Assembly: GCA_012837965.1 (NCBI GenBank)
Contig: DUQF01000022.1
Location: 1-64,000, forward strand
Origin: Clostridiales bacterium
Lineage (GTDB): Bacteria > Bacillota > Clostridia > Christensenellales > Aristaeellaceae
Length of the DNA: 64,000 bases
Direction: 5' to 3'
Shown: positions 1 to 64,000 of the stretch, piece by piece
Layout of the letters: every line of letters begins with the position of its first letter
Numbering within the stretch: position 1 is the stretch's first letter
Notes under the pieces: generated by a model
Databases searched by the model: none
The model's input: only the letters and a program-made list of their open reading frames with translations
Told to the model about the DNA's origin: nothing
Position numbers and translations under genes: made by a program

Positions 1-77
1 ACCCGAAAGCACGACTTCTTTTACATATTTTTTATATTCATTAGTGAAATCCTTCTTTGGACTGTTTCTATGCTACA
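1..77 (-). pseudogene. Possible transposase N-terminal fragment at the window edge
   Basis: Read on the minus strand, one frame is open from a stop at about 76 to the window edge. It encodes about 22 residues including KKDFTNEYKKYVKEVVLSG. This resembles the start of an IS3-type OrfA helix-turn-helix protein (Lys-Lys-Tyr-Thr-x-Glu-Phe-Lys pattern). No ATG and no convincing ribosome-binding site are visible in the window, so it may be a remnant. The match is by eye on a very short stretch, so the call is tentative. Confidence 0.25.
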
Positions 78-79
78 AA

Positions 80-113
80 AAAGCGGCTTTTGCATAATTG
101 CCAAAACCGCTTT
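80..113. repeat. Hairpin (possible terminator)
   Basis: AAAGCGG at the left pairs with CCGCTTT at the right, and TTTTG with CAAAA inside, giving about 12 pairs around a short loop. No long T-run follows on either strand. It lies between the edge fragment and the IS630 remnant and could end transcripts from either side. Confidence 0.4.
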
Positions 114-125
114 GTCTACGGTCTG

Positions 126-160
126 AACAACCGCTCCGTTAAAAAGGCGCGGTTGTTTTG
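126..160 (+). terminator. Intrinsic terminator
   Basis: AACAACCGC (126-134) pairs with GCGGTTGTT (149-157), and the T-run overlaps the 3' arm. The gene that it terminates is not identifiable in the window. It shows that the sequence left of the IS630 copy is not the missing front of the BNR-repeat gene found on the right. Confidence 0.5.
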
Positions 161-206
161 AGTGTACAAAAAATTAACTAAACAAGTGTTGCATACCATA
201 AAGGGG

Positions 207-1334
207 TACTGTCATACTATTTTCAAATCGGAATAGCCTCCACCTTTTCAAAGTGATATACTTACCACGGAGGTGGCAAGTATGAAACATGAAATCACCC
301 AAGACGAGCATGAATCGGTCATTAAAGCATAGAAAGTAACACAAAATAAGCGCCTGGCCCAAAAACTTCGTGTAATCCGGTTGCGCTATGAAGGCTATAC
401 CAATCTATCAATAGGTCAGATGGTCGATTTGCATAAAGATCGTGTGCGCCATATCGTGTCTGAATTTAAGGCGCAGGGAATTGATGAGTTTATTCGCTGC
501 AAATACTGCGGCAATCATCGCAGCATGAGTTATGAGGAAGAACTGGAACTCCTTGATTCCTTTGCGGAAAAAGCACAAAGAGGTGAATTAACCAGCGTGA
601 AGGAGATTAAAGCCGCTTTTGACGCAAAGTTAGGCCGAGATGCCGGAAGTGGATACATCTATATGTTACTAAAACGCCATGGCTGGCGGCGAATAAAGCC
701 CCGCCCTAAACAGCCCAAGTCAGCAAATGCCGAGGCCTGTGATGCCTCAAAAAAATTAAGTCTCGTGTGGAGGAAATCCAATTAGCCTCCCCTAAGAAAC
801 CTTTATATGTCATGTTTCAGGATGCAGCAGGTTTTGGTCGGATTAATACGCCGAAATATTATTGGACAGGCGGAGCGCATTCAACAGTTCCTTGCCATCA
901 TATTTGAGAATATCGCTATACTTTCGGAACGGTTGAACCTAAAACTGGGGAAAACTTCTTTTTGATTATGCCGTGGTGCAATACTAAATGTATGAATCTA
1001 TTTCTATCGGAGCTATCCAAGTTCTATGCAAACGAAAACATTCTGCTGATATGTGACGGGGCAGGCTGGCATAAATCAAAAAACCTGAAAGTTCCCGAAA
1101 ACATTTTTATGGAACATATCCCTCCATACACCCCTGAAATGAACCCAATTGAACAAATATGGAAGGAACTACGAACGCACGGCTTTCGAAATGAAGTATT
1201 TCAGACGCTTGAAGTCGTGATGGATCGGCTGAGCGAAACAATAAACAATCTGACCTGCGATACCGTTAGAAGTATCACAAGTCGGGATTGGATATCAGGG
1301 CTGAATTGAATTGAGAATAGTATAACGGCAACTA
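207..1334 (+). mobile_element. Decayed IS630-family insertion sequence
   Basis: An element of about 1.1 kb with one broken transposase gene and imperfect terminal inverted repeats. The left end (about 209-228) shares TACTATT-TCAA with the reverse complement of the right end (about 1311-1333); 16 of 18 core bases match. TA dinucleotides sit near both ends, as expected of IS630/Tc1-mariner elements, which duplicate TA. Exact tips are uncertain by a few bases. On the right it abuts an open frame for a BNR-repeat protein; on the left the matching N-terminal coding sequence is absent, so there has been a deletion or rearrangement since insertion. Confidence 0.7.
282..1309 (+). pseudogene. IS630-family transposase, degenerate
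   Basis: The original frame begins at the ATG at 282 behind a good AGGTGG-type site. An in-frame TAG follows at 330-332, a frameshift lies near 750 in an A-run, and a TGA sits at 905-907. Joined, the pieces give a complete IS630 transposase: an N-terminal helix-turn-helix (about 381-550), a winged-helix middle part ending in HGWRRIKPRPK, and a DDE catalytic core. The three acidic residues are visible in MFQDAAGFGRI, LLICDGAGWHKS and PEMNPIEQIWKEL. With at least three lesions it cannot make active protein without help. An intact copy elsewhere in the genome could still mobilise it. Confidence 0.85.
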
Positions 1335-2193
1335 TACCAAAGTAGCCACAATGACTAACTGCTACCCGGTAACGATTGGCATCTCTTATCAACATCATGT
1401 GATGAGCAATGCCGGCGGCAGCGTAGTGCTGGTGGGCGAGTACGGCTTTTGCACGGAAGAAAGCGACAAGAACGGCAAGAAGCTGAGGGTGACATTTGAC
1501 GGGGGCATGAACTGGTCGGTCATTAACAATATCACGGTAGACATGGGATCCAGCGACCCGCCCTATCACGCGTACAACAGGCATTTTCATGCCGCCATCT
1601 ACGACCCGCTTACCGGGCGGATTTGGAGCAGCAAGGGCGATGTGTACAACGCCAAGTTTGAATATTCCGATGACTTTGGCGCCAATTGGCACCAAGTGGC
1701 GATTGACCAATATCCGGTGGATCCGCAGCCCACGCTGATGATCGCTTTCCCTAAAAACCTGATCTATTTCCCTGACACGGCGGCGCAGGAAGGCCAGGGC
1801 ATTCGAAGTTCTGTCGCGATGTGGGAAATGTACCGCGACAACAAGGCCCACGACATGGGCGCTGATAAGTTCTACGCGGAACCGAGCCACTGCGTACTCA
1901 ACAACAAGGTTTGTTACGACTATTATGGCTATGGGCCGTATGCGCAAAACGGCATTGAAGCGTATGTGGTGCTGCCCAACATGGTGCAGAGAGGCGGAAG
2001 CAATGCCTATATCTTAGGCACAGGGGACGGCGGCGAAAGCTGGCATATGCTGTATCACAACGCGCACTCAATCATTTACGGCATTGTAGGGCTGGATAGA
2101 AATGGCAAGCTGATCATGGCCTGCAACGGCGGCATGCAAGGTGTTAGCCCGGGATATGCCGTGGCTGACCCTGTTGAGCGGGTGTATAAGTAG
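1333..2193 (+). pseudogene. BNR/Asp-box (sialidase-like) protein, 5'-truncated
   Basis: The reading frame is open from the IS630 junction (GNYTKVATMT...) to a TAG at 2191-2193, so the original N-terminus is lost. About 285 residues remain. Asp-box-like motifs of the form S-x-D-x-G-x-x-W occur as FDGGMNW (near residue 50 from the first Met), YSDDFGANW and GTGDGGESW, typical of beta-propeller proteins such as sialidases and photosystem-stability-like factors. No catalytic sialidase FRIP motif is visible. The first Met at 1351 has no Shine-Dalgarno sequence. The stop is 1 bp from the stop of the convergent acyltransferase gene. Function cannot be assigned beyond a likely exported beta-propeller. 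Confidence 0.65.
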
Positions 2194-2194
2194 G

Positions 2195-3199
2195 CTACAT
2201 AACCAGGCGGTTCAGGATTTTTGAGTTCGCTTTGTAAATGATAAAACCGCCAACCAGCGAACAGGCGCAGGCGAAAAGGTAGAGCGTTGTCGACCCGGCT
2301 TTGACCAAGGTCATGAAGTACGGGTGGGCGTAATAGGTGAAGTTCGCGGCGATTCGGCAAAACGCCGCGGCTTTGCCGTATTGCCCGTGCGGCCCGTATA
2401 AAAGCCTGACAAGGACCATCATCAGCATAGGGTAGAGAAAGGGCGTGATGATGATGTTGGAACCCAGCTGGAAGTATCGAATTAAAAACACTTCCAATGC
2501 CCACAGAAAAACGCTGAACGGCAAAAGAAGGCGGATGTGAGCGATGGACTTTTTATAAAAGCCTTCGATGCCGAGATAATACCCCATAGTAAAGAAGGGC
2601 AGACCCATCATGAAGATTCTGCGGTAAATGTTGAAATCCGGATGCTGAATGGTCACCTTCAATACCGGAATTTGACGGGCTAAGGCTGAATAGCTTGTAC
2701 AAAGGCATCCGAAGAGATAAACTGCAAGCGCCGCCCAGGGAAGAAAGCGCAGCAGTTTTAGTTTATGCGAAACGGCGGTGATGAGCGCGGAAATAATGAT
2801 TGCCGGGAAAAACCACAGGTGTGACACGCTGCCGATAAAGAAAAAACGTTCCCACAGCCGCCTAAAGAGCCTGATAACGCTTCTGCCTGTTTGGACGGCA
2901 TGGTTGATGTCGATTAAGAGGTAAAAGACAGTCCAGATGATGTACAGGAGCAATAGGCGTAAAACATATTGTGCGACTTTGCCGCGGCCTGTCCGCAAGG
3001 ACTTGATAAAGTAGTACCCAGCCGCAGCGAAGAAAAAGGGCACCGCGATCCGAGGGATTACGTTTGTGGCGAGATTGCCCAACAGCGGGTGAACGTCTGT
3101 GAACGGGTGCGCGTGGATGGCCACCACCAACAGGGCGCATACCAGCCGGAAATAGTCGATATTCGGGTTTCTGCTGTTTACTTTGACGGTTTGCTGCAT
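2195..3199 (-). CDS. Acyltransferase 3 family integral membrane protein
   Basis: 334 residues. The start at 3199 is chosen because GGAGG lies 7 bases upstream; a longer frame to 3217 lacks such a site. The N-terminus NIDYFRLVCALLVVAIHAHP has the family's Arg and His on the first membrane helix, and about ten hydrophobic helices follow. The family (OafA/WecH/VanT N-domain type) moves acyl groups onto sugars or cell-envelope polymers from the cytoplasmic side. There is no fused racemase or SGNH domain, so the acceptor is unknown. It stands alone, convergent with the broken BNR gene. Confidence 0.8.
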   Translation of the reverse strand: MQQTVKVNSRNPNIDYFRLVCALLVVAIHAHPFTDVHPLLGNLATNVIPRIAVPFFFAAAGYYFIKSLRTGRGKVAQYVLRLLLLYIIWTVFYLLIDINHAVQTGRSVIRLFRRLWERFFFIGSVSHLWFFPAIIISALITAVSHKLKLLRFLPWAALAVYLFGCLCTSYSALARQIPVLKVTIQHPDFNIYRRIFMMGLPFFTMGYYLGIEGFYKKSIAHIRLLLPFSVFLWALEVFLIRYFQLGSNIIITPFLYPMLMMVLVRLLYGPHGQYGKAAAFCRIAANFTYYAHPYFMTLVKAGSTTLYLFACACSLVGGFIIYKANSKILNRLVM

Positions 3200-3445
3200 G
3201 CTTGTTCCTCCAATCATTGAGCTATAGATTACATTTTACGGCAGCGTGAAATTCTTTCTGTAAATACCGGTCTTCTATGACAAAGCTAGAGTAATGGTGT
3301 CCGGACGGTAGATTCTGTTGTCAGGCTTCTTAATTATTGCTACGTTACCGGAAAACAGACAGATATGTCAACGGCGCCCGGTGAAGAGAACCTTTTCATG
3401 TAAATTTTTGTTGGCGGACAAAACCGCAGAAAAGGAGACCTCTCT
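3200..3445. other. Non-coding spacer upstream of the acyltransferase
   Basis: No convincing gene, RNA or repeat was seen. The part next to 3199 carries the acyltransferase ribosome-binding site on the minus strand and presumably its promoter, but no clear -35/-10 pair could be placed. Confidence 0.4.
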
Positions 3446-3696
3446 ATGGACTATTTTAGCGTAATTCCTACCAAATTGATAGTAAAAGGGGAAGATATCA
3501 AGGAAGTTTGTCATAGGCAGCTTGAAAATGTATAGCGTACAATCTTATGTGGTCAATACAATAGATAAAGCTTTAGAAAATAACTATCATTGACTCAGTA
3601 GAGGTAGCTCTCCAGCAATCTATAATTAAAGAGCTTGTGTCACAAATGTTTGACTTCCTTACACACCAAGCGAAAGAGGCAGGGAGAATTGCTTGA
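3446..3696 (+). pseudogene. Gene remnant with two frames
   Basis: An ATG at 3446 behind AAAGGAG opens a 29-codon ORF (MDYFSVIPTKLIVKGEDIKE...) that stops at 3533-3535. Another open stretch runs to a TGA at 3694-3696 and encodes IDSVEVALQQSIIKELVSQM and FDFLTHQAKEAGRIA, with an in-between frame from about 3525 to 3592. Together they look like the two ends of one decayed gene. Family not recognised. The end overlaps the -35 element of the rpsO promoter. Confidence 0.35.
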
Positions 3697-3721
3697 CAAA
3701 AATCGGCCATCATGTTAATCT
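3693..3721 (+). promoter_or_regulatory. Promoter of rpsO
   Basis: TTGACA (3693-3698), 17-base spacer, TAATCT (3716-3721). Transcription would start near 3728, giving a leader of about 90 bases before rpsO. Confidence 0.7.
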
Positions 3722-3727
3722 ACTTGG

Positions 3728-3816
3728 GTTGAACCGTTGCGCGGGTATTCGTATCTCCGGCGATATCGGCGTGACTGGGAATAAATGAATGGCGAAAAGC
3801 CAATAGGAGGAAAACA
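3728..3816 (+). promoter_or_regulatory. rpsO 5' leader, candidate S15 autoregulatory RNA
   Basis: The leader ends in a small hairpin, TGGC (3790-3793) with GCCA (3799-3802) and a GAAAA loop. The hairpin lies three bases before the AGGAGG site of rpsO (3805-3810). S15 is known to repress its own translation in several phyla through structurally unrelated leader RNAs. That this leader does so is inferred from position and structure only. Confidence 0.35.
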
Positions 3817-4080
3817 ATGACGAAGGAACGCAAGGCGGAAATTATTGCCAAGTTTGCCCGCCAGGAAGGCGACACCGGCTCACCCGAGGTGCAGGTTGCT
3901 ATCCTGACCGAGCGTATCAACCACCTGAACGAACACTTGAAGGCCAACCGCAAGGATCACCACTCTGGCCGTGGATTACTGTTGATGGTCGGCCGCCGCC
4001 GCGGTTTGCTTGACTATCTCATGAAAACCGACATTGAGCGTTATCGTTCCCTGATTGCGGAATTGGGTCTGCGTAGGTAA
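3817..4080 (+). CDS. rpsO: Ribosomal protein S15
   Basis: 87 residues, the normal length. [20 protein letters not shown] followed by [14 protein letters not shown] and [15 protein letters not shown] matches S15 along its full length. It binds the central domain of 16S rRNA at the three-way junction h20/21/22 early in 30S assembly. It starts 7 bases after AGGAGG and has its own promoter (3693-3721). An intrinsic terminator separates it from pnp; the rpsO-pnp order is widely conserved, and pnp is probably transcribed partly by read-through. Confidence 0.97.
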
Positions 4081-4088
4081 ACAACATC

Positions 4089-4125
4089 AAAGTCGGCGTG
4101 TAGCAATGCTGCGCCCGACTTTTTT
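4089..4125 (+). terminator. Terminator after rpsO
   Basis: AAAGTCGG (4089-4096) pairs with CCGACTTT (4115-4122), with further GC pairs inside and a T-run. It lies between rpsO and pnp, so pnp expression depends on read-through or on an unseen promoter in the 50 bases that follow. Confidence 0.8.
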
Positions 4126-4176
4126 ATTGAAGGAAAGCATGCTGCAGCATGCGTGAAGAAGGAGTAAGAAGAAGGA

Positions 4177-6348
4177 ATGGAATCTAAAAAATTTACGATG
4201 GACTTTGCGGGACGCCCGCTGACGCTGGAATTTGGCAAGTACGCCCAACAGGCTGCCGGTTCCGTGCTGGTACACTATGGCGACACGGTCATTATGGTGA
4301 ACGTGACCGCGTCGGACAAGCCACGGGACGGAGTTGACTTTTTCCCACTAAGCGTCGATTTTGAAGAGAAACTGTACTCCGTCGGCAAAATTCCCGGCGG
4401 ATTTATCAAGCGTGAGGGCCGCCCTACTGAAAAGGCCATCCTTACCTGCAGGCTGATTGATCGCCCGCTGCGCCCCCTGTTTAATAAAGGCATGCGCAAC
4501 GACGTGCAGGTTGTTGCCACTTCCCTGTCGGTTGACCCCGATCTGCCGCCCGAAATTCCGGCCATGATTGGTTCATCCGCCGCCCTAAGTGTCAGCGATA
4601 TACCCTGGGAAGGCCCCACCGGTTCGGTTTTAATCGGCAGGGTTGGCGGCCGGTTTGTTGTAAACCCCGATGAACAGCAGCGCTTAGAGAGCGACCTGCA
4701 CCTGACGGTTTCCGGCACCAAAGACGCCATCATGATGGTGGAAGCCGGCGCCAACGAAATTTCCGAAAACGACATGCTGGAAGCTATTTTGCTGGCGCAT
4801 GAAGAAATTAAGAAACTGGTTGCTTTCCAGGAAGAAATTGTTGCCCAAATCGGCAAGCCCAAGCGTGAATTCCCGCTGTTTGTAACAGGGGAGGACGTGG
4901 AAGAAGCCGTTCGTGCCTATGCTTACGACAAGGCCGTGTGGAGCTTTGACACCGATGTTCGTGAAGAGCGGCAAGAGCGCGAAGAGCAGGTCAAAAACGA
5001 GGTGCTGAAACACTTTGCGGAGCAGTTTAAAGACCGCCTTGGCGAAGTGTCCGATGCGCTGTACAACATCAACAAAGAAGTCATGCGCCGCAAAATTACC
5101 GACCAGGGCATTCGCCCCGATGGCAGGGCTACCACAGAAGTGCGCCAGATTTGGTGCGAAACGGGCATCCTGCCCCGCGCGCACGGCAGCGCAGTGTTTA
5201 CCCGTGGCCAGACCCAGGCGCTTACGGCAACTACCTTGGGAAGCCTTCGTGAAGTGCAGATGCTGGATGGTCTTTCCAACGAAGATTCAAAGCGCTATAT
5301 TCATCACTACAACTTCCCGCCCTACGCCACCGGTGAAGCCGGCCGTATGCGCTCCCCCGGCAGGCGTGAAATTGGTCACGGCGCTTTAGCCGAGCGCGCG
5401 CTTGAACCCGTTATCCCCAGTGAAGAGGAGTTTCCTTACGCACTGAGGTTGGTGAGTGAAATTCTTTCCTCCAATGGCTCAAGCTCCATGGCTTCTGTTT
5501 GCGGCAGCACCCTGTCCTTGATGGATGCGGGTGTTCCGATTAAGGCGCCCGTTGCGGGCGTTGCCATGGGCCTTATTAAGGATGAAAAGACGGGTAAGGT
5601 GTCTGTGCTCACCGACATTCAAGGCCTTGAAGACTTCCTAGGCGATATGGACTTTAAGGTGGCAGGCACCATGAGCGGCATCACCGCCATTCAAATGGAT
5701 ATCAAAATCAAGGGAATCGACCGTGAAATTTTAACCCGGGCGCTTGCGCAGGCGCTTGATGCCAGGCTGCATATCCTTGGCCTGATGCTGCAAACCATGC
5801 CGCAGCCCCGCGCCAGCCTCTCCCAGTACGCACCCAAGATTATTACCTTTATGATTAATCCCGACAAGATCCGTGAGGTTATCGGTTCGGGCGGTAAGAT
5901 GATTAACAAAATCATCGCCGAAACGGGTGTCAAAATCGATATTGAAGACGATGGGCGTGTGTCCATCGCCACCCCTGATGAGGCCGCTGCCAACCGAGCC
6001 AAAGCCATCATCGAAGGCATTGTCAAAGAAATCGAAGTGGGTGAAGTGTACCAGGGCCATGTGGTTAGGATTCTTAGCAATTTGGGCGCTTTCATTGAGC
6101 TGCTACCCGGAAAAGACGGTCTCCTCCATATTTCCAAGCTTGCCAACGAGCGGGTGGAAAAGGTGGAAGATGTCCTGAATATCGGCGACGAAGTGGAAGT
6201 CAAGGTCGCTGAAATCGACGGGCAAGGCCGCATCAACCTCTTGCGCAACGATATAGAATATTCTGTCGACCGTTTGTCCCGTTCCGCTGGCTCCCGCAAC
6301 CGTCCGCCCCGCCGTGACGGCCGTTCCGGAAGAAGAAATCAGGACTAA
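4177..6348 (+). CDS. pnp: Polyribonucleotide nucleotidyltransferase (PNPase)
   Basis: 723 residues, a full-length PNPase. Two RNase PH-like domains (about 10-225 and 300-545) flank the helical linker. The second contains [15 protein letters not shown] with the catalytic Asp residues. A KH domain follows (about 555-615, [10 protein letters not shown] loop), then an S1 domain (about 620-690, [18 protein letters not shown]). A short Arg-rich tail ends the protein. The trimer degrades RNA 3' to 5' with phosphate, releasing nucleoside diphosphates, and is a core part of mRNA turnover. It starts behind GGAG and follows rpsO. The end of the S1 domain ([13 protein letters not shown]) is slightly divergent. 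Confidence 0.97.
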
Positions 6349-6418
6349 GAAGACGGTCATTTTAAGACAAGTTAATAGTTCTTATCAGGCTTAATAGCCG
6401 ATGAAAAGCTAAAAGCAG

Positions 6419-6449
6419 CGGAACCTGATAGCCTCGGGTTCCGTTTTTT
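6419..6449 (+). terminator. Terminator after pnp, directly before the M16 gene
   Basis: CGGAACC (6419-6425) pairs with GGTTCCG (6437-6443) and is followed by six T. Only 11 bases separate it from the next start codon. TATCAGG (6383-6389) upstream is complementary to CCTGATA (6424-6430) in the left arm and loop, so a competing antiterminator-like pairing is possible. Confidence 0.75.
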
Positions 6450-6460
6450 GAAAGGAAGTT

Positions 6461-7726
6461 ATGGTAAGCATTCACCAACTGTCAAACGGGCTGCGGGTTG
6501 CCGTTAAATCTATGGAATGGACACATTCGTGCGCCATTGGCGTGTGGCTGCGGGTGGGTTCTATTTTGGAAAGCGAGGAAGAAAACGGCTTAAGCCACCT
6601 TCTTGAGCACATGTCCTTTAAGGGCACCAAAAACCGCAGCAACAGGCAGCTTGCCATTGACATGGACGCCATTGGCGGGCAGGTAAACGCCGCCACCAGT
6701 AAACTGACCACCGAATACTATGCCCAAGTGCTTCCTGAAGAAGCGGAAAGTGCGCTGGAACTTTTAAGTGATATTGTGTGCAATACTGTGATTGAACCCG
6801 CCGAATTGGAAAAAGAAAAGCGGATGATTATCGAAGAAATCGGCATGGTGGAGGATTCGCCCGAAGACAGCGCCCATGATATGGCAAACGCCCTCTTTTA
6901 TCTGGGCGGCCCGCTGTCGCAACCCATCCTTGGTTCAAGGGCGAGGGTTGAAAGCTTTTCCGCAGAAACAGTTGAAAGCTTTAGAGCCAAACATTATGTG
7001 GCTAACAACGCTGTTTTATCTGTCGCCGGCAATTTTGATGAGAATCGTTTGCTTGAATGGTGTGAAAAGTATTTTGGGCGCTGGAAAAAAGGCAACAGAC
7101 AGGAATACCCCGCCAATCCGACCAATAACAAAAGGCTCTTAACGCACACCAAAAAGCCCATCGAACAGGCGCAGATACTTTTCACTTATCCGGGAATGGC
7201 TTTTGGCGCGCCTTTGGGCAAGGATTTGCTTTTATTATCGTCTATATTAGGGGGCGGTTCCTCATCCAGATTATTTCAGCGTATCCGCGAGGAAAAAGCC
7301 TATGCCTATTCGGTGTATGCGCATAAAACAGCTTATCCTTTTTGCGGGGACTTAGCCATCTATGCAGCCTGCTCTCCCAAGAACACACGCGTTGTTTGTG
7401 ATATAATTGAAGAGGAGTGTAAACTGGTATTGGATAAGGGCGTAACGGAGGAAGAGCTGTGCCACAGCCGCATCGGGGAAAAGACCACCCTTGCACTTGC
7501 CGACGAAAGCGTTTATTATCATATGAGTAAGATGGGCAGCGATTTAATGACCTATTCACGAATTGTTCCGCATGAGGAAATTTTTGAAGGGTTAAACAAG
7601 GTGACGACCCAATCCATTCTCTTGGCGGCACGGGAAAGTATTGACAAGCCTTGCGCGCTTGTCCTTTTGTCGCCAGATGAGCCGGATAACCATAGCTACT
7701 GGAGGAAGTATGAACGACAAGCTTGA
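6461..7726 (+). CDS. M16 family zinc metallopeptidase (processing-peptidase type)
   Basis: 421 residues. The inverted zinc motif HxxEH is present as HLLEH (about residues 46-50), with the third metal ligand Glu in the downstream LEKEKRMIIEEI segment. The C-terminal half holds the second, inactive M16 domain with the R/Y segment (REEKAYAYSVYA). This is the usual layout of the B. subtilis MlpA/YmxG-type protein, often found next to pnp, as here. It probably cleaves small peptides in the cytoplasm; the substrate is unknown. It starts 8 bases after AAAGGAAG. The 3' end overlaps the next gene by 17 bases, indicating one transcript. Confidence 0.9.
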   Translation: MVSIHQLSNGLRVAVKSMEWTHSCAIGVWLRVGSILESEEENGLSHLLEHMSFKGTKNRSNRQLAIDMDAIGGQVNAATSKLTTEYYAQVLPEEAESALELLSDIVCNTVIEPAELEKEKRMIIEEIGMVEDSPEDSAHDMANALFYLGGPLSQPILGSRARVESFSAETVESFRAKHYVANNAVLSVAGNFDENRLLEWCEKYFGRWKKGNRQEYPANPTNNKRLLTHTKKPIEQAQILFTYPGMAFGAPLGKDLLLLSSILGGGSSSRLFQRIREEKAYAYSVYAHKTAYPFCGDLAIYAACSPKNTRVVCDIIEEECKLVLDKGVTEEELCHSRIGEKTTLALADESVYYHMSKMGSDLMTYSRIVPHEEIFEGLNKVTTQSILLAARESIDKPCALVLLSPDEPDNHSYWRKYERQA

Positions 7727-8081
7727 TTTTATTTTCAACCTGCAAAAAAACCTGAACCAAGAAATTATTGACAAGCGTAATCTCCCCCCACAGGAGGATG
7801 AGTCATGGATTTCCAAGTACGCTTTGGCTATGTATGTGGAAATGGGGGAAATGCTCAACGAAACCAACTATAAGTGGTGGAAAAACCCCATGGAAGTAGA
7901 CAAGGACGCCCTCAAAGAAGAGCTGGTGGACGTACTGCATTTCTATGTAAGCCTTTGCCTGGCCTTGGGCATGGACGCGCAGGAACTTTTTGCCCTGTAT
8001 GAAGAAAAGAACAAGGAAAATATTTTGCGTCAGGAGGGCAAAGGCAAGAAGTCGGGCTATGCGCTGGGTGAACAGGCATAA
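7710..8081 (+). CDS. dUTPase_2/MazG-like all-alpha NTP pyrophosphatase
   Basis: 123 residues from the ATG at 7710, chosen for GGAGGAAGT just upstream; longer starts have none. It has the all-alpha nucleotide pyrophosphohydrolase signature: ExxE at 44-47 (VEMGEML), a WWK segment at 56-58, and ExxD at 71-74 (EELVDVLHF). These acidic residues bind the Mg ions. The pattern fits dimeric dUTPase (dUTPase_2 family), which hydrolyses dUTP/dUDP to keep uracil out of DNA. A related dNTP specificity cannot be excluded. It overlaps the M16 gene by 17 bases. Confidence 0.75.
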   Translation: MNDKLDFIFNLQKNLNQEIIDKRNLPPQEDESWISKYALAMYVEMGEMLNETNYKWWKNPMEVDKDALKEELVDVLHFYVSLCLALGMDAQELFALYEEKNKENILRQEGKGKKSGYALGEQA

Positions 8082-8104
8082 CCTGAAAAGGAGGTAAAAG
8101 TTAC

Positions 8105-9199
8105 ATGAAACGATTTTTGCTTCTGCTACTAACTCTGCTTTGTTTCCAAAGCGCTTGCACGCAGGCGCTCCAAGTGCAGGAACCGGGCTATCAATTAACC
8201 GATCTGCAAAACAGCTTTGCGCAAGACAGGATCAACAGCCAAATCGCTGAGGCGACCGCTCCCGAAGCTATTTTTGCCCGCTATCGGCTGATGCCGGGTA
8301 CACAACATGAACTGATTTTCGGCGACCACAGATTGCATCAGGCGGGTGAGCCACGGGTGCTGTCGCTGGTGGTTCAAGTGAAAACCAATTTAAAAATCGA
8401 GCGTTTTACCCTCATGTTTGATTTGCTAACTGGCGAAAAAATCTTGCCCGATGCGCTGTTTCTTGACAAAACAGCGGCACAAGATTTTGTGGATGAATGG
8501 GTCCAAACCCACCTTGAACGGGACGAATATACCTATCTTCATGTGGACGGCCTCTTGCCGGTGCCGCTTGAAAACTTTTACCTGACGGAGTACGGTATCG
8601 CTGTTGATTACCCATTTGACAGCTATCACTTATTCACGCAGGAGGCGGGCGGCTACAGATACTATTTCCCCGAGCTGAAGGACATTTTGAACCTTACGGA
8701 AAACAGCCTTCTTTCTTCCTTGGATGAGGTACAGGCAGGTCTTGGCCTGTCGGATAATGCTGACCGCTTAGCAGCTCTTTTATCTGAAGGGCGGCTACCG
8801 GGCGTGCCTGAAGTGATGGGTATGAAGGTGGATGATTTGATTGAGCAATATGGCGAACTTACCGATTCGGAGCTGTTCTTGTATCGGGAGCGCTATGTGT
8901 TGGCCAAGCCTGAGTTTCGGGATATTCACGTGGTAGTCGGGCAGGAGGACGACTTAATCCAAGGCATTTATGCCCGTCGCATGAACTTGAATGGCATCAT
9001 GGTTGGTGAAAGCGGGGAAGAGGAGATTGTTAAGGTTTTTGGCGAACACAGCGGCAAACTGCCCCTGGATGAACAGATGGCTCAGCTTTATGCCATGCAG
9101 CCCGGTTCTATCCTTAGCTATTCTTTTGGCGACTGCCAGCTGATGCTCAACCTTGATGCGGAGGGCATCCTGCGCACCGTCTATCTATCTAGAAACTGA
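8105..9199 (+). CDS. Predicted lipoprotein with RsiV-like (DUF3298) domain
   Basis: 364 residues behind AGGAGG. The signal peptide ends in FQSAC with Cys18 as the likely lipid-modified residue (a weak lipobox). Residues about 85-205 (RFTLMFDLLTGEKIL, FYLTEYGIAVDYPFDSYH, YRYYFPELKDIL) have the pattern of the extracytoplasmic DUF3298 domain of the anti-sigma factor RsiV and of PdaC. In RsiV this domain binds lysozyme. Here it has no transmembrane anti-sigma part and no sigma factor gene nearby. It lies 8 bases before the ftsK gene, probably in the same transcript. Function unknown. Confidence 0.6.
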   Translation: MKRFLLLLLTLLCFQSACTQALQVQEPGYQLTDLQNSFAQDRINSQIAEATAPEAIFARYRLMPGTQHELIFGDHRLHQAGEPRVLSLVVQVKTNLKIERFTLMFDLLTGEKILPDALFLDKTAAQDFVDEWVQTHLERDEYTYLHVDGLLPVPLENFYLTEYGIAVDYPFDSYHLFTQEAGGYRYYFPELKDILNLTENSLLSSLDEVQAGLGLSDNADRLAALLSEGRLPGVPEVMGMKVDDLIEQYGELTDSELFLYRERYVLAKPEFRDIHVVVGQEDDLIQGIYARRMNLNGIMVGESGEEEIVKVFGEHSGKLPLDEQMAQLYAMQPGSILSYSFGDCQLMLNLDAEGILRTVYLSRN

Positions 9200-9207
9200 A
9201 GGGAATT

Positions 9208-12111
9208 ATGAGTAGAACGACTAAAAATCAGATGCAAACGACCGATCGGGCAGGCAGTTTTGTACTGCTGCTCGGTTTACTTATACTTGTTTTTGGTTTA
9301 TTGCTGCTGCTTGGCGCCTATGCGCCTACCGTGTCGCCCTCGCTTGTTGCGCTTAAAAACCTGGTACTGGGCATCGGCGGCCAGCTTGGTGGTATTGTGG
9401 CCATCTGGTTTATCATTTGCGGTTTTATGCTGTGTATCGCTTCCAAACATTCCCTGCCTTTTAACCGTATTATGAGCGCGCTGGGTATCCTTTTATGTGT
9501 GCTGGCGCTCATGACGCTCACTACCCGAATAGGCGGCTATGGACCGTTAATGGACTATGTGGGCAGCCTGAACACCTATTTTGGCAACTACGTACAGCCC
9601 GAAGGCATGGGCGCTTATTTATCGGGCGCTTTTAGTCAATATTATGGAAGGCTTTCGCCGCTTCCCGGCGGGGGTCTACTTGGCATGTTGCTTGCCTATC
9701 CCTTGTGGAAAATGCTGGGTACGGTAGGCGCTATTTTGCTGATTTCCTTTGCGCTTATCGCACTTGTGTTTGTTTTCCTGCATATCAGCCCGATGGATAT
9801 CGTGGCTTTTTTCAGGCGGAAAGCAAGTCAGGCGGAAAAACCCGATCAAGTACAGCCTGTGACCGTGGAAGTGCCTGTACAGGCCGCAGAATTCATGGTT
9901 GAGCAGGAACCCGTTTACGGTCAACCCGCAAAGCCCGTGCAGGAAGCTCCTGCGCCTGAACCCTATGTTGTCTATCAGCCCAAGGAAAGCGAACCCAGCC
10001 CTGTGCGTGCGGGCATTGGCCGACTGTTTAACCCTCAGGCTTATTTAAAAAAGGATGAGCAGGATAAAGGCTTTACCCCAAAGGCGGAAGATATCGGCAG
10101 TTTCTTTAAGCAGACGGGTGAAAACGCTAAACAATCAACGCCCGTATCGCAAGAACCTATTACCAAGCCGCAGGCGGACTTGCCTTCCTTTGACCGCTTT
10201 GTTCAACAGCAAAAAGAGGCCGTTCAAACAGCGGACAGCTTTACGCCCATTAGCTATGGGGCTGTGGAACATGAAGACTCCGGCCAATTAGAAGCGCCTG
10301 CCGTACCGCAAGAAAAGGTGTACCAGCCGCCCAAAGAGCCTGTTCAGGCGGTGTCGGGGAAATCCCTCACCTATGTGCAGATGACCTTTGACGATGTGGA
10401 AGAAACTCCTTCTCAAGAAGAAACAAAGACGCGGTCTGTGTCCCTCAAGCAGAGGCGGCAAACGCAGACAACAGATACCCCTTCTTCCGGTACTGTTCAT
10501 CGGGTGGGTGTTGACGCAGCTTATATTCCCACGGGCAAGCGCATCAGCGTTCAAGGTCAGGGTGAAGGCTTTAACCACCATACGCTGGACGGAAGCGCCA
10601 GCTGCGGTCCTGTACACAAAGAAGTTGAAAAAGTACTGACCCCCTACTTAAGGCCTGATATGAGCATTCTTTCCCTTCCGCCCAAAGGCAGCCAAGAAGA
10701 CCATAGCTTGGAAGATCAGAAGCGGGCGGAAAAGTTGATTTCCACCTTGGAAAGTTTTTCCATTGAAGCCAAGGTGCATCACATTGTGCACGGCCCTGCC
10801 ATTACCCGTTTTGCCATTCGTCTTGGAGCCGGTATCAGCGTCAGCAAGCTTCGGAGCGTGCTTGATAACCTGTCGGTTGAACTGCTTGCCAAAGGTCCTG
10901 TGCGGGCGGAAATTCCCATTCCCGGTACGCCGCTCATTGGTATCGAGGTGTCCAATGACAAGGCGACAACGGTGTATTTACGGGAAGTGCTGGAATCGGA
11001 TTTAATGAAAAGAAACCCCTCGCCCACCTTAGTTGCCTTAGGTAAGGACATTACCGGGCAACCCATTGCTTGTGAATTGACCAAAATGCCGCACTTGCTT
11101 ATTGCCGGCGCTACCGGCAGCGGTAAGTCGGTGTGTATTAACAGCATCGTGACCAGCATTTTGTATCGAGCGACACCCCAGCAGGTACGCTTAATTTTGG
11201 TTGACCCAAAGTTTGTTGAACTGCAAATGTATAACGACTGCCCGCATCTTCTGTTGCCGGTTATTTCCGAAGGCAAAAAGGTGGTTGCCGCCCTTGAATG
11301 GCTGTGTGAGGAAATGGATTTGCGCTATCAAAAGATGCAAAAATATAATGTACGCAGCATTGCCGGTTATAACGACAGGGTAGAGTCGGAGGACGAAAAG
11401 CTGCCCATCATTGTCATGATTATCGATGAAATGGCCGACTTGCTCGCGACAAGCAGCAAGGCCGTTGAAGAGTACGTGCAGCGCATTACCGCCAAGGCCC
11501 GTGCGGCGGGTATCGTGTTGATCCTTGCTACCCAAAGGCCTTCGGTCAACGTTATTACGGGCGTAATCAAGGCCAATATTCCAAGCCGCATTGCCTTTCA
11601 AGTGGCTTCCCAGGTGGATAGCCGCACCATCATCGACACTGTCGGCGCCGAAGGCTTGCTTGGCAACGGCGATATGCTTTACCTGCCCGGAACTCAGTCC
11701 ACCCCCACCCGCATTCAAGGCTGCTTTATCAACGACAAGGATGTGGAAGCTGTTACGAGTACCATTAAACACCAAAACAAGGTGGAGTATAATCAGGAAC
11801 TGATTGAATTTATCGAAAAAGCCGAGTCACAGGGCGAGGACTATGACCCGAGCGAAGAAGAAGGCAACGAAATGTTTGATGAACTTTTACCTGATGCCAT
11901 CGAAATGGCGGTGGAAGCGGGGCAGACGTCCATCAGCATGCTGCAAAGGGTGCTTCGCATTGGCTATGGGCGCGCGGGGCGTATTGTTGACGAGATGGAA
12001 CGGCGTGGCCTTATCTCAGAGAGTGAAGGCTCAAAACCAAGGCGAACGCTCATTTCAAGGGAGCAGTACAACCAGATGGTGGAGGATTACGACCCCCGCT
12101 TGCGCTCCTGA
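9208..12111 (+). CDS. DNA translocase FtsK/SpoIIIE
   Basis: 967 residues. The N-terminus has four transmembrane helices (about 18-200), followed by a Pro/Gln/Glu-rich linker (about 200-480). The RecA-like motor follows, with Walker A GATGSGKS (about 633-640) and Walker B IIVMIIDEMADLL (about 733). A C-terminal winged-helix gamma domain (about 895-960) includes SMLQRVLRIGYGRAGRIVDE and would read chromosome orientation sequences. It pumps DNA through the division or sporulation septum and helps resolve chromosome dimers. Whether it acts as FtsK, SpoIIIE or both cannot be told from sequence. Confidence 0.95.
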   Translation: MSRTTKNQMQTTDRAGSFVLLLGLLILVFGLLLLLGAYAPTVSPSLVALKNLVLGIGGQLGGIVAIWFIICGFMLCIASKHSLPFNRIMSALGILLCVLALMTLTTRIGGYGPLMDYVGSLNTYFGNYVQPEGMGAYLSGAFSQYYGRLSPLPGGGLLGMLLAYPLWKMLGTVGAILLISFALIALVFVFLHISPMDIVAFFRRKASQAEKPDQVQPVTVEVPVQAAEFMVEQEPVYGQPAKPVQEAPAPEPYVVYQPKESEPSPVRAGIGRLFNPQAYLKKDEQDKGFTPKAEDIGSFFKQTGENAKQSTPVSQEPITKPQADLPSFDRFVQQQKEAVQTADSFTPISYGAVEHEDSGQLEAPAVPQEKVYQPPKEPVQAVSGKSLTYVQMTFDDVEETPSQEETKTRSVSLKQRRQTQTTDTPSSGTVHRVGVDAAYIPTGKRISVQGQGEGFNHHTLDGSASCGPVHKEVEKVLTPYLRPDMSILSLPPKGSQEDHSLEDQKRAEKLISTLESFSIEAKVHHIVHGPAITRFAIRLGAGISVSKLRSVLDNLSVELLAKGPVRAEIPIPGTPLIGIEVSNDKATTVYLREVLESDLMKRNPSPTLVALGKDITGQPIACELTKMPHLLIAGATGSGKSVCINSIVTSILYRATPQQVRLILVDPKFVELQMYNDCPHLLLPVISEGKKVVAALEWLCEEMDLRYQKMQKYNVRSIAGYNDRVESEDEKLPIIVMIIDEMADLLATSSKAVEEYVQRITAKARAAGIVLILATQRPSVNVITGVIKANIPSRIAFQVASQVDSRTIIDTVGAEGLLGNGDMLYLPGTQSTPTRIQGCFINDKDVEAVTSTIKHQNKVEYNQELIEFIEKAESQGEDYDPSEEEGNEMFDELLPDAIEMAVEAGQTSISMLQRVLRIGYGRAGRIVDEMERRGLISESEGSKPRRTLISREQYNQMVEDYDPRLRS

Positions 12112-12165
12112 GGTTCTAAGTTGAAGTTTTCGTGAAGAAAATTTGCCGTTACAGGAAGATTGTGC

Positions 12166-12669
12166 ATGATTGATATTAAAAAGTTGTCGAAGCAATACTT
12201 TGTGAGGCGATTGACGCAAAAGGATGCGCAACAAGTTGAATGCCTGCAGCAAGGAAATCCTATGTATTACAAATTTTGCCCGCCTGCTCCTTCTATCAAG
12301 AACGTTCTTAATCAAATGAATGCGCTGCCGACCGGAAAAGAGCTCAGGGATAAATATTTCATAGGTTTCTTTGAAGAAGAGGAATTGATCGCTGTTATGG
12401 ATTTGATCGAGGCGTATCCAAACCAAGAGACGATATTTATCGGTTTTTTTATGGTGAGCAAGGAGCGGTCGGGCCTTGGGATTGGAAGCAATATCATCAA
12501 ACAATGTTTGCATGAAATAGAACGCCAAGGTTTCTCTTTTGTGCGGCTGGGTTACATGAAGGGGAATTTACAGAGCGAGAATTTTTGGCGCAAGTGCCAA
12601 TTTACTCCTACAGGCATTGAAACAGATAACGGACAAGGTATTGTTGTGGTTTTAGAGAAAGAACTTTAA
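12166..12669 (+). CDS. GNAT family N-acetyltransferase
   Basis: 167 residues from ATG at 12166 behind ACAGGAAG. The acetyl-CoA binding motif is visible as SKERSGLGIGSNIIK (R/Q-x-x-G-x-G/A type, about residues 103-117), followed by the usual C-terminal strand pattern (FVRLGYMKGNLQSENFWRKC). The N-terminal part (YYKFCPPAPSIKN) resembles uncharacterised Firmicutes GNAT proteins. The substrate is not predictable. It is followed 14 bases later by the TfoX-like gene, probably co-transcribed. Confidence 0.8.
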   Translation: MIDIKKLSKQYFVRRLTQKDAQQVECLQQGNPMYYKFCPPAPSIKNVLNQMNALPTGKELRDKYFIGFFEEEELIAVMDLIEAYPNQETIFIGFFMVSKERSGLGIGSNIIKQCLHEIERQGFSFVRLGYMKGNLQSENFWRKCQFTPTGIETDNGQGIVVVLEKEL

Positions 12670-12683
12670 ATGGTGGAGATAAA

Positions 12684-13004
12684 ATGGGATCAAGCAAAGG
12701 ATATTTAGAGTATATTTTAGACCAGTTAATTGATTTGGACGACATCAGCTATCAAGCGATGATGGGTGAATATATTCTGTATTACAAAGGAAAAATTGTC
12801 GGCGGAATATATGACGACAGGTTGCTTGTAAAACCCGTGCCCTCCGCCATTGACTATATGCCAAATGCAAAATATGAACTGCCGTATGAAGGGGCAAAGG
12901 AAATGCTGCTGGTCGATAATGTAGACAACAAAGAGTATTTGACGGGCTTATTTAATGTGATGTTTGATGAATTGCCTGTTGCGAAAGCAAAAAAGAAGAA
13001 ATAA
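12684..13004 (+). CDS. TfoX N-terminal domain protein
   Basis: 106 residues behind GGTGGAG. Residues 1-95 match the TfoX_N fold (YLEYILDQLIDLDDISYQAM, MGEYILYYKGKIVGGIYDDR, LLVKP). The C-terminal TfoX domain of the proteobacterial competence regulators is missing, as usual in Gram-positive members. It ends in a Lys-rich tail. Gram-positive stand-alone members are of unknown role, so a link to competence should not be assumed. A terminator follows at 13040. Confidence 0.8.
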   Translation: MGSSKGYLEYILDQLIDLDDISYQAMMGEYILYYKGKIVGGIYDDRLLVKPVPSAIDYMPNAKYELPYEGAKEMLLVDNVDNKEYLTGLFNVMFDELPVAKAKKKK

Positions 13005-13039
13005 CACCTTACAATTGAGCTAATCCAGGGATTATGAAA

Positions 13040-13080
13040 GGTTCGGATTTGTCTGTAAACAGTCCGAACCAATATTTTTA
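13040..13080 (+). terminator. Terminator after the TfoX-like gene
   Basis: GGTTCGGA (13040-13047) pairs with TCCGAACC (13063-13070), with CTGT/ACAG inside and a T-rich tail (AATATTTTTAT). It ends the ftsK-GNAT-tfoX stretch just before the mgtE promoter. Confidence 0.8.
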
Positions 13081-13091
13081 TCAATTGCCGA

Positions 13092-13120
13092 TTGACAGTC
13101 CTTAACGGAAAGATTACAAT
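13092..13120 (+). promoter_or_regulatory. Promoter of the mgtE leader transcript
   Basis: TTGACA (13092-13097), 17-base spacer, TACAAT (13115-13120): a near-consensus housekeeping promoter. Transcription would start near 13127, giving a 200-base leader before mgtE. Confidence 0.85.
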
Positions 13121-13153
13121 GATAGAGAATTTTTATGAAGGAGGTGGCGAAAC

Positions 13154-13231
13154 ATGGGCGACGGCGTTCGATGTAAGACAAAAGATGACATTCCGCGAAG
13201 TCGGCGCAGTCCCATGACGCTGCCCGATTAA
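13154..13231 (+). CDS. 25-residue leader peptide upstream of mgtE
   Basis: A 25-codon ORF, MGDGVRCKTKDDIPRSRR then SPMTLPD, starts 8 bases after a perfect AAGGAGG (13138-13144) and ends with TAA at 13229-13231. It is 29 bases before the attenuator terminator. The peptide has an acidic pair followed by Ile-Pro and a basic stretch. It recalls in a general way the enterobacterial MgtL leader, where Asp/Glu/Pro codons destabilise ribosomes at low Mg. There is no sequence homology to MgtL that I can see. Translation is supported by the ribosome-binding site only. The alternative is that this is simply structured RNA with a chance ORF. Confidence 0.5.
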   Translation: MGDGVRCKTKDDIPRSRRSPMTLPD

Positions 13232-13259
13232 GTTTTTTGTCTACGTCCATAAGTCGCCT

Positions 13260-13289
13260 GCACTTTTTTCTTTTGGAAAAGTGCTTTTT
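13260..13289 (+). terminator. Attenuator terminator before mgtE
   Basis: GCACTTTT (13260-13267) pairs with AAAAGTGC (13277-13284), followed by TTTTT. It lies between the promoter and the gene. Confidence 0.85.
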
Positions 13290-13326
13290 ACCTTGGAAAA
13301 AATAAATTGTTGGAGGTGAATTGACG

Positions 13327-14673
13327 ATGAACTGGGACAAAATGGAAGAAACCTTAGACCGGCTGATGGAACAGAAACGCCACGGGCAACTGCGCGGGGC
13401 TTTGATGATGGTCAACCCTGTTGATATTGCTGAATACATGAAAAAGCTGGACGCGGAAAACCTTCTGCTTATGTTCCGCATTCTGCCTAAGGATGCTTCG
13501 GCGGAGGTGTTCAGCTACATGGATTCCGACCAGCGGGAAATGCTGGTAGAATCAATCGGCGACAGGGAGCTTACTGCTCTTATCAACGATATGTTTTTGG
13601 ATGACGCGGTGGACTTTCTGGAAGAACTGCCCGCCAACGCGGTCAAGCGGATACTGCAGTATACAGACCCTCAAAAACGCGCTATTATCAATCAATTTCT
13701 GAATTATCCCGAGAATTCTGCCGGTTCCTTGATGACGATAGAATACTGCGAATTCAGTCCGGATATGAATGTGCGGGACGCTTTGAAGACTATCAAAAAA
13801 ACCGGGGTTGACAAAGAAACGGTATACACTCTGTATTTGGTGGACAACCAGCGCAAGCTCGTGGGAACTGTGCCATTGCACAAAGCCTTGATCGTGGAGG
13901 AAGATACGCTCCTTGGCAAACTGACGGATCCTTCTATTATCTCGGTTACCACTTTGGACGATCAGGAGATGGTTGCCCAGACCGTGCGCAAATACCATTT
14001 GTTGTCTATCCCCGTTGTGGATAGGGAAGGACGAATGGTAGGCATCATTACCAGCGACGATATCATGGATGTTATTGTAGAAGAAGGCACCGAGGACTTT
14101 GAAAAAATGTCGGGTTTGGCGCCTGCCGAGGAGCCTTATTTCAAGACCAGCCTTTTTAAATTGGCGAGCAACCGTTTGCCCTGGCTGATGATTTTGATGT
14201 TCACTTCCATTATTTCCGGCGCTATTATTTCAAAATTTGAAAACGTGTTGGCGGTGAATATCCTTTTGTCAGCTTCCATTCCCATGCTGATGGACTCCGG
14301 CGGCAACTGCGGCCAGCAGGCATCCACGCTTATGATTCGCGGTATAGCCTTAGGAGAGGTGGAATTTAAGGATCTGCCCAAGGTGCTGTGGACAGAAATT
14401 AGAGTAGGGTTGTTGGTGGGTTCGGTCATGTCCGCCACAACCTTTGTCAGGCTCCTATGGCTGAATAAAGCCTCCGTAGTCATGTCGGCGGTCATTTCGG
14501 TCAGCTTATACGCTACTGTGGTCATAGCAAAAGCCATTGGCTGCGTACTTCCGCTTTTGGCGCAGAAAATCAAGGTTGATCCGGCCCTTGCGGCATCTCC
14601 CTTAATTACAACTGTCGTGGATGCCAGCAGCCTGTTTATCTTTTTCACCATTGCTTCCCGCTTTGTGCTTTAA
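13327..14673 (+). CDS. mgtE: Magnesium transporter MgtE
   Basis: 448 residues from the ATG at 13327 (GGAGG 10 bases upstream; a TTG at 13321 is also possible). An N-terminal MgtE_N helical domain (about 25-125) is followed by two CBS domains (about 130-255) that sense cytosolic Mg and gate the channel, then five membrane helices (about 285-445). The pore region includes the family-specific SIPMLMDSGGNCGQQASTLM. It imports Mg down its gradient as a dimer. Expression is probably set by the attenuator leader directly upstream. Length is normal. Confidence 0.95.
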   Translation: MNWDKMEETLDRLMEQKRHGQLRGALMMVNPVDIAEYMKKLDAENLLLMFRILPKDASAEVFSYMDSDQREMLVESIGDRELTALINDMFLDDAVDFLEELPANAVKRILQYTDPQKRAIINQFLNYPENSAGSLMTIEYCEFSPDMNVRDALKTIKKTGVDKETVYTLYLVDNQRKLVGTVPLHKALIVEEDTLLGKLTDPSIISVTTLDDQEMVAQTVRKYHLLSIPVVDREGRMVGIITSDDIMDVIVEEGTEDFEKMSGLAPAEEPYFKTSLFKLASNRLPWLMILMFTSIISGAIISKFENVLAVNILLSASIPMLMDSGGNCGQQASTLMIRGIALGEVEFKDLPKVLWTEIRVGLLVGSVMSATTFVRLLWLNKASVVMSAVISVSLYATVVIAKAIGCVLPLLAQKIKVDPALAASPLITTVVDASSLFIFFTIASRFVL

Positions 14674-14694
14674 AAATGAAAAAATGCCCTATGG

Positions 14695-14723
14695 TTGACA
14701 AGAGAAAAGCACGGGTCTATACT
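14695..14723 (+). promoter_or_regulatory. Promoter of the ribU operon
   Basis: TTGACA (14695-14700), 17-base spacer, TATACT (14718-14723). It lies just before the FMN riboswitch. Confidence 0.85.
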
Positions 14724-14730
14724 GGTATTA

Positions 14731-14842
14731 CAACTACTTCAGGGCGGGGTGCAAGTCCCCACCGGCGGTATAGCCCGCGAGCCGAAAGGCTGACATGGTT
14801 TAATCCCATGGCCGACAGTATAGTCTGGACGGAAGAAGGGTT
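14731..14842 (+). ncRNA. FMN riboswitch (RFN element)
   Basis: The conserved RFN blocks appear in order: TTCAGGGCGGGGTGCAAGTC, CCCACCGGCGGTA, AGCCCGCGAGCC, the variable arm, then GCCGACAGTATAGTCTGGA and GGAAGAAGG. This six-helix aptamer binds flavin mononucleotide and is followed by a terminator (14850-14880), so FMN should switch off transcription of ribU. The alternative antiterminator was not worked out in full. Confidence 0.96.
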
Positions 14843-14849
14843 TCTTTGC

Positions 14850-14880
14850 ATCGTCTCCTGAGGTGGGGGACGATTTTTTT
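14850..14880 (+). terminator. FMN-controlled terminator before ribU
   Basis: ATCGTCTCC (14850-14858) pairs with GGGGACGAT (14865-14873), followed by seven T. It is the expression platform of the FMN riboswitch. Confidence 0.9.
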
Positions 14881-14890
14881 GGAGGTTGCA

Positions 14891-15475
14891 ATGTCTAAGC
14901 GAATGAATACAGCTCGCATCACCTACGTTGGAATGATGGTCTCTCTAAGTGTCATTTTAAGCTATTTCCCCGAAATACCTCTTGCTTTCTTCGCCCCATG
15001 GCTGAAATTGGATTTTTCCTTCGTGCCTATGATGTTGGTGGGCTTTTCTATGGGGCCGGTGGCCAGCGTTTTTACTTTAGGTATCACTATGCTGTTTCAT
15101 GGCCTTGGCTCAACTACGGGCTGGGTGGGTGAGCTTGCCAACTTGTTGATGGGCCTTGCCTTCCTTTTGCCGGGAGCCATCATCTATCAAAAAAAGCGGA
15201 CCAAATCGGTGGCGCTGTGGAGCATGCTTGCAGGAACAATTTTGATGAGCTTGGTGGCCATGGCGTGCAACAGGTATATCCTCATCCCGCTGTATGGCGG
15301 GGAAGCCATGCTTCAAAGTGCAGGCAGGACCATGACAAGCTATATTCTCTTTGCCATTTTACCTTTTAACCTGCTGAAAGGAGCGGTCAACTCATTTCCA
15401 ACCTTTATTTTATATAAGCGTTTGTCCATTGTCCTGCGTGAGGCGGAAAAGAAAACTGATGCAAGTTGTCAATAA
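14891..15475 (+). CDS. ribU: Riboflavin ECF transporter S component RibU
   Basis: 194 residues from ATG at 14891, 5 bases after GGAGG; earlier in-frame starts lie inside the terminator. Six hydrophobic helices and the pattern MVSLSVILSYFPEIP, LKLDFSFVPMMLVGFSMGP and FHGLGSTTGWVGELANLLMG fit the RibU substrate-binding subunit. It captures riboflavin and works with the shared EcfAA'T energising module, which is not in this window. The FMN riboswitch upstream confirms the substrate. It overlaps tsaE by 17 bases and so leads a ribU-tsaE-tsaB-rimI operon. Confidence 0.93.
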   Translation: MSKRMNTARITYVGMMVSLSVILSYFPEIPLAFFAPWLKLDFSFVPMMLVGFSMGPVASVFTLGITMLFHGLGSTTGWVGELANLLMGLAFLLPGAIIYQKKRTKSVALWSMLAGTILMSLVAMACNRYILIPLYGGEAMLQSAGRTMTSYILFAILPFNLLKGAVNSFPTFILYKRLSIVLREAEKKTDASCQ

Positions 15476-15902
15476 AGAAGCTATGAACGACCTAGGCATG
15501 CGCCTTGCTAAAAAACTCACTTCAGGCGATACTGTACTTTTAACAGGCCAAATGGGCGCCGGAAAAAGCGAGCTTGCACGGGGTATTGCTCGTGGGCTTG
15601 GCTATGCAGGACCTATTCCAAGCCCCACTTTTACTATTCTTAACCAGTACGAGGGCGGCAGGGAAAAGCTGTATCACTTTGATTGGTATCGTATTGACGA
15701 CGTTGAGGAACTATATGCGTCGGGCCTTGATGAAGTCATCGGCTACGATGGCATTACCCTGATTGAGTGGCACCAAAGGGCGCCTGAGTTATGCCCGGAA
15801 GATGCTTTGGAAGTGGTCATTACCGTAAAGGATAATGATGTACGTGTGGTGGAACTTATAAGCCGCGGCAACTTTCGGTCTGTTTGTTTGGAGGAATTAT
15901 GA
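15459..15902 (+). CDS. tsaE: tRNA t6A biosynthesis ATPase TsaE
   Basis: 147 residues from the ATG at 15459. The P-loop is TGQMGAGKSELARG (about residues 29-42), followed by the family motif SPTFTILNQYEGG and YHFDWYRIDDVEEL; the TLIEWHQRAPEL segment is also characteristic. TsaE resets the TsaB-TsaD complex during transfer of threonylcarbamoyl to adenosine 37 of tRNAs that read ANN codons. The start lies inside the end of ribU, and the stop overlaps the tsaB start (ATGA), so translation is coupled. Confidence 0.95.
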   Translation: MQVVNKEAMNDLGMRLAKKLTSGDTVLLTGQMGAGKSELARGIARGLGYAGPIPSPTFTILNQYEGGREKLYHFDWYRIDDVEELYASGLDEVIGYDGITLIEWHQRAPELCPEDALEVVITVKDNDVRVVELISRGNFRSVCLEEL

Positions 15903-16591
15903 ATGTTTTGGCTTTTGACGCTTCCGGCCCTACCGGTTCAGTAGCGGTGATCAAGGATGGCCAACTAAGGTTCGAAAAAACTATAAACACCGGCCTGAAC
16001 CACTCGGTGACCCTGCTGCCCATGATTGACGAAGCCTTTAAAGCAACCAATCTTCAGGTGAAGGATTGCGACCTTTTAGCAACGGTGATAGGGCCAGGCT
16101 CCTTTACGGGCGTTCGTATCGGTGTTGCCACCCTCCAAGGCTTGGCGGCACCTTGGGATATACCCTGTGTTGGCGTTAATGCCCTTGAAGCCTATCAAAC
16201 AGGACTTACAAATGAGCAGAAGCTTATTTGCCCTATCAGGGACGCTAGGGCAAGGCAGGTATACGGCGCCTGCTTTCAGAAAGGTGTGCGTTTGATGAAG
16301 GACTGCATCCAAAAGATTGATGACTACCTTGCTATGCTTCCCGAAACCGAGGAAGGCTATTTATTTGTCGGTGACGGGGTATCCATGTTTGAAAAGTACC
16401 TGCGAGAAAGGCTGGGAGAAAAAGCAAACTTTGCACCTATGCACTTAAATCTTTTAAAGGCGGGGGTTGTCGGGCAGCTTGCCATCCAATACCAAGATAA
16501 GAAAGTCAGTGGAAATAAAATTTTGCCCCTCTACTTAAGGCTGCCGCAGGCGGAAAGAGAACGGCTGCGAAAGGCGGGTAAGGATGCTTAA
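15899..16591 (+). CDS. tsaB: tRNA t6A biosynthesis protein TsaB
   Basis: 230 residues from the ATG at 15899, overlapping the tsaE stop. MNVLAFDASGPTGSVAVIKD and VIGPGSFTGVRIGVATLQGL are the ASKHA-fold signatures of TsaB (YeaZ), a non-catalytic paralogue of TsaD that forms the dimer on which TsaD and TsaE assemble. The C-terminal half is shorter and variable as usual. The following rimI gene overlaps by 8 bases. Confidence 0.94.
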   Translation: MNVLAFDASGPTGSVAVIKDGQLRFEKTINTGLNHSVTLLPMIDEAFKATNLQVKDCDLLATVIGPGSFTGVRIGVATLQGLAAPWDIPCVGVNALEAYQTGLTNEQKLICPIRDARARQVYGACFQKGVRLMKDCIQKIDDYLAMLPETEEGYLFVGDGVSMFEKYLRERLGEKANFAPMHLNLLKAGVVGQLAIQYQDKKVSGNKILPLYLRLPQAERERLRKAGKDA

Positions 16592-17072
16592 CATTCGCCG
16601 CCTAAAAGATAAAGATTTCGAAGAGGTCTATGCAATTGAAAAGGAGAGCTTTTCTGAAGCCTGGTCCTATCAATCACTTTACGAAGACGCGTTCAACAAC
16701 CCTTTGGCTCACTACTTTGCGGCGGAGGAAGAGGGGCGGATACTTGGCTATATCGGCGCCCATATCATTTTGGATGAAGGACACATTACTACCTTTGCCG
16801 TTAAACAAAGTGAAAGGCGCAGGGGGGTAGGCAGCTTGCTTCTCCAAAGTCTGATACAATACGCTGCCAACTCAGGTGTTAACTATATGACCCTTGAAGT
16901 GCGGGAAAGCAATACGGCTGTCCACAAACTGTATGCTGCCGCGGGTTTTTTTAAGGTACACGTCCGAAAACGATATTATGAAGACAATGGGGAAGATGCC
17001 TACTTAATGGTTTGTGATAAAATGCCGGAGGTCAAGAAGGACTCCGCCGAAAAAGCAACCGCTTTTGAATAG
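16584..17072 (+). CDS. rimI: Ribosomal protein S18 alanine N-acetyltransferase RimI
   Basis: 162 residues. The GNAT acetyl-CoA motif is KQSERRRGVGSLLLQSLIQY (about 72-91), followed by LEVRESNTAVHKLYAAAGF, the region typical of RimI. It acetylates the N-terminus of S18, and perhaps other proteins. The position after tsaB is a widely conserved arrangement and strengthens the call against other GNAT proteins. The C-terminal tail (after VCDKMPE) is charged and of low complexity. A terminator follows. Confidence 0.9.
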   Translation: MLNIRRLKDKDFEEVYAIEKESFSEAWSYQSLYEDAFNNPLAHYFAAEEEGRILGYIGAHIILDEGHITTFAVKQSERRRGVGSLLLQSLIQYAANSGVNYMTLEVRESNTAVHKLYAAAGFFKVHVRKRYYEDNGEDAYLMVCDKMPEVKKDSAEKATAFE

Positions 17073-17102
17073 TTTTTTCTCAAAAAATGTTCGTGTTTTT
17101 TT

Positions 17103-17123
17103 CCGCCTGAGGGCGGCATTTTT
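17103..17123 (+). terminator. Terminator after rimI
   Basis: CCGCC (17103-17107) pairs with GGCGG (17112-17116) around a short loop, followed by CATTTTTG. It ends the ribU-tsaE-tsaB-rimI operon. Confidence 0.65.
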
Positions 17124-17146
17124 GATGGGAATTTTACGAAAGTCTC

Positions 17147-17177
17147 TTGACAGAAAATGTTGTGAATGGTTTAATAT
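17147..17177 (+). promoter_or_regulatory. Promoter of the pot operon
   Basis: TTGACA (17147-17152) and TAATAT (17172-17177) with a long 19-base spacer. A long spacer often marks a regulated promoter. Confidence 0.55.
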
Positions 17178-17190
17178 ATGCTGTTTGAAA

Positions 17191-17207
17191 GTTTAGAAAG
17201 ACTAAAC
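17191..17207 (+). promoter_or_regulatory. Palindromic operator candidate for the XRE/cupin regulator
   Basis: GTTTAG (17191-17196) and CTAAAC (17202-17207) form a perfect inverted repeat with a 5-base spacer, just after the expected transcription start and 15 bases before the regulator gene. It is the likely autoregulatory binding site. This is inferred from position. Confidence 0.5.
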
Positions 17208-17222
17208 AAAGAAGGAGGGCTT

Positions 17223-17765
17223 ATGAAACTGGGTGATCGGCTGAAACGCTTGCGCTTGCAGCGAGGACTGACGCAAGAAGAGCTGGCGGATCGGTGCGAG
17301 TTGTCCAAGGGCTTTATTTCACAAGTGGAGCGGGATCTGACCTCGCCCTCCATTGAAAGTCTCAGCGACATGCTGGAGTGTCTGGGCAGCAATCTGAAAA
17401 ACTTTTTCGCAGATGAAAAAGAGCAAGCAGTGGTCTTCACCCCCAACGATATGTTTGAAAAGGTAGATGAAGAGCTTCTCAAAGGCTCCATTCTCTGGCT
17501 GGTGCCCAATGCGCAAAAAAACAGCATGGAACCTATTTTGGTCAGCATGAATCCGGGTGGAAAAACGCAAGTGATGCCCGGCCATGAAGGGGAAGAGTTC
17601 GGCTATGTACTCAAAGGCACGGTTATTCTCAAAATCGGGGAAAAAAATTACAAGCTTTCACAAGGTTCCAGCTTTTCCGTTCATCCGGTAGCTGAGCATT
17701 ATTTGGAAAATACCGGCAAGCGTCTTGCCCAGGTATTGTGGGTTTCGACCCCGCCCATTTTTTGA
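17223..17765 (+). CDS. XRE family regulator with C-terminal cupin domain
   Basis: 180 residues from ATG at 17223 behind AAGGAGGG. The N-terminal helix-turn-helix (about 5-60) includes LGDRLKRLRLQRGLTQEELA and SKGFISQVERDLTSPS. A small beta-barrel cupin follows (about 105-178, PGHEGEEFGYVLKGTVILKI). This two-domain layout is that of PuuR-like regulators, in which the cupin binds a small effector. Its place directly before potABCD suggests that it senses polyamines or a related compound and controls this operon. Gap to potA is 18 bases. Confidence 0.88.
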   Translation: MKLGDRLKRLRLQRGLTQEELADRCELSKGFISQVERDLTSPSIESLSDMLECLGSNLKNFFADEKEQAVVFTPNDMFEKVDEELLKGSILWLVPNAQKNSMEPILVSMNPGGKTQVMPGHEGEEFGYVLKGTVILKIGEKNYKLSQGSSFSVHPVAEHYLENTGKRLAQVLWVSTPPIF

Positions 17766-17783
17766 GGGAGGAATTTTATTGAC

Positions 17784-18857
17784 ATGGAAGTGAGCAATCG
17801 TCTGATTGATTTACAAAATATTACCAAGATTTACGGGGAAACAGAGGTACTAAGCGACATTAACCTTTATATCCGTAAAAACGAGTTTTTAACTCTGCTT
17901 GGGCCTTCGGGTTGCGGCAAAACCACGACGCTGCGCATCATTGGCGGCTTTGAATACCCGACCAAGGGGCGGGTTATCTTTGATGGAAAGGACATTACCA
18001 ACGACCCGCCCTACAAGCGCAGGGTCAATACGGTGTTTCAAAAATATGCCCTCTTTCCCCACCTGAATGTATATGATAACATTGCCTTCGGTCTTCGCAT
18101 CGCCAAGATGGACAAGAAGCAGATTGCCCTGAAAGTCGGCAAGATGCTGGAGCTTGTCAACCTGCAAGGTTATGAAAAGCGTTCGGTCGATTCACTCTCC
18201 GGCGGTCAGCAGCAGCGTATCGCCATTGCCCGCGCATTGGTGAATGAGCCGGAAGTATTGCTGCTTGATGAACCGCTTGCCGCCCTTGACTTAAAACTGC
18301 GAAAGGGCATGCAGCTTGAACTTAAGCGCATGCAGCAGGCACTGGGGATCACCTTTGTTTTTGTGACCCACGACCAGGAAGAAGCCCTGACCATGTCCGA
18401 TACCATCGCCGTAATGCGGGACGGAAAAATTCATCAGATCGATACGCCCAAACATATTTATGATGAGCCAAAGAGCGCCTATATTGCCAACTTTATAGGC
18501 GAAAGCAACATTATCAGGGGAACGATGATTCAGGACGAGCTGGTACATTTCTGCGGTCAAGACTTTGTTTGCGTGGACTCTGGCTTTGATAAAAACGAAG
18601 AGGTGGATGTGCTTATCCGCCCTGAAGACTTGCACATTGTAGGAACGGATGTGGCCCAGCTGACCGGCCTGGTAAAGTCCGTGTTATTTAAGGGCGTGCA
18701 CTACGAAATGATTATTGAAGCCGGCGGTTTTGAATGGAAAGTGCATTCTACCGTCATGGCGCCCGAAGGTTCCCAAGTGGGGCTCTCAGTCATTCCTTTT
18801 GATATTCACATCATGCGGGTGGAAAAGGAAGAAAGCGACCCGGGAGGTGAAGAATGA
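17784..18857 (+). CDS. potA: Spermidine/putrescine ABC transporter ATPase PotA
   Basis: 357 residues. Walker A is [12 protein letters not shown] (about 39-50), the signature [15 protein letters not shown] (about 139-153), and Walker B is [11 protein letters not shown] (about 160-170), with the H-loop in [16 protein letters not shown]-terminal TOBE-type domain (about 240-350) is present. It powers polyamine import with PotBC in the membrane. The 3' end overlaps potB by 4 bases (ATGA). The assignment rests on the complete potABCD context. Confidence 0.93.
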
Positions 18858-19837
18858 ACCTGTCTCCTTTTGGCATTGGCCTCATAGTTTTTTCGGGCGT
18901 GCTGTTTGTTTTTCTGATTGCTTACGGTTTCAAAGTGCACCACGGTATGCATCGCAGCATTTTTTCATCGCCCTACACTGTGTGGATGATTTTGTTCACC
19001 GTCGTCCCGCTGTTTTTAATCGGCTACTATGCCTTTACCGATGTAAACGGGAAGTTCACCCTGGAAAACTTTGCCAATTTTTGGGACTCCAACCGTGAAA
19101 TGAAGCGACAACTAATAGGCATGGGCTTTTCGCTGGAAGAAATGGGTATGACGGCAAGGGGCAGCGTCAACGTAGACACGCTGGTTTACTCCCTCAAAAT
19201 GGCCTTTGGTTGCACGGTCATCTGCCTTCTGCTTGGCTATCCCGCCGCCCTGCTCATTGCCGATCGTAAGTTTAAGCTGGGACCAACTATCATTATTTTG
19301 TTTATTATCCCCATGTGGATGAACTTCCTTTTGCGCACCATTGCTTGGATGTCCTTGCTTGAAGACAACGGGCTTATCAATTCCCTTATGACAAGGCTTG
19401 GTTTACCCAAGCTAAAGCTCATGTACAATACAAGGGCGGTGCTGCTTGGCATGGTGTATAACTACCTGCCTTTCATGGTGTTCCCTATTTACAATGCCTT
19501 GAGCAAGCAGGATGTTCGGCTGTCGGAAGCGGCGCAGGATCTTGGCGCCAACAACTTTTTAACCTTTTGGCGGGTGGTCTTTCCCTTGAGCATGCCCGGC
19601 ATTGTTTCGGGCATCACCATGGTATTTATGCCTTCCGTTACCACCTTCTTTATCCCGAGGGTGCTGGGAGGCGGCAACACGGAAATGTTTGGCGACCTGA
19701 TTGAGCGCACTTTTCTTACAGCCGACAACTGGAATGTAGGCAGTGCCCTTTCCTTGTTGATGATGGTGCTTATCCTGATGTCCATCAGCCTATTAAGAAA
19801 GGTTGACCCTGAAGGGGAAGGAGGCAGCTTCGTATGA
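18854..19837 (+). CDS. potB: Spermidine/putrescine ABC permease PotB
   Basis: 327 residues with about seven membrane helices. The EAA loop that docks onto PotA is visible as [20 protein letters not shown] (about residue 222), and [13 protein letters not shown]-type sequence is present as [15 protein letters not shown]. An extra N-terminal hydrophobic helix (about 5-27) precedes the usual start; the real start could in principle be internal, but the ATGA overlap with potA supports this one. It forms the channel with PotC and overlaps potC by 4 bases. Confidence 0.92.
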
Positions 19838-20604
19838 AAAAATGGGTTCGCGGAATCTACCTACCGCTTATTCTCCTGTTTTTGTACCTACCTATTGTGG
19901 TGCTGATTGTCCAGTCCTTTAATGCCGGTGTTAGCCGAGCCAGATGGGAGGGTTTTTCCCTTCGCTGGTATAAGGAACTGTTCGCGAGTCCACAAATCAT
20001 GCGCGCTTTGTATGTGACCCTTTCCATTGCTGTACTGGCTTCCATTTTCGCCACCATCCTTGGTACACTGGCGGCTATCGGCATTAACTCCATGGGCAAG
20101 AAAGCCTCCTCGGCCATGCTTACGCTTACCAACATTCCCATGACCATGCCCGATATTGTTACCGGCATATCGCTCATGCTCCTGTTTATTTTTACCAAGG
20201 TAAGCCGTGGCTACTTTACCATGTTGCTGGCGCACGTTACTTTTAATACGCCGTATGTGATTTTGTCGGTCATGCCCAAGCTCAGGGAGATGAACAAGTA
20301 CAGCTATGAAGCGGCGCTTGACCTTGGCGCGACGCCCTCCTACGCCTTAAGGCACGTGATTTTACCGTCTATTTTCCCGGGGATCACGACGGGCGCGCTG
20401 CTTTCTTTTACCCTGTCGCTGGACGATTTTACCATCAGCTACTTTACTACCAGCCCCTTGGTTCAGAACCTTTCCACCCTGATTTATTCGGAGGCCCGCA
20501 AAGGCATCAAGCCCACCATGAACGCGCTCAGCGCTCTGATGTTTGTGGCGCTGCTCATCCTCTTATTGGTTGTCAATCGACGCACAAGCGCCGATCACAA
20601 ATAA
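19834..20604 (+). CDS. potC: Spermidine/putrescine ABC permease PotC
   Basis: 256 residues with six membrane helices. The N-terminal ILLFLYLPIVVLIVQSFN is characteristic of PotC, and the EAA loop reads SYEAALDLGATPSYALRHVI (about 151-170). It is the second half of the membrane channel. It overlaps potB by 4 bases and is followed after 21 bases by potD. Confidence 0.94.
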   Translation: MKKWVRGIYLPLILLFLYLPIVVLIVQSFNAGVSRARWEGFSLRWYKELFASPQIMRALYVTLSIAVLASIFATILGTLAAIGINSMGKKASSAMLTLTNIPMTMPDIVTGISLMLLFIFTKVSRGYFTMLLAHVTFNTPYVILSVMPKLREMNKYSYEAALDLGATPSYALRHVILPSIFPGITTGALLSFTLSLDDFTISYFTTSPLVQNLSTLIYSEARKGIKPTMNALSALMFVALLILLLVVNRRTSADHK

Positions 20605-20625
20605 AAAAATGTAAGGAGAAAATTT

Positions 20626-21762
20626 ATGAAAAAGTCAAAAATTACAATAATAATTCTTATTTTACTGGTTCCTCTGTTGTTTTTTTTGATAACAAAACTG
20701 GTCGATTCCAAGAAGCCTGAAGTAACCGAAGCACCGCAAGCGACAGCAACGGCAACAGTTCAAGCAACCGAAATTCCGCAAGCCCAAGAAGTGGTCAATG
20801 TATTCAACTGGGAAGATTATATCGACCCGGCGGCACTGAAACTTTTTACCGAGGAAACGGGCATCAAAGTCAACTATATGAACTTTACCACCAACGAAGA
20901 CATGATGGTGCAGGTACGTACTTCCGAGGGCGCATTTGACATCGTGTTCCCCTCTGACTATTGCGTGGAACGCCTGCTTGCGGAAGATCTGCTTTTGCCC
21001 ATTGCCCCAGAGAAAGTGCCCTATGTCTCAGGCCTCATGGATTGGCTAAAGAATCCTTCCTATGATGCCAACAACGCTCACTCCATTCCCTACATGTGGG
21101 GAACGGTGGGCGTGCTGTACGATACCACCCGTGTTCAGGGTGATGTCAACTCCTGGTCGGTGGTGTTTTCAGAAGATAACAAGGGCGAAGTGTTCATGCT
21201 TGATTCCGTTCGGGACTCCATGGGCGTTGCCTTAAAGTATCTAGGTTACGGAATGAATACCCGTGACCCCATGGAATTAAAAGCAGCCACCGACTTGCTT
21301 ATTGCCCAAAAGGAAGCGGGCATCGTCAAAGCTTACCAGGTGGATGAAACCAAAGACAAGATGGTCGCCGGCGAAGGGGTTGTTGCCGTCATGTGGTCGG
21401 GCGACGCGCAGTATGCTATTAACCTGAACGAAAACCTTGCCTACTCTATCCCGGAAGAAGGCAGCAACGTTTGGGTGGATGCGATGGTCATCCCCCGCTC
21501 AGCCCAGAATGTTGACAATGCGCTGACCTTTATCAACTTCATGTGCCGCCCCGACATTGCCCAGATGAATGTCGAGTACATCAGCTACTCTACCCCCATT
21601 CAAGAGGTGGTGGATACGTTGGGCGAAGAATATCAGAACAATGTGGCCCAAAACCCCTCTCAGGAAGACATTGACCGCTGCGAATTTTTCCATGATATTC
21701 ACGACTTCTTAGAGGTATACAATACGCTTTGGGCGCAGGTAAAGAATGCGAAAGCTCAGTGA
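20626..21762 (+). CDS. potD: Polyamine-binding protein PotD, membrane-anchored form
   Basis: 378 residues behind AAGGAG. After an N-terminal hydrophobic helix (about 5-24) comes a Thr/Ala/Pro/Glu-rich linker (about 30-58), then the binding domain (VNVFNWEDYIDPAALKLFTE, FDIVFPSDY, MWGTVGVLYDT). There is no lipobox Cys and no clear signal peptidase site after the helix, so the protein is probably held by its N-terminal helix rather than by lipid. It delivers spermidine or putrescine to PotBC. The 3' end overlaps the next gene by 17 bases. Confidence 0.92.
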   Translation: MKKSKITIIILILLVPLLFFLITKLVDSKKPEVTEAPQATATATVQATEIPQAQEVVNVFNWEDYIDPAALKLFTEETGIKVNYMNFTTNEDMMVQVRTSEGAFDIVFPSDYCVERLLAEDLLLPIAPEKVPYVSGLMDWLKNPSYDANNAHSIPYMWGTVGVLYDTTRVQGDVNSWSVVFSEDNKGEVFMLDSVRDSMGVALKYLGYGMNTRDPMELKAATDLLIAQKEAGIVKAYQVDETKDKMVAGEGVVAVMWSGDAQYAINLNENLAYSIPEEGSNVWVDAMVIPRSAQNVDNALTFINFMCRPDIAQMNVEYISYSTPIQEVVDTLGEEYQNNVAQNPSQEDIDRCEFFHDIHDFLEVYNTLWAQVKNAKAQ

Positions 21763-22972
21763 TAAGATAATTTGTCTGCTTTTGGCAGCGCTGCTGTTTT
21801 GCGGCGCTGCCATGGCCTTTTCCTATCCGCCCCTGGAAAAGGGCGATAATAGCCCCAAGGTTGCGGCTCTCAGACAGCGCCTCTACGATCTTGGTTATCT
21901 TGAAGGCTTCAAAAAAACCGATACCAAGTTTGATGAAAAGACCTTGGAAGCTTTGAAGCGCTTCCAAACAATCAATAGCTTGCCTGCTGACGGCATCGCA
22001 TCTTCAAATGTGCAGAATTTGCTTTATTCCAAGGATGCCCTGCCTGCAGCGCCCATTGTCCGAAGCGAAGAGGACGTAACCGCCACCAGAGGACCACAAA
22101 AGGCGCTGATGCTGCCGGAGCTTAACCAATATAACCTGTTGTCGCAAGGCTTGGGTGAATATATCTACCATGACTGGGATGATGGCCAGTGGGTGTATAT
22201 ATCCGACAGCATCCATGTGCAGATACGCCGTTACCAGCAAGACAAGGGCAAGATGGAATGGTATGAGGCCCTCATCTGGTGCGCTCCGGGCAACTACCCT
22301 TATTCGGTGCTATCTAAAAACAACGGCCGCACTTTCCAAACGCCAAGACTTATGGCCAAAGAGGCGGACGCTGTCTTTGCCATTACCGACGATTTTTTCG
22401 GTTATCGAGTCAAAAACAAGGAAGCCGTAGGTATGGTTGTCAGGCAGGGTCAGGTCTTAGGCAAACGAACGCTTATTGAAAACCGGCACAATCTTCAGCC
22501 AAGGGAAGTGCTTGCCTTGATGCCTGATGGGGCCTTGCGCACTTTTTCAAGCGACATGTTTACTTCCCAAGAATATGTAGACATGGGCATTACAGACACT
22601 TGGGCTTTTGGACCGGTACTGGTTCAGGGCGGGCAAATCCCCGCTTACTTTTATTCCAAGGACTACCACTCGTATAGGGAGCCCAGGGTCTGCCTTGGAA
22701 TGCGCAAGCCCGGGGAGTATGTGGCCCTGCTTGTGCGTGCCCGCACTGACGAATTAAAAGGCGCTTACTTTCGCTGGCTTGCAGAAAAAATGTACGCACT
22801 TGGCTGCACCGAAGCCATTAACCTTGACGGCGGCAATACGTCGGGCATGATGTTTTTGGGGCTACTTGTCAATAAAGACTTAAAGCATCAGAATTCCAGT
22901 ATCCGAAAAACCTCGGGCATTATTGCCTTTGGCAAGACGGAATATGACTTGGAAGCAAACTTGCTCAAGTGA
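21746..22972 (+). CDS. Exported peptidoglycan-binding and phosphodiester glycosidase (NAGPA-like) protein
   Basis: 408 residues. It has a signal peptide (about 1-25, ending GAAMAFS) and a PG_binding_1 domain (about 30-90, KVAALRQRLYDLGYLEG and TLEALKRFQTINSLPADG). A C-terminal domain of the NAGPA/DUF2233 type (about 180-400) shows INLDGGNTSGMMF near the end, the typical Asp/Gly-rich motif. Family members cleave phosphodiester-linked sugars, and some bacterial ones act on wall teichoic acid or exopolysaccharide. It starts inside potD (17-base overlap), so it is expressed with the polyamine transporter; the reason is unclear. Confidence 0.8.
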   Translation: MRKLSDKIICLLLAALLFCGAAMAFSYPPLEKGDNSPKVAALRQRLYDLGYLEGFKKTDTKFDEKTLEALKRFQTINSLPADGIASSNVQNLLYSKDALPAAPIVRSEEDVTATRGPQKALMLPELNQYNLLSQGLGEYIYHDWDDGQWVYISDSIHVQIRRYQQDKGKMEWYEALIWCAPGNYPYSVLSKNNGRTFQTPRLMAKEADAVFAITDDFFGYRVKNKEAVGMVVRQGQVLGKRTLIENRHNLQPREVLALMPDGALRTFSSDMFTSQEYVDMGITDTWAFGPVLVQGGQIPAYFYSKDYHSYREPRVCLGMRKPGEYVALLVRARTDELKGAYFRWLAEKMYALGCTEAINLDGGNTSGMMFLGLLVNKDLKHQNSSIRKTSGIIAFGKTEYDLEANLLK

Positions 22973-22990
22973 CGGTCGGTATGCTATAAT
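22961..22990 (+). promoter_or_regulatory. Promoter of the guaB leader
   Basis: TTGCTC (22961-22966), 18-base spacer, TATAAT (22985-22990). The -35 lies within the end of the preceding gene. Transcription would start near 22997. Confidence 0.6.
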
Positions 22991-23005
22991 ACCCAAAACT
23001 TGGAG

Positions 23006-23119
23006 GTGGGGGCGTTGGCGGTTTTTTCATTTCAAGGGCGAATTGCCATTTTGAGTGAAAGCTTTTTGGCTGCCGATATCGCCTGCCTTGTAAAGGTTTT
23101 TAATATGGTTGTAACTTGA
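23006..23119 (+). CDS. Small leader ORF before guaB
   Basis: An open frame of up to 37 codons ends with TGA at 23117-23119, three bases before the terminator. A GTG at 23006 and a TTG at 23015 are possible starts; the TTG has GGAGG (23002-23006) at a good distance. The peptide from the TTG would read LAVFSFQGRIAILSESFLAA and continue DIACLVKVFNMVVT. No family is recognised. It may be a regulatory leader peptide or chance. Confidence 0.3.
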   Translation: MGALAVFSFQGRIAILSESFLAADIACLVKVFNMVVT

Positions 23120-24637
<1,518 letters not shown>

Positions 24638-24652
24638 TACTGTTTTATTCAG

Positions 24653-24700
24653 AAAGGGGCTACCGCGATTTTTCAGTTTTGCGGCAGCTCCTTTTTTTGG
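24653..24700 (+). terminator. Terminator after guaB
   Basis: GGGGCT-CCGC on the left pairs with GCGG-AGCTCC on the right (about 24656-24691), followed by seven T. It separates guaB from the convergent ABC transporter. Confidence 0.75.
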
Positions 24701-24720
24701 TGTTTTTATGACAGAGTTTA

Positions 24721-25794
24721 TCAAGTCTGTATTTTTAGCTGCTCTTTGAGGGAGCCGTCGTCGTCGTAGACGATGAAGTTAGACAGCTTCAGGGACACCT
24801 TGTCGCCGGGTTTAAATTCGCCAAAGGCGTTGCCAGCGGCGATGACACGAAACGAGATGCCGCCTACCGCTACCCGGTAGTCGCTGGTGTCGCCAAGGTA
24901 ATAACCAGCGGTTACGGTGCCTTGAATACCTTCTTCGCCCTTTGACATGGTGATATTTTCAGGGCGTACTGCCACTTCCACTGCGCCTTTTTTATCGCCC
25001 GCATAGGGCAGCATGACATCGGTGCCCGTCAGGCTGATAACATTGTCTTCCGCCACGCCTTTTAGAAAGTCCACTTTACCCAAGAAGTCCGCTACGAACT
25101 GGTTCACAGGCTGACGGTAGATTTCTTCAGGGCTGCCTTTCTGCTGCACAATGCCACGGTTGATAAGGAAGACCCTGTCGCTCATAGCCATGGCCTCGGT
25201 CTGGTCGTGGGTTACGTAGACTACGGTAATGCCCAGATTTCGCTGAATTTCTTTAATTTCAAAGCGCATGGACTCCCGCAGCTTTGCGTCTAGGTTGCTA
25301 AGCGGCTCGTCCAGCAGCAGAAGCTTGGGCTCTGCCACTAAAGCCCGTGCCAGGGCGACACGCTGCTGCTGCCCGCCTGACAATTGGTTGGGGTAGCGCT
25401 TGGCATATTGGCTCAGGTGCACGATATCCAGCACATGAGCCACCTTCTTTTCGATGGTGGCCTTGTCCACCTTGGCAATGCTGAGGGGATAGGCCACGTT
25501 ATCGAATACGTCCATGTGCGGCCATACGGCGTAGCTTTGGAACACCATGCCCACACCACGCTTTTCCGGCGGCATGAACACCTTGTCCGACGATACCAAG
25601 GTTTCATCGATATAAATTTCCCCCGAGGTAGGCTTTTCAAAACCCGCAATCATGCGCAGCATGGTGGTTTTACCGCAGCCTGATGGCCCCAGTAAGGTGA
25701 CAAATTCGCCGTCCTTGAACTGCTCATCAAACTGGCTAAGGATTAGGTTAGTACCGAAGGCTTTAGTGACGTTACGGATTGTTACACTTGACAT
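24721..25794 (-). CDS. Iron(III)-type ABC transporter ATP-binding protein (FbpC-like)
   Basis: 357 residues from ATG at 25794, chosen for GAGGAAAAAATT before it; the longer frame runs into the permease gene. Walker A is [12 protein letters not shown] (about 36-47), the signature [15 protein letters not shown], Walker B LLLDEPLSNLD, the H-loop VTHDQTEAMAMSD. A C-terminal TOBE domain (about 275-350, VRPENITM) is present. It drives the FbpB-like permease directly upstream (14-base gap). Iron is the likely substrate by family, but phosphonate, thiamine and polyamine importers share this type of ATPase. Confidence 0.85.
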   Translation of the reverse strand: MSSVTIRNVTKAFGTNLILSQFDEQFKDGEFVTLLGPSGCGKTTMLRMIAGFEKPTSGEIYIDETLVSSDKVFMPPEKRGVGMVFQSYAVWPHMDVFDNVAYPLSIAKVDKATIEKKVAHVLDIVHLSQYAKRYPNQLSGGQQQRVALARALVAEPKLLLLDEPLSNLDAKLRESMRFEIKEIQRNLGITVVYVTHDQTEAMAMSDRVFLINRGIVQQKGSPEEIYRQPVNQFVADFLGKVDFLKGVAEDNVISLTGTDVMLPYAGDKKGAVEVAVRPENITMSKGEEGIQGTVTAGYYLGDTSDYRVAVGGISFRVIAAGNAFGEFKPGDKVSLKLSNFIVYDDDGSLKEQLKIQT

Positions 25795-25808
25795 AATTTT
25801 TTCCTCGA

Positions 25809-28800
25809 TCATATAGTAAATTCGCCCTTGGTCAGGCGGTTGAAGAATTGGTTGATAAAAATGACAATCAGCAGAATGCCAAAGGCCATGGCGCTGGCCT
25901 GGGGCTGGCTTGTGTAGGTCCAATACTCGTAGAGCTGAAAACCGATGGTCTTGGTGGTATTGGAGTAAAGCAGGGTGGTCATGGATAATTCATAGAAGCA
26001 AGGGATAAAAATCAGGAACCAACCCGCTGCGATGGAGGGGAAGATAAGAGGTCCTGTAACCCTGCGCATGGTCATGAGCCAAGAAGCGCCCGAAATTTGG
26101 GAAGATTCTTCCAAAGAGACATGAATCTGGCTGATAGCGCTGGTTACCGTGCGCATACCCATCATCATGTATTTAATCAGATACGCCACGATGATGATAT
26201 AGGCGGTATTATAGATATTCACGCCAAATCTGCCCTGCATGGTCATAATCAGGCCAAGGGCGATAACCACAGAAGGGGAACCTGAACCCAAGGTGATCAG
26301 GAAGTCGGGCAGCTTGCGACCTTTAATGCGGGTGCGCTGCATCAGGTAACTCATGGTGATGGCCACCATGATGCCTACTGTGGCCGCCACTGAGGCGAAA
26401 ATCAGGCTGTTTTTCAAAGAATCCATGGTTTCCGAGCGGAAAAAAATGGTGGTCCACTGGGAGAAGGTAAAGTTGCCTTCCGCCATCAAGGGCTTGCCCA
26501 CGTCGATTTTCAGGCTGGTTGTAAAGATGGTGGTAAAGGGAATTAGCACCATTAGCACAGCAAAGAGGGCCACCATAATGGTTATTGGCAAGCGCCAGAC
26601 TCGTAAATCCACAATGTTGGGGCGGGTGGACTTACCCGAAACGGTGATATACTGTTTTTTAGCCACCACAAAGTCTGATAAGTACAGAATAAGGATGGCC
26701 AGCGCCATCAGGAAGACAGCTAAGCCGGTGGCATCGTTTAAGCCTTGTGTTCCACGACCGTAATATTCAATGATGCGGGTGGTTACGGTATGCACCCGTC
26801 CCGGAGCGCCGATGATGGAGGGGATCCCATAGCAGCTGGCTGCGCTGACAAACACCAACAAGGCTCCTGCAATCAGCGAAGGCGTCATGATGGGCAGGGT
26901 AACCCGCATCAGGGTGATTAAAGGTGAGGCGCCGGAAATTCGAGAGGCTTCCTCTAAAGAGGGGTCCATCTTTTCCATGGCGCGGGATATGGTAATAAAG
27001 GCATAGGGGTAATAGAAAGTGGTTAGCACCCAAACCAGCCCTCCTAAGGAATATACATTGATGGGGCCTGTCGCAGCGCTTATATTCAGAAGTTTTCTTA
27101 GCAGTACATTAATGGTACCCACATTTGGGTTTAAAAGCCGCAGCCAGGCCATGGCGCCTACATAAGGCGGAACCATGTAGGTAAGTACAAACAGGCTGCG
27201 GAAGAATTTCTTGCCGTACATGTTGGTGCGCCCCACCAGCCACGCCAAGGGGAAGGCCAGCAGCGTGCCCAGCATCATAGCGCCAAGACCGCCCACAATG
27301 GTAGTAATTAAGGCGCTGCGATTCATATTATAGCTGAACAATCGCTTAAAGGTAACCAAAGATAAACTGCCCTCAGGCGTAATGGCTTTATACAAAAGAT
27401 AGCCAATGGGCAGAATCTGGAAGACCAGCATAAAGTCTACAATGAGTAATATAAGCAGCCACTTCACATCAAAACGCCAATCCCGCCCGGAATACATCAG
27501 GCCAAACAACAGCAGTACGTTGATCAGCAGCAAAGCGCCCAATAATGTTAAAATTTTTCCGTGGCTGTTCACAAGCTGCCAAAAGGGGTTTCCGCCGCCT
27601 TGGGCGATGGTTTGGGCAGCACGCACACGGGGGGCATTCTGCCTGATGGATAAGCGAAGCCCCGTGTCAATATTCTCATCGAACAGGTAGCCGGAATTGT
27701 CACTATTTAACAGGAATAGATACAGTAACTGCTCACTGCGGGAGGGCCCGTCTTCTATAAGAACGTCAGTTACCACTTTGGGCAGAGACGCTTCCATGTC
27801 GTTTAAGGCCTTTAATAAATCTTGGCGCAAAATGTCCCGCTCGGCTGTGTTTAGCGCACTTAAAGCCCTCAGGCCGGTGGCAGGTAAACGGGGCGCATCA
27901 AAGGCAAACAGTGCCCGAAGCAGTAACAACTTGGTTTGCGCCGCGCTTTCCTGCGGTAAATTGGTGATATATCGGTCGATATTCAAAGCGGTTTCAGCGT
28001 CTCGCTGGGCAATTAGTTTGCTTGCCAAATCATTTTCCAGCTTGGCAATGTCTTTGCCTTCCAATACAGACAAAAGAGCCGCCAGCATAGTTTGCTCGCT
28101 TGCCGACGCTGCTGGCTGCGCTTGAATAACTGCTTGTTTTAATAACGGATTTAGGCGCTCATTCCATGCGGTGGCGGCAAGCAACTCCGCCTGCCGGTTG
28201 AGTTCTTCGCTAAATTCCGTTTGCATGGCTTCAGCTTGTAAAGAAAGGAGGGGTTGATGATTTAGACTGTCAATATCGGGGTGGTTTTTCTTTAGTAGCG
28301 CATATAGTTCCTTATTGAAAGCCACCAGCCTTGCCCCTGCGAGTTCGTTCAAATCCAAAAGGCCCAGTACTTGAGGGATGGCTTCCATAGCGGGCTTGTT
28401 AAAAAGCTCCTCATAGGCTTCCGGCTGCCTTGGTACCTGTTTAAGTAGTTCAAGGGCGCTACTTAGGTCGGCCTCGGGGCAGGCGGCGCTTATCTCCGCA
28501 AAAAGAGCCTTGCTTAGGGGAACAAGCCCTGCCCCTCCGTCCACGAAACGGGAGAGACGGCGCTCAGCCACGGATTCCTCAAACAAGGCTTGAGCCCGAT
28601 GGGAAATATCGGCTTGAAGGTCTTGAGCATTTTGGATTTTAAGGGCTTCCATTTCTTTGCGCAGGGCATCGCCCTGCTCTTTTGGCAAAAGGGTGGCGAC
28701 TGAATTTAGCAGTTTCTCATGGGCGGGCACTCCGTCGGATGTCATACCGATAAATGCCAGCCTCAACGTTTCTAAGGCATGGCCGATAGATTGGCGCAGA

Positions 28801-29198
28801 TCTTCGTCTTGGGTTTCTCTGAGCAGGGACTCAAGCACGCTTTGCCGCCGGGCATCTTCCATACGGGAAAAGTCCTGCGCTGTTTCGCCCAAGTAGCGTA
28901 CCCGCTGCCATACAAGACGCAGGGCTTCGTCCAGCGCTGTTTGAGCGGAGGCTTTCATTTCTGCCGGGAGGGCGGAAAAGACAGCAGTATCCGCTTGGGC
29001 TTTACTTTGGCCGACCTGGCCTGCTTTTCGCATCAGCCCAAAGCCGCGGGCTTCGTCCAGACTCTCCCGGTTTAAGGCCTGTATGCCGCTAACGCCCAAG
29101 GAAATAATCGCAATAGCTAACACCAATAAAAGGCTTAAAGCCACTTTGGAGCGGCGCTCCCCGGCACGCTGGACTGTGTCTAAGGTGGGTGTATTCAT
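25809..29198 (-). CDS. Fused FbpB-type ABC permease with a large extracytoplasmic N-terminal domain
   Basis: 1129 residues, about twice the normal FbpB length. A first membrane helix (about 20-42) is followed by some 500 residues of Ala/Leu/Glu/Gln-rich sequence predicted to be helical and probably outside the membrane. A second helix is at about 545-568. Two permease domains then follow in one chain, with EAA loops EEASRISGASPLITLMRVTL (about 745) and EESSQISGASWLMTMRRVTG (about 1030). The fused pair is normal for FbpB. The ectodomain is not, and I do not recognise it. It may bind the substrate protein or sense the cell wall. No frameshift is seen. Confidence 0.85.
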   Translation of the reverse strand: MNTPTLDTVQRAGERRSKVALSLLLVLAIAIISLGVSGIQALNRESLDEARGFGLMRKAGQVGQSKAQADTAVFSALPAEMKASAQTALDEALRLVWQRVRYLGETAQDFSRMEDARRQSVLESLLRETQDEDLRQSIGHALETLRLAFIGMTSDGVPAHEKLLNSVATLLPKEQGDALRKEMEALKIQNAQDLQADISHRAQALFEESVAERRLSRFVDGGAGLVPLSKALFAEISAACPEADLSSALELLKQVPRQPEAYEELFNKPAMEAIPQVLGLLDLNELAGARLVAFNKELYALLKKNHPDIDSLNHQPLLSLQAEAMQTEFSEELNRQAELLAATAWNERLNPLLKQAVIQAQPAASASEQTMLAALLSVLEGKDIAKLENDLASKLIAQRDAETALNIDRYITNLPQESAAQTKLLLLRALFAFDAPRLPATGLRALSALNTAERDILRQDLLKALNDMEASLPKVVTDVLIEDGPSRSEQLLYLFLLNSDNSGYLFDENIDTGLRLSIRQNAPRVRAAQTIAQGGGNPFWQLVNSHGKILTLLGALLLINVLLLFGLMYSGRDWRFDVKWLLILLIVDFMLVFQILPIGYLLYKAITPEGSLSLVTFKRLFSYNMNRSALITTIVGGLGAMMLGTLLAFPLAWLVGRTNMYGKKFFRSLFVLTYMVPPYVGAMAWLRLLNPNVGTINVLLRKLLNISAATGPINVYSLGGLVWVLTTFYYPYAFITISRAMEKMDPSLEEASRISGASPLITLMRVTLPIMTPSLIAGALLVFVSAASCYGIPSIIGAPGRVHTVTTRIIEYYGRGTQGLNDATGLAVFLMALAILILYLSDFVVAKKQYITVSGKSTRPNIVDLRVWRLPITIMVALFAVLMVLIPFTTIFTTSLKIDVGKPLMAEGNFTFSQWTTIFFRSETMDSLKNSLIFASVAATVGIMVAITMSYLMQRTRIKGRKLPDFLITLGSGSPSVVIALGLIMTMQGRFGVNIYNTAYIIIVAYLIKYMMMGMRTVTSAISQIHVSLEESSQISGASWLMTMRRVTGPLIFPSIAAGWFLIFIPCFYELSMTTLLYSNTTKTIGFQLYEYWTYTSQPQASAMAFGILLIVIFINQFFNRLTKGEFTI

Positions 29199-29217
29199 CT
29201 AAGTATCCCCTTAAAAG

Positions 29218-29255
29218 GGGCGGAGGCGAACCGGATATGCCGGCAGCCTCCGCCC
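29218..29255 (-). terminator. Strong intercistronic hairpin between fbpA-like and fbpB-like genes
   Basis: GGGCGGAGGC (29218-29227) pairs with GCCTCCGCCC (29246-29255), and CCGG pairs with CCGG inside. On the minus strand it is followed only by CCTTTTAAGG, a poor terminator tail. It is likely a partial terminator or 3' stabiliser that keeps the binding protein more abundant than the permease, as is common in such operons. Confidence 0.7.
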
Positions 29256-29273
29256 GCTTATGGTTTGTTAGGT

Positions 29274-30296
29274 TTATTTGGCAATGGTTACACTCTGCTG
29301 GAAGGCGTTCTGGATTTCGGTGCGCTGCTTATAGGTACGCTCCCAGTCAACGCCGATATCGGAAGCGATGAGCCCATCGGTATCAACGGAGTCAAAGGGC
29401 ACTTCAGTATTGCCCTTGAAGACGGAGTGCATGTAGCCTTCCAAGACAAACTTCTGTCCCGCTTCGGACAAGAGCCAATCGGTAATGACTTCGCAAGCGG
29501 CAGCGTTCATGTTGGCGCTGCGGTCTTCCGCCACAGTCATAACGGTGGAGGGAATCAGGATGACGCCGTCTTTGGGGTAGATAACGGACAGTTTGCTGCC
29601 CTCTTCCTTACGCTTTTTCAGCACGGATTCTTCAAGAACCATGATCACCTTGCATTCGCCGGTTTCCAGTTTGGTCAGGGCAACGGAGCCCGACTCGACC
29701 ATAACGTTGTTTTTGCCTAAGGCTTCAAAATACTCGTAGCCGTATAGGTCGCTTAGAGCCGCCACACTGGCCATAGTGGTGCCGGAAGTTAGGGGGTTGC
29801 CCATGGAAATCAGGCCCTTGAGCTCGGGATCATAGGCGAACTCTTCAAAGGTTTTTGGCAGATCTTCGGGGCTGTTGAGCTCAGGGTTATAGGCCAGTAC
29901 CATATTGCAAACACGCACGGGATACCAGTAACCTTCCTCGTCGTAGGGGAAACGCAGCAACTCGCCGGCGTTTTCAATCACATAGGGATGCAGCCAGCCA
30001 CCTTCTTTCAGTTCCAAAGAATAGGCGGGTTCAGCCACCAGCATCATGTCGCAGCCCAGCTTGCCGGTCTCAATTTCGCCTGCTAATTTCTGCTGCAGGG
30101 AGCCGGTGCCGCCGTAGAAGAATTCCACATCTAAATTGGGGAATTCTTTGGCCATGGCCTCGTCCATCATGTCGATGACAAACTGGTACATTGATGTGTA
30201 GATGACAACTTTGCCCGTTATTTCTTCGTTTGCGCCTAAGCTGGCGGCGGGAAGGAGCATCAGTACACAAAGAAGCAGGGTGATTAGCTTTTTCAT
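29274..30296 (-). CDS. Iron(III)-type ABC transporter substrate-binding protein (FbpA-like)
   Basis: 340 residues behind AGGAGG. The signal peptide (1-22) ends in AASLGA-N, fitting signal peptidase I; there is no lipobox. The mature part begins GKVVIYTSMYQFVIDMMDEA and shows FFYGGTGSLQQKLAGEI and DMMLVAEPAYSLELKEGGWL, typical of the SBP_bac_6/AfuA group that binds ferric iron and of relatives that bind phosphonates. A released soluble protein is unusual in Gram-positives, so it may be retained by the permease ectodomain. Substrate uncertain. Confidence 0.85.
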   Translation of the reverse strand: MKKLITLLLCVLMLLPAASLGANEEITGKVVIYTSMYQFVIDMMDEAMAKEFPNLDVEFFYGGTGSLQQKLAGEIETGKLGCDMMLVAEPAYSLELKEGGWLHPYVIENAGELLRFPYDEEGYWYPVRVCNMVLAYNPELNSPEDLPKTFEEFAYDPELKGLISMGNPLTSGTTMASVAALSDLYGYEYFEALGKNNVMVESGSVALTKLETGECKVIMVLEESVLKKRKEEGSKLSVIYPKDGVILIPSTVMTVAEDRSANMNAAACEVITDWLLSEAGQKFVLEGYMHSVFKGNTEVPFDSVDTDGLIASDIGVDWERTYKQRTEIQNAFQQSVTIAK

Positions 30297-30718
30297 GTTG
30301 GGAAAAACCTCCTAAAGTTTTATTTTGGGCATACAACCCATTTATCGTACCTAATGTACCATAAAGACCGTAATTTTACAAGTGCTTTACAAATCCCTTA
30401 CATATAGTGCTGGAAAACAGGCGCAAGTTATATAGAGGGGACGATCCGTAAAATAAAGTAAAATAAGTAAAGCTCACGGCCATCCTGCGCAATAAAAACT
30501 AAAAATAGTATTGAAGGAAGGCTGTGGGCAGTTTGTCACGGACATTTTATAAGGAAATTTATGAACCTTTGCCCATTGCTCGTATATTAATCTTTGAAAT
30601 GTAGTAAAATAAAATTCGCAGTAATCCTAAAAGAATTGCTGTAAATGGGGCCTACAATTTTTGAAGCGCCTAATTGTCAATATCTAAATTAAATTTTAAA
30701 TTGATGATTTTTTACCTT
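30297..30718. other. Intergenic region with the fbpA-like promoter
   Basis: The part next to 30296 holds the minus-strand ribosome-binding site and promoter. The rest (about 30420-30718) is AT-rich; I see no gene, RNA or Fur-box-like palindrome. A 26-codon frame near 30525-30605 has no strong support. Confidence 0.5.
30353..30381 (-). promoter_or_regulatory. Promoter of the fbpA-like operon
   Basis: On the minus strand, TTGTAA (30381-30376), 17-base spacer, TACATT (30358-30353). It gives a leader of about 50 bases. Confidence 0.6.
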
Positions 30719-31285
30719 TTACCGTTTTATTAGTTTACGTGCCAATAAAATTCCCCAGCCGATAGAACCCATACGGATGGAAACATCCTGAAAGCCAAGA
30801 TTACGCAATAGATGCACAAGCGCACGGTTGTTTTTGAACTGGAATAAACTGATCGTTTCGCCTTTTAAGGTTTTGATGGGGAGCCACGGCAGGGCAATCA
30901 ACAACTCGCCCTCAGGTTTAATAACACGGGTAAGCTCCCTTGCCGTTTTTTTAAGTACGACATCGTGTCTGGGATGTAAAAGTACTGTGTGGAAGGTATT
31001 ATCCGGCCACGGGATATCCCCGTTGGTATAAAACATTATTTCAGTGCCGTTGTTCTGGCTGTGCGTCTCACTTAAATCGTCATAGCGGGCACACAAACCA
31101 CACAGGCGCATTTTGTGTTTTAGGCCATAGTATGTTAGCAGGCCATCGTTCTGCAGATTTACCTCAAGCAAAGATTGGCAATCATCGGCCAGCGCCCAAC
31201 GCGCAAAAGCTCGCTGCGCACCGCCAAGACGGGGCAGGCGATTTGTAATAACACGTTGTTTTAATTGGGTTGTTACCGTTTCCAT
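30719..31285 (-). CDS. SAM-dependent methyltransferase-like protein (type 11)
   Basis: 188 residues from ATG at 31285 behind AAAGGAGAG; longer frames run into the promoter. The second half fits Methyltransf_11: DNTFHTVLLHPRHDVVLK, then ELTRVIKPEGELLIALPW. The glycine-rich SAM loop is degenerate (LLEVNLQNDGLLTYYG instead of D-x-G-x-G-x-G), and a Cys-rich turn (LCGLCARYDD) follows. It may be a diverged or non-catalytic member. It is divergent from the zinc-ribbon gene. Substrate unknown. Confidence 0.6.
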   Translation of the reverse strand: METVTTQLKQRVITNRLPRLGGAQRAFARWALADDCQSLLEVNLQNDGLLTYYGLKHKMRLCGLCARYDDLSETHSQNNGTEIMFYTNGDIPWPDNTFHTVLLHPRHDVVLKKTARELTRVIKPEGELLIALPWLPIKTLKGETISLFQFKNNRALVHLLRNLGFQDVSIRMGSIGWGILLARKLIKR

Positions 31286-31312
31286 GCCATCTCTCCTTTG
31301 TTTATTGCTGTT

Positions 31313-31341
31313 ATAATAACATAAATTATCCATTTTGTAAA
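31313..31341 (-). promoter_or_regulatory. Promoter of the methyltransferase-like gene
   Basis: On the minus strand, TTTACA (31341-31336), 17-base spacer, TATTAT (31318-31313), 28 bases before the start codon. Confidence 0.65.
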
Positions 31342-31397
31342 CATTTTGAAATATTTTTTGCCGCTTATTGCAACTTCGTGTCGTTACGACCTCATTC

Positions 31398-31426
31398 TTT
31401 ACAAAAAAGCGCATTTGGTATAGAAT
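31398..31426 (+). promoter_or_regulatory. Promoter of the zinc-ribbon gene
   Basis: TTTACA (31398-31403), 17-base spacer, TAGAAT (31421-31426). It is back to back with the methyltransferase promoter. Confidence 0.65.
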
Positions 31427-31449
31427 ACGAATGGATAAGAAGGAGGTTC

Positions 31450-32154
31450 ATGATGAATCAGCTTGAACAACTATGGGATTATCAATTGGCTGATGTAGAG
31501 GCCGATAATGCAAGAAGAGAAATGGCACAATCCCCACAGCGCAAGAAGCTGCTGCAATTGCGGGATCTTATTAAAGAGCAACAAAACTTTCTGCAAATGA
31601 TCGATGATGAGCGGGCAGCTATGCTTGACCGCCTAACGGTCCTAAAAGAAGTGGTGACGATGAGCGAAAATCAGTTGCAACAGTTTCACGACAAAGTAAC
31701 AAGCGTCCCCGCCCAATCGGTTGAGGATGCCCAAAACTATGTGGAAGAAATGCAGGCTCTAATCGATGGCCTCAACGAATCCGACCGAGAAATTCGCCGC
31801 ATTCACCAGAGCGCCGAAGAAAGAGACCGCCGCCATCGTGAGGTATTATTAAATGCCGTAAAACTTAAAACAGAGTTTGATGAGCAGCGTGAAAGCTATA
31901 ACGTGGAATATAGAGAGCGGTCCAAAAAAATTAAGGAGCTGCAGGCCATTGTTGACGCGAAGGAGAAAGACCTTGACCCCAAGCTGCTTGCCAAATACAA
32001 CCACGTCAAGGAGCATGCCGTTCCCCCAATGGCAAGATTGGTGGACGATCGCTGCTCAGGCTGTAACATGACCTTTCCCTCCAGTGTGCTTCGTGAAATC
32101 AAGGCAGGTCACGAGGTTGAATGCGAAACCTGCGGGAGGATGATTATTCTTTAA
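31450..32154 (+). CDS. Coiled-coil protein with C-terminal C4 zinc ribbon
   Basis: 234 residues. Two adjacent ATG codons (31450 and 31453) follow AGGAGG; the second has the better spacing. Residues about 15-175 form a long coiled coil. The C-terminus holds CSGCNMTFPSSVLREI and CETCG, a four-Cys zinc ribbon (zf-RING_7/DUF164 family, YfgJ/CT398-like). Such proteins are widespread in bacteria and often lie next to rnpB, as here. Their function is not established; binding to nucleic acid or to RNA polymerase has been proposed for relatives. Confidence 0.8.
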   Translation: MMNQLEQLWDYQLADVEADNARREMAQSPQRKKLLQLRDLIKEQQNFLQMIDDERAAMLDRLTVLKEVVTMSENQLQQFHDKVTSVPAQSVEDAQNYVEEMQALIDGLNESDREIRRIHQSAEERDRRHREVLLNAVKLKTEFDEQRESYNVEYRERSKKIKELQAIVDAKEKDLDPKLLAKYNHVKEHAVPPMARLVDDRCSGCNMTFPSSVLREIKAGHEVECETCGRMIIL

Positions 32155-32160
32155 CGATTA

Positions 32161-32484
32161 GAGGCGATTAAATGGTCGCGTGCCGCAAGGCATGAGGAAA
32201 GTCCGAGCGCCACAGGGCAGGGTGCCAGCTAACGGCTGGTGGAGGCGACTCCAAGGCAAGTGCAACAGAAATAAACCGCCGAGCATCGCTCGGTAAGGGT
32301 GGAAAGGTGCGGTAAGAGCGCACCGGCGGCTATGGCAACTTAGTCGTCCTGTAAACCCCACTTGGCGCAAGATAACTGAGGGCATAGGTGGCCCGCCAGC
32401 CTTCGACCATCGCTTGAGCAACCTGGCGACTTGTTGCCCAGATAGATGACCATTCTCGACAGAACTCGGCTTACAATCGCGCTC
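32161..32484 (+). ncRNA. rnpB: RNase P RNA (class A)
   Basis: The universally conserved segments are present: GAGGAAAGTCCGAGCGCCAC (CR I), the AGTGCAACAGAAATAAACCG region, GGTAAGGGTGGAAAGGTGCG, AAACCCCACTTGG, and AGATAGATGACC with ACAGAACTCGGCTTAC (CR IV/V). The ends pair (GAGGCGATT with AATCGCGCTC) as helix P1. This ribozyme trims the 5' ends of pre-tRNAs. The termini are estimated to within a few bases. It begins 6 bases after the zinc-ribbon gene and is probably co-transcribed. Confidence 0.97.
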
Positions 32485-32492
32485 TTTTCATT

Positions 32493-32525
32493 CCGCCACT
32501 TCCTAATTGGGAGGGGCGGTTTTTG
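32493..32525 (+). terminator. Terminator after rnpB
   Basis: CCGCC (32493-32497) pairs with GGCGG (32515-32519), CTTCC pairs with GGGAG inside, and five T follow. Confidence 0.85.
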
Positions 32526-32544
32526 GTTGGCAATAGTGTAACTG

Positions 32545-32574
32545 TTGCTCGCCATCCACTAAAAATTGTATAAT
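32545..32574 (+). promoter_or_regulatory. Promoter of the mrr-like gene
   Basis: TTGCTC (32545-32550), 18-base spacer, TATAAT (32569-32574). It leaves a leader of about 90 bases. Confidence 0.6.
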
Positions 32575-32671
32575 ATATTGGCAAACGAAATTCAATGAAT
32601 AGGTATTTCGTTTCAATGAGCCACAAAAAGTGGGAAAAACAGATAACCGATTAATTAAGAGGTGTTGAATA

Positions 32672-33526
32672 ATGACGCAAAATGATGTGCCAAATGAACC
32701 CATTTTAATTGAAGCGACATTTTTAGCTTTACATCAATTAGGTGGTTCCGGAAAAAACGATGAGATAAACAAAAAGGCAGTTGAAATTCTAAATTTGCCC
32801 GATAGTGTATTAGAAATAATGCACACGAATACAAACATGACAGAGGTTGATTACCGATTAGCGTGGGCGAGAACTCGACTAAAAAATTTTGGCGCAATTG
32901 ATAATAGTGCTCGGGGTGTATGGTCTATCAATACAAAATTTTCCCACATTCCAAAAGTAGATGGCACGGAGGTTTATAAAAGGAAAAGCATAAAACAAAT
33001 TTCTGAAGTTTCACCTCTCTCTTCTTCATCAGGCACCTTGGACATAGAAGATGATACACCCGCAGAAATACGCAATTGGAAACAACGATTACATGAAGTG
33101 CTCCTGAAAATGGATCCTTTTGCATTTGAACGATTGACGCAAAGGTTATTACGAGAATGTGGTTTCTCTCAAGTCGAAGTTACAAAACAAACCGGCGATG
33201 GCGGTATAGATGGTACTGGGAAACTAAAAATTAACGGCATAATTACTTTTAACATTGCATTTCAATGCAAGAGATATCAAGGATCTGTAGGCGCTTCTGA
33301 AATACGAGATTTTAGGGGTTCATTAACTACAGATATTGAAAAGGCAGTGTTTATAACTACAGGAACTTTTTCCAAAACTGCCCGGGATGAAGCTGCGACG
33401 GCTGGCAAACAACAAATAGATTTAATTGACGGTGAAGAGTTTATATCAAAAATTGCTGAATTCCAAATTGGCGTGAAAGAAGTTACTGATTATATCATCG
33501 ACGAAGATTTTTTCTTCAATCTTTAA
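32672..33526 (+). CDS. Mrr-like restriction endonuclease
   Basis: 284 residues. It has an N-terminal Mrr_N winged-helix domain (about 8-95, IEATFLALHQLGGSGKNDEI and RLAWARTRLKNFGAIDNSARG). A C-terminal Mrr catalytic domain of the PD-(D/E)xK fold (about 140-265) has core residues GDGGIDG and FQCKRYQG (Asp, then Gln-x-Lys). Such enzymes cut modified DNA (type IV restriction), and no methyltransferase partner is present. The gene is clearly more AT-rich than its neighbours, with its own promoter and a strong terminator, which suggests horizontal transfer. It starts behind AAGAGGTG. Confidence 0.9.
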   Translation: MTQNDVPNEPILIEATFLALHQLGGSGKNDEINKKAVEILNLPDSVLEIMHTNTNMTEVDYRLAWARTRLKNFGAIDNSARGVWSINTKFSHIPKVDGTEVYKRKSIKQISEVSPLSSSSGTLDIEDDTPAEIRNWKQRLHEVLLKMDPFAFERLTQRLLRECGFSQVEVTKQTGDGGIDGTGKLKINGIITFNIAFQCKRYQGSVGASEIRDFRGSLTTDIEKAVFITTGTFSKTARDEAATAGKQQIDLIDGEEFISKIAEFQIGVKEVTDYIIDEDFFFNL

Positions 33527-33545
33527 AAAACCATTTAATGACAAT

Positions 33546-33607
33546 AAAAAACGGAACCAGCCGCGCATGACCGCCCCAGCTTCTATACTGGCTCTGGTTC
33601 CGTTTTT
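33546..33607. terminator. Strong bidirectional terminator
   Basis: AAAAACGGAACCAG (33546-33559) pairs with CTGGTTCCGTTTTT (33594-33607) with further pairs inside. It terminates the mrr-like gene on the plus strand and the DUF3592 gene on the minus strand. Confidence 0.85.
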
Positions 33608-33671
33608 AGTATACTAGAATTTGCAAACACTATCAAATATTAGAACTTTACTCGAAAGGTGAAATTTCTCT

Positions 33672-34055
33672 TCACAAGCTAAAATCCCCTCTTGCCAATA
33701 CCAGCATGACAATCACAGGCAATAAGAACAAGAGCGCTATGCCTCCTGTAATAATCGGGGCAAGATACAATCCGGCCTTAATGGTTGCTTTTGAATGGTC
33801 GTCGATGCTGTAAAGGATCTTGATTGACTGGCCGATCCTCATCCTGGACGAGGAATAGTTGCCAACGAACACATAGTCCACCCCGTCTACATTGTACGAA
33901 ACTACCGGCATCATGGAGGATGTCTTTTGGAATCTCACAATTGTTCCTTCAGTCGGGAGGCAATTGTCCAGCTTTTTAAAGGCGTGTCGAACCAAAATAA
34001 GGGTCACTATCAGCAGGATTGCGGGGGCTATGAGATACAGCGCTAAGCCATTCAT
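33672..34055 (-). CDS. DUF3592 membrane protein
   Basis: 127 residues. An N-terminal membrane helix (about 4-24) is followed by a small beta-rich region (about 35-90, TEGTIVRFQKTSSMMPVVSY, GVDYVFVGNYSSSRMRIGQS, IKILYSIDD) and a C-terminal helix (about 97-120). This is the DUF3592 layout, whose function is unknown. It stands alone on the minus strand. Terminator at 33546-33607. Confidence 0.75.
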   Translation of the reverse strand: MNGLALYLIAPAILLIVTLILVRHAFKKLDNCLPTEGTIVRFQKTSSMMPVVSYNVDGVDYVFVGNYSSSRMRIGQSIKILYSIDDHSKATIKAGLYLAPIITGGIALLFLLPVIVMLVLARGDFSL

Positions 34056-34217
34056 GTCATTTTACCCTTTCTTTTCGGTCATCGTTTAGCGGGCGTTTCG
34101 CCATTTCTTATGGGATGGTGTATGGATGCGCCAATTTTGATATATACATCAATCCATTCAAGAGATACAGTTCGCCATTCACAACACACCGCCTACAGTG
34201 AATAATACTCAGCCGCG

Positions 34218-34259
34218 CAAAACCACCCCGGTTTTTACCCGGGTACTGGTTTTGTTTTT
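34218..34259. terminator. Bidirectional terminator-like hairpin
   Basis: CAAAACC (34218-34224) pairs with GGTTTTG (34248-34254), and CCCGG-type pairs lie inside; T-rich on the plus strand and GGTTTTG on the minus strand. It lies 13 bases after the stop of the rhomboid-like gene, so it probably ends that transcript. The rest of 34056-34271 shows no feature. Confidence 0.65.
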
Positions 34260-34271
34260 GGTATATAAAAC

Positions 34272-34961
34272 CTATCGGATGCTGTGAAGAGAATCAAGAT
34301 TAACCAAAACTAACTGAAAATTTTTCTTCCAATCCCTGCGCCGCTTCCACTGGCCTATATGAAGGCGCAGTTGATTCATGGCGTCTCCCCCGAAAAAAAG
34401 AGCGATGCCGATAAGGCTCATGATAATCGCCACCTTGTGCGGCAAGGGAAATAAAATGAGGTTTCTTAAAAGGAGCAGCAGCTCAAATACGGCCAACCAC
34501 TTCATTTTAACCGGCAGCATGAAAAACAGCATCAACTGCATATCAGGGTACAAAATCGCGTACACCAGCATCACCGAGAGGTTGATATAGTCGTTAACCG
34601 TTGAGCTTACCAAAAAGCCGCCTACGATTGCCAGTATAACCTGCGCCAAATAGAACCAAAAAAAGCGCCGTGCGCCCAACCGTTGTTCTATCCCAGTTCC
34701 CAGCATGTAGTAAAGGTATAAAAACAGGAGCGCGGAAAAGGGTGACGACATGGGCGGAACAACAACAAAAGTTAGCAGCCGCCAAATCTGTCCCTTGAAA
34801 ATAAGCGCCCTGTCAAATGATAAAAAGGCGACCAAGGGAATGGAAAATAAAAACATCTGCAACAAATAAAGCCCTGCCATCGTAAACACGATATAGCGGT
34901 AAAAAGGCTGAATATTCAGACGCCTCAGGCGATTCCATAATTGATTCCATAGTTGATTCAT
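34272..34961 (-). CDS. Rhomboid/Derlin-like membrane protein lacking the catalytic motif
   Basis: 229 residues from ATG at 34961 behind GGAGG. Six membrane helices are visible. The fold cues are FKGQIWRLLTFVVVPP after helix 1 and YYMLGTGIEQRLGARRFFWF in the following loop, both typical of rhomboids and Der1-like proteins. The protease GxSG motif on helix 4 is absent (YINLSVMLVYAIL instead). It is therefore probably a pseudoprotease. Its N-terminus has a short repeat (NQLWNQLWNRL). Function unknown. Confidence 0.75.
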   Translation of the reverse strand: MNQLWNQLWNRLRRLNIQPFYRYIVFTMAGLYLLQMFLFSIPLVAFLSFDRALIFKGQIWRLLTFVVVPPMSSPFSALLFLYLYYMLGTGIEQRLGARRFFWFYLAQVILAIVGGFLVSSTVNDYINLSVMLVYAILYPDMQLMLFFMLPVKMKWLAVFELLLLLRNLILFPLPHKVAIIMSLIGIALFFGGDAMNQLRLHIGQWKRRRDWKKNFQLVLVNLDSLHSIR

Positions 34962-35115
34962 TACATCTACCTCCGCTACGCAATTATACCACAAATAACC
35001 CTGCTAACGAAACAAATGCATGAGGGCGATATTGTTAGACTCTTGCTAAGAACCCTGAGAATGTTTGGATTAAAGAACACAATCGCCGTATCAATTATAG
35101 TCTGTGTCATAAAGA

Positions 35116-35142
35116 AGCAGAGCCAAATTCATCTCTGCTTTT
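35116..35142 (-). terminator. Hairpin after the AGE epimerase gene
   Basis: AGCAGAG (35116-35122) pairs with CTCTGCT (35133-35139). On the minus strand CTTCTTT follows. It may end the CofE-GntR-AGE operon; on the plus strand it has TTTTATTG after it. Confidence 0.5.
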
Positions 35143-35183
35143 ATTGTTTGAAATAGAAAGCGGTTTTTGTTTGCCTCTCTTTC

Positions 35184-36389
35184 TTACCCCTGAGCTTTGA
35201 TTTGGTCAATCACTTCATCCACTGCCATGAGCATACGAGGCAGGTGGAAGGGACCCTTGAAAGTGGAGCCTTTACAAGGGGGCTGGGTAGGCTTGCCGTC
35301 ACGGCGCAGGTAACCGTACCACTCGCCGTATTCGGGGTCGGAAAAAACTTGCTGGCAGTAATCCAAGGTCTTTTTGAACCAATCTAAGTACACTTGGTCT
35401 TTGGTGTCCCGATAGGCCATAATGGCTGCGATGAGAATTTCGTTATGGGGCCACCAAAGCTTCATGTCGTGTTCATAGGCCTCCGGGGGCTTGCCCAGGC
35501 AATCGATAAAGTAGAGCAGGCCACCGTATTCGTTATCCCATCCGGCGTTGATGGCATCCAAGAAAATGCCTTCGGATTCTTTATAAAGCTTTTTGTCACC
35601 CGTGCGGTTAGCCTCGTCCATCAGGAACCAGGCACACTCGATATCGTGGCCGGGATTAACGATGCGGCCTTCAGTAACATCGCTCAAAAACTCGCCGTTC
35701 AGGCCGACGTTTTCCAAGGTGCACTTCATATCCTTCTTGCGGTGGTAGGCAAAAATATCGTGCACACACTGCTTGGAGCGCTTGTTATATAATTCCTCAC
35801 GCTCAGGGTCGGCCTTGCGCATCACGGCGGTGAGGTTCAGGTAAATCATCGGTCCGCCAAGCCCCCGCAATTGGCGAGTTTCGGGGATGGTTTTGGGGCC
35901 CAGGCCCGTGGGGTCGTCGATGATGCCACGGTTCAAATCCCAAATTAAATCATAGGCGGAACGGGCACGCTTTAAGTTTTCAGGATTTTGGGTGAGGATG
36001 TAATATTCAGCGTTGGCCATGGCATAAAAGCCCTCGGAAAAGTTGTAGCGGCGCTGGCGCAGGGGCTTGCCATCCTCGGTGACGGTAAAGTACATGCGGT
36101 TGCCGGCTTCATGGTTGACACAATGTTTTTCCATGAAATCAAGGCAGCTTTCGGCTACTTCCCGCCATTCAGCCCTTTCGCCATACTGGTTGCACAGGCG
36201 GGAAAAAGTCCAAGCGGCGCGGCCCTGCATCCACACGCTTTTGTCGGTGGAAAATACCTGGCCTTTGCGGTCAAGGCAGGTGTACATGCCGCCGTGCCTC
36301 CTATCAAAACCGTTGTTGACCCAAAAATCGACACAGCGTTTTAATTCTTCTTTGACCCACTGCTTTGTGGCCTGTAAATAACTGTTCAT
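35184..36389 (-). CDS. AGE family epimerase (N-acylglucosamine 2-epimerase type)
   Basis: 401 residues from ATG at 36389 behind GGGAGGAAAG. It is an (alpha/alpha)6-barrel protein. The two active-site His segments are PGHDIECAWFL (about 245-255) and WWPHNEILIA (about 313-322), and RYNFSEGFYAMANAEYY (about 116-132) lines the pocket. Such enzymes interconvert sugars at C2 (GlcNAc/ManNAc, cellobiose, mannose/fructose types). The sequence cannot decide the substrate, but the lengths and motifs favour the acylglucosamine type. It follows the GntR gene by 13 bases. Confidence 0.85.
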   Translation of the reverse strand: MNSYLQATKQWVKEELKRCVDFWVNNGFDRRHGGMYTCLDRKGQVFSTDKSVWMQGRAAWTFSRLCNQYGERAEWREVAESCLDFMEKHCVNHEAGNRMYFTVTEDGKPLRQRRYNFSEGFYAMANAEYYILTQNPENLKRARSAYDLIWDLNRGIIDDPTGLGPKTIPETRQLRGLGGPMIYLNLTAVMRKADPEREELYNKRSKQCVHDIFAYHRKKDMKCTLENVGLNGEFLSDVTEGRIVNPGHDIECAWFLMDEANRTGDKKLYKESEGIFLDAINAGWDNEYGGLLYFIDCLGKPPEAYEHDMKLWWPHNEILIAAIMAYRDTKDQVYLDWFKKTLDYCQQVFSDPEYGEWYGYLRRDGKPTQPPCKGSTFKGPFHLPRMLMAVDEVIDQIKAQG

Positions 36390-36402
36390 GCTTTCCTCCC
36401 GA

Positions 36403-37092
36403 TTAGAGCTCATCTTCAAAGGTCATGCCGGGAGCATACTTGCCCGTGGAAAAGTGCAGCAGCATGGCGGCGACAAAGGCTTCCTCGTTGCCGGCTTCCA
36501 GCGCCCTGACGATATTCTCGTGCTTGGGAATGGTGCTGGCAATGTGCTGGTGTTTTTCTTCGACCCGGAAATTTTCATCTACCGCCCAAATGGCGGACAG
36601 CAAGGATAAAAGGGCGGTGTTTTCAATGCGGGAAAACAACAGCATATGAAAATCCCTGTCTTCTTGGTGGAAAAAACCCTCAGTCTCGTATTTTTGCTCG
36701 ATGGAGATCATAATTTGGCGAAGCTTAATAATATCTTCCTCCTGTAAGGTGCGGAAGGCCTCATACATGTATCCAAGCTCTAACTTTTTGCGAATATCAA
36801 GCATGTTGCTGATAACGTTTTCATTTTCCTGGGCATCGGCAAAGATGACGTTTTGGAAAACAAAATCCAAGTTGAAAGACAACAGCACCGTGCCACGGCC
36901 GGCCTGCGCCGACACCATGCCCATGAGCTCCATGGCCTTAATGGCTTCCCGCAAAACGTTTCGGCTAACGCCCAGCATATCGCAAAGCGTCTGCTCGGTG
37001 GGCAGTAAATCGCCGGGTTTTAAATCGTTTTGCAGGATATAGGTACGCACGCCCCGAAAAGCCTGCTCGTATAATTTTTCTTTGACTTGCAT
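36403..37092 (-). CDS. GntR family regulator, FadR-type
   Basis: 229 residues from ATG at 37092 behind GGAGATATT. The N-terminal winged helix (about 5-70) includes LKPGDLLPTEQTLCDMLGVS and RNVLREAIKAMELMGMV. A helical FCD effector domain follows (about 85-215) with the metal-ligand pattern (D-x-x-x-H in DRDFHMLLF, and H in KHENIV and LLHF). FCD domains bind sugar acids, carboxylates or acyl-CoA. It probably controls its own operon with the CofE-like and AGE genes. Confidence 0.9.
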   Translation of the reverse strand: MQVKEKLYEQAFRGVRTYILQNDLKPGDLLPTEQTLCDMLGVSRNVLREAIKAMELMGMVSAQAGRGTVLLSFNLDFVFQNVIFADAQENENVISNMLDIRKKLELGYMYEAFRTLQEEDIIKLRQIMISIEQKYETEGFFHQEDRDFHMLLFSRIENTALLSLLSAIWAVDENFRVEEKHQHIASTIPKHENIVRALEAGNEEAFVAAMLLHFSTGKYAPGMTFEDEL

Positions 37093-37111
37093 AATATCTC
37101 CTTCCACAGGC

Positions 37112-37843
37112 TTAAAGCGGCCTGATTAGAATAAGGGGTGTCAGCTCGGCTCCCTGACCGGAGGGATTGTCTCGCATGGCTTCCTGAATTTGCGTTTCCG
37201 TCAACGGACAATCGGTTGACACGTCGAGGATGTTGCGGTCAAAATCGTTGGCATCCATTAAAACGGTGGGAATGCCGGTTTTTTGGAAAATTTCATCGCA
37301 AAGCTCCTTGGCGTTTGGGGGGTTGACCAGCGCCATGTTTTTGTAAATATCAAAGTCGCTTCGTTCGTAAAAACCATCGATGCCGGCAATGCCCTTGCCA
37401 CAGATCTTGTAAAACAAGCCTTTAATACCAAAGGGGCGAGTAATAGCTGAAACAAAGGCCGCGAACAGTACCCTGGGCAAGCCGCACACATTGATAACCA
37501 ATTGCAGCTTATAGGGCTCATGCATGCCGATGCCCGTTGAGTTGCTGGTGGCAAACCGCCACATGAGGTTAGCGAAAAAGCCCGGCTTGATATCATCCCT
37601 GGTGTGGACATTTTTGGTGGTCATGGCCATAACCTTGGCGCCAAAAGAAAGCACGTCGCCCGGCCGATATAGGGGGGACACATAGCGTTTGACTAACTCT
37701 ACATGGCTTTCCCCCACCTGCACAAAATGGGTTTTGACGGCATAACGCTGGTAACGCTTGCCGTCCGAGCCTTCTTGGATACCCTTATCGAAATAAGTGA
37801 TTCCACCTGTTTCTTTTTGGATGCTATTGTCGTTTTCGTTCAT
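37112..37843 (-). CDS. CofE-like (F420-0:gamma-glutamyl ligase domain) protein
   Basis: 243 residues from ATG at 37843 behind AAGGAG. It matches the F420_ligase domain: VKRYVSPLYRPGDVLSFGAK near residue 50, then long stretches such as CGKGIAGIDGFYERSDFDIY and the LMDANDFDRNILD region. CofE adds glutamates to coenzyme F420 in archaea and actinobacteria. No other F420 gene is visible and Clostridia generally lack F420, so this homologue probably ligates an amino acid to something else. It is the first gene of the operon with GntR and AGE epimerase. Confidence 0.75.
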   Translation of the reverse strand: MNENDNSIQKETGGITYFDKGIQEGSDGKRYQRYAVKTHFVQVGESHVELVKRYVSPLYRPGDVLSFGAKVMAMTTKNVHTRDDIKPGFFANLMWRFATSNSTGIGMHEPYKLQLVINVCGLPRVLFAAFVSAITRPFGIKGLFYKICGKGIAGIDGFYERSDFDIYKNMALVNPPNAKELCDEIFQKTGIPTVLMDANDFDRNILDVSTDCPLTETQIQEAMRDNPSGQGAELTPLILIRPL

Positions 37844-37869
37844 GGTACACTCCTTCAATTCCTCCTGAT

Positions 37870-37898
37870 ATTGTACACTTGCTTTGGCAGAAGGTCAA
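37870..37898 (-). promoter_or_regulatory. Promoter of the CofE-like/GntR/AGE operon
   Basis: On the minus strand, TTGACC (37898-37893), 17-base spacer, TACAAT (37875-37870), 26 bases before the start codon. It sits right after the end of the Cys-repeat gene. Confidence 0.75.
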
Positions 37899-37901
37899 AC
37901 A

Positions 37902-39794
37902 TTAATGAGTATAATTATCCCGAATTTGTACAAATTTTGCATCATTTTCAACAAAAGGCAAAAATGAGGGGCGGGTGTTGACTTTTCTATCGCCATCAAA
38001 GACACCCTCAAGGCGCAGGTAACAATAAACGCGTTTTTCCCCAGCCCACTTTTTGAGTGAAATTGGCTTATCCAGCGCATAGCCCCTGTATCTGTAATGG
38101 ATACGCTTGTAGGTAAGTTCATCCAAAGAAGCATAAAAATGCAGCATGCTTTTAAAAAAGACGGTACGATCGTCATAGGGAGCAACCGATACGGTAACGC
38201 TGCCATTTTTGATGGCTATGCGTACATCGGCCACAGCGATACTCGCCTTGTTGCACATGGGCAGGGTAAACTCGCTGTCTTTCGCGGGGTCAAGGGGAAT
38301 CAGTGTATAGTTTTGGTGCGTTGACTCAGGCAGAAGGGACTTGATTTTGATTCCGGCCGGAAAAATCATCTCCGCCATGGATTGCAAAGAAGGAAGGTAG
38401 TTTTCATGCGCCAGCACTTCTCCGCAGACCTTGCAGTTTTTTTGCCTGATGCCCTTGTGGTAGGGACGGGCTTTTTTAATAATCTCCCATTTGCCGGGGC
38501 GGTGCTTTTTTTGCTCAATTTCGGCCTGTTCAACTGCCCCACAGCGCCTGCATGTGCGCTGCTTTTCCCCAGGAAACTGACAGGTTGCGGGGGTGATTAT
38601 TTCCCATCTGTAAAACCAGTGCTTGCGGGCGGGAAGAATCTGTTCTTCCACTAAACCACACCATTGACAGGTATGGGACTTCAAACCCTCCACTCCGCAG
38701 AAAGCTTGGCTGTGTACCATCCACGAAGTGAACTTATGTTCCGGCCCCGGTGTTTCATACTGCCACAGCTTTTGGCACCGGGTGCATTGCTGCCGCCAAA
38801 TACCCTTTTGCTCGCAGGAAACTTTTTGTACCTCTTTCCATTCCGTTAACAGGTGGCCAAGTTTAGGCAAACTTTCTTCTACCGAATGCCCGCACACCGT
38901 GCATATTTTGACCTTTTTGCCTTCCGTTTCGCAAAAGGGCTTTTGAACTTCTTGCCAACCACCATAGGGGTGGGGTTTTTGAGCGATTTCGCGGTAAACA
39001 ACTTGGTTACAGGCGCCGCAAAGACTTTTTTCTTCACCCTCTTTTGTGCAGGTGGCAGGCGTGACAACCGTCCACTCGCCAAGCGTATGCGCTTTGGGCG
39101 GGATGATTTCTTCTTTTATCTCGGGGCAGAAAGAACATTGATATATTTTCTTCCCTTCCGTCAAGCAGTCAGGCTGAACGGTTTGTTTAAGTTCGTATCG
39201 ATGCCCTGTTGCAGCAATGTCTTCGGTAATAATGTCATCGCACACCGAACACTTTTGTCCGCTGACGCCCTTGTCTGTACAGGTCGGATGCTCAATAACA
39301 TACGGGTAGCCATAGCGATGCGCGACTTTTTGCAGGGGCCTGCTTTCGGTTTTGCCGCAGACTTCACAGGTCCTTTGTTCTTCCCCCTCCAAGGCGCAGG
39401 TCGGGTCTCGCTTGGGCAGCCAAGGGCTAAAATCATGCTCCCCTTTAGCAATGTTGCGCCAATTTTCGTGTCCGCAGGTTTTACAGACCCGCTTTTCCTT
39501 GCGTTCCTTGGTACAGTCATTGTCGGCAGGCGGCGTATAGTCACCGTAGGTATGTCCAGTAGCCGGAATAGTATCGGTTGTCAGCACATAACTGCAAGTT
39601 GAGCAAACGATACGAGATAATCCATCTTGCGTGCAAGTAGGTTTATTAACAATTTCCAAAACATAGGCGTGTGTATGCCCCTCTGCCCGTCCTATGAGCA
39701 AAAGAAAAGCAAGCAAAGCTGCTAAGGTCGCAATGAATATCCGCTTTATAATACGGAATATGCAAGACCTTTGCTTTTTTGCTTGCTGCTTCAT
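37902..39794 (-). CDS. Exported protein with eleven cysteine repeats
   Basis: 630 residues. A basic N-terminus and hydrophobic helix (about 13-36) act as signal or anchor. From about 39 to 485 there are eleven repeats of roughly 38-40 residues of the form ATCT-x-G-x6-C-x2-CG-x5-IPA-x-GH; examples are CKTCG, CEVCG, CTVCG and CRRCG. Repeats of this kind are common in Gram-positive surface proteins and have no proven role. The C-terminal 140 residues are a separate basic domain with no recognised family. There is no LPXTG signal. It is the last gene of the rnc-smc-ftsY cluster, 18 bases after the coiled-coil gene. Confidence 0.75.
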   Translation of the reverse strand: MKQQAKKQRSCIFRIIKRIFIATLAALLAFLLLIGRAEGHTHAYVLEIVNKPTCTQDGLSRIVCSTCSYVLTTDTIPATGHTYGDYTPPADNDCTKERKEKRVCKTCGHENWRNIAKGEHDFSPWLPKRDPTCALEGEEQRTCEVCGKTESRPLQKVAHRYGYPYVIEHPTCTDKGVSGQKCSVCDDIITEDIAATGHRYELKQTVQPDCLTEGKKIYQCSFCPEIKEEIIPPKAHTLGEWTVVTPATCTKEGEEKSLCGACNQVVYREIAQKPHPYGGWQEVQKPFCETEGKKVKICTVCGHSVEESLPKLGHLLTEWKEVQKVSCEQKGIWRQQCTRCQKLWQYETPGPEHKFTSWMVHSQAFCGVEGLKSHTCQWCGLVEEQILPARKHWFYRWEIITPATCQFPGEKQRTCRRCGAVEQAEIEQKKHRPGKWEIIKKARPYHKGIRQKNCKVCGEVLAHENYLPSLQSMAEMIFPAGIKIKSLLPESTHQNYTLIPLDPAKDSEFTLPMCNKASIAVADVRIAIKNGSVTVSVAPYDDRTVFFKSMLHFYASLDELTYKRIHYRYRGYALDKPISLKKWAGEKRVYCYLRLEGVFDGDRKVNTRPSFLPFVENDAKFVQIRDNYTH

Positions 39795-39812
39795 AGCACA
39801 AAAGTTTTATTG

Positions 39813-40490
39813 TTAATCGTTAGGCATGGATGCCTGCTGAATCCTCTGGTACAGGCTGCGTACCCCTTCGGTGTGCTGGGTCATGGCATAGGAGACTGAT
39901 TCAAGCTCGGCCAGCAGCTCTTCACGGGACCTTGTCCACATGGCGGCCGCGCGCTGGCGGGCGTTTTCCATCATCATGGTCGACTGCTTTTCGGCCTCTT
40001 TCGTGATTTCCGACTGGCTCACAAGTTGGGCAGCCCGGCCTTGGGCATCCTGCAAGATCTGCTGCGAGCGCACCTGCGCATCGGTCAATACAGCCTTGGC
40101 CTGCTCCTGCGCCTGGGAAATGGTGGTGTTGTAATAATCGTTTGCCTGCTCCCTCGTTTGCACGGCAAAGGCGCTGGCCTCGCTTTTGACGCGGCTTGCC
40201 TCTGAATTGGCCTTATTCATGGTTTCATTGGCGTAGGTTTCCGCCTGAGAGCGCCTGTTTTCGGCATCCTCGGCCGCTTCTTCAATGATGCTTTTTTCAT
40301 TGGCCAAGAGGTTGTTTGCCTGGGTGATGGCAGGGTCTTGCAGGCGGTTGAGTTCCTCTGCCATATTGCGCAAATCGCCAATGTTGATGGTCAAGCGCCC
40401 GCCAAAGCCCTTGTTCAGGGCAGTTGTGAGAACCGACCGCATCGCGTCAAGGGTGTTTTTGAAGGTTTCAATGTCGTTATTTGTTGTCAT
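39813..40490 (-). CDS. Coiled-coil protein of unknown function
   Basis: 225 residues. A short N-terminal region (about 1-50, SVLTTALNKGFGGRLTINIG) precedes a continuous Ala/Glu/Gln/Ser-rich coiled coil (about 60-205), similar in composition to DivIVA tails or ATP synthase b-type stalks, but without the DivIVA N-terminal membrane-binding signature. No transmembrane helix. It overlaps the coaD stop by 4 bases (ATGA), so translation is coupled. It could be a structural or division-related protein; this is a guess from composition. Confidence 0.6.
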   Translation of the reverse strand: MTTNNDIETFKNTLDAMRSVLTTALNKGFGGRLTINIGDLRNMAEELNRLQDPAITQANNLLANEKSIIEEAAEDAENRRSQAETYANETMNKANSEASRVKSEASAFAVQTREQANDYYNTTISQAQEQAKAVLTDAQVRSQQILQDAQGRAAQLVSQSEITKEAEKQSTMMMENARQRAAAMWTRSREELLAELESVSYAMTQHTEGVRSLYQRIQQASMPND

Positions 40491-40978
40491 GTTTCCTTCT
40501 CCTTTCTCATGACCTTTTGGAGCTCCGCTTCCACTTGTTTGGGGACATATTCGCCAAGGGGACCGCCATACCTTGCCAGTTCCTTGACAATTCTAGAGGA
40601 AATGTGCGTATATTCGGCTCTTGCCGGAAGAAAAATGGTTTCAATACCGCTTAAAAGACGGTTAATATTGGCCATTTCCACTTCTTGCTGGTAGTCGGTC
40701 AAATTGCGCACGCCTTTGACAATGATATTGGCTCCGACTTCACCGGCCGCGTCGACCAAAAGGCCGTCAAAGGCAATCACATGCACGTTGAGACAGGAAG
40801 CGCACAGGTCTTTTATCATCCGCATTCGATGCCCCATGGAAAACATGGGCTTTTTCGCGACATTATGAAGCACGGCAACAAAAACCTCGTCAAACAGCTC
40901 GCTGGATCTTTTGATAATATCCAGATGACCCAAGGTGACCGGGTCAAAGCTGCCCGGATAAATTGCTCGGTTGGCCAT
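40487..40978 (-). CDS. coaD: Phosphopantetheine adenylyltransferase
   Basis: 163 residues from ATG at 40978; the frame is longer, but AGGGAAACC lies before this ATG and MANRAIYPGSFDPVTLGHLD is the normal N-terminus. The nucleotidyltransferase HxGH-type motif is TLGHLD, and the ISSRIVKELARYGG segment is the ATP-binding ISSSxxR region. It makes dephospho-CoA from phosphopantetheine and ATP, the penultimate step of CoA synthesis. It overlaps rsmD by 35 bases and the coiled-coil gene by 4. Confidence 0.96.
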   Translation of the reverse strand: MANRAIYPGSFDPVTLGHLDIIKRSSELFDEVFVAVLHNVAKKPMFSMGHRMRMIKDLCASCLNVHVIAFDGLLVDAAGEVGANIIVKGVRNLTDYQQEVEMANINRLLSGIETIFLPARAEYTHISSRIVKELARYGGPLGEYVPKQVEAELQKVMRKEKET

Positions 40979-41528
40979 TGGTTTCCCTTTCATAAATGGT
41001 GAGGGTAGTATCCCGGTAGCTGCGGGTTTTCTTAACAAGAAGACCCTGTATCTGCGGTATTCCCTCTTTTGTAGCGTGTTCTAAAATTAGTATACCATTT
41101 TTATCAAGCAGGCCGCAATCACAAATTGCTTGCAAAATAGGCGCCGGTTTCATGGTATACGGGGGATCAATGAAAACAAGGGTGAAGGTTTTTCCTTCGC
41201 TACCTAACCGTTTGATGTTTAGCTCCCAAGAGCCTTGGAGCGCCCTGGCTTGACTCTGCGCGCCCAATTTTTGAATGTTTTGGTTGATGGCACGAAGGGC
41301 AGCCTTGGCATTGTCGCCAATAACGGCATATTCCGCCCCCCTTGAAAGCGCTTCAAAGGCCAAAGCGCCGCTGCCGCCAAACAAGTCCAGTACCCTTGCG
41401 CCTTCAATATGGCCATAGAGCATGGAAAAAAGCGCTTCCTTAATCCTTCCCGCAGTGGGTCGGGTGTCAATTCCGTCGGGGACAAAAAGCTTTCTCCCCC
41501 GCCACTTTCCTCCGGCAATACGCAACAT
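40944..41528 (-). CDS. rsmD: 16S rRNA (guanine966-N2)-methyltransferase
   Basis: 194 residues. MLRIAGGKWRGRKLFVPDG and RPTAGRIKEALFSML are the usual RsmD start. The SAM-binding loop is VLDLFGGSGALAFEALSRGA (about 47-66), and the catalytic N-methylase motif is FIDPPYTMKP (about 122-131). It methylates G966 near the ribosome P site. The rsmD-coaD pair is common. Its start codon is at the stop of the membrane protein gene. Confidence 0.94.
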   Translation of the reverse strand: MLRIAGGKWRGRKLFVPDGIDTRPTAGRIKEALFSMLYGHIEGARVLDLFGGSGALAFEALSRGAEYAVIGDNAKAALRAINQNIQKLGAQSQARALQGSWELNIKRLGSEGKTFTLVFIDPPYTMKPAPILQAICDCGLLDKNGILILEHATKEGIPQIQGLLVKKTRSYRDTTLTIYERETNGQPSNLSGQL

Positions 41529-42283
41529 CAGCGCCTTTTAGACTCCTTGCGGGCCTTCCTTTTCTTTTTGAGAACGCCTTCCTTGATACCCGCATGCACT
41601 TTTGCCCGTACCTTGGGGCCTTGCATATAGCCAAAACTATACACAGTGGGAATGACGCTGATAACCAGCGGACTTAAGCGCTCCAATATAAGCATTTGAG
41701 AGGGGTCGTTGATGTTAAAAAAGGGTAAGTACGGCATTAGGAGAATGCGTACAGGCACCCGTAAAGCATCGGAAAAATGCGCCTTGGGCACCTGATGGTA
41801 GTAGCTAAGCGCCAAGCGAATATCGGTATCATACACATAACCTTCCAACCAATCGGGCAAAACACCCAAAGTATAGGTTTGTTTTTGAGTGGTCAGAGCA
41901 AAAATATCGGTCAGAAGAAGCAAGGGTATCAAGCCGAAAAAGACGGCCATCCAGCCCTTACCCGGGTGATAGGCCCTGTTCCGACGGTCGATGGAGCTGC
42001 CCCGCTCTTCCTGAGCAAACACGATTTCGCCAAAAGCAACGTCATCCACGCCTGCGCCAAGGCCATCATTGTAGTAGTAGATGGCGACGGCAATAAGGCT
42101 TAGTACATTAAGCGTCTTACCTATAATACCAAGCCCGACAAAAACCTGACCGATTAAAAGAAACACAATGCCAAAGACCACCGTCATTAGCAGTACCTTG
42201 AGGGAACGCTTGAACGTCCGGTCGTCAATGACAGTTCCCTTACAAAAGGGTTTTGTTATAGGGCTTATGCCTGCTTTTTTCAT
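41528..42283 (-). CDS. Hypothetical membrane protein
   Basis: 251 residues, no recognised family. About four hydrophobic segments are visible (about 28-50, 55-70, 110-128, 200-220), with a DDVAFGEIVFAQEERGSSID loop between the second and third and a very basic C-terminal tail (KKKRKARKESKRR). It sits between alr and rsmD and overlaps both by a few bases, so it is translated with them. No function can be proposed from sequence. Confidence 0.65.
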   Translation of the reverse strand: MKKAGISPITKPFCKGTVIDDRTFKRSLKVLLMTVVFGIVFLLIGQVFVGLGIIGKTLNVLSLIAVAIYYYNDGLGAGVDDVAFGEIVFAQEERGSSIDRRNRAYHPGKGWMAVFFGLIPLLLLTDIFALTTQKQTYTLGVLPDWLEGYVYDTDIRLALSYYHQVPKAHFSDALRVPVRILLMPYLPFFNINDPSQMLILERLSPLVISVIPTVYSFGYMQGPKVRAKVHAGIKEGVLKKKRKARKESKRR

Positions 42284-43392
42284 GGCGTTCCTCCTACGTA
42301 TATGCGTGGTACTCGATTGGACCTGTGGGTTAGCACCTCATAGCCTACCGTACCCGCAAGCCTTCCGACCTCCTCAGCGTCAAGCGTTTCCTGCCCCTGG
42401 CTGCCGATTAAAATAGCCTCGTCGCCCACGGCAACTTGAGGCGCAAGGCTCGCGTCAACCATAAGCTGGTCCATACATACCCTGCCGATGATAGGGCAGC
42501 GAAGGCCACTGAGTAAAACAAAGCCTTTTCCTGACAGCGAGCGGAACACGCCGTCCCCATAACCGGCGGCAATGGTCGCTACCACCGTTTCTTTAGAGGC
42601 GTGGTAGGTACAGCCGTAGCTGACCGATTCGCCCTTTCCAATACGACGCACAGCGCTGACTATCGAATGAAAGGACAGGATGGGCTGGTAGTCGCCTTCT
42701 GTCTTTACTTGCGGGTAACCATGCAGGGCAATTCCCGGGCGTACCATGTTAAACCGCGCTTCAGGAAATCTGAGGGCGCCCGCTGATGCCCCCGCGTGAA
42801 TAAGGATGCCACTTGGCAAAATGCGCCGAACCTTTTTAAAACGTTCCAATTGTTTGAGGGAATAATCTGGGCTTTCCCCATCGGCGTCGGCAAAGTGGGT
42901 GTAGGCGCCTGTGAGCTTAAGGCGCTTATCGCCAGCAATTATATTTAGGGCAGTTTGAATGTCGCCGATAGAATAGAAGCTGTCCCTGTTCATGCCGGTA
43001 TCTATCGATAAATGAAGGCGCAGGGGCTTTTCCAAAGTAGCGACGGCCTTGGCACGGTCAAGATCGATCAGGTGATGAATAGACACTGTTAGATCATACT
43101 CTACCGCTTTTTGAAAGGCCCTCTCTTCCATGGGCGAAAGCACCAGGATGGGACTGTCAATGCCGTTTTCCCGAAGTTCAGTGGCTTCGTCTACAATGGC
43201 TACCGCCAAAGCGTCAACGCCCAATTGCATTAAAACCTTTGATACTTCGACCGCCCCGTGTCCATAGGCGTCAGCCTTGACAACGGCGCAGATCTTAACT
43301 TCTTCCCCCATCGTTTTCTTAAAAGTATGGAAGTTGTGCCGCAGCTTGTTTAAGTCCACCTTGATATAGGTAGAACGCATAGATTCCGTCAT
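42280..43392 (-). CDS. alr: Alanine racemase
   Basis: 370 residues. The PLP lysine lies in ICAVVKADAYGHGAVEV (about residues 34-50), and the catalytic Tyr region is near SYGCTYHASKETVVATIAAG and YGDGVFRSLSG. MDQLMVDAS is present in the C-terminal beta domain. It makes D-alanine for peptidoglycan. The motif usually read as IDTGMNRLG is IDTGMNRDSF here, a mild divergence. The start overlaps the ftsY stop by 1 base. Confidence 0.95.
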   Translation of the reverse strand: MTESMRSTYIKVDLNKLRHNFHTFKKTMGEEVKICAVVKADAYGHGAVEVSKVLMQLGVDALAVAIVDEATELRENGIDSPILVLSPMEERAFQKAVEYDLTVSIHHLIDLDRAKAVATLEKPLRLHLSIDTGMNRDSFYSIGDIQTALNIIAGDKRLKLTGAYTHFADADGESPDYSLKQLERFKKVRRILPSGILIHAGASAGALRFPEARFNMVRPGIALHGYPQVKTEGDYQPILSFHSIVSAVRRIGKGESVSYGCTYHASKETVVATIAAGYGDGVFRSLSGKGFVLLSGLRCPIIGRVCMDQLMVDASLAPQVAVGDEAILIGSQGQETLDAEEVGRLAGTVGYEVLTHRSNRVPRIYVGGTP

Positions 43393-44297
43393 TAGAACAA
43401 AGCCTCGATAAATTCCTTGGCGTCAAAGGCTTGCAGGTCGTCAATGCCTTCGCCAACGCCAATATACCAGACAGGCAGGTTCAACTCTTCACGAATGGCA
43501 AAGGCCACGCCGCCCTTGGCGGTACCGTCTAGCTTGGTGAGAATAATGCCGCTGATATCGGCAGCCGTCTTAAATTCTTTGGCTTGATTGAGGCCGTTTT
43601 GCCCCGTTGTAGCATCCAACACCAGCATACAGCGCATGGTGGCTTCGGGATACTCCCGGTCAACTACTCGACGGATTTTATTCAGCTCATCCATCAAGTT
43701 CTTTTTATTATGGAGGCGGCCCGCCGTGTCGATGATGACCAAATCGGTTTTTCTTGCTTTGGCGGACTGCACGGCATCAAACACCACTGCCGCGGGGTCG
43801 GAGCCGTGCTGGTGGCGAATAAGCGGTACGTCAGCGCGCTCGGCCCAGACGGCAAGCTGTTCATCGGCGGCAGCTCTAAAGGTATCGGCCGCCGCCAAAA
43901 CAACCGAACGGCCAATCTCTTTAAAGCGCAAGGCAAGCTTTCCAACAGTGGTGGTTTTTCCAACGCCGTTGACGCCTACCACCAACATGACCATGGGCCA
44001 GCCAAGCGGCGGCCTTGGAATATCCATATGCTCAATCAGTAGCTGTTTAAACATTTCCCTAGCGGTGTGGGTATCACGTACCTTTTGCTCTTTGAGCCTT
44101 TCTTTGAGGCTGTCAACTAACTTTTCGGCCGTTTGAACGCCGCTATCCGCCATGATGAGAATGTCGGTCAGCTCTTCAAAAAAGTCGTCATCCACATTGG
44201 ACGAGGATGCTACAAGCGCATTCACCCTGTCTGTCAGGTTGCTGCGGGACTTGGTTAAGCCTCGCTTTAATCGTTGAAAAAAACTTTCTTTCGCCAT
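43392..44297 (-). CDS. ftsY: Signal recognition particle receptor FtsY
   Basis: 301 residues from ATG at 44297 behind AGGAGG; the frame extends upstream into smc but has no site there. The N domain is about 1-85; the G domain has VVGVNGVGKTTTVGKLA (G1, about 105), AADTFRAAADEQL (G2/IBD), IDTAGRLHNKKN (G3) and TKLDGTAKGG (G4). The acidic A domain is lacking, as in many Gram-positives. It docks the ribosome-SRP complex at the membrane. It follows smc by 13 bases. Confidence 0.96.
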   Translation of the reverse strand: MAKESFFQRLKRGLTKSRSNLTDRVNALVASSSNVDDDFFEELTDILIMADSGVQTAEKLVDSLKERLKEQKVRDTHTAREMFKQLLIEHMDIPRPPLGWPMVMLVVGVNGVGKTTTVGKLALRFKEIGRSVVLAAADTFRAAADEQLAVWAERADVPLIRHQHGSDPAAVVFDAVQSAKARKTDLVIIDTAGRLHNKKNLMDELNKIRRVVDREYPEATMRCMLVLDATTGQNGLNQAKEFKTAADISGIILTKLDGTAKGGVAFAIREELNLPVWYIGVGEGIDDLQAFDAKEFIEALF

Positions 44298-44310
44298 AGT
44301 TCCTCCTGTT

Positions 44311-47300
44311 TTACTGGGGATAATTTTCAAGGTTGACCGATACCATACTGGATACGCCCTTTTCCTGCATCGCAACGCCGTACAGCGCGTCACAGCGCTC
44401 CATGGTGCCCTTGCGGTGGGTGACCACAATAAACTGCGTTGTACGGGCATACTCGCACAGATAGTCTGCAAAGTAGCCAATATTCGCATCGTCCAGCGCC
44501 GCTTCGATTTCGTCAAGCAGGCAGAAAGGCGAAGGCTTGAGCTTCAAAATGGCAAACAAAATGGCAATGGCCGTCAGCGCCCGTTCGCCCCCTGAAAGCA
44601 GGCTGAGAAGCTGCAACTTTTTGCCGGGCGGCTGCGCTACAATTTCGATGCCGCAACCAAGCGGGTCTTGGGGGTCTATCAGACGCAGTTCGGCTTGCCC
44701 GCCGCCAAAGAGCCTGGCAAAGGTTTCGCCGAAAAACTCGTTAATCTTGTTAAACTCGCTTAAAAACTGCGTTTTCATGGTGCCAAGCAATCTTTGAATA
44801 AGCGATACCAAGTCTTCTTCTGCCTTGATGGCATCGTCCCGCTGGGTTACAAGCATGTCATGACGCTCTTTTTGCTGGGCATATTCTTCCACCGCATTGA
44901 CGTTAATGGCGCCAAGCAATCGAATTTCGCCCTTGATATCCTTAGCTTCCCTTTCTGCCTGCGGAAGGTTAAAGCCCTCTTCCTGCCTGAAAGGCTCGGC
45001 ATTGGCGTAGGTCAGTTCGTAGGTATTCCAAACATGGTTGATGAGATTTTGCAGCTCGTCCTCCGTCCTGGCCAGGGTTAGTTCCGCCCGGTGCTGCTTG
45101 ATGGCGTAATCGTTGCTCACAACGTGCAGGGAATCAATTTCTTTGGCGATATCGGACAGTTGCTTGCGGGTCTTTTGTCGTGCATCTTCTACCTTAAGAC
45201 TTTCCTGCCTTGCCTGTTTTTGAAGCTCGCTTGCCTGTTCCTTTGCCAAAAACAGTTCATCAACCCGCTCTTTTTCCTTTTGTAGGCGGTCAATGATTTC
45301 AAGTCCCCCTGCCTGCTGCTGTGCAATTTTGCTTTCAAGCCCGCTCTTTTCTTCAAGGCGCCGCTTGCGGTCACGCACTAAATTGTCAAGGTCATTGGAC
45401 AGGCGTTGGTATTCCAAGGCCATGCGCTGGCTTTGGGTACGCTTTTCTTCCAGCTCGGCTCGCATGGTAAACAAGGCCGATTGACAAGCGACAATATCTT
45501 TTTCCATGGCGGCTTGGTCAACCCGAACGCCATGCGACTTGCCGGAAGCGTCCTGCAGGTCACGCTGAATATCTTTGATGGATTCTTTCAGCTCCCTGTC
45601 CGCCTCTTCCACCTCGATAAGGGCTTCTTGGCTATCAAAAAAGTGCTGCTCCGCATGGTTTTTGCGCTCGCTGTCCCTGGCAACCGCGATTTCCTGTTCG
45701 CTGACAAGGTGCGCCGCCTCGTCTATTTTCTCCTGTTCAAGGGACTGAAGGTAAAGAAGGTTTTCTAACTCGTCTTGAAGAGCGGCAAGGGCTGCCTTGC
45801 CTTTTTCCACCTGCTTTTGCAATTCCTGCATTTCCCTTTCACGGGAAAGCAGGCTGACCGCCTGGTTTTGCGAGGTGCCGCCGGTCATGGCGCCGCCCGC
45901 CCGCATTACATCGCCCGCCAAGGTGACGGTGTTAAAACTCTGATTGCCCTTTCGCATCATGGCGATAGCGGCATCTAAGTTTTCGGCAATGACCGTACGG
46001 CCAAGAATATTGTCAATAATGCTTTGGTACTTGGGCTCGCACTCAACGTGTTCGCTTGCAAGTCCCACACAGCCGGGCATGCTAAGCGCTTGTTTTTCAT
46101 TGTGGTTTAAGCTGCGCCCTTTGATGGTGGTCAACGGTAAAAAAGTAGTACGCCCCAATTTGTTTTGGCGCAGGTAGTCAATCACCTGCTTGGCGGTCTC
46201 CTCATCCTCCACCACAATGTGTTGCAGGGTGCCGCCCAGCGCCATGTCAATGGCGGTCTCTAATTCTTTGGGCACCTTCATCAGTCGGGCGACAACGCCG
46301 CATACTTTGGGATTATTTTTAGAATAAGCAAGCGCTTTTCTGACCGCCCCATAGTACCCTTCATAGCCTTCGGACATTTCTTTGAGGAGATTGAGGCGAG
46401 AACTATCGCCCTGCAGCTTGGATGCGCTTTGGCTGATTTTGTCCGACAGGGAGCGAATAGCCGCCTGCCTATCTGCTTCTTCGTTTTTAAATTCAAGCAG
46501 TCGCTTTTCAAGCCTGTTTAGTTCCTCCTTGCTTAACATCAAGGTGGCTTTTGCCTGCTCGCTGGCAAGTGCGGCGATTTTTTCTTCTTCCTTGCGGCGC
46601 TCCAAGATGCCTTGCATCTCTTTTAGGCGCTTGGTCATCTGTACAAGCATGGTCTGCTGCCTGGTTTCACGACTTTTAGCGTCACTCAAACGGTTCATGG
46701 CGTCAATCAGCGCCTGTTTTTTTTCTTCCAGGCTTTCTTCGGCCTCTGCCACCTTTGCTTGAAAAGCCTCAAAATCGCTTTGAGCATCCTGATAATCTTT
46801 CAGGTGCTTTTCTTTGCGTTCATTAGCAAACTGTTCGCCCTTTTCACCATCCTGTGACAGGGAAAGCAGCGCTTTCAGGCGTTCTTTGTTTTCTTGAATC
46901 AGTTCTTCCAGGCGTATTTGTTCCACCTCAACCGTTTCAACCTTTGCTCTTTGCCTTTCCAAAGCTTGCTGAGAAAGCGCCTGCTCCTGGGTTAGTTCAT
47001 CTTCCAGTCTGCGCGCCGCAGCGTACTCCAGTTCAAGGTTTTCTTGTTCCTCTTCGGCCTTGGCACGCTTTTCCTGTACCAAGTCTATTTGTTTGGCTGT
47101 TTCATTAAATAAAGTTTGTTGGCTATTAACATTTTCCTTTAAGTTTTCAATGCGCTCTTTTAATTTGTCGTGCCGCACCAAAAAGATATTTAAATCTAAC
47201 TTTTTAAGCCTTTCCGACAGCGACAAATATTTTTTGGCGCTGTCCGCCTGCTCCTTGAGTGGATCAAGGCGGGAGCCAATTTCATCGATAATGTCGTTCA

Positions 47301-47871
47301 CACGAGATAGGTTGTCCCTAGTCTTGTCAAGGTTGCGCTCGGCTTCTTCCTTACGGGTGCGGTAGGTCATGATGCCGGCCGCTTCCTCAAAGACGCTTCG
47401 CCGCTCTTCGCTTTTGGCGGACAGGATGTCATCAATACGGCCTTGACCGATAATGGAATAGCCTTCCCGGCCAATGCCTGTGTCCCGGAACAGTTCAATG
47501 ATATCTTTAAGTCGACAGGATGTTTTGTTCAGATAATATTCCCCTTCGCCGTTTCGGTAGGCACGGCGGGTAACCATCACTTCGGTGTAGGGAGATTTGA
47601 GCATTCCGTCTTCATTGTCAAAAACAAGGGAAACTTCGCAATAGGGCATGGGCTTACGTTTTTGGGTACCGCCAAAAATCACGTCCTGCATCCTGCCGCC
47701 ACGCAAGGCTTTGACGCTCTGCTCGCCAAGCGCCCACCGGACGGCATCGGCAATATTGCTCTTGCCCGAACCGTTGGGGCCAACAATACCCGTTATTCCC
47801 TTGTCAAAAGTGATTTCCGTCTTGTCCGCAAAGGACTTGAAACCGTAAATCTCAAGACTTTTAAGTCTCAT
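44311..47871 (-). CDS. smc: Chromosome segregation protein SMC
   Basis: 1186 residues, normal length. The N-terminal Walker A is VGPNGSGKSNIADAVRWALG (about 30-49). Long coiled coils (about 165-500 and 690-1010) flank the hinge (about 510-680, VCGVVARLMKVPKELETAID and CVGLASEHVE). The C-terminal ABC signature is LLSGGERALTAIA, and Walker B is FCLLDEIEAALDDANI. With ScpA and ScpB it extrudes and organises chromosome loops. Its stop-start context with rnc (4-base overlap) shows co-expression. Confidence 0.97.
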   Translation of the reverse strand: MRLKSLEIYGFKSFADKTEITFDKGITGIVGPNGSGKSNIADAVRWALGEQSVKALRGGRMQDVIFGGTQKRKPMPYCEVSLVFDNEDGMLKSPYTEVMVTRRAYRNGEGEYYLNKTSCRLKDIIELFRDTGIGREGYSIIGQGRIDDILSAKSEERRSVFEEAAGIMTYRTRKEEAERNLDKTRDNLSRVNDIIDEIGSRLDPLKEQADSAKKYLSLSERLKKLDLNIFLVRHDKLKERIENLKENVNSQQTLFNETAKQIDLVQEKRAKAEEEQENLELEYAAARRLEDELTQEQALSQQALERQRAKVETVEVEQIRLEELIQENKERLKALLSLSQDGEKGEQFANERKEKHLKDYQDAQSDFEAFQAKVAEAEESLEEKKQALIDAMNRLSDAKSRETRQQTMLVQMTKRLKEMQGILERRKEEEKIAALASEQAKATLMLSKEELNRLEKRLLEFKNEEADRQAAIRSLSDKISQSASKLQGDSSRLNLLKEMSEGYEGYYGAVRKALAYSKNNPKVCGVVARLMKVPKELETAIDMALGGTLQHIVVEDEETAKQVIDYLRQNKLGRTTFLPLTTIKGRSLNHNEKQALSMPGCVGLASEHVECEPKYQSIIDNILGRTVIAENLDAAIAMMRKGNQSFNTVTLAGDVMRAGGAMTGGTSQNQAVSLLSREREMQELQKQVEKGKAALAALQDELENLLYLQSLEQEKIDEAAHLVSEQEIAVARDSERKNHAEQHFFDSQEALIEVEEADRELKESIKDIQRDLQDASGKSHGVRVDQAAMEKDIVACQSALFTMRAELEEKRTQSQRMALEYQRLSNDLDNLVRDRKRRLEEKSGLESKIAQQQAGGLEIIDRLQKEKERVDELFLAKEQASELQKQARQESLKVEDARQKTRKQLSDIAKEIDSLHVVSNDYAIKQHRAELTLARTEDELQNLINHVWNTYELTYANAEPFRQEEGFNLPQAEREAKDIKGEIRLLGAINVNAVEEYAQQKERHDMLVTQRDDAIKAEEDLVSLIQRLLGTMKTQFLSEFNKINEFFGETFARLFGGGQAELRLIDPQDPLGCGIEIVAQPPGKKLQLLSLLSGGERALTAIAILFAILKLKPSPFCLLDEIEAALDDANIGYFADYLCEYARTTQFIVVTHRKGTMERCDALYGVAMQEKGVSSMVSVNLENYPQ

Positions 47872-48533
47872 GCATTCCCCTTACATATTTGTTCAAGCGC
47901 CAGCTTTGCCGCCGCCTGCTCGGCCTTCTTTTTGCTGATATCCTTGGCTCTTGCAGCTTCCTTGCCGTCAATAGATACAGCCATTTCAAAAATCCTGCGA
48001 TGCGCAGGACCAATTTGGTCAACCAATTGATAGTCTGGCGGGCTTTGTCCTTTGGCTTGCAACATTTCCTGCAAGGCGCTTTTGGCATCCTTGGATTGAA
48101 TGGGCTGAGAAAGAAGCTTGCCCCAATAAGTCTGCACAAGGGCTTGCGCCGCTTCGCTGCCCCCATCAAGGTACACGGCCGCAAGCACGGCCTCCAGCGC
48201 ATCGCACAAAATGCTGGAGTAATTGCGTCCCCCCTCTTGCGACAGAGACGGATCCATGGATAAGTACCGGCCAAGATTCATTTCCCGGGCAACAGTAGCC
48301 AAGGTTTCTTCCCTAACAAGGGCGGAACGCAGGCGGGTCATTTCTCCCTCCGGCATTAAGGGCCGCTTATCATAGAGCATTCTGCTAACAAACAGCTCCA
48401 AAACTGCGTCACCCAAAAACTCGAGGCGCTGATAGTTGTTTTCGCCCAGGCTCGGGTGCGTCAGTGCCCTTTTGAGAAGCTCAGGGGCTTGAAATTGATA
48501 TCCCAACTGCTTCTCCAGTTCAAAAATTCCCAT
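47868..48533 (-). CDS. rnc: Ribonuclease III
   Basis: 221 residues. The nuclease signature RLEFLGDAVLEL (36-47) holds the catalytic acids, with the second acidic cluster in CDALEAVLAAVYLDGG. A C-terminal double-stranded RNA-binding domain (about 150-220, KSALQEMLQAKGQSPPDYQL, ISKKKAEQAAAKLALEQI) follows. It processes rRNA precursors and structured mRNAs. The position before smc is conserved in Firmicutes. A terminator lies between it and acpP, so it may have its own promoter in the short gap or be expressed by read-through. Confidence 0.95.
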   Translation of the reverse strand: MGIFELEKQLGYQFQAPELLKRALTHPSLGENNYQRLEFLGDAVLELFVSRMLYDKRPLMPEGEMTRLRSALVREETLATVAREMNLGRYLSMDPSLSQEGGRNYSSILCDALEAVLAAVYLDGGSEAAQALVQTYWGKLLSQPIQSKDAKSALQEMLQAKGQSPPDYQLVDQIGPAHRRIFEMAVSIDGKEAARAKDISKKKAEQAAAKLALEQICKGNA

Positions 48534-48550
48534 TCACCATCCCTCAATAC

Positions 48551-48577
48551 AAAAATACCGCCGCCCCTGCGGCGGTT
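48551..48577 (-). terminator. Terminator after acpP
   Basis: On the minus strand ACCGCCGC pairs with GCGGCGGT around AGGG, followed by ATTTTTGTA. It separates plsX-acpP from rnc. Confidence 0.8.
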
Positions 48578-48592
48578 AGGCTTTTTTAAGCC

Positions 48593-48823
48593 TCATTCTT
48601 GAGCGTTTTCAATATAAGCGACCACATCGCCCACGGTTTTAAGGGTAACAATGGCGCTGTCTTCTACCTGAATATCAAAAGCGTCTTCTAAATCCATCAT
48701 CATGATCATCAGGTTGGCGCTGTCCGCGCCAAGGTCTTCGACCATACGGGACTCATCCGTTACGGTGGCGGGGTCAACCTTTAACTGTTTGGCCATCAAT
48801 TCGACAACTTTTTCTCTAATCAC
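48593..48823 (-). CDS. acpP: Acyl carrier protein, divergent helix II
   Basis: 76 residues with a GTG start that overlaps the plsX stop (GTGA). The phosphopantetheine site is LGADSANLM (Ser near 36), and the ends fit ACP (KQLKVDPATVTDESRMVEDL, LKTVGDVVAYIENA). Normally the sequence is GADSLD-x-VEL; here DSL has become DSA and the acidic recognition helix II is NLMIMMMDLEDAF, very Met-rich. It carries acyl chains for fatty acid and phospholipid synthesis. Context with plsX strongly supports the assignment. Confidence 0.9.
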   Translation of the reverse strand: MIREKVVELMAKQLKVDPATVTDESRMVEDLGADSANLMIMMMDLEDAFDIQVEDSAIVTLKTVGDVVAYIENAQE

Positions 48824-49833
48824 TGGGGAACCTCCTGTAAAATCGGTTTAATATTTTGAGCGATTTGACCGGCTACATCTTTTTCATGCATCAAGATGCA
48901 CTGTTCAATCGCACGTGAAAATGCACGGGCATCGGACGAACCATGGGCTTTCACCACTGCACCGTTTACACCAAGTAAGGGAGCGCCGCCCACTTCCCTA
49001 TAGTCGAAGGATTTTTTCACCCGTTTAAAAGCGGGTTTTGCAAGGAGGGCGCCTATCTTGGATAGCGTATCGCTTAGCAACTCTTTTTTAATGAGCTTGA
49101 GTAAGGTCACCGCGACGCCTTCCATGAATTTAAGGATCACATTTCCCGTGAAGCCGTCGCACACGAGCACATCGGCCTGATCCTGCGTAATATCACGGGC
49201 CTCTACATTGCCCACAAAGTTGGGAATGGCTTTTTCAAGCAAGGGGTAAGTTGCTTTCGCTAAGGCATTGCCTTTTTCCGCTTCAGTGCCGATATTGATA
49301 AGCCCCACACGAGGGTGTTCAATTCCCCGTACAAGGCGCATATATTCTTCACCCATCAGGGCAAATTGCACCAAGTATTCGGGCATGCAATCTACATTGG
49401 CGCCGCTATCGATAAGCAAGAAATAATCTCTTCCGTTGGGTATAAGCGGCGCTATCGCCGGGCGGTCAATGCCTTCAATCCTTTGCAGCCTAAGGATACC
49501 CGCCATTAAGACAGCGCCCGTTGACCCGCAGGAAACAAAGCCGTCCGCCTCGCCATCTTTTACAGCCAGCATACCTTTGACGATGGCAGAATCCTTCATG
49601 CGGCGCACGGCAAGGGCAGGCGCGTCGTGGTTGGTAATCGTTTGGGAACAGTGATCAATGTCGATGCGATTCATCACATCGCCGGCATCAGCAAGTAAAG
49701 GTTCAATGGCCGCCTGGTCGCCACCTAAAATCAAGTGTAATCCGGCGTTTCGGCGCAGAACCTCCAAGGCTCCCCGCACCATTTCAGAAGGCGCGTTATC
49801 TCCCCCGCTTACGTCACAATAAATTCGACTCAT
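48820..49833 (-). CDS. plsX: Phosphate acyltransferase PlsX
   Basis: 337 residues. DVSGGDNAPSEMVRGALEVL near the N-terminus, GADGFVSCGSTGAVLMAG-type loop (VSCGSTGAVL, about 100-109), and VCDGFTGNVILKFMEGVA (about 225-242) are family hallmarks. It converts acyl-ACP into acyl phosphate, which feeds PlsY for phosphatidic acid synthesis. It leads the plsX-acpP unit. The ribosome-binding site is weak (AAAGAGAA). An inverted repeat lies at its transcription start. Confidence 0.95.
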   Translation of the reverse strand: MSRIYCDVSGGDNAPSEMVRGALEVLRRNAGLHLILGGDQAAIEPLLADAGDVMNRIDIDHCSQTITNHDAPALAVRRMKDSAIVKGMLAVKDGEADGFVSCGSTGAVLMAGILRLQRIEGIDRPAIAPLIPNGRDYFLLIDSGANVDCMPEYLVQFALMGEEYMRLVRGIEHPRVGLINIGTEAEKGNALAKATYPLLEKAIPNFVGNVEARDITQDQADVLVCDGFTGNVILKFMEGVAVTLLKLIKKELLSDTLSKIGALLAKPAFKRVKKSFDYREVGGAPLLGVNGAVVKAHGSSDARAFSRAIEQCILMHEKDVAGQIAQNIKPILQEVPQ

Positions 49834-49855
49834 GATTCTCTTTCTTTCGTTGATT

Positions 49856-49869
49856 GGTGAAAATTCACC
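49856..49869 (-). promoter_or_regulatory. Inverted repeat at the plsX transcription start
   Basis: GGTGAA and TTCACC separated by two bases (49856-49869) lie at about +1 to +14 of the plsX promoter. Its place suggests an operator for a lipid-synthesis regulator. It does not look like the known FapR box. Inference from position only. Confidence 0.4.
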
Positions 49870-49875
49870 TCCGCC

Positions 49876-49904
49876 ATTTTAGCACAAACCGGCTTTGATA
49901 ACAA
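49876..49904 (-). promoter_or_regulatory. Promoter of plsX-acpP
   Basis: On the minus strand, TTGTTA (49904-49899), 17-base spacer, TAAAAT (49881-49876). Confidence 0.65.
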
Positions 49905-49914
49905 GAATATGCCA

Positions 49915-51072
49915 TTAATCATTCAATTTTTTATCAATTGCCAGCTGATAATATATTTCTGAGCGCTTCATGACCTCAATCCAAGGAAGGGGAATGGTCT
50001 CCTTTGCTTTTTGACCAATGGCTTTGTTTTCATCCGGCGATTGGAGCACTTTTTCAAGGATGGCAGCCAGGTCCTCCTTGTTGTCCTCGCACAAATAACC
50101 GTTGACACCATCGGTCACCGCATCGGCCGCGCTGGAGCCCCGAATAAGCACTGGTGGCGTTCCCATAACCGCAGCTTCGTTGACCACCATGGGGGCATTG
50201 TCGTAGAGGCTGGGAAAACATAGCAACTCCGCCCTTGCGTAGAGAGCGTCAAGCAGCTGCGCGTCGGATATGTGCCCGATGCACCGTGCATGACGTTCAA
50301 GCCCCAATTCTTTGATTTTGCTTTCTATCGCCGCCTGATCCGGTCCCTGCCCTACCAACAGCAGACAGAAAGGTATCTCCTTTTCTTTGAGCAGGTGCGT
50401 TGCTTCCAGCACCCGTTTGATATTCTTCTTCCAGTTCAGTTGGCCGACAAAAAGAAGAAGCGGAAGATTTTGAAGTGAATAAAGCTGCTCAACCTCATCG
50501 GTTTTTTCAGGGTTTACCTCCCTGATGGTCGCTCCGTTTGGCATAACGATAATTTCTTTTTGAAAGCCGTAGGTTTTAAGTACGCCTGCCGTTGATTCAT
50601 TGACTGCCCACACCTGATCACACTGATGATAGAAGTGAACGATGCGGTTGACAGCCACCTCCGCAACAGTTTTAGACTTGGTTGCCTTATAAAAATCATC
50701 ATAGTATTTGGAGTGAAAAGTGGCGATGAGCGGTACTTTTTTGGCCTTAGCCACCCGCTGCCCTTCCTTGCCCGCAACAAAGGGACTATGAACATGGACA
50801 ATATCAAGCTTGGTTTTTGCCATACGCCTGCGGTAATGAGCGTCCATGAGCGGAATACCTGTACGATACTGTGGAGCAGTGGGAACCTTCACCGTCATAT
50901 AAAAATCAATCAAATCGAAAGGAAGCCCGCCTCTATAGCCGATATCTGTCAAGGGCGCTGAAACAGTCACTTGGTGCCCAAGCAGAGGCAAATTCTGCGC
51001 ATAAGCCACAGCAACCCGACCAACGCCATCGACAACCGGCAGGAATGTGTCAGTAAACAGTCCGATATGCAA
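49915..51072 (-). CDS. GT4-type glycosyltransferase
   Basis: 385 residues. The GT-B fold is visible: MHIGLFTDTFLPVVDGVGRV at the start, IVHVHSPFVAGKEG in the first domain, and FVGQLNWKKNIKRVLEA and CFPSLYDNAPMVVNEAAVMG in the second. The Glu-x7-Glu motif is present as E-x-x-x-x-x-x-x-A-A region. The closest pattern is the 1,2-diacylglycerol glucosyltransferase/UgtP-like group that builds membrane glycolipids, but teichoic acid or exopolysaccharide roles are possible. It is behind AGGAGG with long spacing and has its own promoter. Confidence 0.82.
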   Translation of the reverse strand: MHIGLFTDTFLPVVDGVGRVAVAYAQNLPLLGHQVTVSAPLTDIGYRGGLPFDLIDFYMTVKVPTAPQYRTGIPLMDAHYRRRMAKTKLDIVHVHSPFVAGKEGQRVAKAKKVPLIATFHSKYYDDFYKATKSKTVAEVAVNRIVHFYHQCDQVWAVNESTAGVLKTYGFQKEIIVMPNGATIREVNPEKTDEVEQLYSLQNLPLLLFVGQLNWKKNIKRVLEATHLLKEKEIPFCLLLVGQGPDQAAIESKIKELGLERHARCIGHISDAQLLDALYARAELLCFPSLYDNAPMVVNEAAVMGTPPVLIRGSSAADAVTDGVNGYLCEDNKEDLAAILEKVLQSPDENKAIGQKAKETIPLPWIEVMKRSEIYYQLAIDKKLND

Positions 51073-51101
51073 AACCGGTCACCTCCTTTTCAAACGCTTC
51101 C

Positions 51102-51130
51102 ATTATACTTTTTTGCCGGTGTTCTGGCAA
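51102..51130 (-). promoter_or_regulatory. Promoter of the glycosyltransferase gene
   Basis: On the minus strand, TTGCCA (51130-51125), 17-base spacer, TATAAT (51107-51102). Confidence 0.8.
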
Positions 51131-51247
51131 CTTTTAAAGAAAAATGATTCATATATCACTTAGAAAAGACAGTAAAAATTCAATTCCGCGGAAAGGAACT
51201 GTTATCCCGCCGTAATATACTACCAAATTCAGAAACATAACTAAAAA

Positions 51248-52981
51248 TCAATTGGTCTTTTGCCTCAGATTCTTGATCATTACCGCAGCAAAACAAAGCA
51301 CAGCTGTCACAAGAGCTAATGTATGTATAACAGAAATCCAACAATCTCCCGTTTTGGGAACTTCAACCTGGATAGTGTGGATATACTCCTTGACCGGTAT
51401 GCCTTCAACCAAATAATCCACTCGGGCGCTTAACTTGCCATTAATGGCCACTGTTGACACATGAATGGCCAATTTTTTATGGTCGCTTTGAAGCGAACAG
51501 TCCACCTGACCTAAGGGCCGAATTGTGTAGATAAGGTTCTCTACTTCTTTTGATAGCTTACAGTTCTTAAACCGCACAATTCCGTCAGCATCGTTGCTCG
51601 ACGTTGCAACCCATTTTCTGTTAGAATCGAACAATCCAAAGGCATATGTGCCCGCCCGTAACAGCTTACCTTCTGCTATAACCCTGAACGAAATCGGCAC
51701 TTCAACCGTCGGATAAGTCGTATTCGTGGGGGTTGAGATGGGTTCAGTCGTTGGCGTCCCGATAGACGTTGTGGTGAAAACAGGTGTCGGAGTGGTTGTT
51801 GGTTTGGTTGTAGATGTTGCTGTCTGTTCTGCTGTTGGAGAAATGGTCGGTTCCGCAGCAGGCTTATTAGTAGGCTTTTGGGTTGGTTCTACAGTAGGTT
51901 TCTCGGTAGGCTCAGGTGTAGGCTCCACGGTAGGCTTGGGTGTAGGTTCTGCGGTGGGCTCGGCAGTTGGCTCTACGGTGGGGTCCTCGGTGGGTTCGGC
52001 TGTAAAATCAGGCGTGGGCTCAGCGGTAGGATCGGGCGTGGGCTCCGCAGTGGGTTCAGTTGTATGATCAGGTGTGGGTTCGGGCGTAGGCTCTCCAGTT
52101 GGTTCGGTTGTTGGATCGGATACGGGTTCCATATAATTGGTCACCAACACATTCAAGGTATTGTTAACTCTCAGGGTTGCGGAAGGCAGATTAAACTGTA
52201 AACCCTCTCCTTGTATTTCTTTTCCTCTGTCCATACATGTCCATGTGGTTTTGGCAACTGTAGTTTCTGCCGGAAGTACTTCTTTTAAGGTGTATTGAAT
52301 GTTATTAGCATTCATATCTTCAATTGGCACCCGCCATGACACTTCCCCTTTGCTAATTGTTTTTTGCATATCATATAACAAATGCCCGTTCCCAAACAGT
52401 TGAAAGGTGACTTCAGGAATATTCGAAGGCTCCTCAGTACTGTTGACCTCTCGCCAATTTATGTTTGTTGTAATGGTTCTGAGCGGTTGCTTATATTGAT
52501 TGTAGAATGTTAATGAATCTCCTTTGATAATACTCACTTCATGGCTTAAATTACCGAATTCATCGCTCGTAATACGAAATTTTATCTGTCGTTCCTTTGC
52601 ATCAAAACCGATATCGTTCAACACATTCACGCCCGGTTGATAAACGTCCACCTCGGCTTTTTGATACAGCCGATAAACATATTCGCCCGACTGATTAAAA
52701 AAGACAGACAAATCTACAGAAGCAACAAAACCAATACCGGAGTTTGGATTATAATTGAGCTTCTGTTTGGAAGTTTGGGGCTGTGGAGCACCCGGCGTTA
52801 ACGCCTCCATACAAATATAAAAACTCACTTGGCAAGGCAATTGAGTACCATCGTATACGGATACCCCAACTGTTACCCATCCCTCGTGAGTCCGCCACTG
52901 AGCAAATGACAAAGGCATCATAATCAAAAACAAGCACAACAAGATAGCTGTAATCGTACAAACAGGCCGCCTACATTTCAT
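51248..52981 (-). CDS. Sortase-anchored surface protein with a long Pro-Thr repeat stalk
   Basis: 577 residues from the Met at 52981, with GGAG before it; a Met 15 bases earlier has poor spacing. It has a signal peptide (about 1-30), then two beta-rich domains (about 35-280) that resemble Spy0128/FctA-like pilin domains (LYQKAEVDVY, YTLKEVLP). A repeat region of about 150 residues, mostly EPT, EPTP and KPT units (about 285-435), forms a stiff stalk. A further beta domain follows. The C-terminus VPKTGD, membrane helix and KNLRQK tail form a sorting signal (LPXTG-like). No sortase gene is in the window. Function is likely adhesion or pilus-like. Confidence 0.8.
   Translation of the reverse strand: MKCRRPVCTITAILLCLFLIMMPLSFAQWRTHEGWVTVGVSVYDGTQLPCQVSFYICMEALTPGAPQPQTSKQKLNYNPNSGIGFVASVDLSVFFNQSGEYVYRLYQKAEVDVYQPGVNVLNDIGFDAKERQIKFRITSDEFGNLSHEVSIIKGDSLTFYNQYKQPLRTITTNINWREVNSTEEPSNIPEVTFQLFGNGHLLYDMQKTISKGEVSWRVPIEDMNANNIQYTLKEVLPAETTVAKTTWTCMDRGKEIQGEGLQFNLPSATLRVNNTLNVLVTNYMEPVSDPTTEPTGEPTPEPTPDHTTEPTAEPTPDPTAEPTPDFTAEPTEDPTVEPTAEPTAEPTPKPTVEPTPEPTEKPTVEPTQKPTNKPAAEPTISPTAEQTATSTTKPTTTPTPVFTTTSIGTPTTEPISTPTNTTYPTVEVPISFRVIAEGKLLRAGTYAFGLFDSNRKWVATSSNDADGIVRFKNCKLSKEVENLIYTIRPLGQVDCSLQSDHKKLAIHVSTVAINGKLSARVDYLVEGIPVKEYIHTIQVEVPKTGDCWISVIHTLALVTAVLCFAAVMIKNLRQKTN
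51715..52130 (-). repeat. Low-complexity tandem repeat coding for EPT units
   Basis: The codon pattern is GAG/GAT-CCN-ACN repeated tens of times with drift (CTCGGTAGG, CTCAGGTGT-type words on the plus strand). It lies wholly inside the surface-protein gene. Such tracts expand and contract by slippage. Confidence 0.85.
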
Positions 52982-53138
52982 GAACAGGTTCTCCATTCCT
53001 TAAAGATAGATATCTTGAAACACCCTTCAAAAGTGTTCCACTTTGTTGCCGGGAGCATGATAGCAGAATCTGAAACAATTCTCAAGCCTTCACTTTTTTA
53101 ACCCATAGCGTAATATACAGAACAGAACAAATATAAAT

Positions 53139-53201
53139 GGACCTCTAAAAACCATGAATACCATTTACTGATTCAGGAAAAAGCAGGTTTTTAGAGGTTC
53201 C
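53139..53201. repeat. Long inverted repeat between the surface protein and small membrane protein genes
   Basis: GGACCTCTAAAAACC (53139-53153) pairs with GGTTTTTAGAGGTTCC (53186-53201), one bulge, loop of 32. It may terminate the 53711-53235 transcript, but no T-run follows on the minus strand. The rest of 52982-53234 shows no gene. Confidence 0.5.
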
Positions 53202-53234
53202 AATAAACTAGTATTTACAATCTAAAGTAAGCTG

Positions 53235-53711
53235 TCAATTCAAACTGTCCATGTTTTGATACTCAACCACATTCCTGTCGCTTGTAACAACCGTCAGGCT
53301 GTCGCCCTCTTTCCAATCAGGGGCGGGAATGTTGGCGTCGAAGTAGTAGAGGCGGTCGTCCTCTTCCTCGGCCATGTCGCCAACGTTTATCAGGAAAGAA
53401 CGGTAAGAAACGCCTTTTCGCTGGGAGATGCCCTCCGTCCAGCGCTTAAACCGGCCCGTGGTGGCAATGCCTCTGCCGGTGGCGGCGTTTTGTACAAAGC
53501 GCAAGTAACGGGCAACGGGGCCAACATATAAATCCCAGAAAAGCACAAGCAAACCAAAAAAAACAATGCTGGAAGCGATGGTCAGCCACTCCAAGCGAAT
53601 AAACAGCGAATAAATTAATAAGCCAAGCGGCACGATAAGCGCCGAGCCGGATAATAGCATCCGCTTTTTTTTCTGCTGTGAAAGCGCAATAACATGTTCT
53701 TGTATATACAT
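53235..53711 (-). CDS. Hypothetical membrane protein
   Basis: 158 residues from ATG at 53711 behind CGGAGG. Two adjacent membrane helices (about 18-62) are followed by a soluble, charged domain (about 75-158) with KRWTEGISQRKGVSYRSFLI and RLYYFDANIPAPDWKEGDSL. No family recognised. It is divergent from secA. Confidence 0.6.
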   Translation of the reverse strand: MYIQEHVIALSQQKKKRMLLSGSALIVPLGLLIYSLFIRLEWLTIASSIVFFGLLVLFWDLYVGPVARYLRFVQNAATGRGIATTGRFKRWTEGISQRKGVSYRSFLINVGDMAEEEDDRLYYFDANIPAPDWKEGDSLTVVTSDRNVVEYQNMDSLN

Positions 53712-53773
53712 AGCTACCTCCGAAAAAATGATAGCCTGTTTTCCTCAAAAAGTAAAGGTAAAAGCGGCAGAGA

Positions 53774-53803
53774 TTGCCCTTTTTCTAAAGGGCATGGTAT
53801 AAT
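53774..53803 (+). promoter_or_regulatory. Promoter of secA
   Basis: TTGCCC (53774-53779), 18-base spacer, TATAAT (53798-53803), 32 bases before the start codon. Confidence 0.7.
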
Positions 53804-53835
53804 TTATCTTGGCGTTACGCCAAAAGGAGAAAACA

Positions 53836-56568
53836 ATGTCAAAAACACGAACGAAAAAAACAGGCGGCTCCAAGGGGCTGTTTGGCAATATTAAAAACCT
53901 GCTTTTTCAAGACAAGGCTTTACGGCCCCTTGAAAAGATAGCCGATTCTATTGAAAGCTTAGAGGATAGCTACAAAATGCTGTCCGACAAAGAGCTGCAA
54001 AATAAGACGGGGGAATTTAAGGAACGCCTTCAAAATGGCGAAACGCTGGACGACCTGCTGCTCGAAGCCTTTGCGACCGTGCGGGAAGCCGCCTGGCGCA
54101 CCCTGGGTCTTAGGCCCTTTAGGGTGCAGCTGATGGGCGGCGTGGCGCTGCATCAAGGCCGTATCGCCGAAATGAAAACGGGCGAGGGAAAAACCCTGAC
54201 TGCCTGCCTTCCCGCTTACTTAAACGCCTTAACAGGCAAGGGCGTGCATATCGTTACCGTAAACGACTACCTGGCCTCCTTCCAGGGGGAAGATATGGGC
54301 AAGCTGTTCCGTTTCTTGGGCCTCTCGGTGGGCGTCATCATTCACGACCTGGACAATAACCAGCGGCGTGAAGCCTACGCCGCCGACATTACCTACGGCA
54401 CCAACAATGAAATGGGCTTTGACTACCTGAGGGACAATATGGTCATCCGCCAGGAGGAGCTTGTGCAGCGGGGGCATGCCTTCGCCATCGTGGACGAGGT
54501 GGACTCTATCCTGATTGACGAGGCCAGAACGCCCCTGATTATTTCCGGCCAGGGCGAAAAGGCCAACGAATTGTATACCGATGCCGACCGCTTTGTGGGC
54601 AGGCTCAGGCGGGACGAAGACTACACCGTGGAAGAAAAGGAAAGGTCCGTCCTTCTAACTGAGCAAGGAACGGCCAAAGCCGAAAGCGCCTTCAAGGTGG
54701 AAAATCTTGCCGATATCGCCAATAATGAGTTGAACCACCACATCCACCAGGCCTTAAAAGCCCATGCCCTAATGAAGCGGGACATTGACTATGTGGTGCA
54801 AAACGGCGAAGTGGTCATTGTAGACGAGTTTACCGGCCGCCTGATGATTGGCCGCCGCTATTCCGATGGCCTGCACCAGGCAATTGAAGCCAAAGAGCGG
54901 GTCAAGGTGGCAAGAGAATCTAAAACCCTTGCCACCATTACCTTCCAAAACTATTTCCGCATGTACTCTAAGCTGTCGGGCATGACGGGCACGGCCAAAA
55001 CCGAAGAAACCGAGTTTCAGGGCATTTACGGGCTGGATGTTGTGCAAATCCCCACCAATATGCCCATGATTAGGAACGACCTAAACGACCAGGTCTACCG
55101 CACACAGGAAGGCAAGTATCGGGCAGTGGTGGAGGAGATTATCCGACGCAACAAGACGGGCCAGCCCCTTTTGGTAGGTACCATTTCGGTGGAAGTGAGC
55201 GAAATACTCAGCCGCATGCTGGATATGCGGGGCGTCCGCCATCAGGTGCTAAACGCCAAGCACCACGCAAGGGAGGCCAGCATCGTGGCCCAGGCGGGTA
55301 AACTGAACCAGGTGACCATCGCCACCAACATGGCAGGCCGCGGAACGGACATTCTCTTGGGCGGTAACCCCGATTACTTGGCCCGTATTACCATGCAAAA
55401 TGAGGACTATGACGGTGCCCTCATTGAAGCGGCTACCGCCAAAAATGAGACCACCGACGAAGAAGTGTTAAAAGCGCGGGCGTATTATTTAAGCCTTATG
55501 GAAGAATATCACAAGCAAACCGACAGGGAACACGAACAAGTGGTTGCCGTTGGCGGACTGCATGTTATCGGCACCGAGCGCCACGAGTCACGGCGCATCG
55601 ACAACCAGCTGCGTGGCCGCGCCGGCCGCCAGGGCGACCCCGGCTCCTCCCAGTTTTTCATCTCCATGGAAGACGACCTCATGCGCCTGTTTGGTGGTGA
55701 GCGCATGCAAGCGATGGCAGGCCGCCTTGGCATGGACGATTCAGAGCCGCTGGCCGCAGGCTTACTCACCAAGCAAATTGAAAACGCCCAAAAGCGCATC
55801 GAAAGTCGTAACTACGAAATCCGTAAAAACGTGCTAAAGTATGATGACGTGATGAACCAGCAGCGTGAAATTATCTACGGCGAAAGAAAGCAGGTGCTGC
55901 ACGGCGAAAATATGCGGGATACTATCGTCACAATGGGCGATAAGCTGATTGATGAAGCCGTTTTGCGCTTCTGCGCCGGTGAAAACGTCGATTGGGACTT
56001 AAAAGGCCTTGCCGCCTATGTGGAGCGCCTTAGCGTGCCTGCGGGCGCCATTGCCGTAAACAAGGACGCCATAGCCGCCTTTGACCAGGCGGGCTTTACC
56101 GAGTTCCTCAAAAAAGAAGCGGCCAAGTTCTACGACAGGCGGGAGGCCGAGATTTTCAAGGCCGGCATCGACATGCGGGAGCTTGAGCGGACGGTGCTCC
56201 TGCGCTCAGTGGATTTAAGGTGGATGGACCATATCGACGCTATGGACCAGCTGCGGGATGGCATCGGCCTTCGAGCCTACGCTCAGCGGGACCCTGTGCA
56301 CGAATACCAGATGGAATCCTACGATATGTTTGACGAAATGGTGCGCCTGATTCAGGAAGACACCATCCGTATGCTGTGCCAGGCCCGCATCAGCGCCCCG
56401 CAAGAAAGGCGGCGGGTGGCCCAGATTACTTCGACCAGGGGCGCTGCCGAACCCGTACAGGAAAAGGCGCATCAGCCTGTCAGGGTGGGCAAGAAAATCG
56501 GCCGCAATGACCCCTGTCCCTGCGGCAGCGGCAAAAAGTATAAGCACTGCTGCGGCAAGAACGCATAA
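53836..56568 (+). CDS. secA: Preprotein translocase ATPase SecA
   Basis: 910 residues from ATG at 53836 behind AAAAGGAG. Walker A is [17 protein letters not shown] (about 110-126). [20 protein letters not shown] (about 217) is the helicase DEAD-like segment, followed by the preprotein crosslinking domain and second ATPase half ([39 protein letters not shown]). The C-terminus carries the zinc motif [13 protein letters not shown], which binds SecB or ribosomes. It drives export through SecYEG. No SecB is visible. It heads a run of plus-strand genes to tsaD. Confidence 0.97.
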
Positions 56569-56579
56569 GAGAGGATAGG

Positions 56580-57377
56580 ATGAATAGGAAAATTGTAGCC
56601 ATCGGCGGCGGAGAAAATGGCCGAATGACTGATGAAGGCAGCCGCCTTCCCTATGAAACGGCGCCGATGGATGAAGAGATCATCCGTTTAACGGGCGAAA
56701 AACAGCCGAATTTTCTGATGCTTGCCCATGCCTCGCCCCTTGAAAGACAACAAGGCTATTTTGAAACAATGCGGGATATTTATGGCGGGCGGTACGGATG
56801 TAATTGCCGTATCCTCAAGAGTGACGAACTCACCGATCAACAAAAGGTTCATGAATTGCTTGATTGGGCGGACATTATCTATGAGGGCGGCGGCAACACC
56901 CTGGATATGATTGCTTTGTGGAAGGAAACGGGCTTTAATAAAGCGCTCCAAAACGCTTGGGAGCAAGGCAAGGTCATGTGCGGCCTATCCGCAGGGGCGA
57001 ACTGCTGGTTTGAGAGCTGTTCAACGGCTTCTCTTAAAAAGTTCGGCGACGACCAACCCCTGACTATCATGGACTGCCTGGGCTTTTTGCAAGGCATGTT
57101 TGTGCCGCATTGCGACGAAAAAGGCAGGCAGGAAGATGTTAAAGAGCAACTGAAAGGAAAGGACATCGTCGCCATCCAAATGAGCAACTGCGCCGCTCTT
57201 GAAGTGATTGATGATACCTACCGGGTGCTTGTGAGTGACGCAAGCTATCATGGTATTGAAGCCTATGGGCTTCGCACCTTCTGGCGGAATGGCCAGTATA
57301 TTGTGGAACGGCTGCCAATTCAAACAGACTATCGCCCCCTTGACGAGCTGTATGATGTAACCCAACCTTTGAATTAA
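56580..57377 (+). CDS. Peptidase S51 family (dipeptidase E-like) protein
   Basis: 265 residues, 11 bases after secA, behind GAGAGGA. IVAIGGGENGRMTDEG at the start, IYEGGGNTLDMIALWKE near the middle and GLSAGANCWFES (nucleophile Ser, about 142-153) are S51 hallmarks; the catalytic triad fold is the class I glutamine amidotransferase type. Typical members cut aspartyl dipeptides or act on cyanophycin. This is a longer relative (YgaJ-type) whose substrate is unknown. Confidence 0.85.
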   Translation: MNRKIVAIGGGENGRMTDEGSRLPYETAPMDEEIIRLTGEKQPNFLMLAHASPLERQQGYFETMRDIYGGRYGCNCRILKSDELTDQQKVHELLDWADIIYEGGGNTLDMIALWKETGFNKALQNAWEQGKVMCGLSAGANCWFESCSTASLKKFGDDQPLTIMDCLGFLQGMFVPHCDEKGRQEDVKEQLKGKDIVAIQMSNCAALEVIDDTYRVLVSDASYHGIEAYGLRTFWRNGQYIVERLPIQTDYRPLDELYDVTQPLN

Positions 57378-57389
57378 AATGGAGAACAT

Positions 57390-58490
57390 ATGATCGTTAT
57401 TTTAGAACAATGTAAAGACGGCTTGAAAGAGCAACGGGAAATACTCAAAGAAACGGGCGAAGGCATGCACCTTGACCTTGTGGAAAAGGAGCTGACAGAG
57501 CTTAAAGAAGAAATGAGCTTTCCCGGCTTTTGGGACGATTTAAAAAGGTCTACCGAAGTCAATCGCCGCATTGCCCAGTTGCAAGGCAAAATCGACCACT
57601 ACAACGATTTGCAAACCATGTGCGACGATATCGAAGCCTTAATTGAGCTGGCAGATGAATTAGGCGACCAGGAATCTTGCGACGAAGCCGTGCGTATGTT
57701 AAGTGAGCTTGAGGCAAAGGTGTCCGAGCTTTCCATTGAAACGCTGATGCAGGGCGATTATGACGATGCCGATGTGATTTTGTCGCTGCACGCCGGCGCC
57801 GGCGGCACCGAGGCTCAGGACTGGACGCAGATGCTCTACCGCATGTATACCAGGTACGCCGAGCGCAAAGGCTTTAAGGTCAAGCTGCTTGACTTTCTGG
57901 ACGGGGACGAAGCTGGCATCAAGTCGGTTTCCTTTGAAGTGAGCGGCGAAAACGCCTATGGCTACCTGCGCTCCGAGCGTGGGGTGCATCGCCTTGTTCG
58001 CATCAGCCCCTTTGATTCAAACGCCCGCCGTCATACCTCCTTTTCATCGGTGGACGTGGCCCCGGTTTTGGAAAATGAAGGGGACATCACCATCGACATG
58101 GAAGAAGTCAGGGTGGACACCTACCGCTCATCGGGCGCAGGCGGCCAGCACGTGAACATGACGGATTCCGCTGTGCGCATGACGCATATGCCTACGGGCA
58201 TCGTGGTTTCCTGCCAGAATGAGCGCAGCCAAATTCAAAACCGTGAAACTTGCTTAAAAATGTTAAGGGCAAGGCTGCTTGAGGTGCGTGAGCGTGAGCG
58301 GGAAGAACAGATGGCGGATATTAAGGGCGAGATGAAAAAGATTGAATGGGGCAGCCAGATTAGGTCCTATGTGTTCCAGCCCTATACCATGGTGAAGGAC
58401 CACCGTACGGGCGAAGAAAGCGGCAATATCGACGATGTAATGGACGGCAACTTGGATAGCTTTATTCTTTCGTACCTGAAAATGCAATGA
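57390..58490 (+). CDS. prfB: Peptide chain release factor 2
   Basis: 366 residues. The GGQ loop that triggers hydrolysis is SSGAGGQHVN (about 246-255), and the stop-codon reading motif is SPF in VRISPFDSNARR, which marks RF2 (UAA and UGA). The N-terminal coiled domain is complete in one frame. The programmed +1 frameshift found near codon 26 in many RF2 genes is absent: the sequence reads CTT GAC CTT with no inserted T. The start is 12 bases after the S51 gene. Confidence 0.97.
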   Translation: MIVILEQCKDGLKEQREILKETGEGMHLDLVEKELTELKEEMSFPGFWDDLKRSTEVNRRIAQLQGKIDHYNDLQTMCDDIEALIELADELGDQESCDEAVRMLSELEAKVSELSIETLMQGDYDDADVILSLHAGAGGTEAQDWTQMLYRMYTRYAERKGFKVKLLDFLDGDEAGIKSVSFEVSGENAYGYLRSERGVHRLVRISPFDSNARRHTSFSSVDVAPVLENEGDITIDMEEVRVDTYRSSGAGGQHVNMTDSAVRMTHMPTGIVVSCQNERSQIQNRETCLKMLRARLLEVREREREEQMADIKGEMKKIEWGSQIRSYVFQPYTMVKDHRTGEESGNIDDVMDGNLDSFILSYLKMQ

Positions 58491-59134
58491 TAAAGCGCCT
58501 ATCTTTGGCGGGCTTAAGCGGCCTTTGCTGCTTGATGATGCTTTTTGGCCTGATGTCGCTACTTGCGACAAATGAGGGCCTGCTTGGGCGGGGCTTCCTT
58601 AGATTTGGGGCTTCGCCTTTGATTGAACGGGAAGCCTACCCCGAGGTTGCCAGAGACCTGTCCCGGTATTTATCGGGCAAGAGCGATACGCTTTCGTCGA
58701 GCAACTTAAAGTATAGCCAAAGAGAAACCCTGCATTTGCAGGACGTGAAAGGGCTTGTGAAGGCGGGGCGAGCGCTGCTGTGTGGCGGGATTTTACTGAC
58801 GCTTGGCCTTTTTGTTTCGCTTTTTCGGGCAAGTGACCGGCAGGTCATTGCCAAAAGCCTGTTAATAGGAGCGGGGACTTTTATGGCCTTGCTTTTACTA
58901 TTAGGGGCGGTAGGATTGATAGGTGGTTTTGAAAGGCTGTTTACCACTTTTCATCAGGTATTTTTCACAAACGACCTGTGGCTGCTTGACCCCGGGCAGG
59001 ATATTGTTATCGGTCTGATGCCCTTTGCCTTTTTTATGTGGGCAAGCAAAGTAGGCCTCGGTCTCTATTTCGTGTGGTTCGTGGCTTCCATGAGCCTTGC
59101 GTATATTTTATTTAGGAAATCGTATGGAAAATAG
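58487..59134 (+). CDS. DUF1461 (TIGR01906) integral membrane protein
   Basis: 215 residues with four to five membrane helices. The diagnostic C-terminal segment is TTFHQVFFTNDLWLLDPGQD then IGLMPFAFF. This family is widespread in Bacillota and of unknown function. It overlaps the prfB stop by 4 bases (ATGA) and tsaD by 11 bases, so it belongs to the same transcript. Confidence 0.88.
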   Translation: MIKRLSLAGLSGLCCLMMLFGLMSLLATNEGLLGRGFLRFGASPLIEREAYPEVARDLSRYLSGKSDTLSSSNLKYSQRETLHLQDVKGLVKAGRALLCGGILLTLGLFVSLFRASDRQVIAKSLLIGAGTFMALLLLLGAVGLIGGFERLFTTFHQVFFTNDLWLLDPGQDIVIGLMPFAFFMWASKVGLGLYFVWFVASMSLAYILFRKSYGK

Positions 59135-60173
59135 TACCAAAAACAAGCCCGTTTTGGTGCTGGGCATTGAAACCAGCTGCGATGAAACGGCGGCGGCTGT
59201 TGTAGAAAACGGCAGAGTTATCCGCTCCAATATTGTTTACTCCCAAATTCCGCTGCACGAAGTGTACGGCGGCGTAGTGCCTGAAATTGCAGGCAGGGCG
59301 CATGTGGAAAAAATTGATTTGGTCGTGAAGCAAGCCCTTCAAAAAGCGGACTGCACTTTGCACGACCTAAATGCCGTTGCCGTCACCCACGGCCCGGGAT
59401 TGGTCGGGGCGCTGCTTGTGGGCGTTTCCTATGCTAAAGCGCTGGCTCTGTCGCTAAGTTGCCCTCTTATTGGCGTCAACCACATTGAGGGGCATATTTA
59501 CGCTAACTATTTAAGCTATCCCGACCTAAACCCGCCTTTTTTGTGCCTGGTCGCAAGCGGTGGGCACAGCCATATTTTTTCGGTGGACGAAGCGGGTGAC
59601 TACACCCTTATCGGTTGCACCCAGGATGACGCTGCCGGCGAAGCCTTTGATAAGGCCGCCCGGATTTTGCAGCTCCCATACCCCGGCGGGCCGAGGCTGG
59701 ACAAATTAGCTGATGAAGGCGACCCTGACGCCTTGTCGCTGCCCCGTCCCAAACTGCAGGGCCGCTATGACTACAGCTTTTCCGGCTTAAAGACGGCGTT
59801 TATTAACGCCATACACCATAAAGAGCAAAAAAATGAGCCCTACAAAAGGGCGGATATGGCGGCTTCCTTCCGCAAGGCGGTGGTGGAGATGTTGGTGGAA
59901 AAAACCATGCTGGCGGCTGACGATTTCAAAACTAAAAAGGTACTGCTCGCCGGCGGCGTCGCTGCCAACTCCCTTTTGCGAAAGCGCCTGCGGGAGGAAT
60001 GCTCAAAGCGGGGGATAGCGTTTTACCTGCCTGACCTATCGTTATGCGGCGACAATGCCGCCATGATCGCTGCGGCAGGCTATCAGGGCTTCATCAAGGG
60101 CGAGCGTGCGCCTCTCAGCTTGAACGCCCAACCTGCGCTTAGGGTCCGGTGTATTCCGAGCGATGCGACTTGA
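59124..60173 (+). CDS. tsaD: tRNA t6A threonylcarbamoyltransferase TsaD
   Basis: 349 residues from ATG at 59124; the frame extends a few codons, but this is the usual N-terminus (LGIETSCDETAAAVVENG). The metal-binding His residues are in NHIEGHIYANY (His-x3-His, about 110-115). GPGLVGALLVGVSYAKALAL and SCGDNAAMIA-type C-terminal motif (LCGDNAAMIAAAGY) are present. It transfers threonylcarbamoyl to tRNA A37 together with TsaB and TsaE, which are encoded at 15.5-16.6 kb in this window. Its 3' end overlaps the opposite-strand phosphoesterase gene by 35 bases. Confidence 0.96.
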   Translation: MENSTKNKPVLVLGIETSCDETAAAVVENGRVIRSNIVYSQIPLHEVYGGVVPEIAGRAHVEKIDLVVKQALQKADCTLHDLNAVAVTHGPGLVGALLVGVSYAKALALSLSCPLIGVNHIEGHIYANYLSYPDLNPPFLCLVASGGHSHIFSVDEAGDYTLIGCTQDDAAGEAFDKAARILQLPYPGGPRLDKLADEGDPDALSLPRPKLQGRYDYSFSGLKTAFINAIHHKEQKNEPYKRADMAASFRKAVVEMLVEKTMLAADDFKTKKVLLAGGVAANSLLRKRLREECSKRGIAFYLPDLSLCGDNAAMIAAAGYQGFIKGERAPLSLNAQPALRVRCIPSDAT

Positions 60174-61017
60174 TTTCATTGCCTTTTAGCAAGGTAATGT
60201 AGTGAATCTGCGGCATAGCGCCCAACCTTACAGGCATGGTAGAGGTGCCTACCCCGTTTGAAACAAGGATAGGCGTCTGGTTTTCTATCATATGGCCTGT
60301 TCGGTATCTATCGCCATACTTGCTGGAGGAAATAATGCTGCGATTAAACAGCGCCACCTGCCCGCCGTGCGTATGCCCGCAAATGGCAAGGGAGAAGGGA
60401 TAGCTGCCGTTTTGGTCAAATTCAGGCAAAATATCGGGCGAGTGCGGGCAAAAGACGGAAAAATCGCAAGCAGGGAGCCTGTTAAAAAGCGTTAAATCAG
60501 GCTTTCCTTCTTTACCGTCATCGGTGGCGACAAGACAAAGCTTCGCTCCATTGATATTGAGCGCATGGGCGCTGTTACGCAAAAGAACAGCGCCTTTTTC
60601 TTGTATTAGATTGGTGAGACTATCAATCTCCGCTTCACTTCCCCACAAGTCGTGGTTGCCCAAAACGGCAATCACGCCTTTTTTTACCTTGAGCTTGGGA
60701 ATCAAATGCCAAAACTTGATGGAGGTTTTAGTTGTTTCTCCATAGTCGCCCCCAAGGAGGATGAGGTCGGCTTGGAGGGCATTGAGTTTGTTTGCAAGGT
60801 CAAGCGCCCGCTCCTTGGAAAACATCGGCCCGTAGTGCACGTCCGACGCATAGGCGATGGAAAAGCCGTGCAGCCCTTCAGGCAGCGATGGATGATAGAT
60901 AGAATCTTTCACTGTTTGCAGGAGGGTTGAAAAATAAAGGGGGTAGAGCAGTCGGCAATTGCGTGGCAACTTGGCCATTAATGCTCCGATTAGGCTGGTA
61001 CGGTACTTTTTGGCCAT
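60139..61017 (-). CDS. Metallophosphoesterase (YkuE-like)
   Basis: 292 residues. Metal-binding motifs in order: ASDVHYGPMF (about 55), LILLGGDYGE (about 86), VLGNHDLWG (about 118), and CGHTHGGQVALF (about 214), ending with SNGVGTSTMPVRLGAMPQI. This is the calcineurin-like family of membrane-associated phosphodiesterases such as YaeI and YkuE, which act on lipids or wall precursors. An N-terminal amphipathic or hydrophobic stretch (about 20-38) may bind the membrane. It is followed 3 bases upstream by the NahK-like gene. Confidence 0.88.
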   Translation of the reverse strand: MAKKYRTSLIGALMAKLPRNCRLLYPLYFSTLLQTVKDSIYHPSLPEGLHGFSIAYASDVHYGPMFSKERALDLANKLNALQADLILLGGDYGETTKTSIKFWHLIPKLKVKKGVIAVLGNHDLWGSEAEIDSLTNLIQEKGAVLLRNSAHALNINGAKLCLVATDDGKEGKPDLTLFNRLPACDFSVFCPHSPDILPEFDQNGSYPFSLAICGHTHGGQVALFNRSIISSSKYGDRYRTGHMIENQTPILVSNGVGTSTMPVRLGAMPQIHYITLLKGNEIKSHRSEYTGP

Positions 61018-61020
61018 GTT

Positions 61021-62073
61021 TTATTGGACGGCCTTGAGCATTTCATTCCACTTCCTGTCCATATCTTCAACCAAGGCAATTTGCGTACGGCAGCGCACTA
61101 AGTTATGCTCGGGATAGGCGGTGCGAAAGTAAGTATCGCCGTTTAGGTAGTCGGCCAAGAAACGAACCCCGCATTCAAGGGTCATGAGCCGGGCGCCCGT
61201 GGGCAGGCTCATGCGCTCCACATCTGTGAGCCTATCGCCGCAGGTTTCAAGGAAGCCCTTGGCATAGATATTGTAAAGCGGCAGGGATAGCGACACTTTG
61301 TTTACATCCTTTTCATCTTCAGCGGCGGTGTTTGCGCCAAAGCGGATGGAGTCGCCAAAGTCGTTGGCGGCAAAGCCGGGCATTACGGTATCAAGGTCGA
61401 TAACGCATAGCGGTGTGCGGGTAACGGAGTCCAGCATCACGTTGTTAAGCTTGGTATCGTTATGGGTGACTCGAAGGGGCAGCTTGCCTTCCCGGTAGAG
61501 GTTCATCAGCTCTCCGGCGCCGCTTTCAAAACTCAGGTAATGATCGATTTCCGCCTTGGCAGAATCCAAGCGTCCCGATCTGTTTTCTTCAATTGCCCTT
61601 TTTAACTGGTTGTAACGCTCGGGCGTATCATGAAAGTGGGGGATGGTTTCGTATAGGGAACCGGCATCAAAGTCCGATAACTGGTTTTGGAACTGGCCAA
61701 AAGCCTTGGCGCTCTGGTAAAAATCGTCAGGCGTTTCGGGCTTGTCAAGGCAAAGGCTGCGGGTGACAAACTCATACAACCGCCAGTAGGCTCCCTCATC
61801 GTCTACCAGATAGGGCTTGCCGTCCACCGTTTCAACTAAGGTCAGCACATGGCGCTCATCAAGGCCCTGGCGGCGTAAGTGGTCGGTTACCCTAATCAGG
61901 TTGCTCATGAGCTTGTCGGGCTCTTTAAAAACCGTTTGGCTAAGCCTTTGCAAGATATACAGGTGAGGCTGGTCGGTTACCAATAGATAGGTTTGGTTAA
62001 TATGCCCCGAACCGTAACGGGCGCAGCTGAGGGGATTGCCTTCCAACTTAAATTGAGAATAAACGCAATGCAT
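61021..62073 (-). CDS. Phosphotransferase of the APH/ChoK fold, NahK-like
   Basis: 350 residues. The kinase catalytic loop is RVTHNDTKLNNVMLD (about 208-222), and the Mg-binding motif is VIDLDTVMPGFAANDFGD (about 230-247). N-terminal YGSGHINQTYLL is the nucleotide-binding loop. The sequence pattern matches N-acetylhexosamine 1-kinase (NahK), which phosphorylates GlcNAc/GalNAc from host glycans or lacto-N-biose; related members phosphorylate other sugars. It sits with a phosphoesterase rather than with a lacto-N-biose cluster, so specificity is not certain. Confidence 0.78.
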   Translation of the reverse strand: MHCVYSQFKLEGNPLSCARYGSGHINQTYLLVTDQPHLYILQRLSQTVFKEPDKLMSNLIRVTDHLRRQGLDERHVLTLVETVDGKPYLVDDEGAYWRLYEFVTRSLCLDKPETPDDFYQSAKAFGQFQNQLSDFDAGSLYETIPHFHDTPERYNQLKRAIEENRSGRLDSAKAEIDHYLSFESGAGELMNLYREGKLPLRVTHNDTKLNNVMLDSVTRTPLCVIDLDTVMPGFAANDFGDSIRFGANTAAEDEKDVNKVSLSLPLYNIYAKGFLETCGDRLTDVERMSLPTGARLMTLECGVRFLADYLNGDTYFRTAYPEHNLVRCRTQIALVEDMDRKWNEMLKAVQ

Positions 62074-62100
62074 GATGAATAGTTCCTCCTTGAATAAAGT

Positions 62101-64000
62101 TTATACTCGCATGGCGTCAATGAGTTTCTCATACGCCCGAATGCCTTCTTTAAGTGCGCCTTTTGCGCTGTCATGCCTTAGTTGCAGCTTAAGGGTGGTG
62201 CTGCGGCCGGGGGAGAGGGACAGACGCTTGTCGACAGACAGCGCACGCACCAACCTTTCAGGGCTTTGTACATAGTTTTCATTCAGCCTGGCGCTTAAAT
62301 ACCCGCTGCCGAAGCTGACCAAGTCGCTGCCGATGGTGGAGGCAAGGCGCCTTAAATAGCTGACAAGCGACAGGGTGACAACAGGCTCGGGCGGCTCGCC
62401 GAAACGGTCGACCAAATCGCTGGTCAGCTCGTCCAAATCCGCTTTGGATGTAACCGAAGCGATGCGCTTGTACACCTCAATGCGCTGCTTGTCGCCGGAA
62501 ACGTAGCTTTCAGGGAGGAAAGCGTCCACAGGCAATTCTACCCTGGTTTCCTTTTCTACCTGCGTAGCCAGCGTGTCGCCCTTGGCTTCCCTAATGGCTT
62601 CTTCAATCAGTTTCCAGTACATATCGTAGCCTACAGAGGCGATTTGCCCCGACTGCTCGGGGCCGAACATGTTGCCGGCGCCACGAATTTCAAGGTCCCG
62701 CATGGCAATGCGGAAGCCTGCGCCAAATTCGGTAAACTCCTGAATGGCTGCTAAACGCTTTTGAGCGTCTTGCGTGAGCGCCTTGTCGGGGCGGACAAAA
62801 AAGTAAGCGTACGCAGACTGCCAGGAGCGCCCAACACGCCCCCGCAACTGGTACAGTTGGCTCAGGCCGAACTTGTCGGCATCGTACACCATTAAGGTGT
62901 TGGCGGAAGGCACGTCCAGGCCGTTTTCAATGATGGTGGAGCAAACCAAAACGTCAAGCTTCTGCCGGTAAAAATCGTTCATCACGTCTTCCAAGGCGGT
63001 TGCGCTCATTTGCCCGTGAGCGATGCCGATTTTGGTATCAGGCAAAAGGATCGCAAGGTGCGAAGCAAACTTTTCAATGTTCTGCACCCTATTATACAGG
63101 AAAAATACCTGCCCGTCCCGGTTTAATTCCCGGGTAATGGCGCCCCTCACGATGGCGTCGCTGTAATCCATCACATAGGTTTGAATAGGAAGCCTGTTTT
63201 CGGGCGGGGTCTCAAGCAAGCTCATATCCCGAACGCCTATCATGCTCATGTTGAGGGTCCGGGGAATGGGGGTGGCGGACAGGGTAAGTACATCCACCGT
63301 TTGCTTCATGGATTGAATTTTTTCCTTGTGGGCGACGCCAAAGCGCTGCTCCTCGTCGATGATTAAAAGCCCCAAGTCCGCAAAGATAACGTCTTTGGAT
63401 AGCAGGCGGTGAGTGCCGATGAGGATATCGATTTTTTTATCGTACAGCTTGGCAAGAATTTCCCTTGTTTCCTTGGCCGTATTAAAGCGGCTGACCGAGG
63501 CGATTTCGACCGGTATCACCTGGAAGCGTTCCCTAAAAGTCTTTTCATGCTGCTTGACTAAAATGGTGGTGGGCGCGAGAACGGCCACCTGCTTTGCGCC
63601 CATGACCGCGCGAAAAGCCGCCCGCATGGCGACTTCCGTTTTGCCGTAGCCCACATCGCCGCAAAGAAGCCTGTCCATATTGACGGGCTTTTCCATATCG
63701 TGCAGCACTTCGCCAATTGCTCGCTGCTGGTCTTCGGTTAATTCATACTCAAAGCGATCGGCAAACTCGTTTTCAAAAATGCCGGGATGGGTAAAGGCAT
63801 AGCCGGGGGTGGCTTGGCGCTTGGCGTACAGCTCCACCAAGTTAAAGGCAAGCTGCTTGACGGACGCCCGCACCCTGCTTTTTTGCCTTTGCCAGGCATT
63901 GCCTGTCAGGTCATTAAGCGGGGGAGGCGTTTCCAGGGAACCGATATATTTTTGCACCCGGTCAAACTGGTCAACGGGCACGTAAAGTTTGTCGCTGCCC
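62101..64000 (-). CDS. mfd: Transcription-repair coupling factor Mfd (C-terminal part)
   Basis: The frame enters from the right edge (GSDKLYVPVDQFDRVQKYIG), so about the N-terminal half is missing. Visible are the RNA polymerase-interacting end, the helicase domain with GDVGYGKTEVAMRAAFRAV (Walker A), DEEQRFG, LTLSATPIPRTLNMSMIG and the second half (YQLRGRVGRSWQSAYAYFF), then the TRCF C-terminal domain (about the last 110 residues). It removes stalled RNA polymerase and recruits UvrA to DNA damage. The stop is at 62101-62103. Confidence 0.96.
   Translation of the reverse strand, partial: GSDKLYVPVDQFDRVQKYIGSLETPPPLNDLTGNAWQRQKSRVRASVKQLAFNLVELYAKRQATPGYAFTHPGIFENEFADRFEYELTEDQQRAIGEVLHDMEKPVNMDRLLCGDVGYGKTEVAMRAAFRAVMGAKQVAVLAPTTILVKQHEKTFRERFQVIPVEIASVSRFNTAKETREILAKLYDKKIDILIGTHRLLSKDVIFADLGLLIIDEEQRFGVAHKEKIQSMKQTVDVLTLSATPIPRTLNMSMIGVRDMSLLETPPENRLPIQTYVMDYSDAIVRGAITRELNRDGQVFFLYNRVQNIEKFASHLAILLPDTKIGIAHGQMSATALEDVMNDFYRQKLDVLVCSTIIENGLDVPSANTLMVYDADKFGLSQLYQLRGRVGRSWQSAYAYFFVRPDKALTQDAQKRLAAIQEFTEFGAGFRIAMRDLEIRGAGNMFGPEQSGQIASVGYDMYWKLIEEAIREAKGDTLATQVEKETRVELPVDAFLPESYVSGDKQRIEVYKRIASVTSKADLDELTSDLVDRFGEPPEPVVTLSLVSYLRRLASTIGSDLVSFGSGYLSARLNENYVQSPERLVRALSVDKRLSLSPGRSTTLKLQLRHDSAKGALKEGIRAYEKLIDAMRV

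Follow-up and report, generated by a model that had tools for sequence, protein, structure and literature searches.

The window analysed here, a stretch of 64,000 nucleotides from a Clostridiales bacterium, carries a gene for the Mg2+ transporter MgtE, which is preceded by a promoter, a short leader ORF, two long-range helices and an intrinsic terminator (Table 1). The initial annotation had read a near-consensus promoter, a perfect AAGGAGG (13138-13144) followed by a 25-codon ORF and a terminator just before mgtE in this region, and all of them were recovered at the same positions, with the terminator formed by a 10-bp stem and five T. It had also stated that no space was left for another promoter after the terminator. 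This was borne out, since the gap from the T tract to mgtE is 37 nt, with no room for a second promoter of such kind. From the promoter in Table 1, mgtE is reachable only via readthrough of the terminator. A promoter-like TTGACA..TATAAT also lies just 5' of the leader in many relatives. The upstream region is present as a single copy in its genome.

Table 1. Features of the mgtE upstream region in the window
Feature	Position	Strand	Remarks
Sigma-70 promoter TTGACA-17-TACAAT	13092..13120	+	11/12 consensus match
Leader Shine-Dalgarno (SD) AAGGAGGTGGC	13138..13148	+	core GGAGGTGG invariant among close relatives
Leader ORF MGDGVRCKTKDDIPRSRRSPMTLPD, 25 codons	13154..13231	+	start ATG 13154; stop TAA 13229-13231; 86 distinct leaders including that of the window; codon-level conservation
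Helix S1, 5' strand	13143..13158	+	GGTGGCG 13143-13149 (with 13218-13224), CATGGG 13153-13158 (with 13211-13216); covers start codon; covariation, folding
Helix S1, 3' strand	13211..13224	+	CCCATG 13211-13216, CGCTGCC 13218-13224; final part of leader ORF; covariation, folding
Helix P1, 5' strand	13157..13183	+	GGCGAC 13157-13162 (with 13253-13258), GATGT 13170-13174, AGACAAAA 13176-13183 (with 13235-13242); leader codons 2-10; folding and family test
Helix P1, 3' strand	13235..13258	+	TTTTGTCT 13235-13242, ACGTC 13243-13247, GTCGCC 13253-13258; past leader stop; covariation, folding
Intrinsic terminator GCACTTTTTTCTTTTGGAAAAGTGC+T5	13260..13289	+	stem 13260-13284; 10-bp stem and T tract; arms covary
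mgtE	13327..14673	+	ATG start; MgtE_N, CBS, MgtE domains (Pfam)

The M-box, NiCo and yybP-ykoY riboswitches, which the initial annotation had named as candidates for this place, gave no match in the leader region even at E<=10 in Rfam 15 (12500-15000 searched), and neither did any other Rfam riboswitch. The M-box (RF00380) was also absent from the genome of the window (G000). A known riboswitch was rejected as the identity of the leader on these negative Rfam results. Two Rfam elements were found in the window, an FMN riboswitch (14731-14844) ahead of the S component of an ECF transporter with riboflavin as the probable substrate, and the class A RNase P RNA (32160-32489).

Conservation and distribution of the leader peptide

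Homologous leaders were found 140-390 nt upstream of mgtE in Christensenellales-like Clostridia MAGs, 86 of them distinct, with the consensus M-D-[DE]-G-x-R-C-x3-[ED]-G-V-P-R-S. A conserved peptide before mgtE in relatives, for which the initial annotation had proposed a search, was thus observed, and it had no match in Pfam or NCBIfam. The SD spacing is fixed and the frame closed in all leaders, with ATG, GTG or TTG as start codon. In the codon-level comparison of 77 leaders of common spacing, Pro14 was present in every one and was encoded by four codons (CCG/CCC/CCT/CCA); Glu or Asp at position 11 (75/77 leaders) and Val13 also used four codons each. Both codon families were used for Ser16 (TCG, TCA, AGT, AGC) and for Arg6 (AGA, AGG, CGA, CGG). 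Peptide conservation is confined to the first 16 residues; the C-terminal part varies freely and takes part in S1. The leader pN/pS was 0.54 in frame versus 1.39 and 1.04 in the other two frames, and codon-column shuffles gave a mean of 0.94; pN/pS alone is only suggestive, because the lowest of the 60 shuffles falls below the true value. On comparative grounds, from the conserved SD, start, peptide and closed frame, the leader is shown to be translated, and a short ORF conserved as a peptide stands before the gene, as in leader-peptide attenuators.

The same arrangement was seen in most of the first 30 upstream regions inspected, and mgtE was detected in 77 of 100 family genomes. A sequence-only leader model of 71 nt, built from 24 leaders, matched 84 of 300 family genomes, with a single match in each except beside a tandem mgtE duplication; one genome (G079) had an extra, weak putative match. 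Every strong match with a testable flank had mgtE downstream. Weak matches in other families of the order (L067, L068, L071, L085, L086) were also directly upstream of mgtE, and the weakest short matches are chance. The named records with the core pattern were MAGs assigned to Clostridia/Christensenellaceae, with rumen and gut among their sources, and mgtE came next in all 19 loci of sufficient length; the arrangement occurs in gut and digester Clostridia. A class-wide search with the leader model gave only weak matches, so the wider distribution described below rests on a survey of upstream ORFs (uORFs) and not on homology. At the tandem locus L004 (G115:C8:29135-32079) each mgtE copy has its own leader, and the second one carries the more acidic motif VEDEPR (MVSGEKCRAVEDEPRGSSAVSALSA).

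Long-range helices and the expression platform

The 3' part of the leader varies in length, so an alignment-free pairing test was used, in which the duplex energy of cognate segments was compared with that of other leaders' partners (doubly centred, 53 de-duplicated leaders). In S1 the start-codon region (-10 to +8) and the final quarter of the ORF (stop -24 to -5) are paired, with a cognate advantage of -5.8 kcal/mol and z -12.8 for wider segments (z range -8.9 to -12.8). P1 pairs codons 5-14 with positions +6 to +28 past the stop, with an advantage of -2.9 kcal/mol and z -6.1 for wider segments (about -5 to -6 overall). Control segment pairs gave z +0.5 to +1.4 in the de-duplicated set. The signals persisted within single clades (S1, z -3.9 and -5.3; P1, z -3.2 and -4.3), which points to a limited effect of shared base composition. 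The terminator arms also covary across relatives (z -4.4), so covariation was found for all three structures. The two pairs of distant complementary segments marked by the initial annotation as a long-range helix were confirmed, and both belong to P1; that picture was incomplete, since the family also conserves S1.

S1 and P1 cross in order and the linker is too short for a pseudoknot of that size, from which they are probably alternative folds. On a sequence alignment RNAalifold recovered S1, and P1 cannot appear there since it crosses S1. The window transcript ending at the leader stop is predicted to fold as S1 with its start codon fully paired, and P1 is predicted to win from position 13246 on, by 11 kcal/mol in the full leader; without a ribosome the inner pairs of P1 have probability 0.94 and the outer pairs 0.61. 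The leader folds at -51.6 kcal/mol, modestly better than shuffled sequences (z -2.3). The evidence beyond chance is comparative, and consists of the 86 leaders and the covariation of the two helices and the terminator.

An intrinsic terminator ends many leaders of the family, with GTGCG or GCGTG often next after its T tract, in some cases as a TTTTTGTGCGCAAAAA-like sequence (L010, L014, L020, L032 and others). One group of leaders (g62) has no such terminator, and a hairpin pairs a CGCCTTCAC-like sequence with the SD of mgtE (GTGAAGGCGG), with changes on both sides among members. As in leader-peptide attenuators of the trp/mgtL kind, a terminator or an SD-hiding hairpin lies between leader and gene. 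The 5' arm of the g62 hairpin falls within the 3' segment of P1, and formation of P1 would thus expose the SD of mgtE.

P1 adjoins the terminator without overlap in the window and in its close relatives, and the predicted terminator of the window forms with or without P1 and at every ribosome position tested. The initial annotation had proposed a leader-peptide or new RNA-based Mg attenuator in a Gram-positive. A leader-ORF element absent from Rfam in a Gram-positive lineage stood, with no strong Rfam match and with relatives that keep the peptide as well as the pairing, but a helix that switches the terminator did not follow from these predictions. The initial annotation had further reasoned that a ribosome stopped at codons DDIP or at the stop codon would cover part of the helix; this stall and the response to Mg2+ are putative. 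A ribosome-footprint scan over all leaders gave less terminator without a ribosome in about six close relatives, and no effect or the opposite in the others. The family covariation tests turned up neither a conserved antiterminator nor an upstream segment that covaries with the terminator 5' arm. In the window, with the RNA end at 13270, the leader SD (13137-13146) can pair with the terminator 5' arm (13261-13270) through 10 bp with several G-U, atop P1 and before the terminator 3' arm is made, a possible antiterminator in this model. As a general antiterminator this pairing was rejected (covariation z +1.4, a weak test since the SD is invariant), and as a family feature it did not exceed what shuffled arms gave (mean z 0.07).

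M-box riboswitches and acidic-start ORFs before mgtE

An M-box lies directly before mgtE in five members of the family that lack the leader (G016, G021, G084, G088, G113), and in the rest of the order one was found at 13 mgtE loci. The leader seems to take the place of the usual magnesium riboswitch before mgtE, and its link to Mg2+ gains indirect support because the M-box occupies the same place in leader-less relatives.

At many mgtE loci of the order without an M-box, a short ORF led by an SD was present, typically with an MDxG start (MDAGSSSGVPVGRRRRNRNGMTFLFPV, MDGNGKCGLNDPNPGRSRRR, MEDGSTSTVPVKKRNRV). When uORFs were called by one rule throughout (an SD, a length of 15-45 codons and Asp or Glu as second residue), they preceded mgtE at 23 of 66 loci of the order (p 2e-9) and, in other Clostridia orders, at 9 of 40 (p 8e-5), versus 1 of 92 other genes, and shuffled sequences gave 0.25-0.35 per 40. 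The comparison was repeated on loci picked via mgtE only, not via the leader pattern. Some matches, such as L175 and L190, bear no evident relation to the MDxG type, and some are strikingly mgtL-like (MDSDPLPGKYN at L243; MDAGSSSGVPVGRRRRNRN). The exclusion between M-box and ORF is not absolute, because three loci have both, with the M-box and the acidic-start MD-type uORF in series before mgtE (L243, MDSDPLPGKYN...; L264, MDSGPGSLDNYIPQ...; L230, MDESPN...).

Proposed mechanism and rival readings

A few leaders in enterobacteria are known to sense Mg2+ through the ribosome that translates them. In mgtL, low Mg2+ leads to ribosome drop-off at EPDP and a changed mRNA fold (PMC11282234). The mgtL leader of mgtA in Salmonella and E. 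coli resembles the clostridial leader in that it precedes a Mg2+ transporter gene and has a short ORF in which acidic residues come early; it differs in phylum, in the transporter (mgtA versus mgtE) and in its Rho-dependent instead of intrinsic terminator, and there is no sequence similarity. The window peptide MGDGVRCKTKDDIPRSRR precedes mgtE and is not a homologous EPDP peptide before mgtA. Translation of mgtQ is hindered by its own Asp2 and Glu5, which frees the RBS of mgtB via alternative stem-loops (PMC8092293). Asp2 is also common in the clostridial leaders and the mgtE SD of g62 is hidden by a hairpin, whereas mgtQ has 8 codons, shows no homology and lies within an operon between mgtC and mgtB of Salmonella, unlike a 5' leader with its own promoter. 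The clostridial leaders have an acidic start, Pro, alternative helices, a Mg2+ transporter gene and, in some of them, a basic stretch in common with mgtL/mgtQ, and may work in a similar way without being members of that group. The M-box riboswitch takes the same place before mgtE in leader-less relatives, in contrast to the window leader, which by comparative evidence is a translated ORF with no M-box match. The Thioalkalivibrio mgtE motif is likewise a candidate RNA element upstream of mgtE; it is a riboswitch candidate restricted to that genus with no uORF described (PMC11109978). Upstream of pe20 in M. tuberculosis an M-box senses Mg2+ and a small uORF is its target (PMC12810186); a short conserved ORF inside a Mg2+-controlled leader is common to both cases, with the difference that the M-box is the sensor there.

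We consider the segment to be a translation-coupled leader-peptide attenuator of mgtE, likely responsive to Mg2+ and similar to mgtL/mgtQ without homology (probability about 0.65); we infer both the sensing of Mg2+ and the link by which ribosome position would act on termination. Transcription would start some tens of nt 5' of the leader ORF. Folding suggests that S1 would form first and hide the leader start codon while only the ORF has been copied, and that P1 would replace it once the segment past the stop is made. Ribosomes that enter or stall on codons 1-15 would then set the fold and hence transcription readthrough, or in the g62 group the translation of mgtE. Under low Mg2+ the ribosome might pause or fall off at the acidic N-terminus M-D-[DE]-G ... 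[ED]-x-V-P-R with its rare Arg codons AGA and CGA, which would turn mgtE on as with enterobacterial mgtL and mgtQ. The destabilising motif is weaker in these leaders than the EPDP of MgtL, because about 30% of them, the MGDG of the window included, have Gly or Ser as second residue.

If the element were a new riboswitch aptamer with Mg2+ or another ligand as its direct target, and its overlap with the ORF accidental, the two conserved long-range helices, the high nucleotide conservation and the metal transporter gene downstream could be accounted for. This reading is unlikely, since conservation tracks codons (four Pro codons, two Ser families, alternative starts, fixed SD spacing and closed frame) and the acidic-start ORF persists in distant relatives once RNA similarity is lost. 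The codon data also touch on classical charged-tRNA attenuation, with a stall at rare Arg codons 6 and 15 (or Cys7) when aminoacyl-tRNA is scarce: CGA made up 70 of 71 Arg15 codons and AGA 61 of 68 Arg6 codons, though the window uses these two less than any other Arg codon (CGA 7.7%, AGA 6.8%); the leader of the window has CGA at both places. The near-fixed CGA at Arg15 may reflect a slow codon or an RNA constraint. There are one or two such codons and no run, no link between Arg or Cys supply and MgtE is known, and relatives across the order retain MDxG and not the Arg/Cys codons, which makes charged-tRNA attenuation quite improbable.

Strong peptide conservation would equally be expected of a small functional protein, such as an MgtE regulator, encoded by the leader instead of a cis-acting element. 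This is very improbable in view of the restriction of conservation to the first 16 residues, the free C-terminal part that pairs in S1, the invariable location directly upstream of mgtE and the covarying RNA pairing. The insensitivity of the predicted window terminator to ribosome position agrees with a terminator that serves constitutive tuning and a leader without regulatory role; we give this hardly any credence, as the conserved peptide and two covarying helices require a selective reason and the M-box is found in the same place in relatives.

Beyond the window, Clostridia with such leaders may sense magnesium through the translating ribosome. We see about an even chance that widespread unreported acidic-start leader peptides in Clostridia (MDDGxRCxxxEGVPRS, MDAGSSxG, MDSDPLP and others) sense cytosolic Mg2+ by ribosome destabilisation, control mgtE, converge on enterobacterial mgtL/mgtQ and have replaced the M-box in many lineages. 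No report of mgtE leader peptides in Clostridia was found in the non-subscription literature searched. In many Clostridia mgtE has mostly either an M-box or an acidic-start short ORF at the same place. If the proposal is true, ribosome-based Mg2+ sensing would be common and have evolved repeatedly, and since riboswitch and leader peptide alternate before the same gene, an evolutionary sensor swap would be directly testable.

Two further uORF types were observed in other families of the order. One (L205, L206, L209, L218, L220) begins with MKGRSS, often ends in FAA..SA and precedes a longer MgtE of about 560 aa in another family. The other (L207, L212, L213), M[DK]xHxxDxDxIGR-like, lies before mgtE in yet other families.
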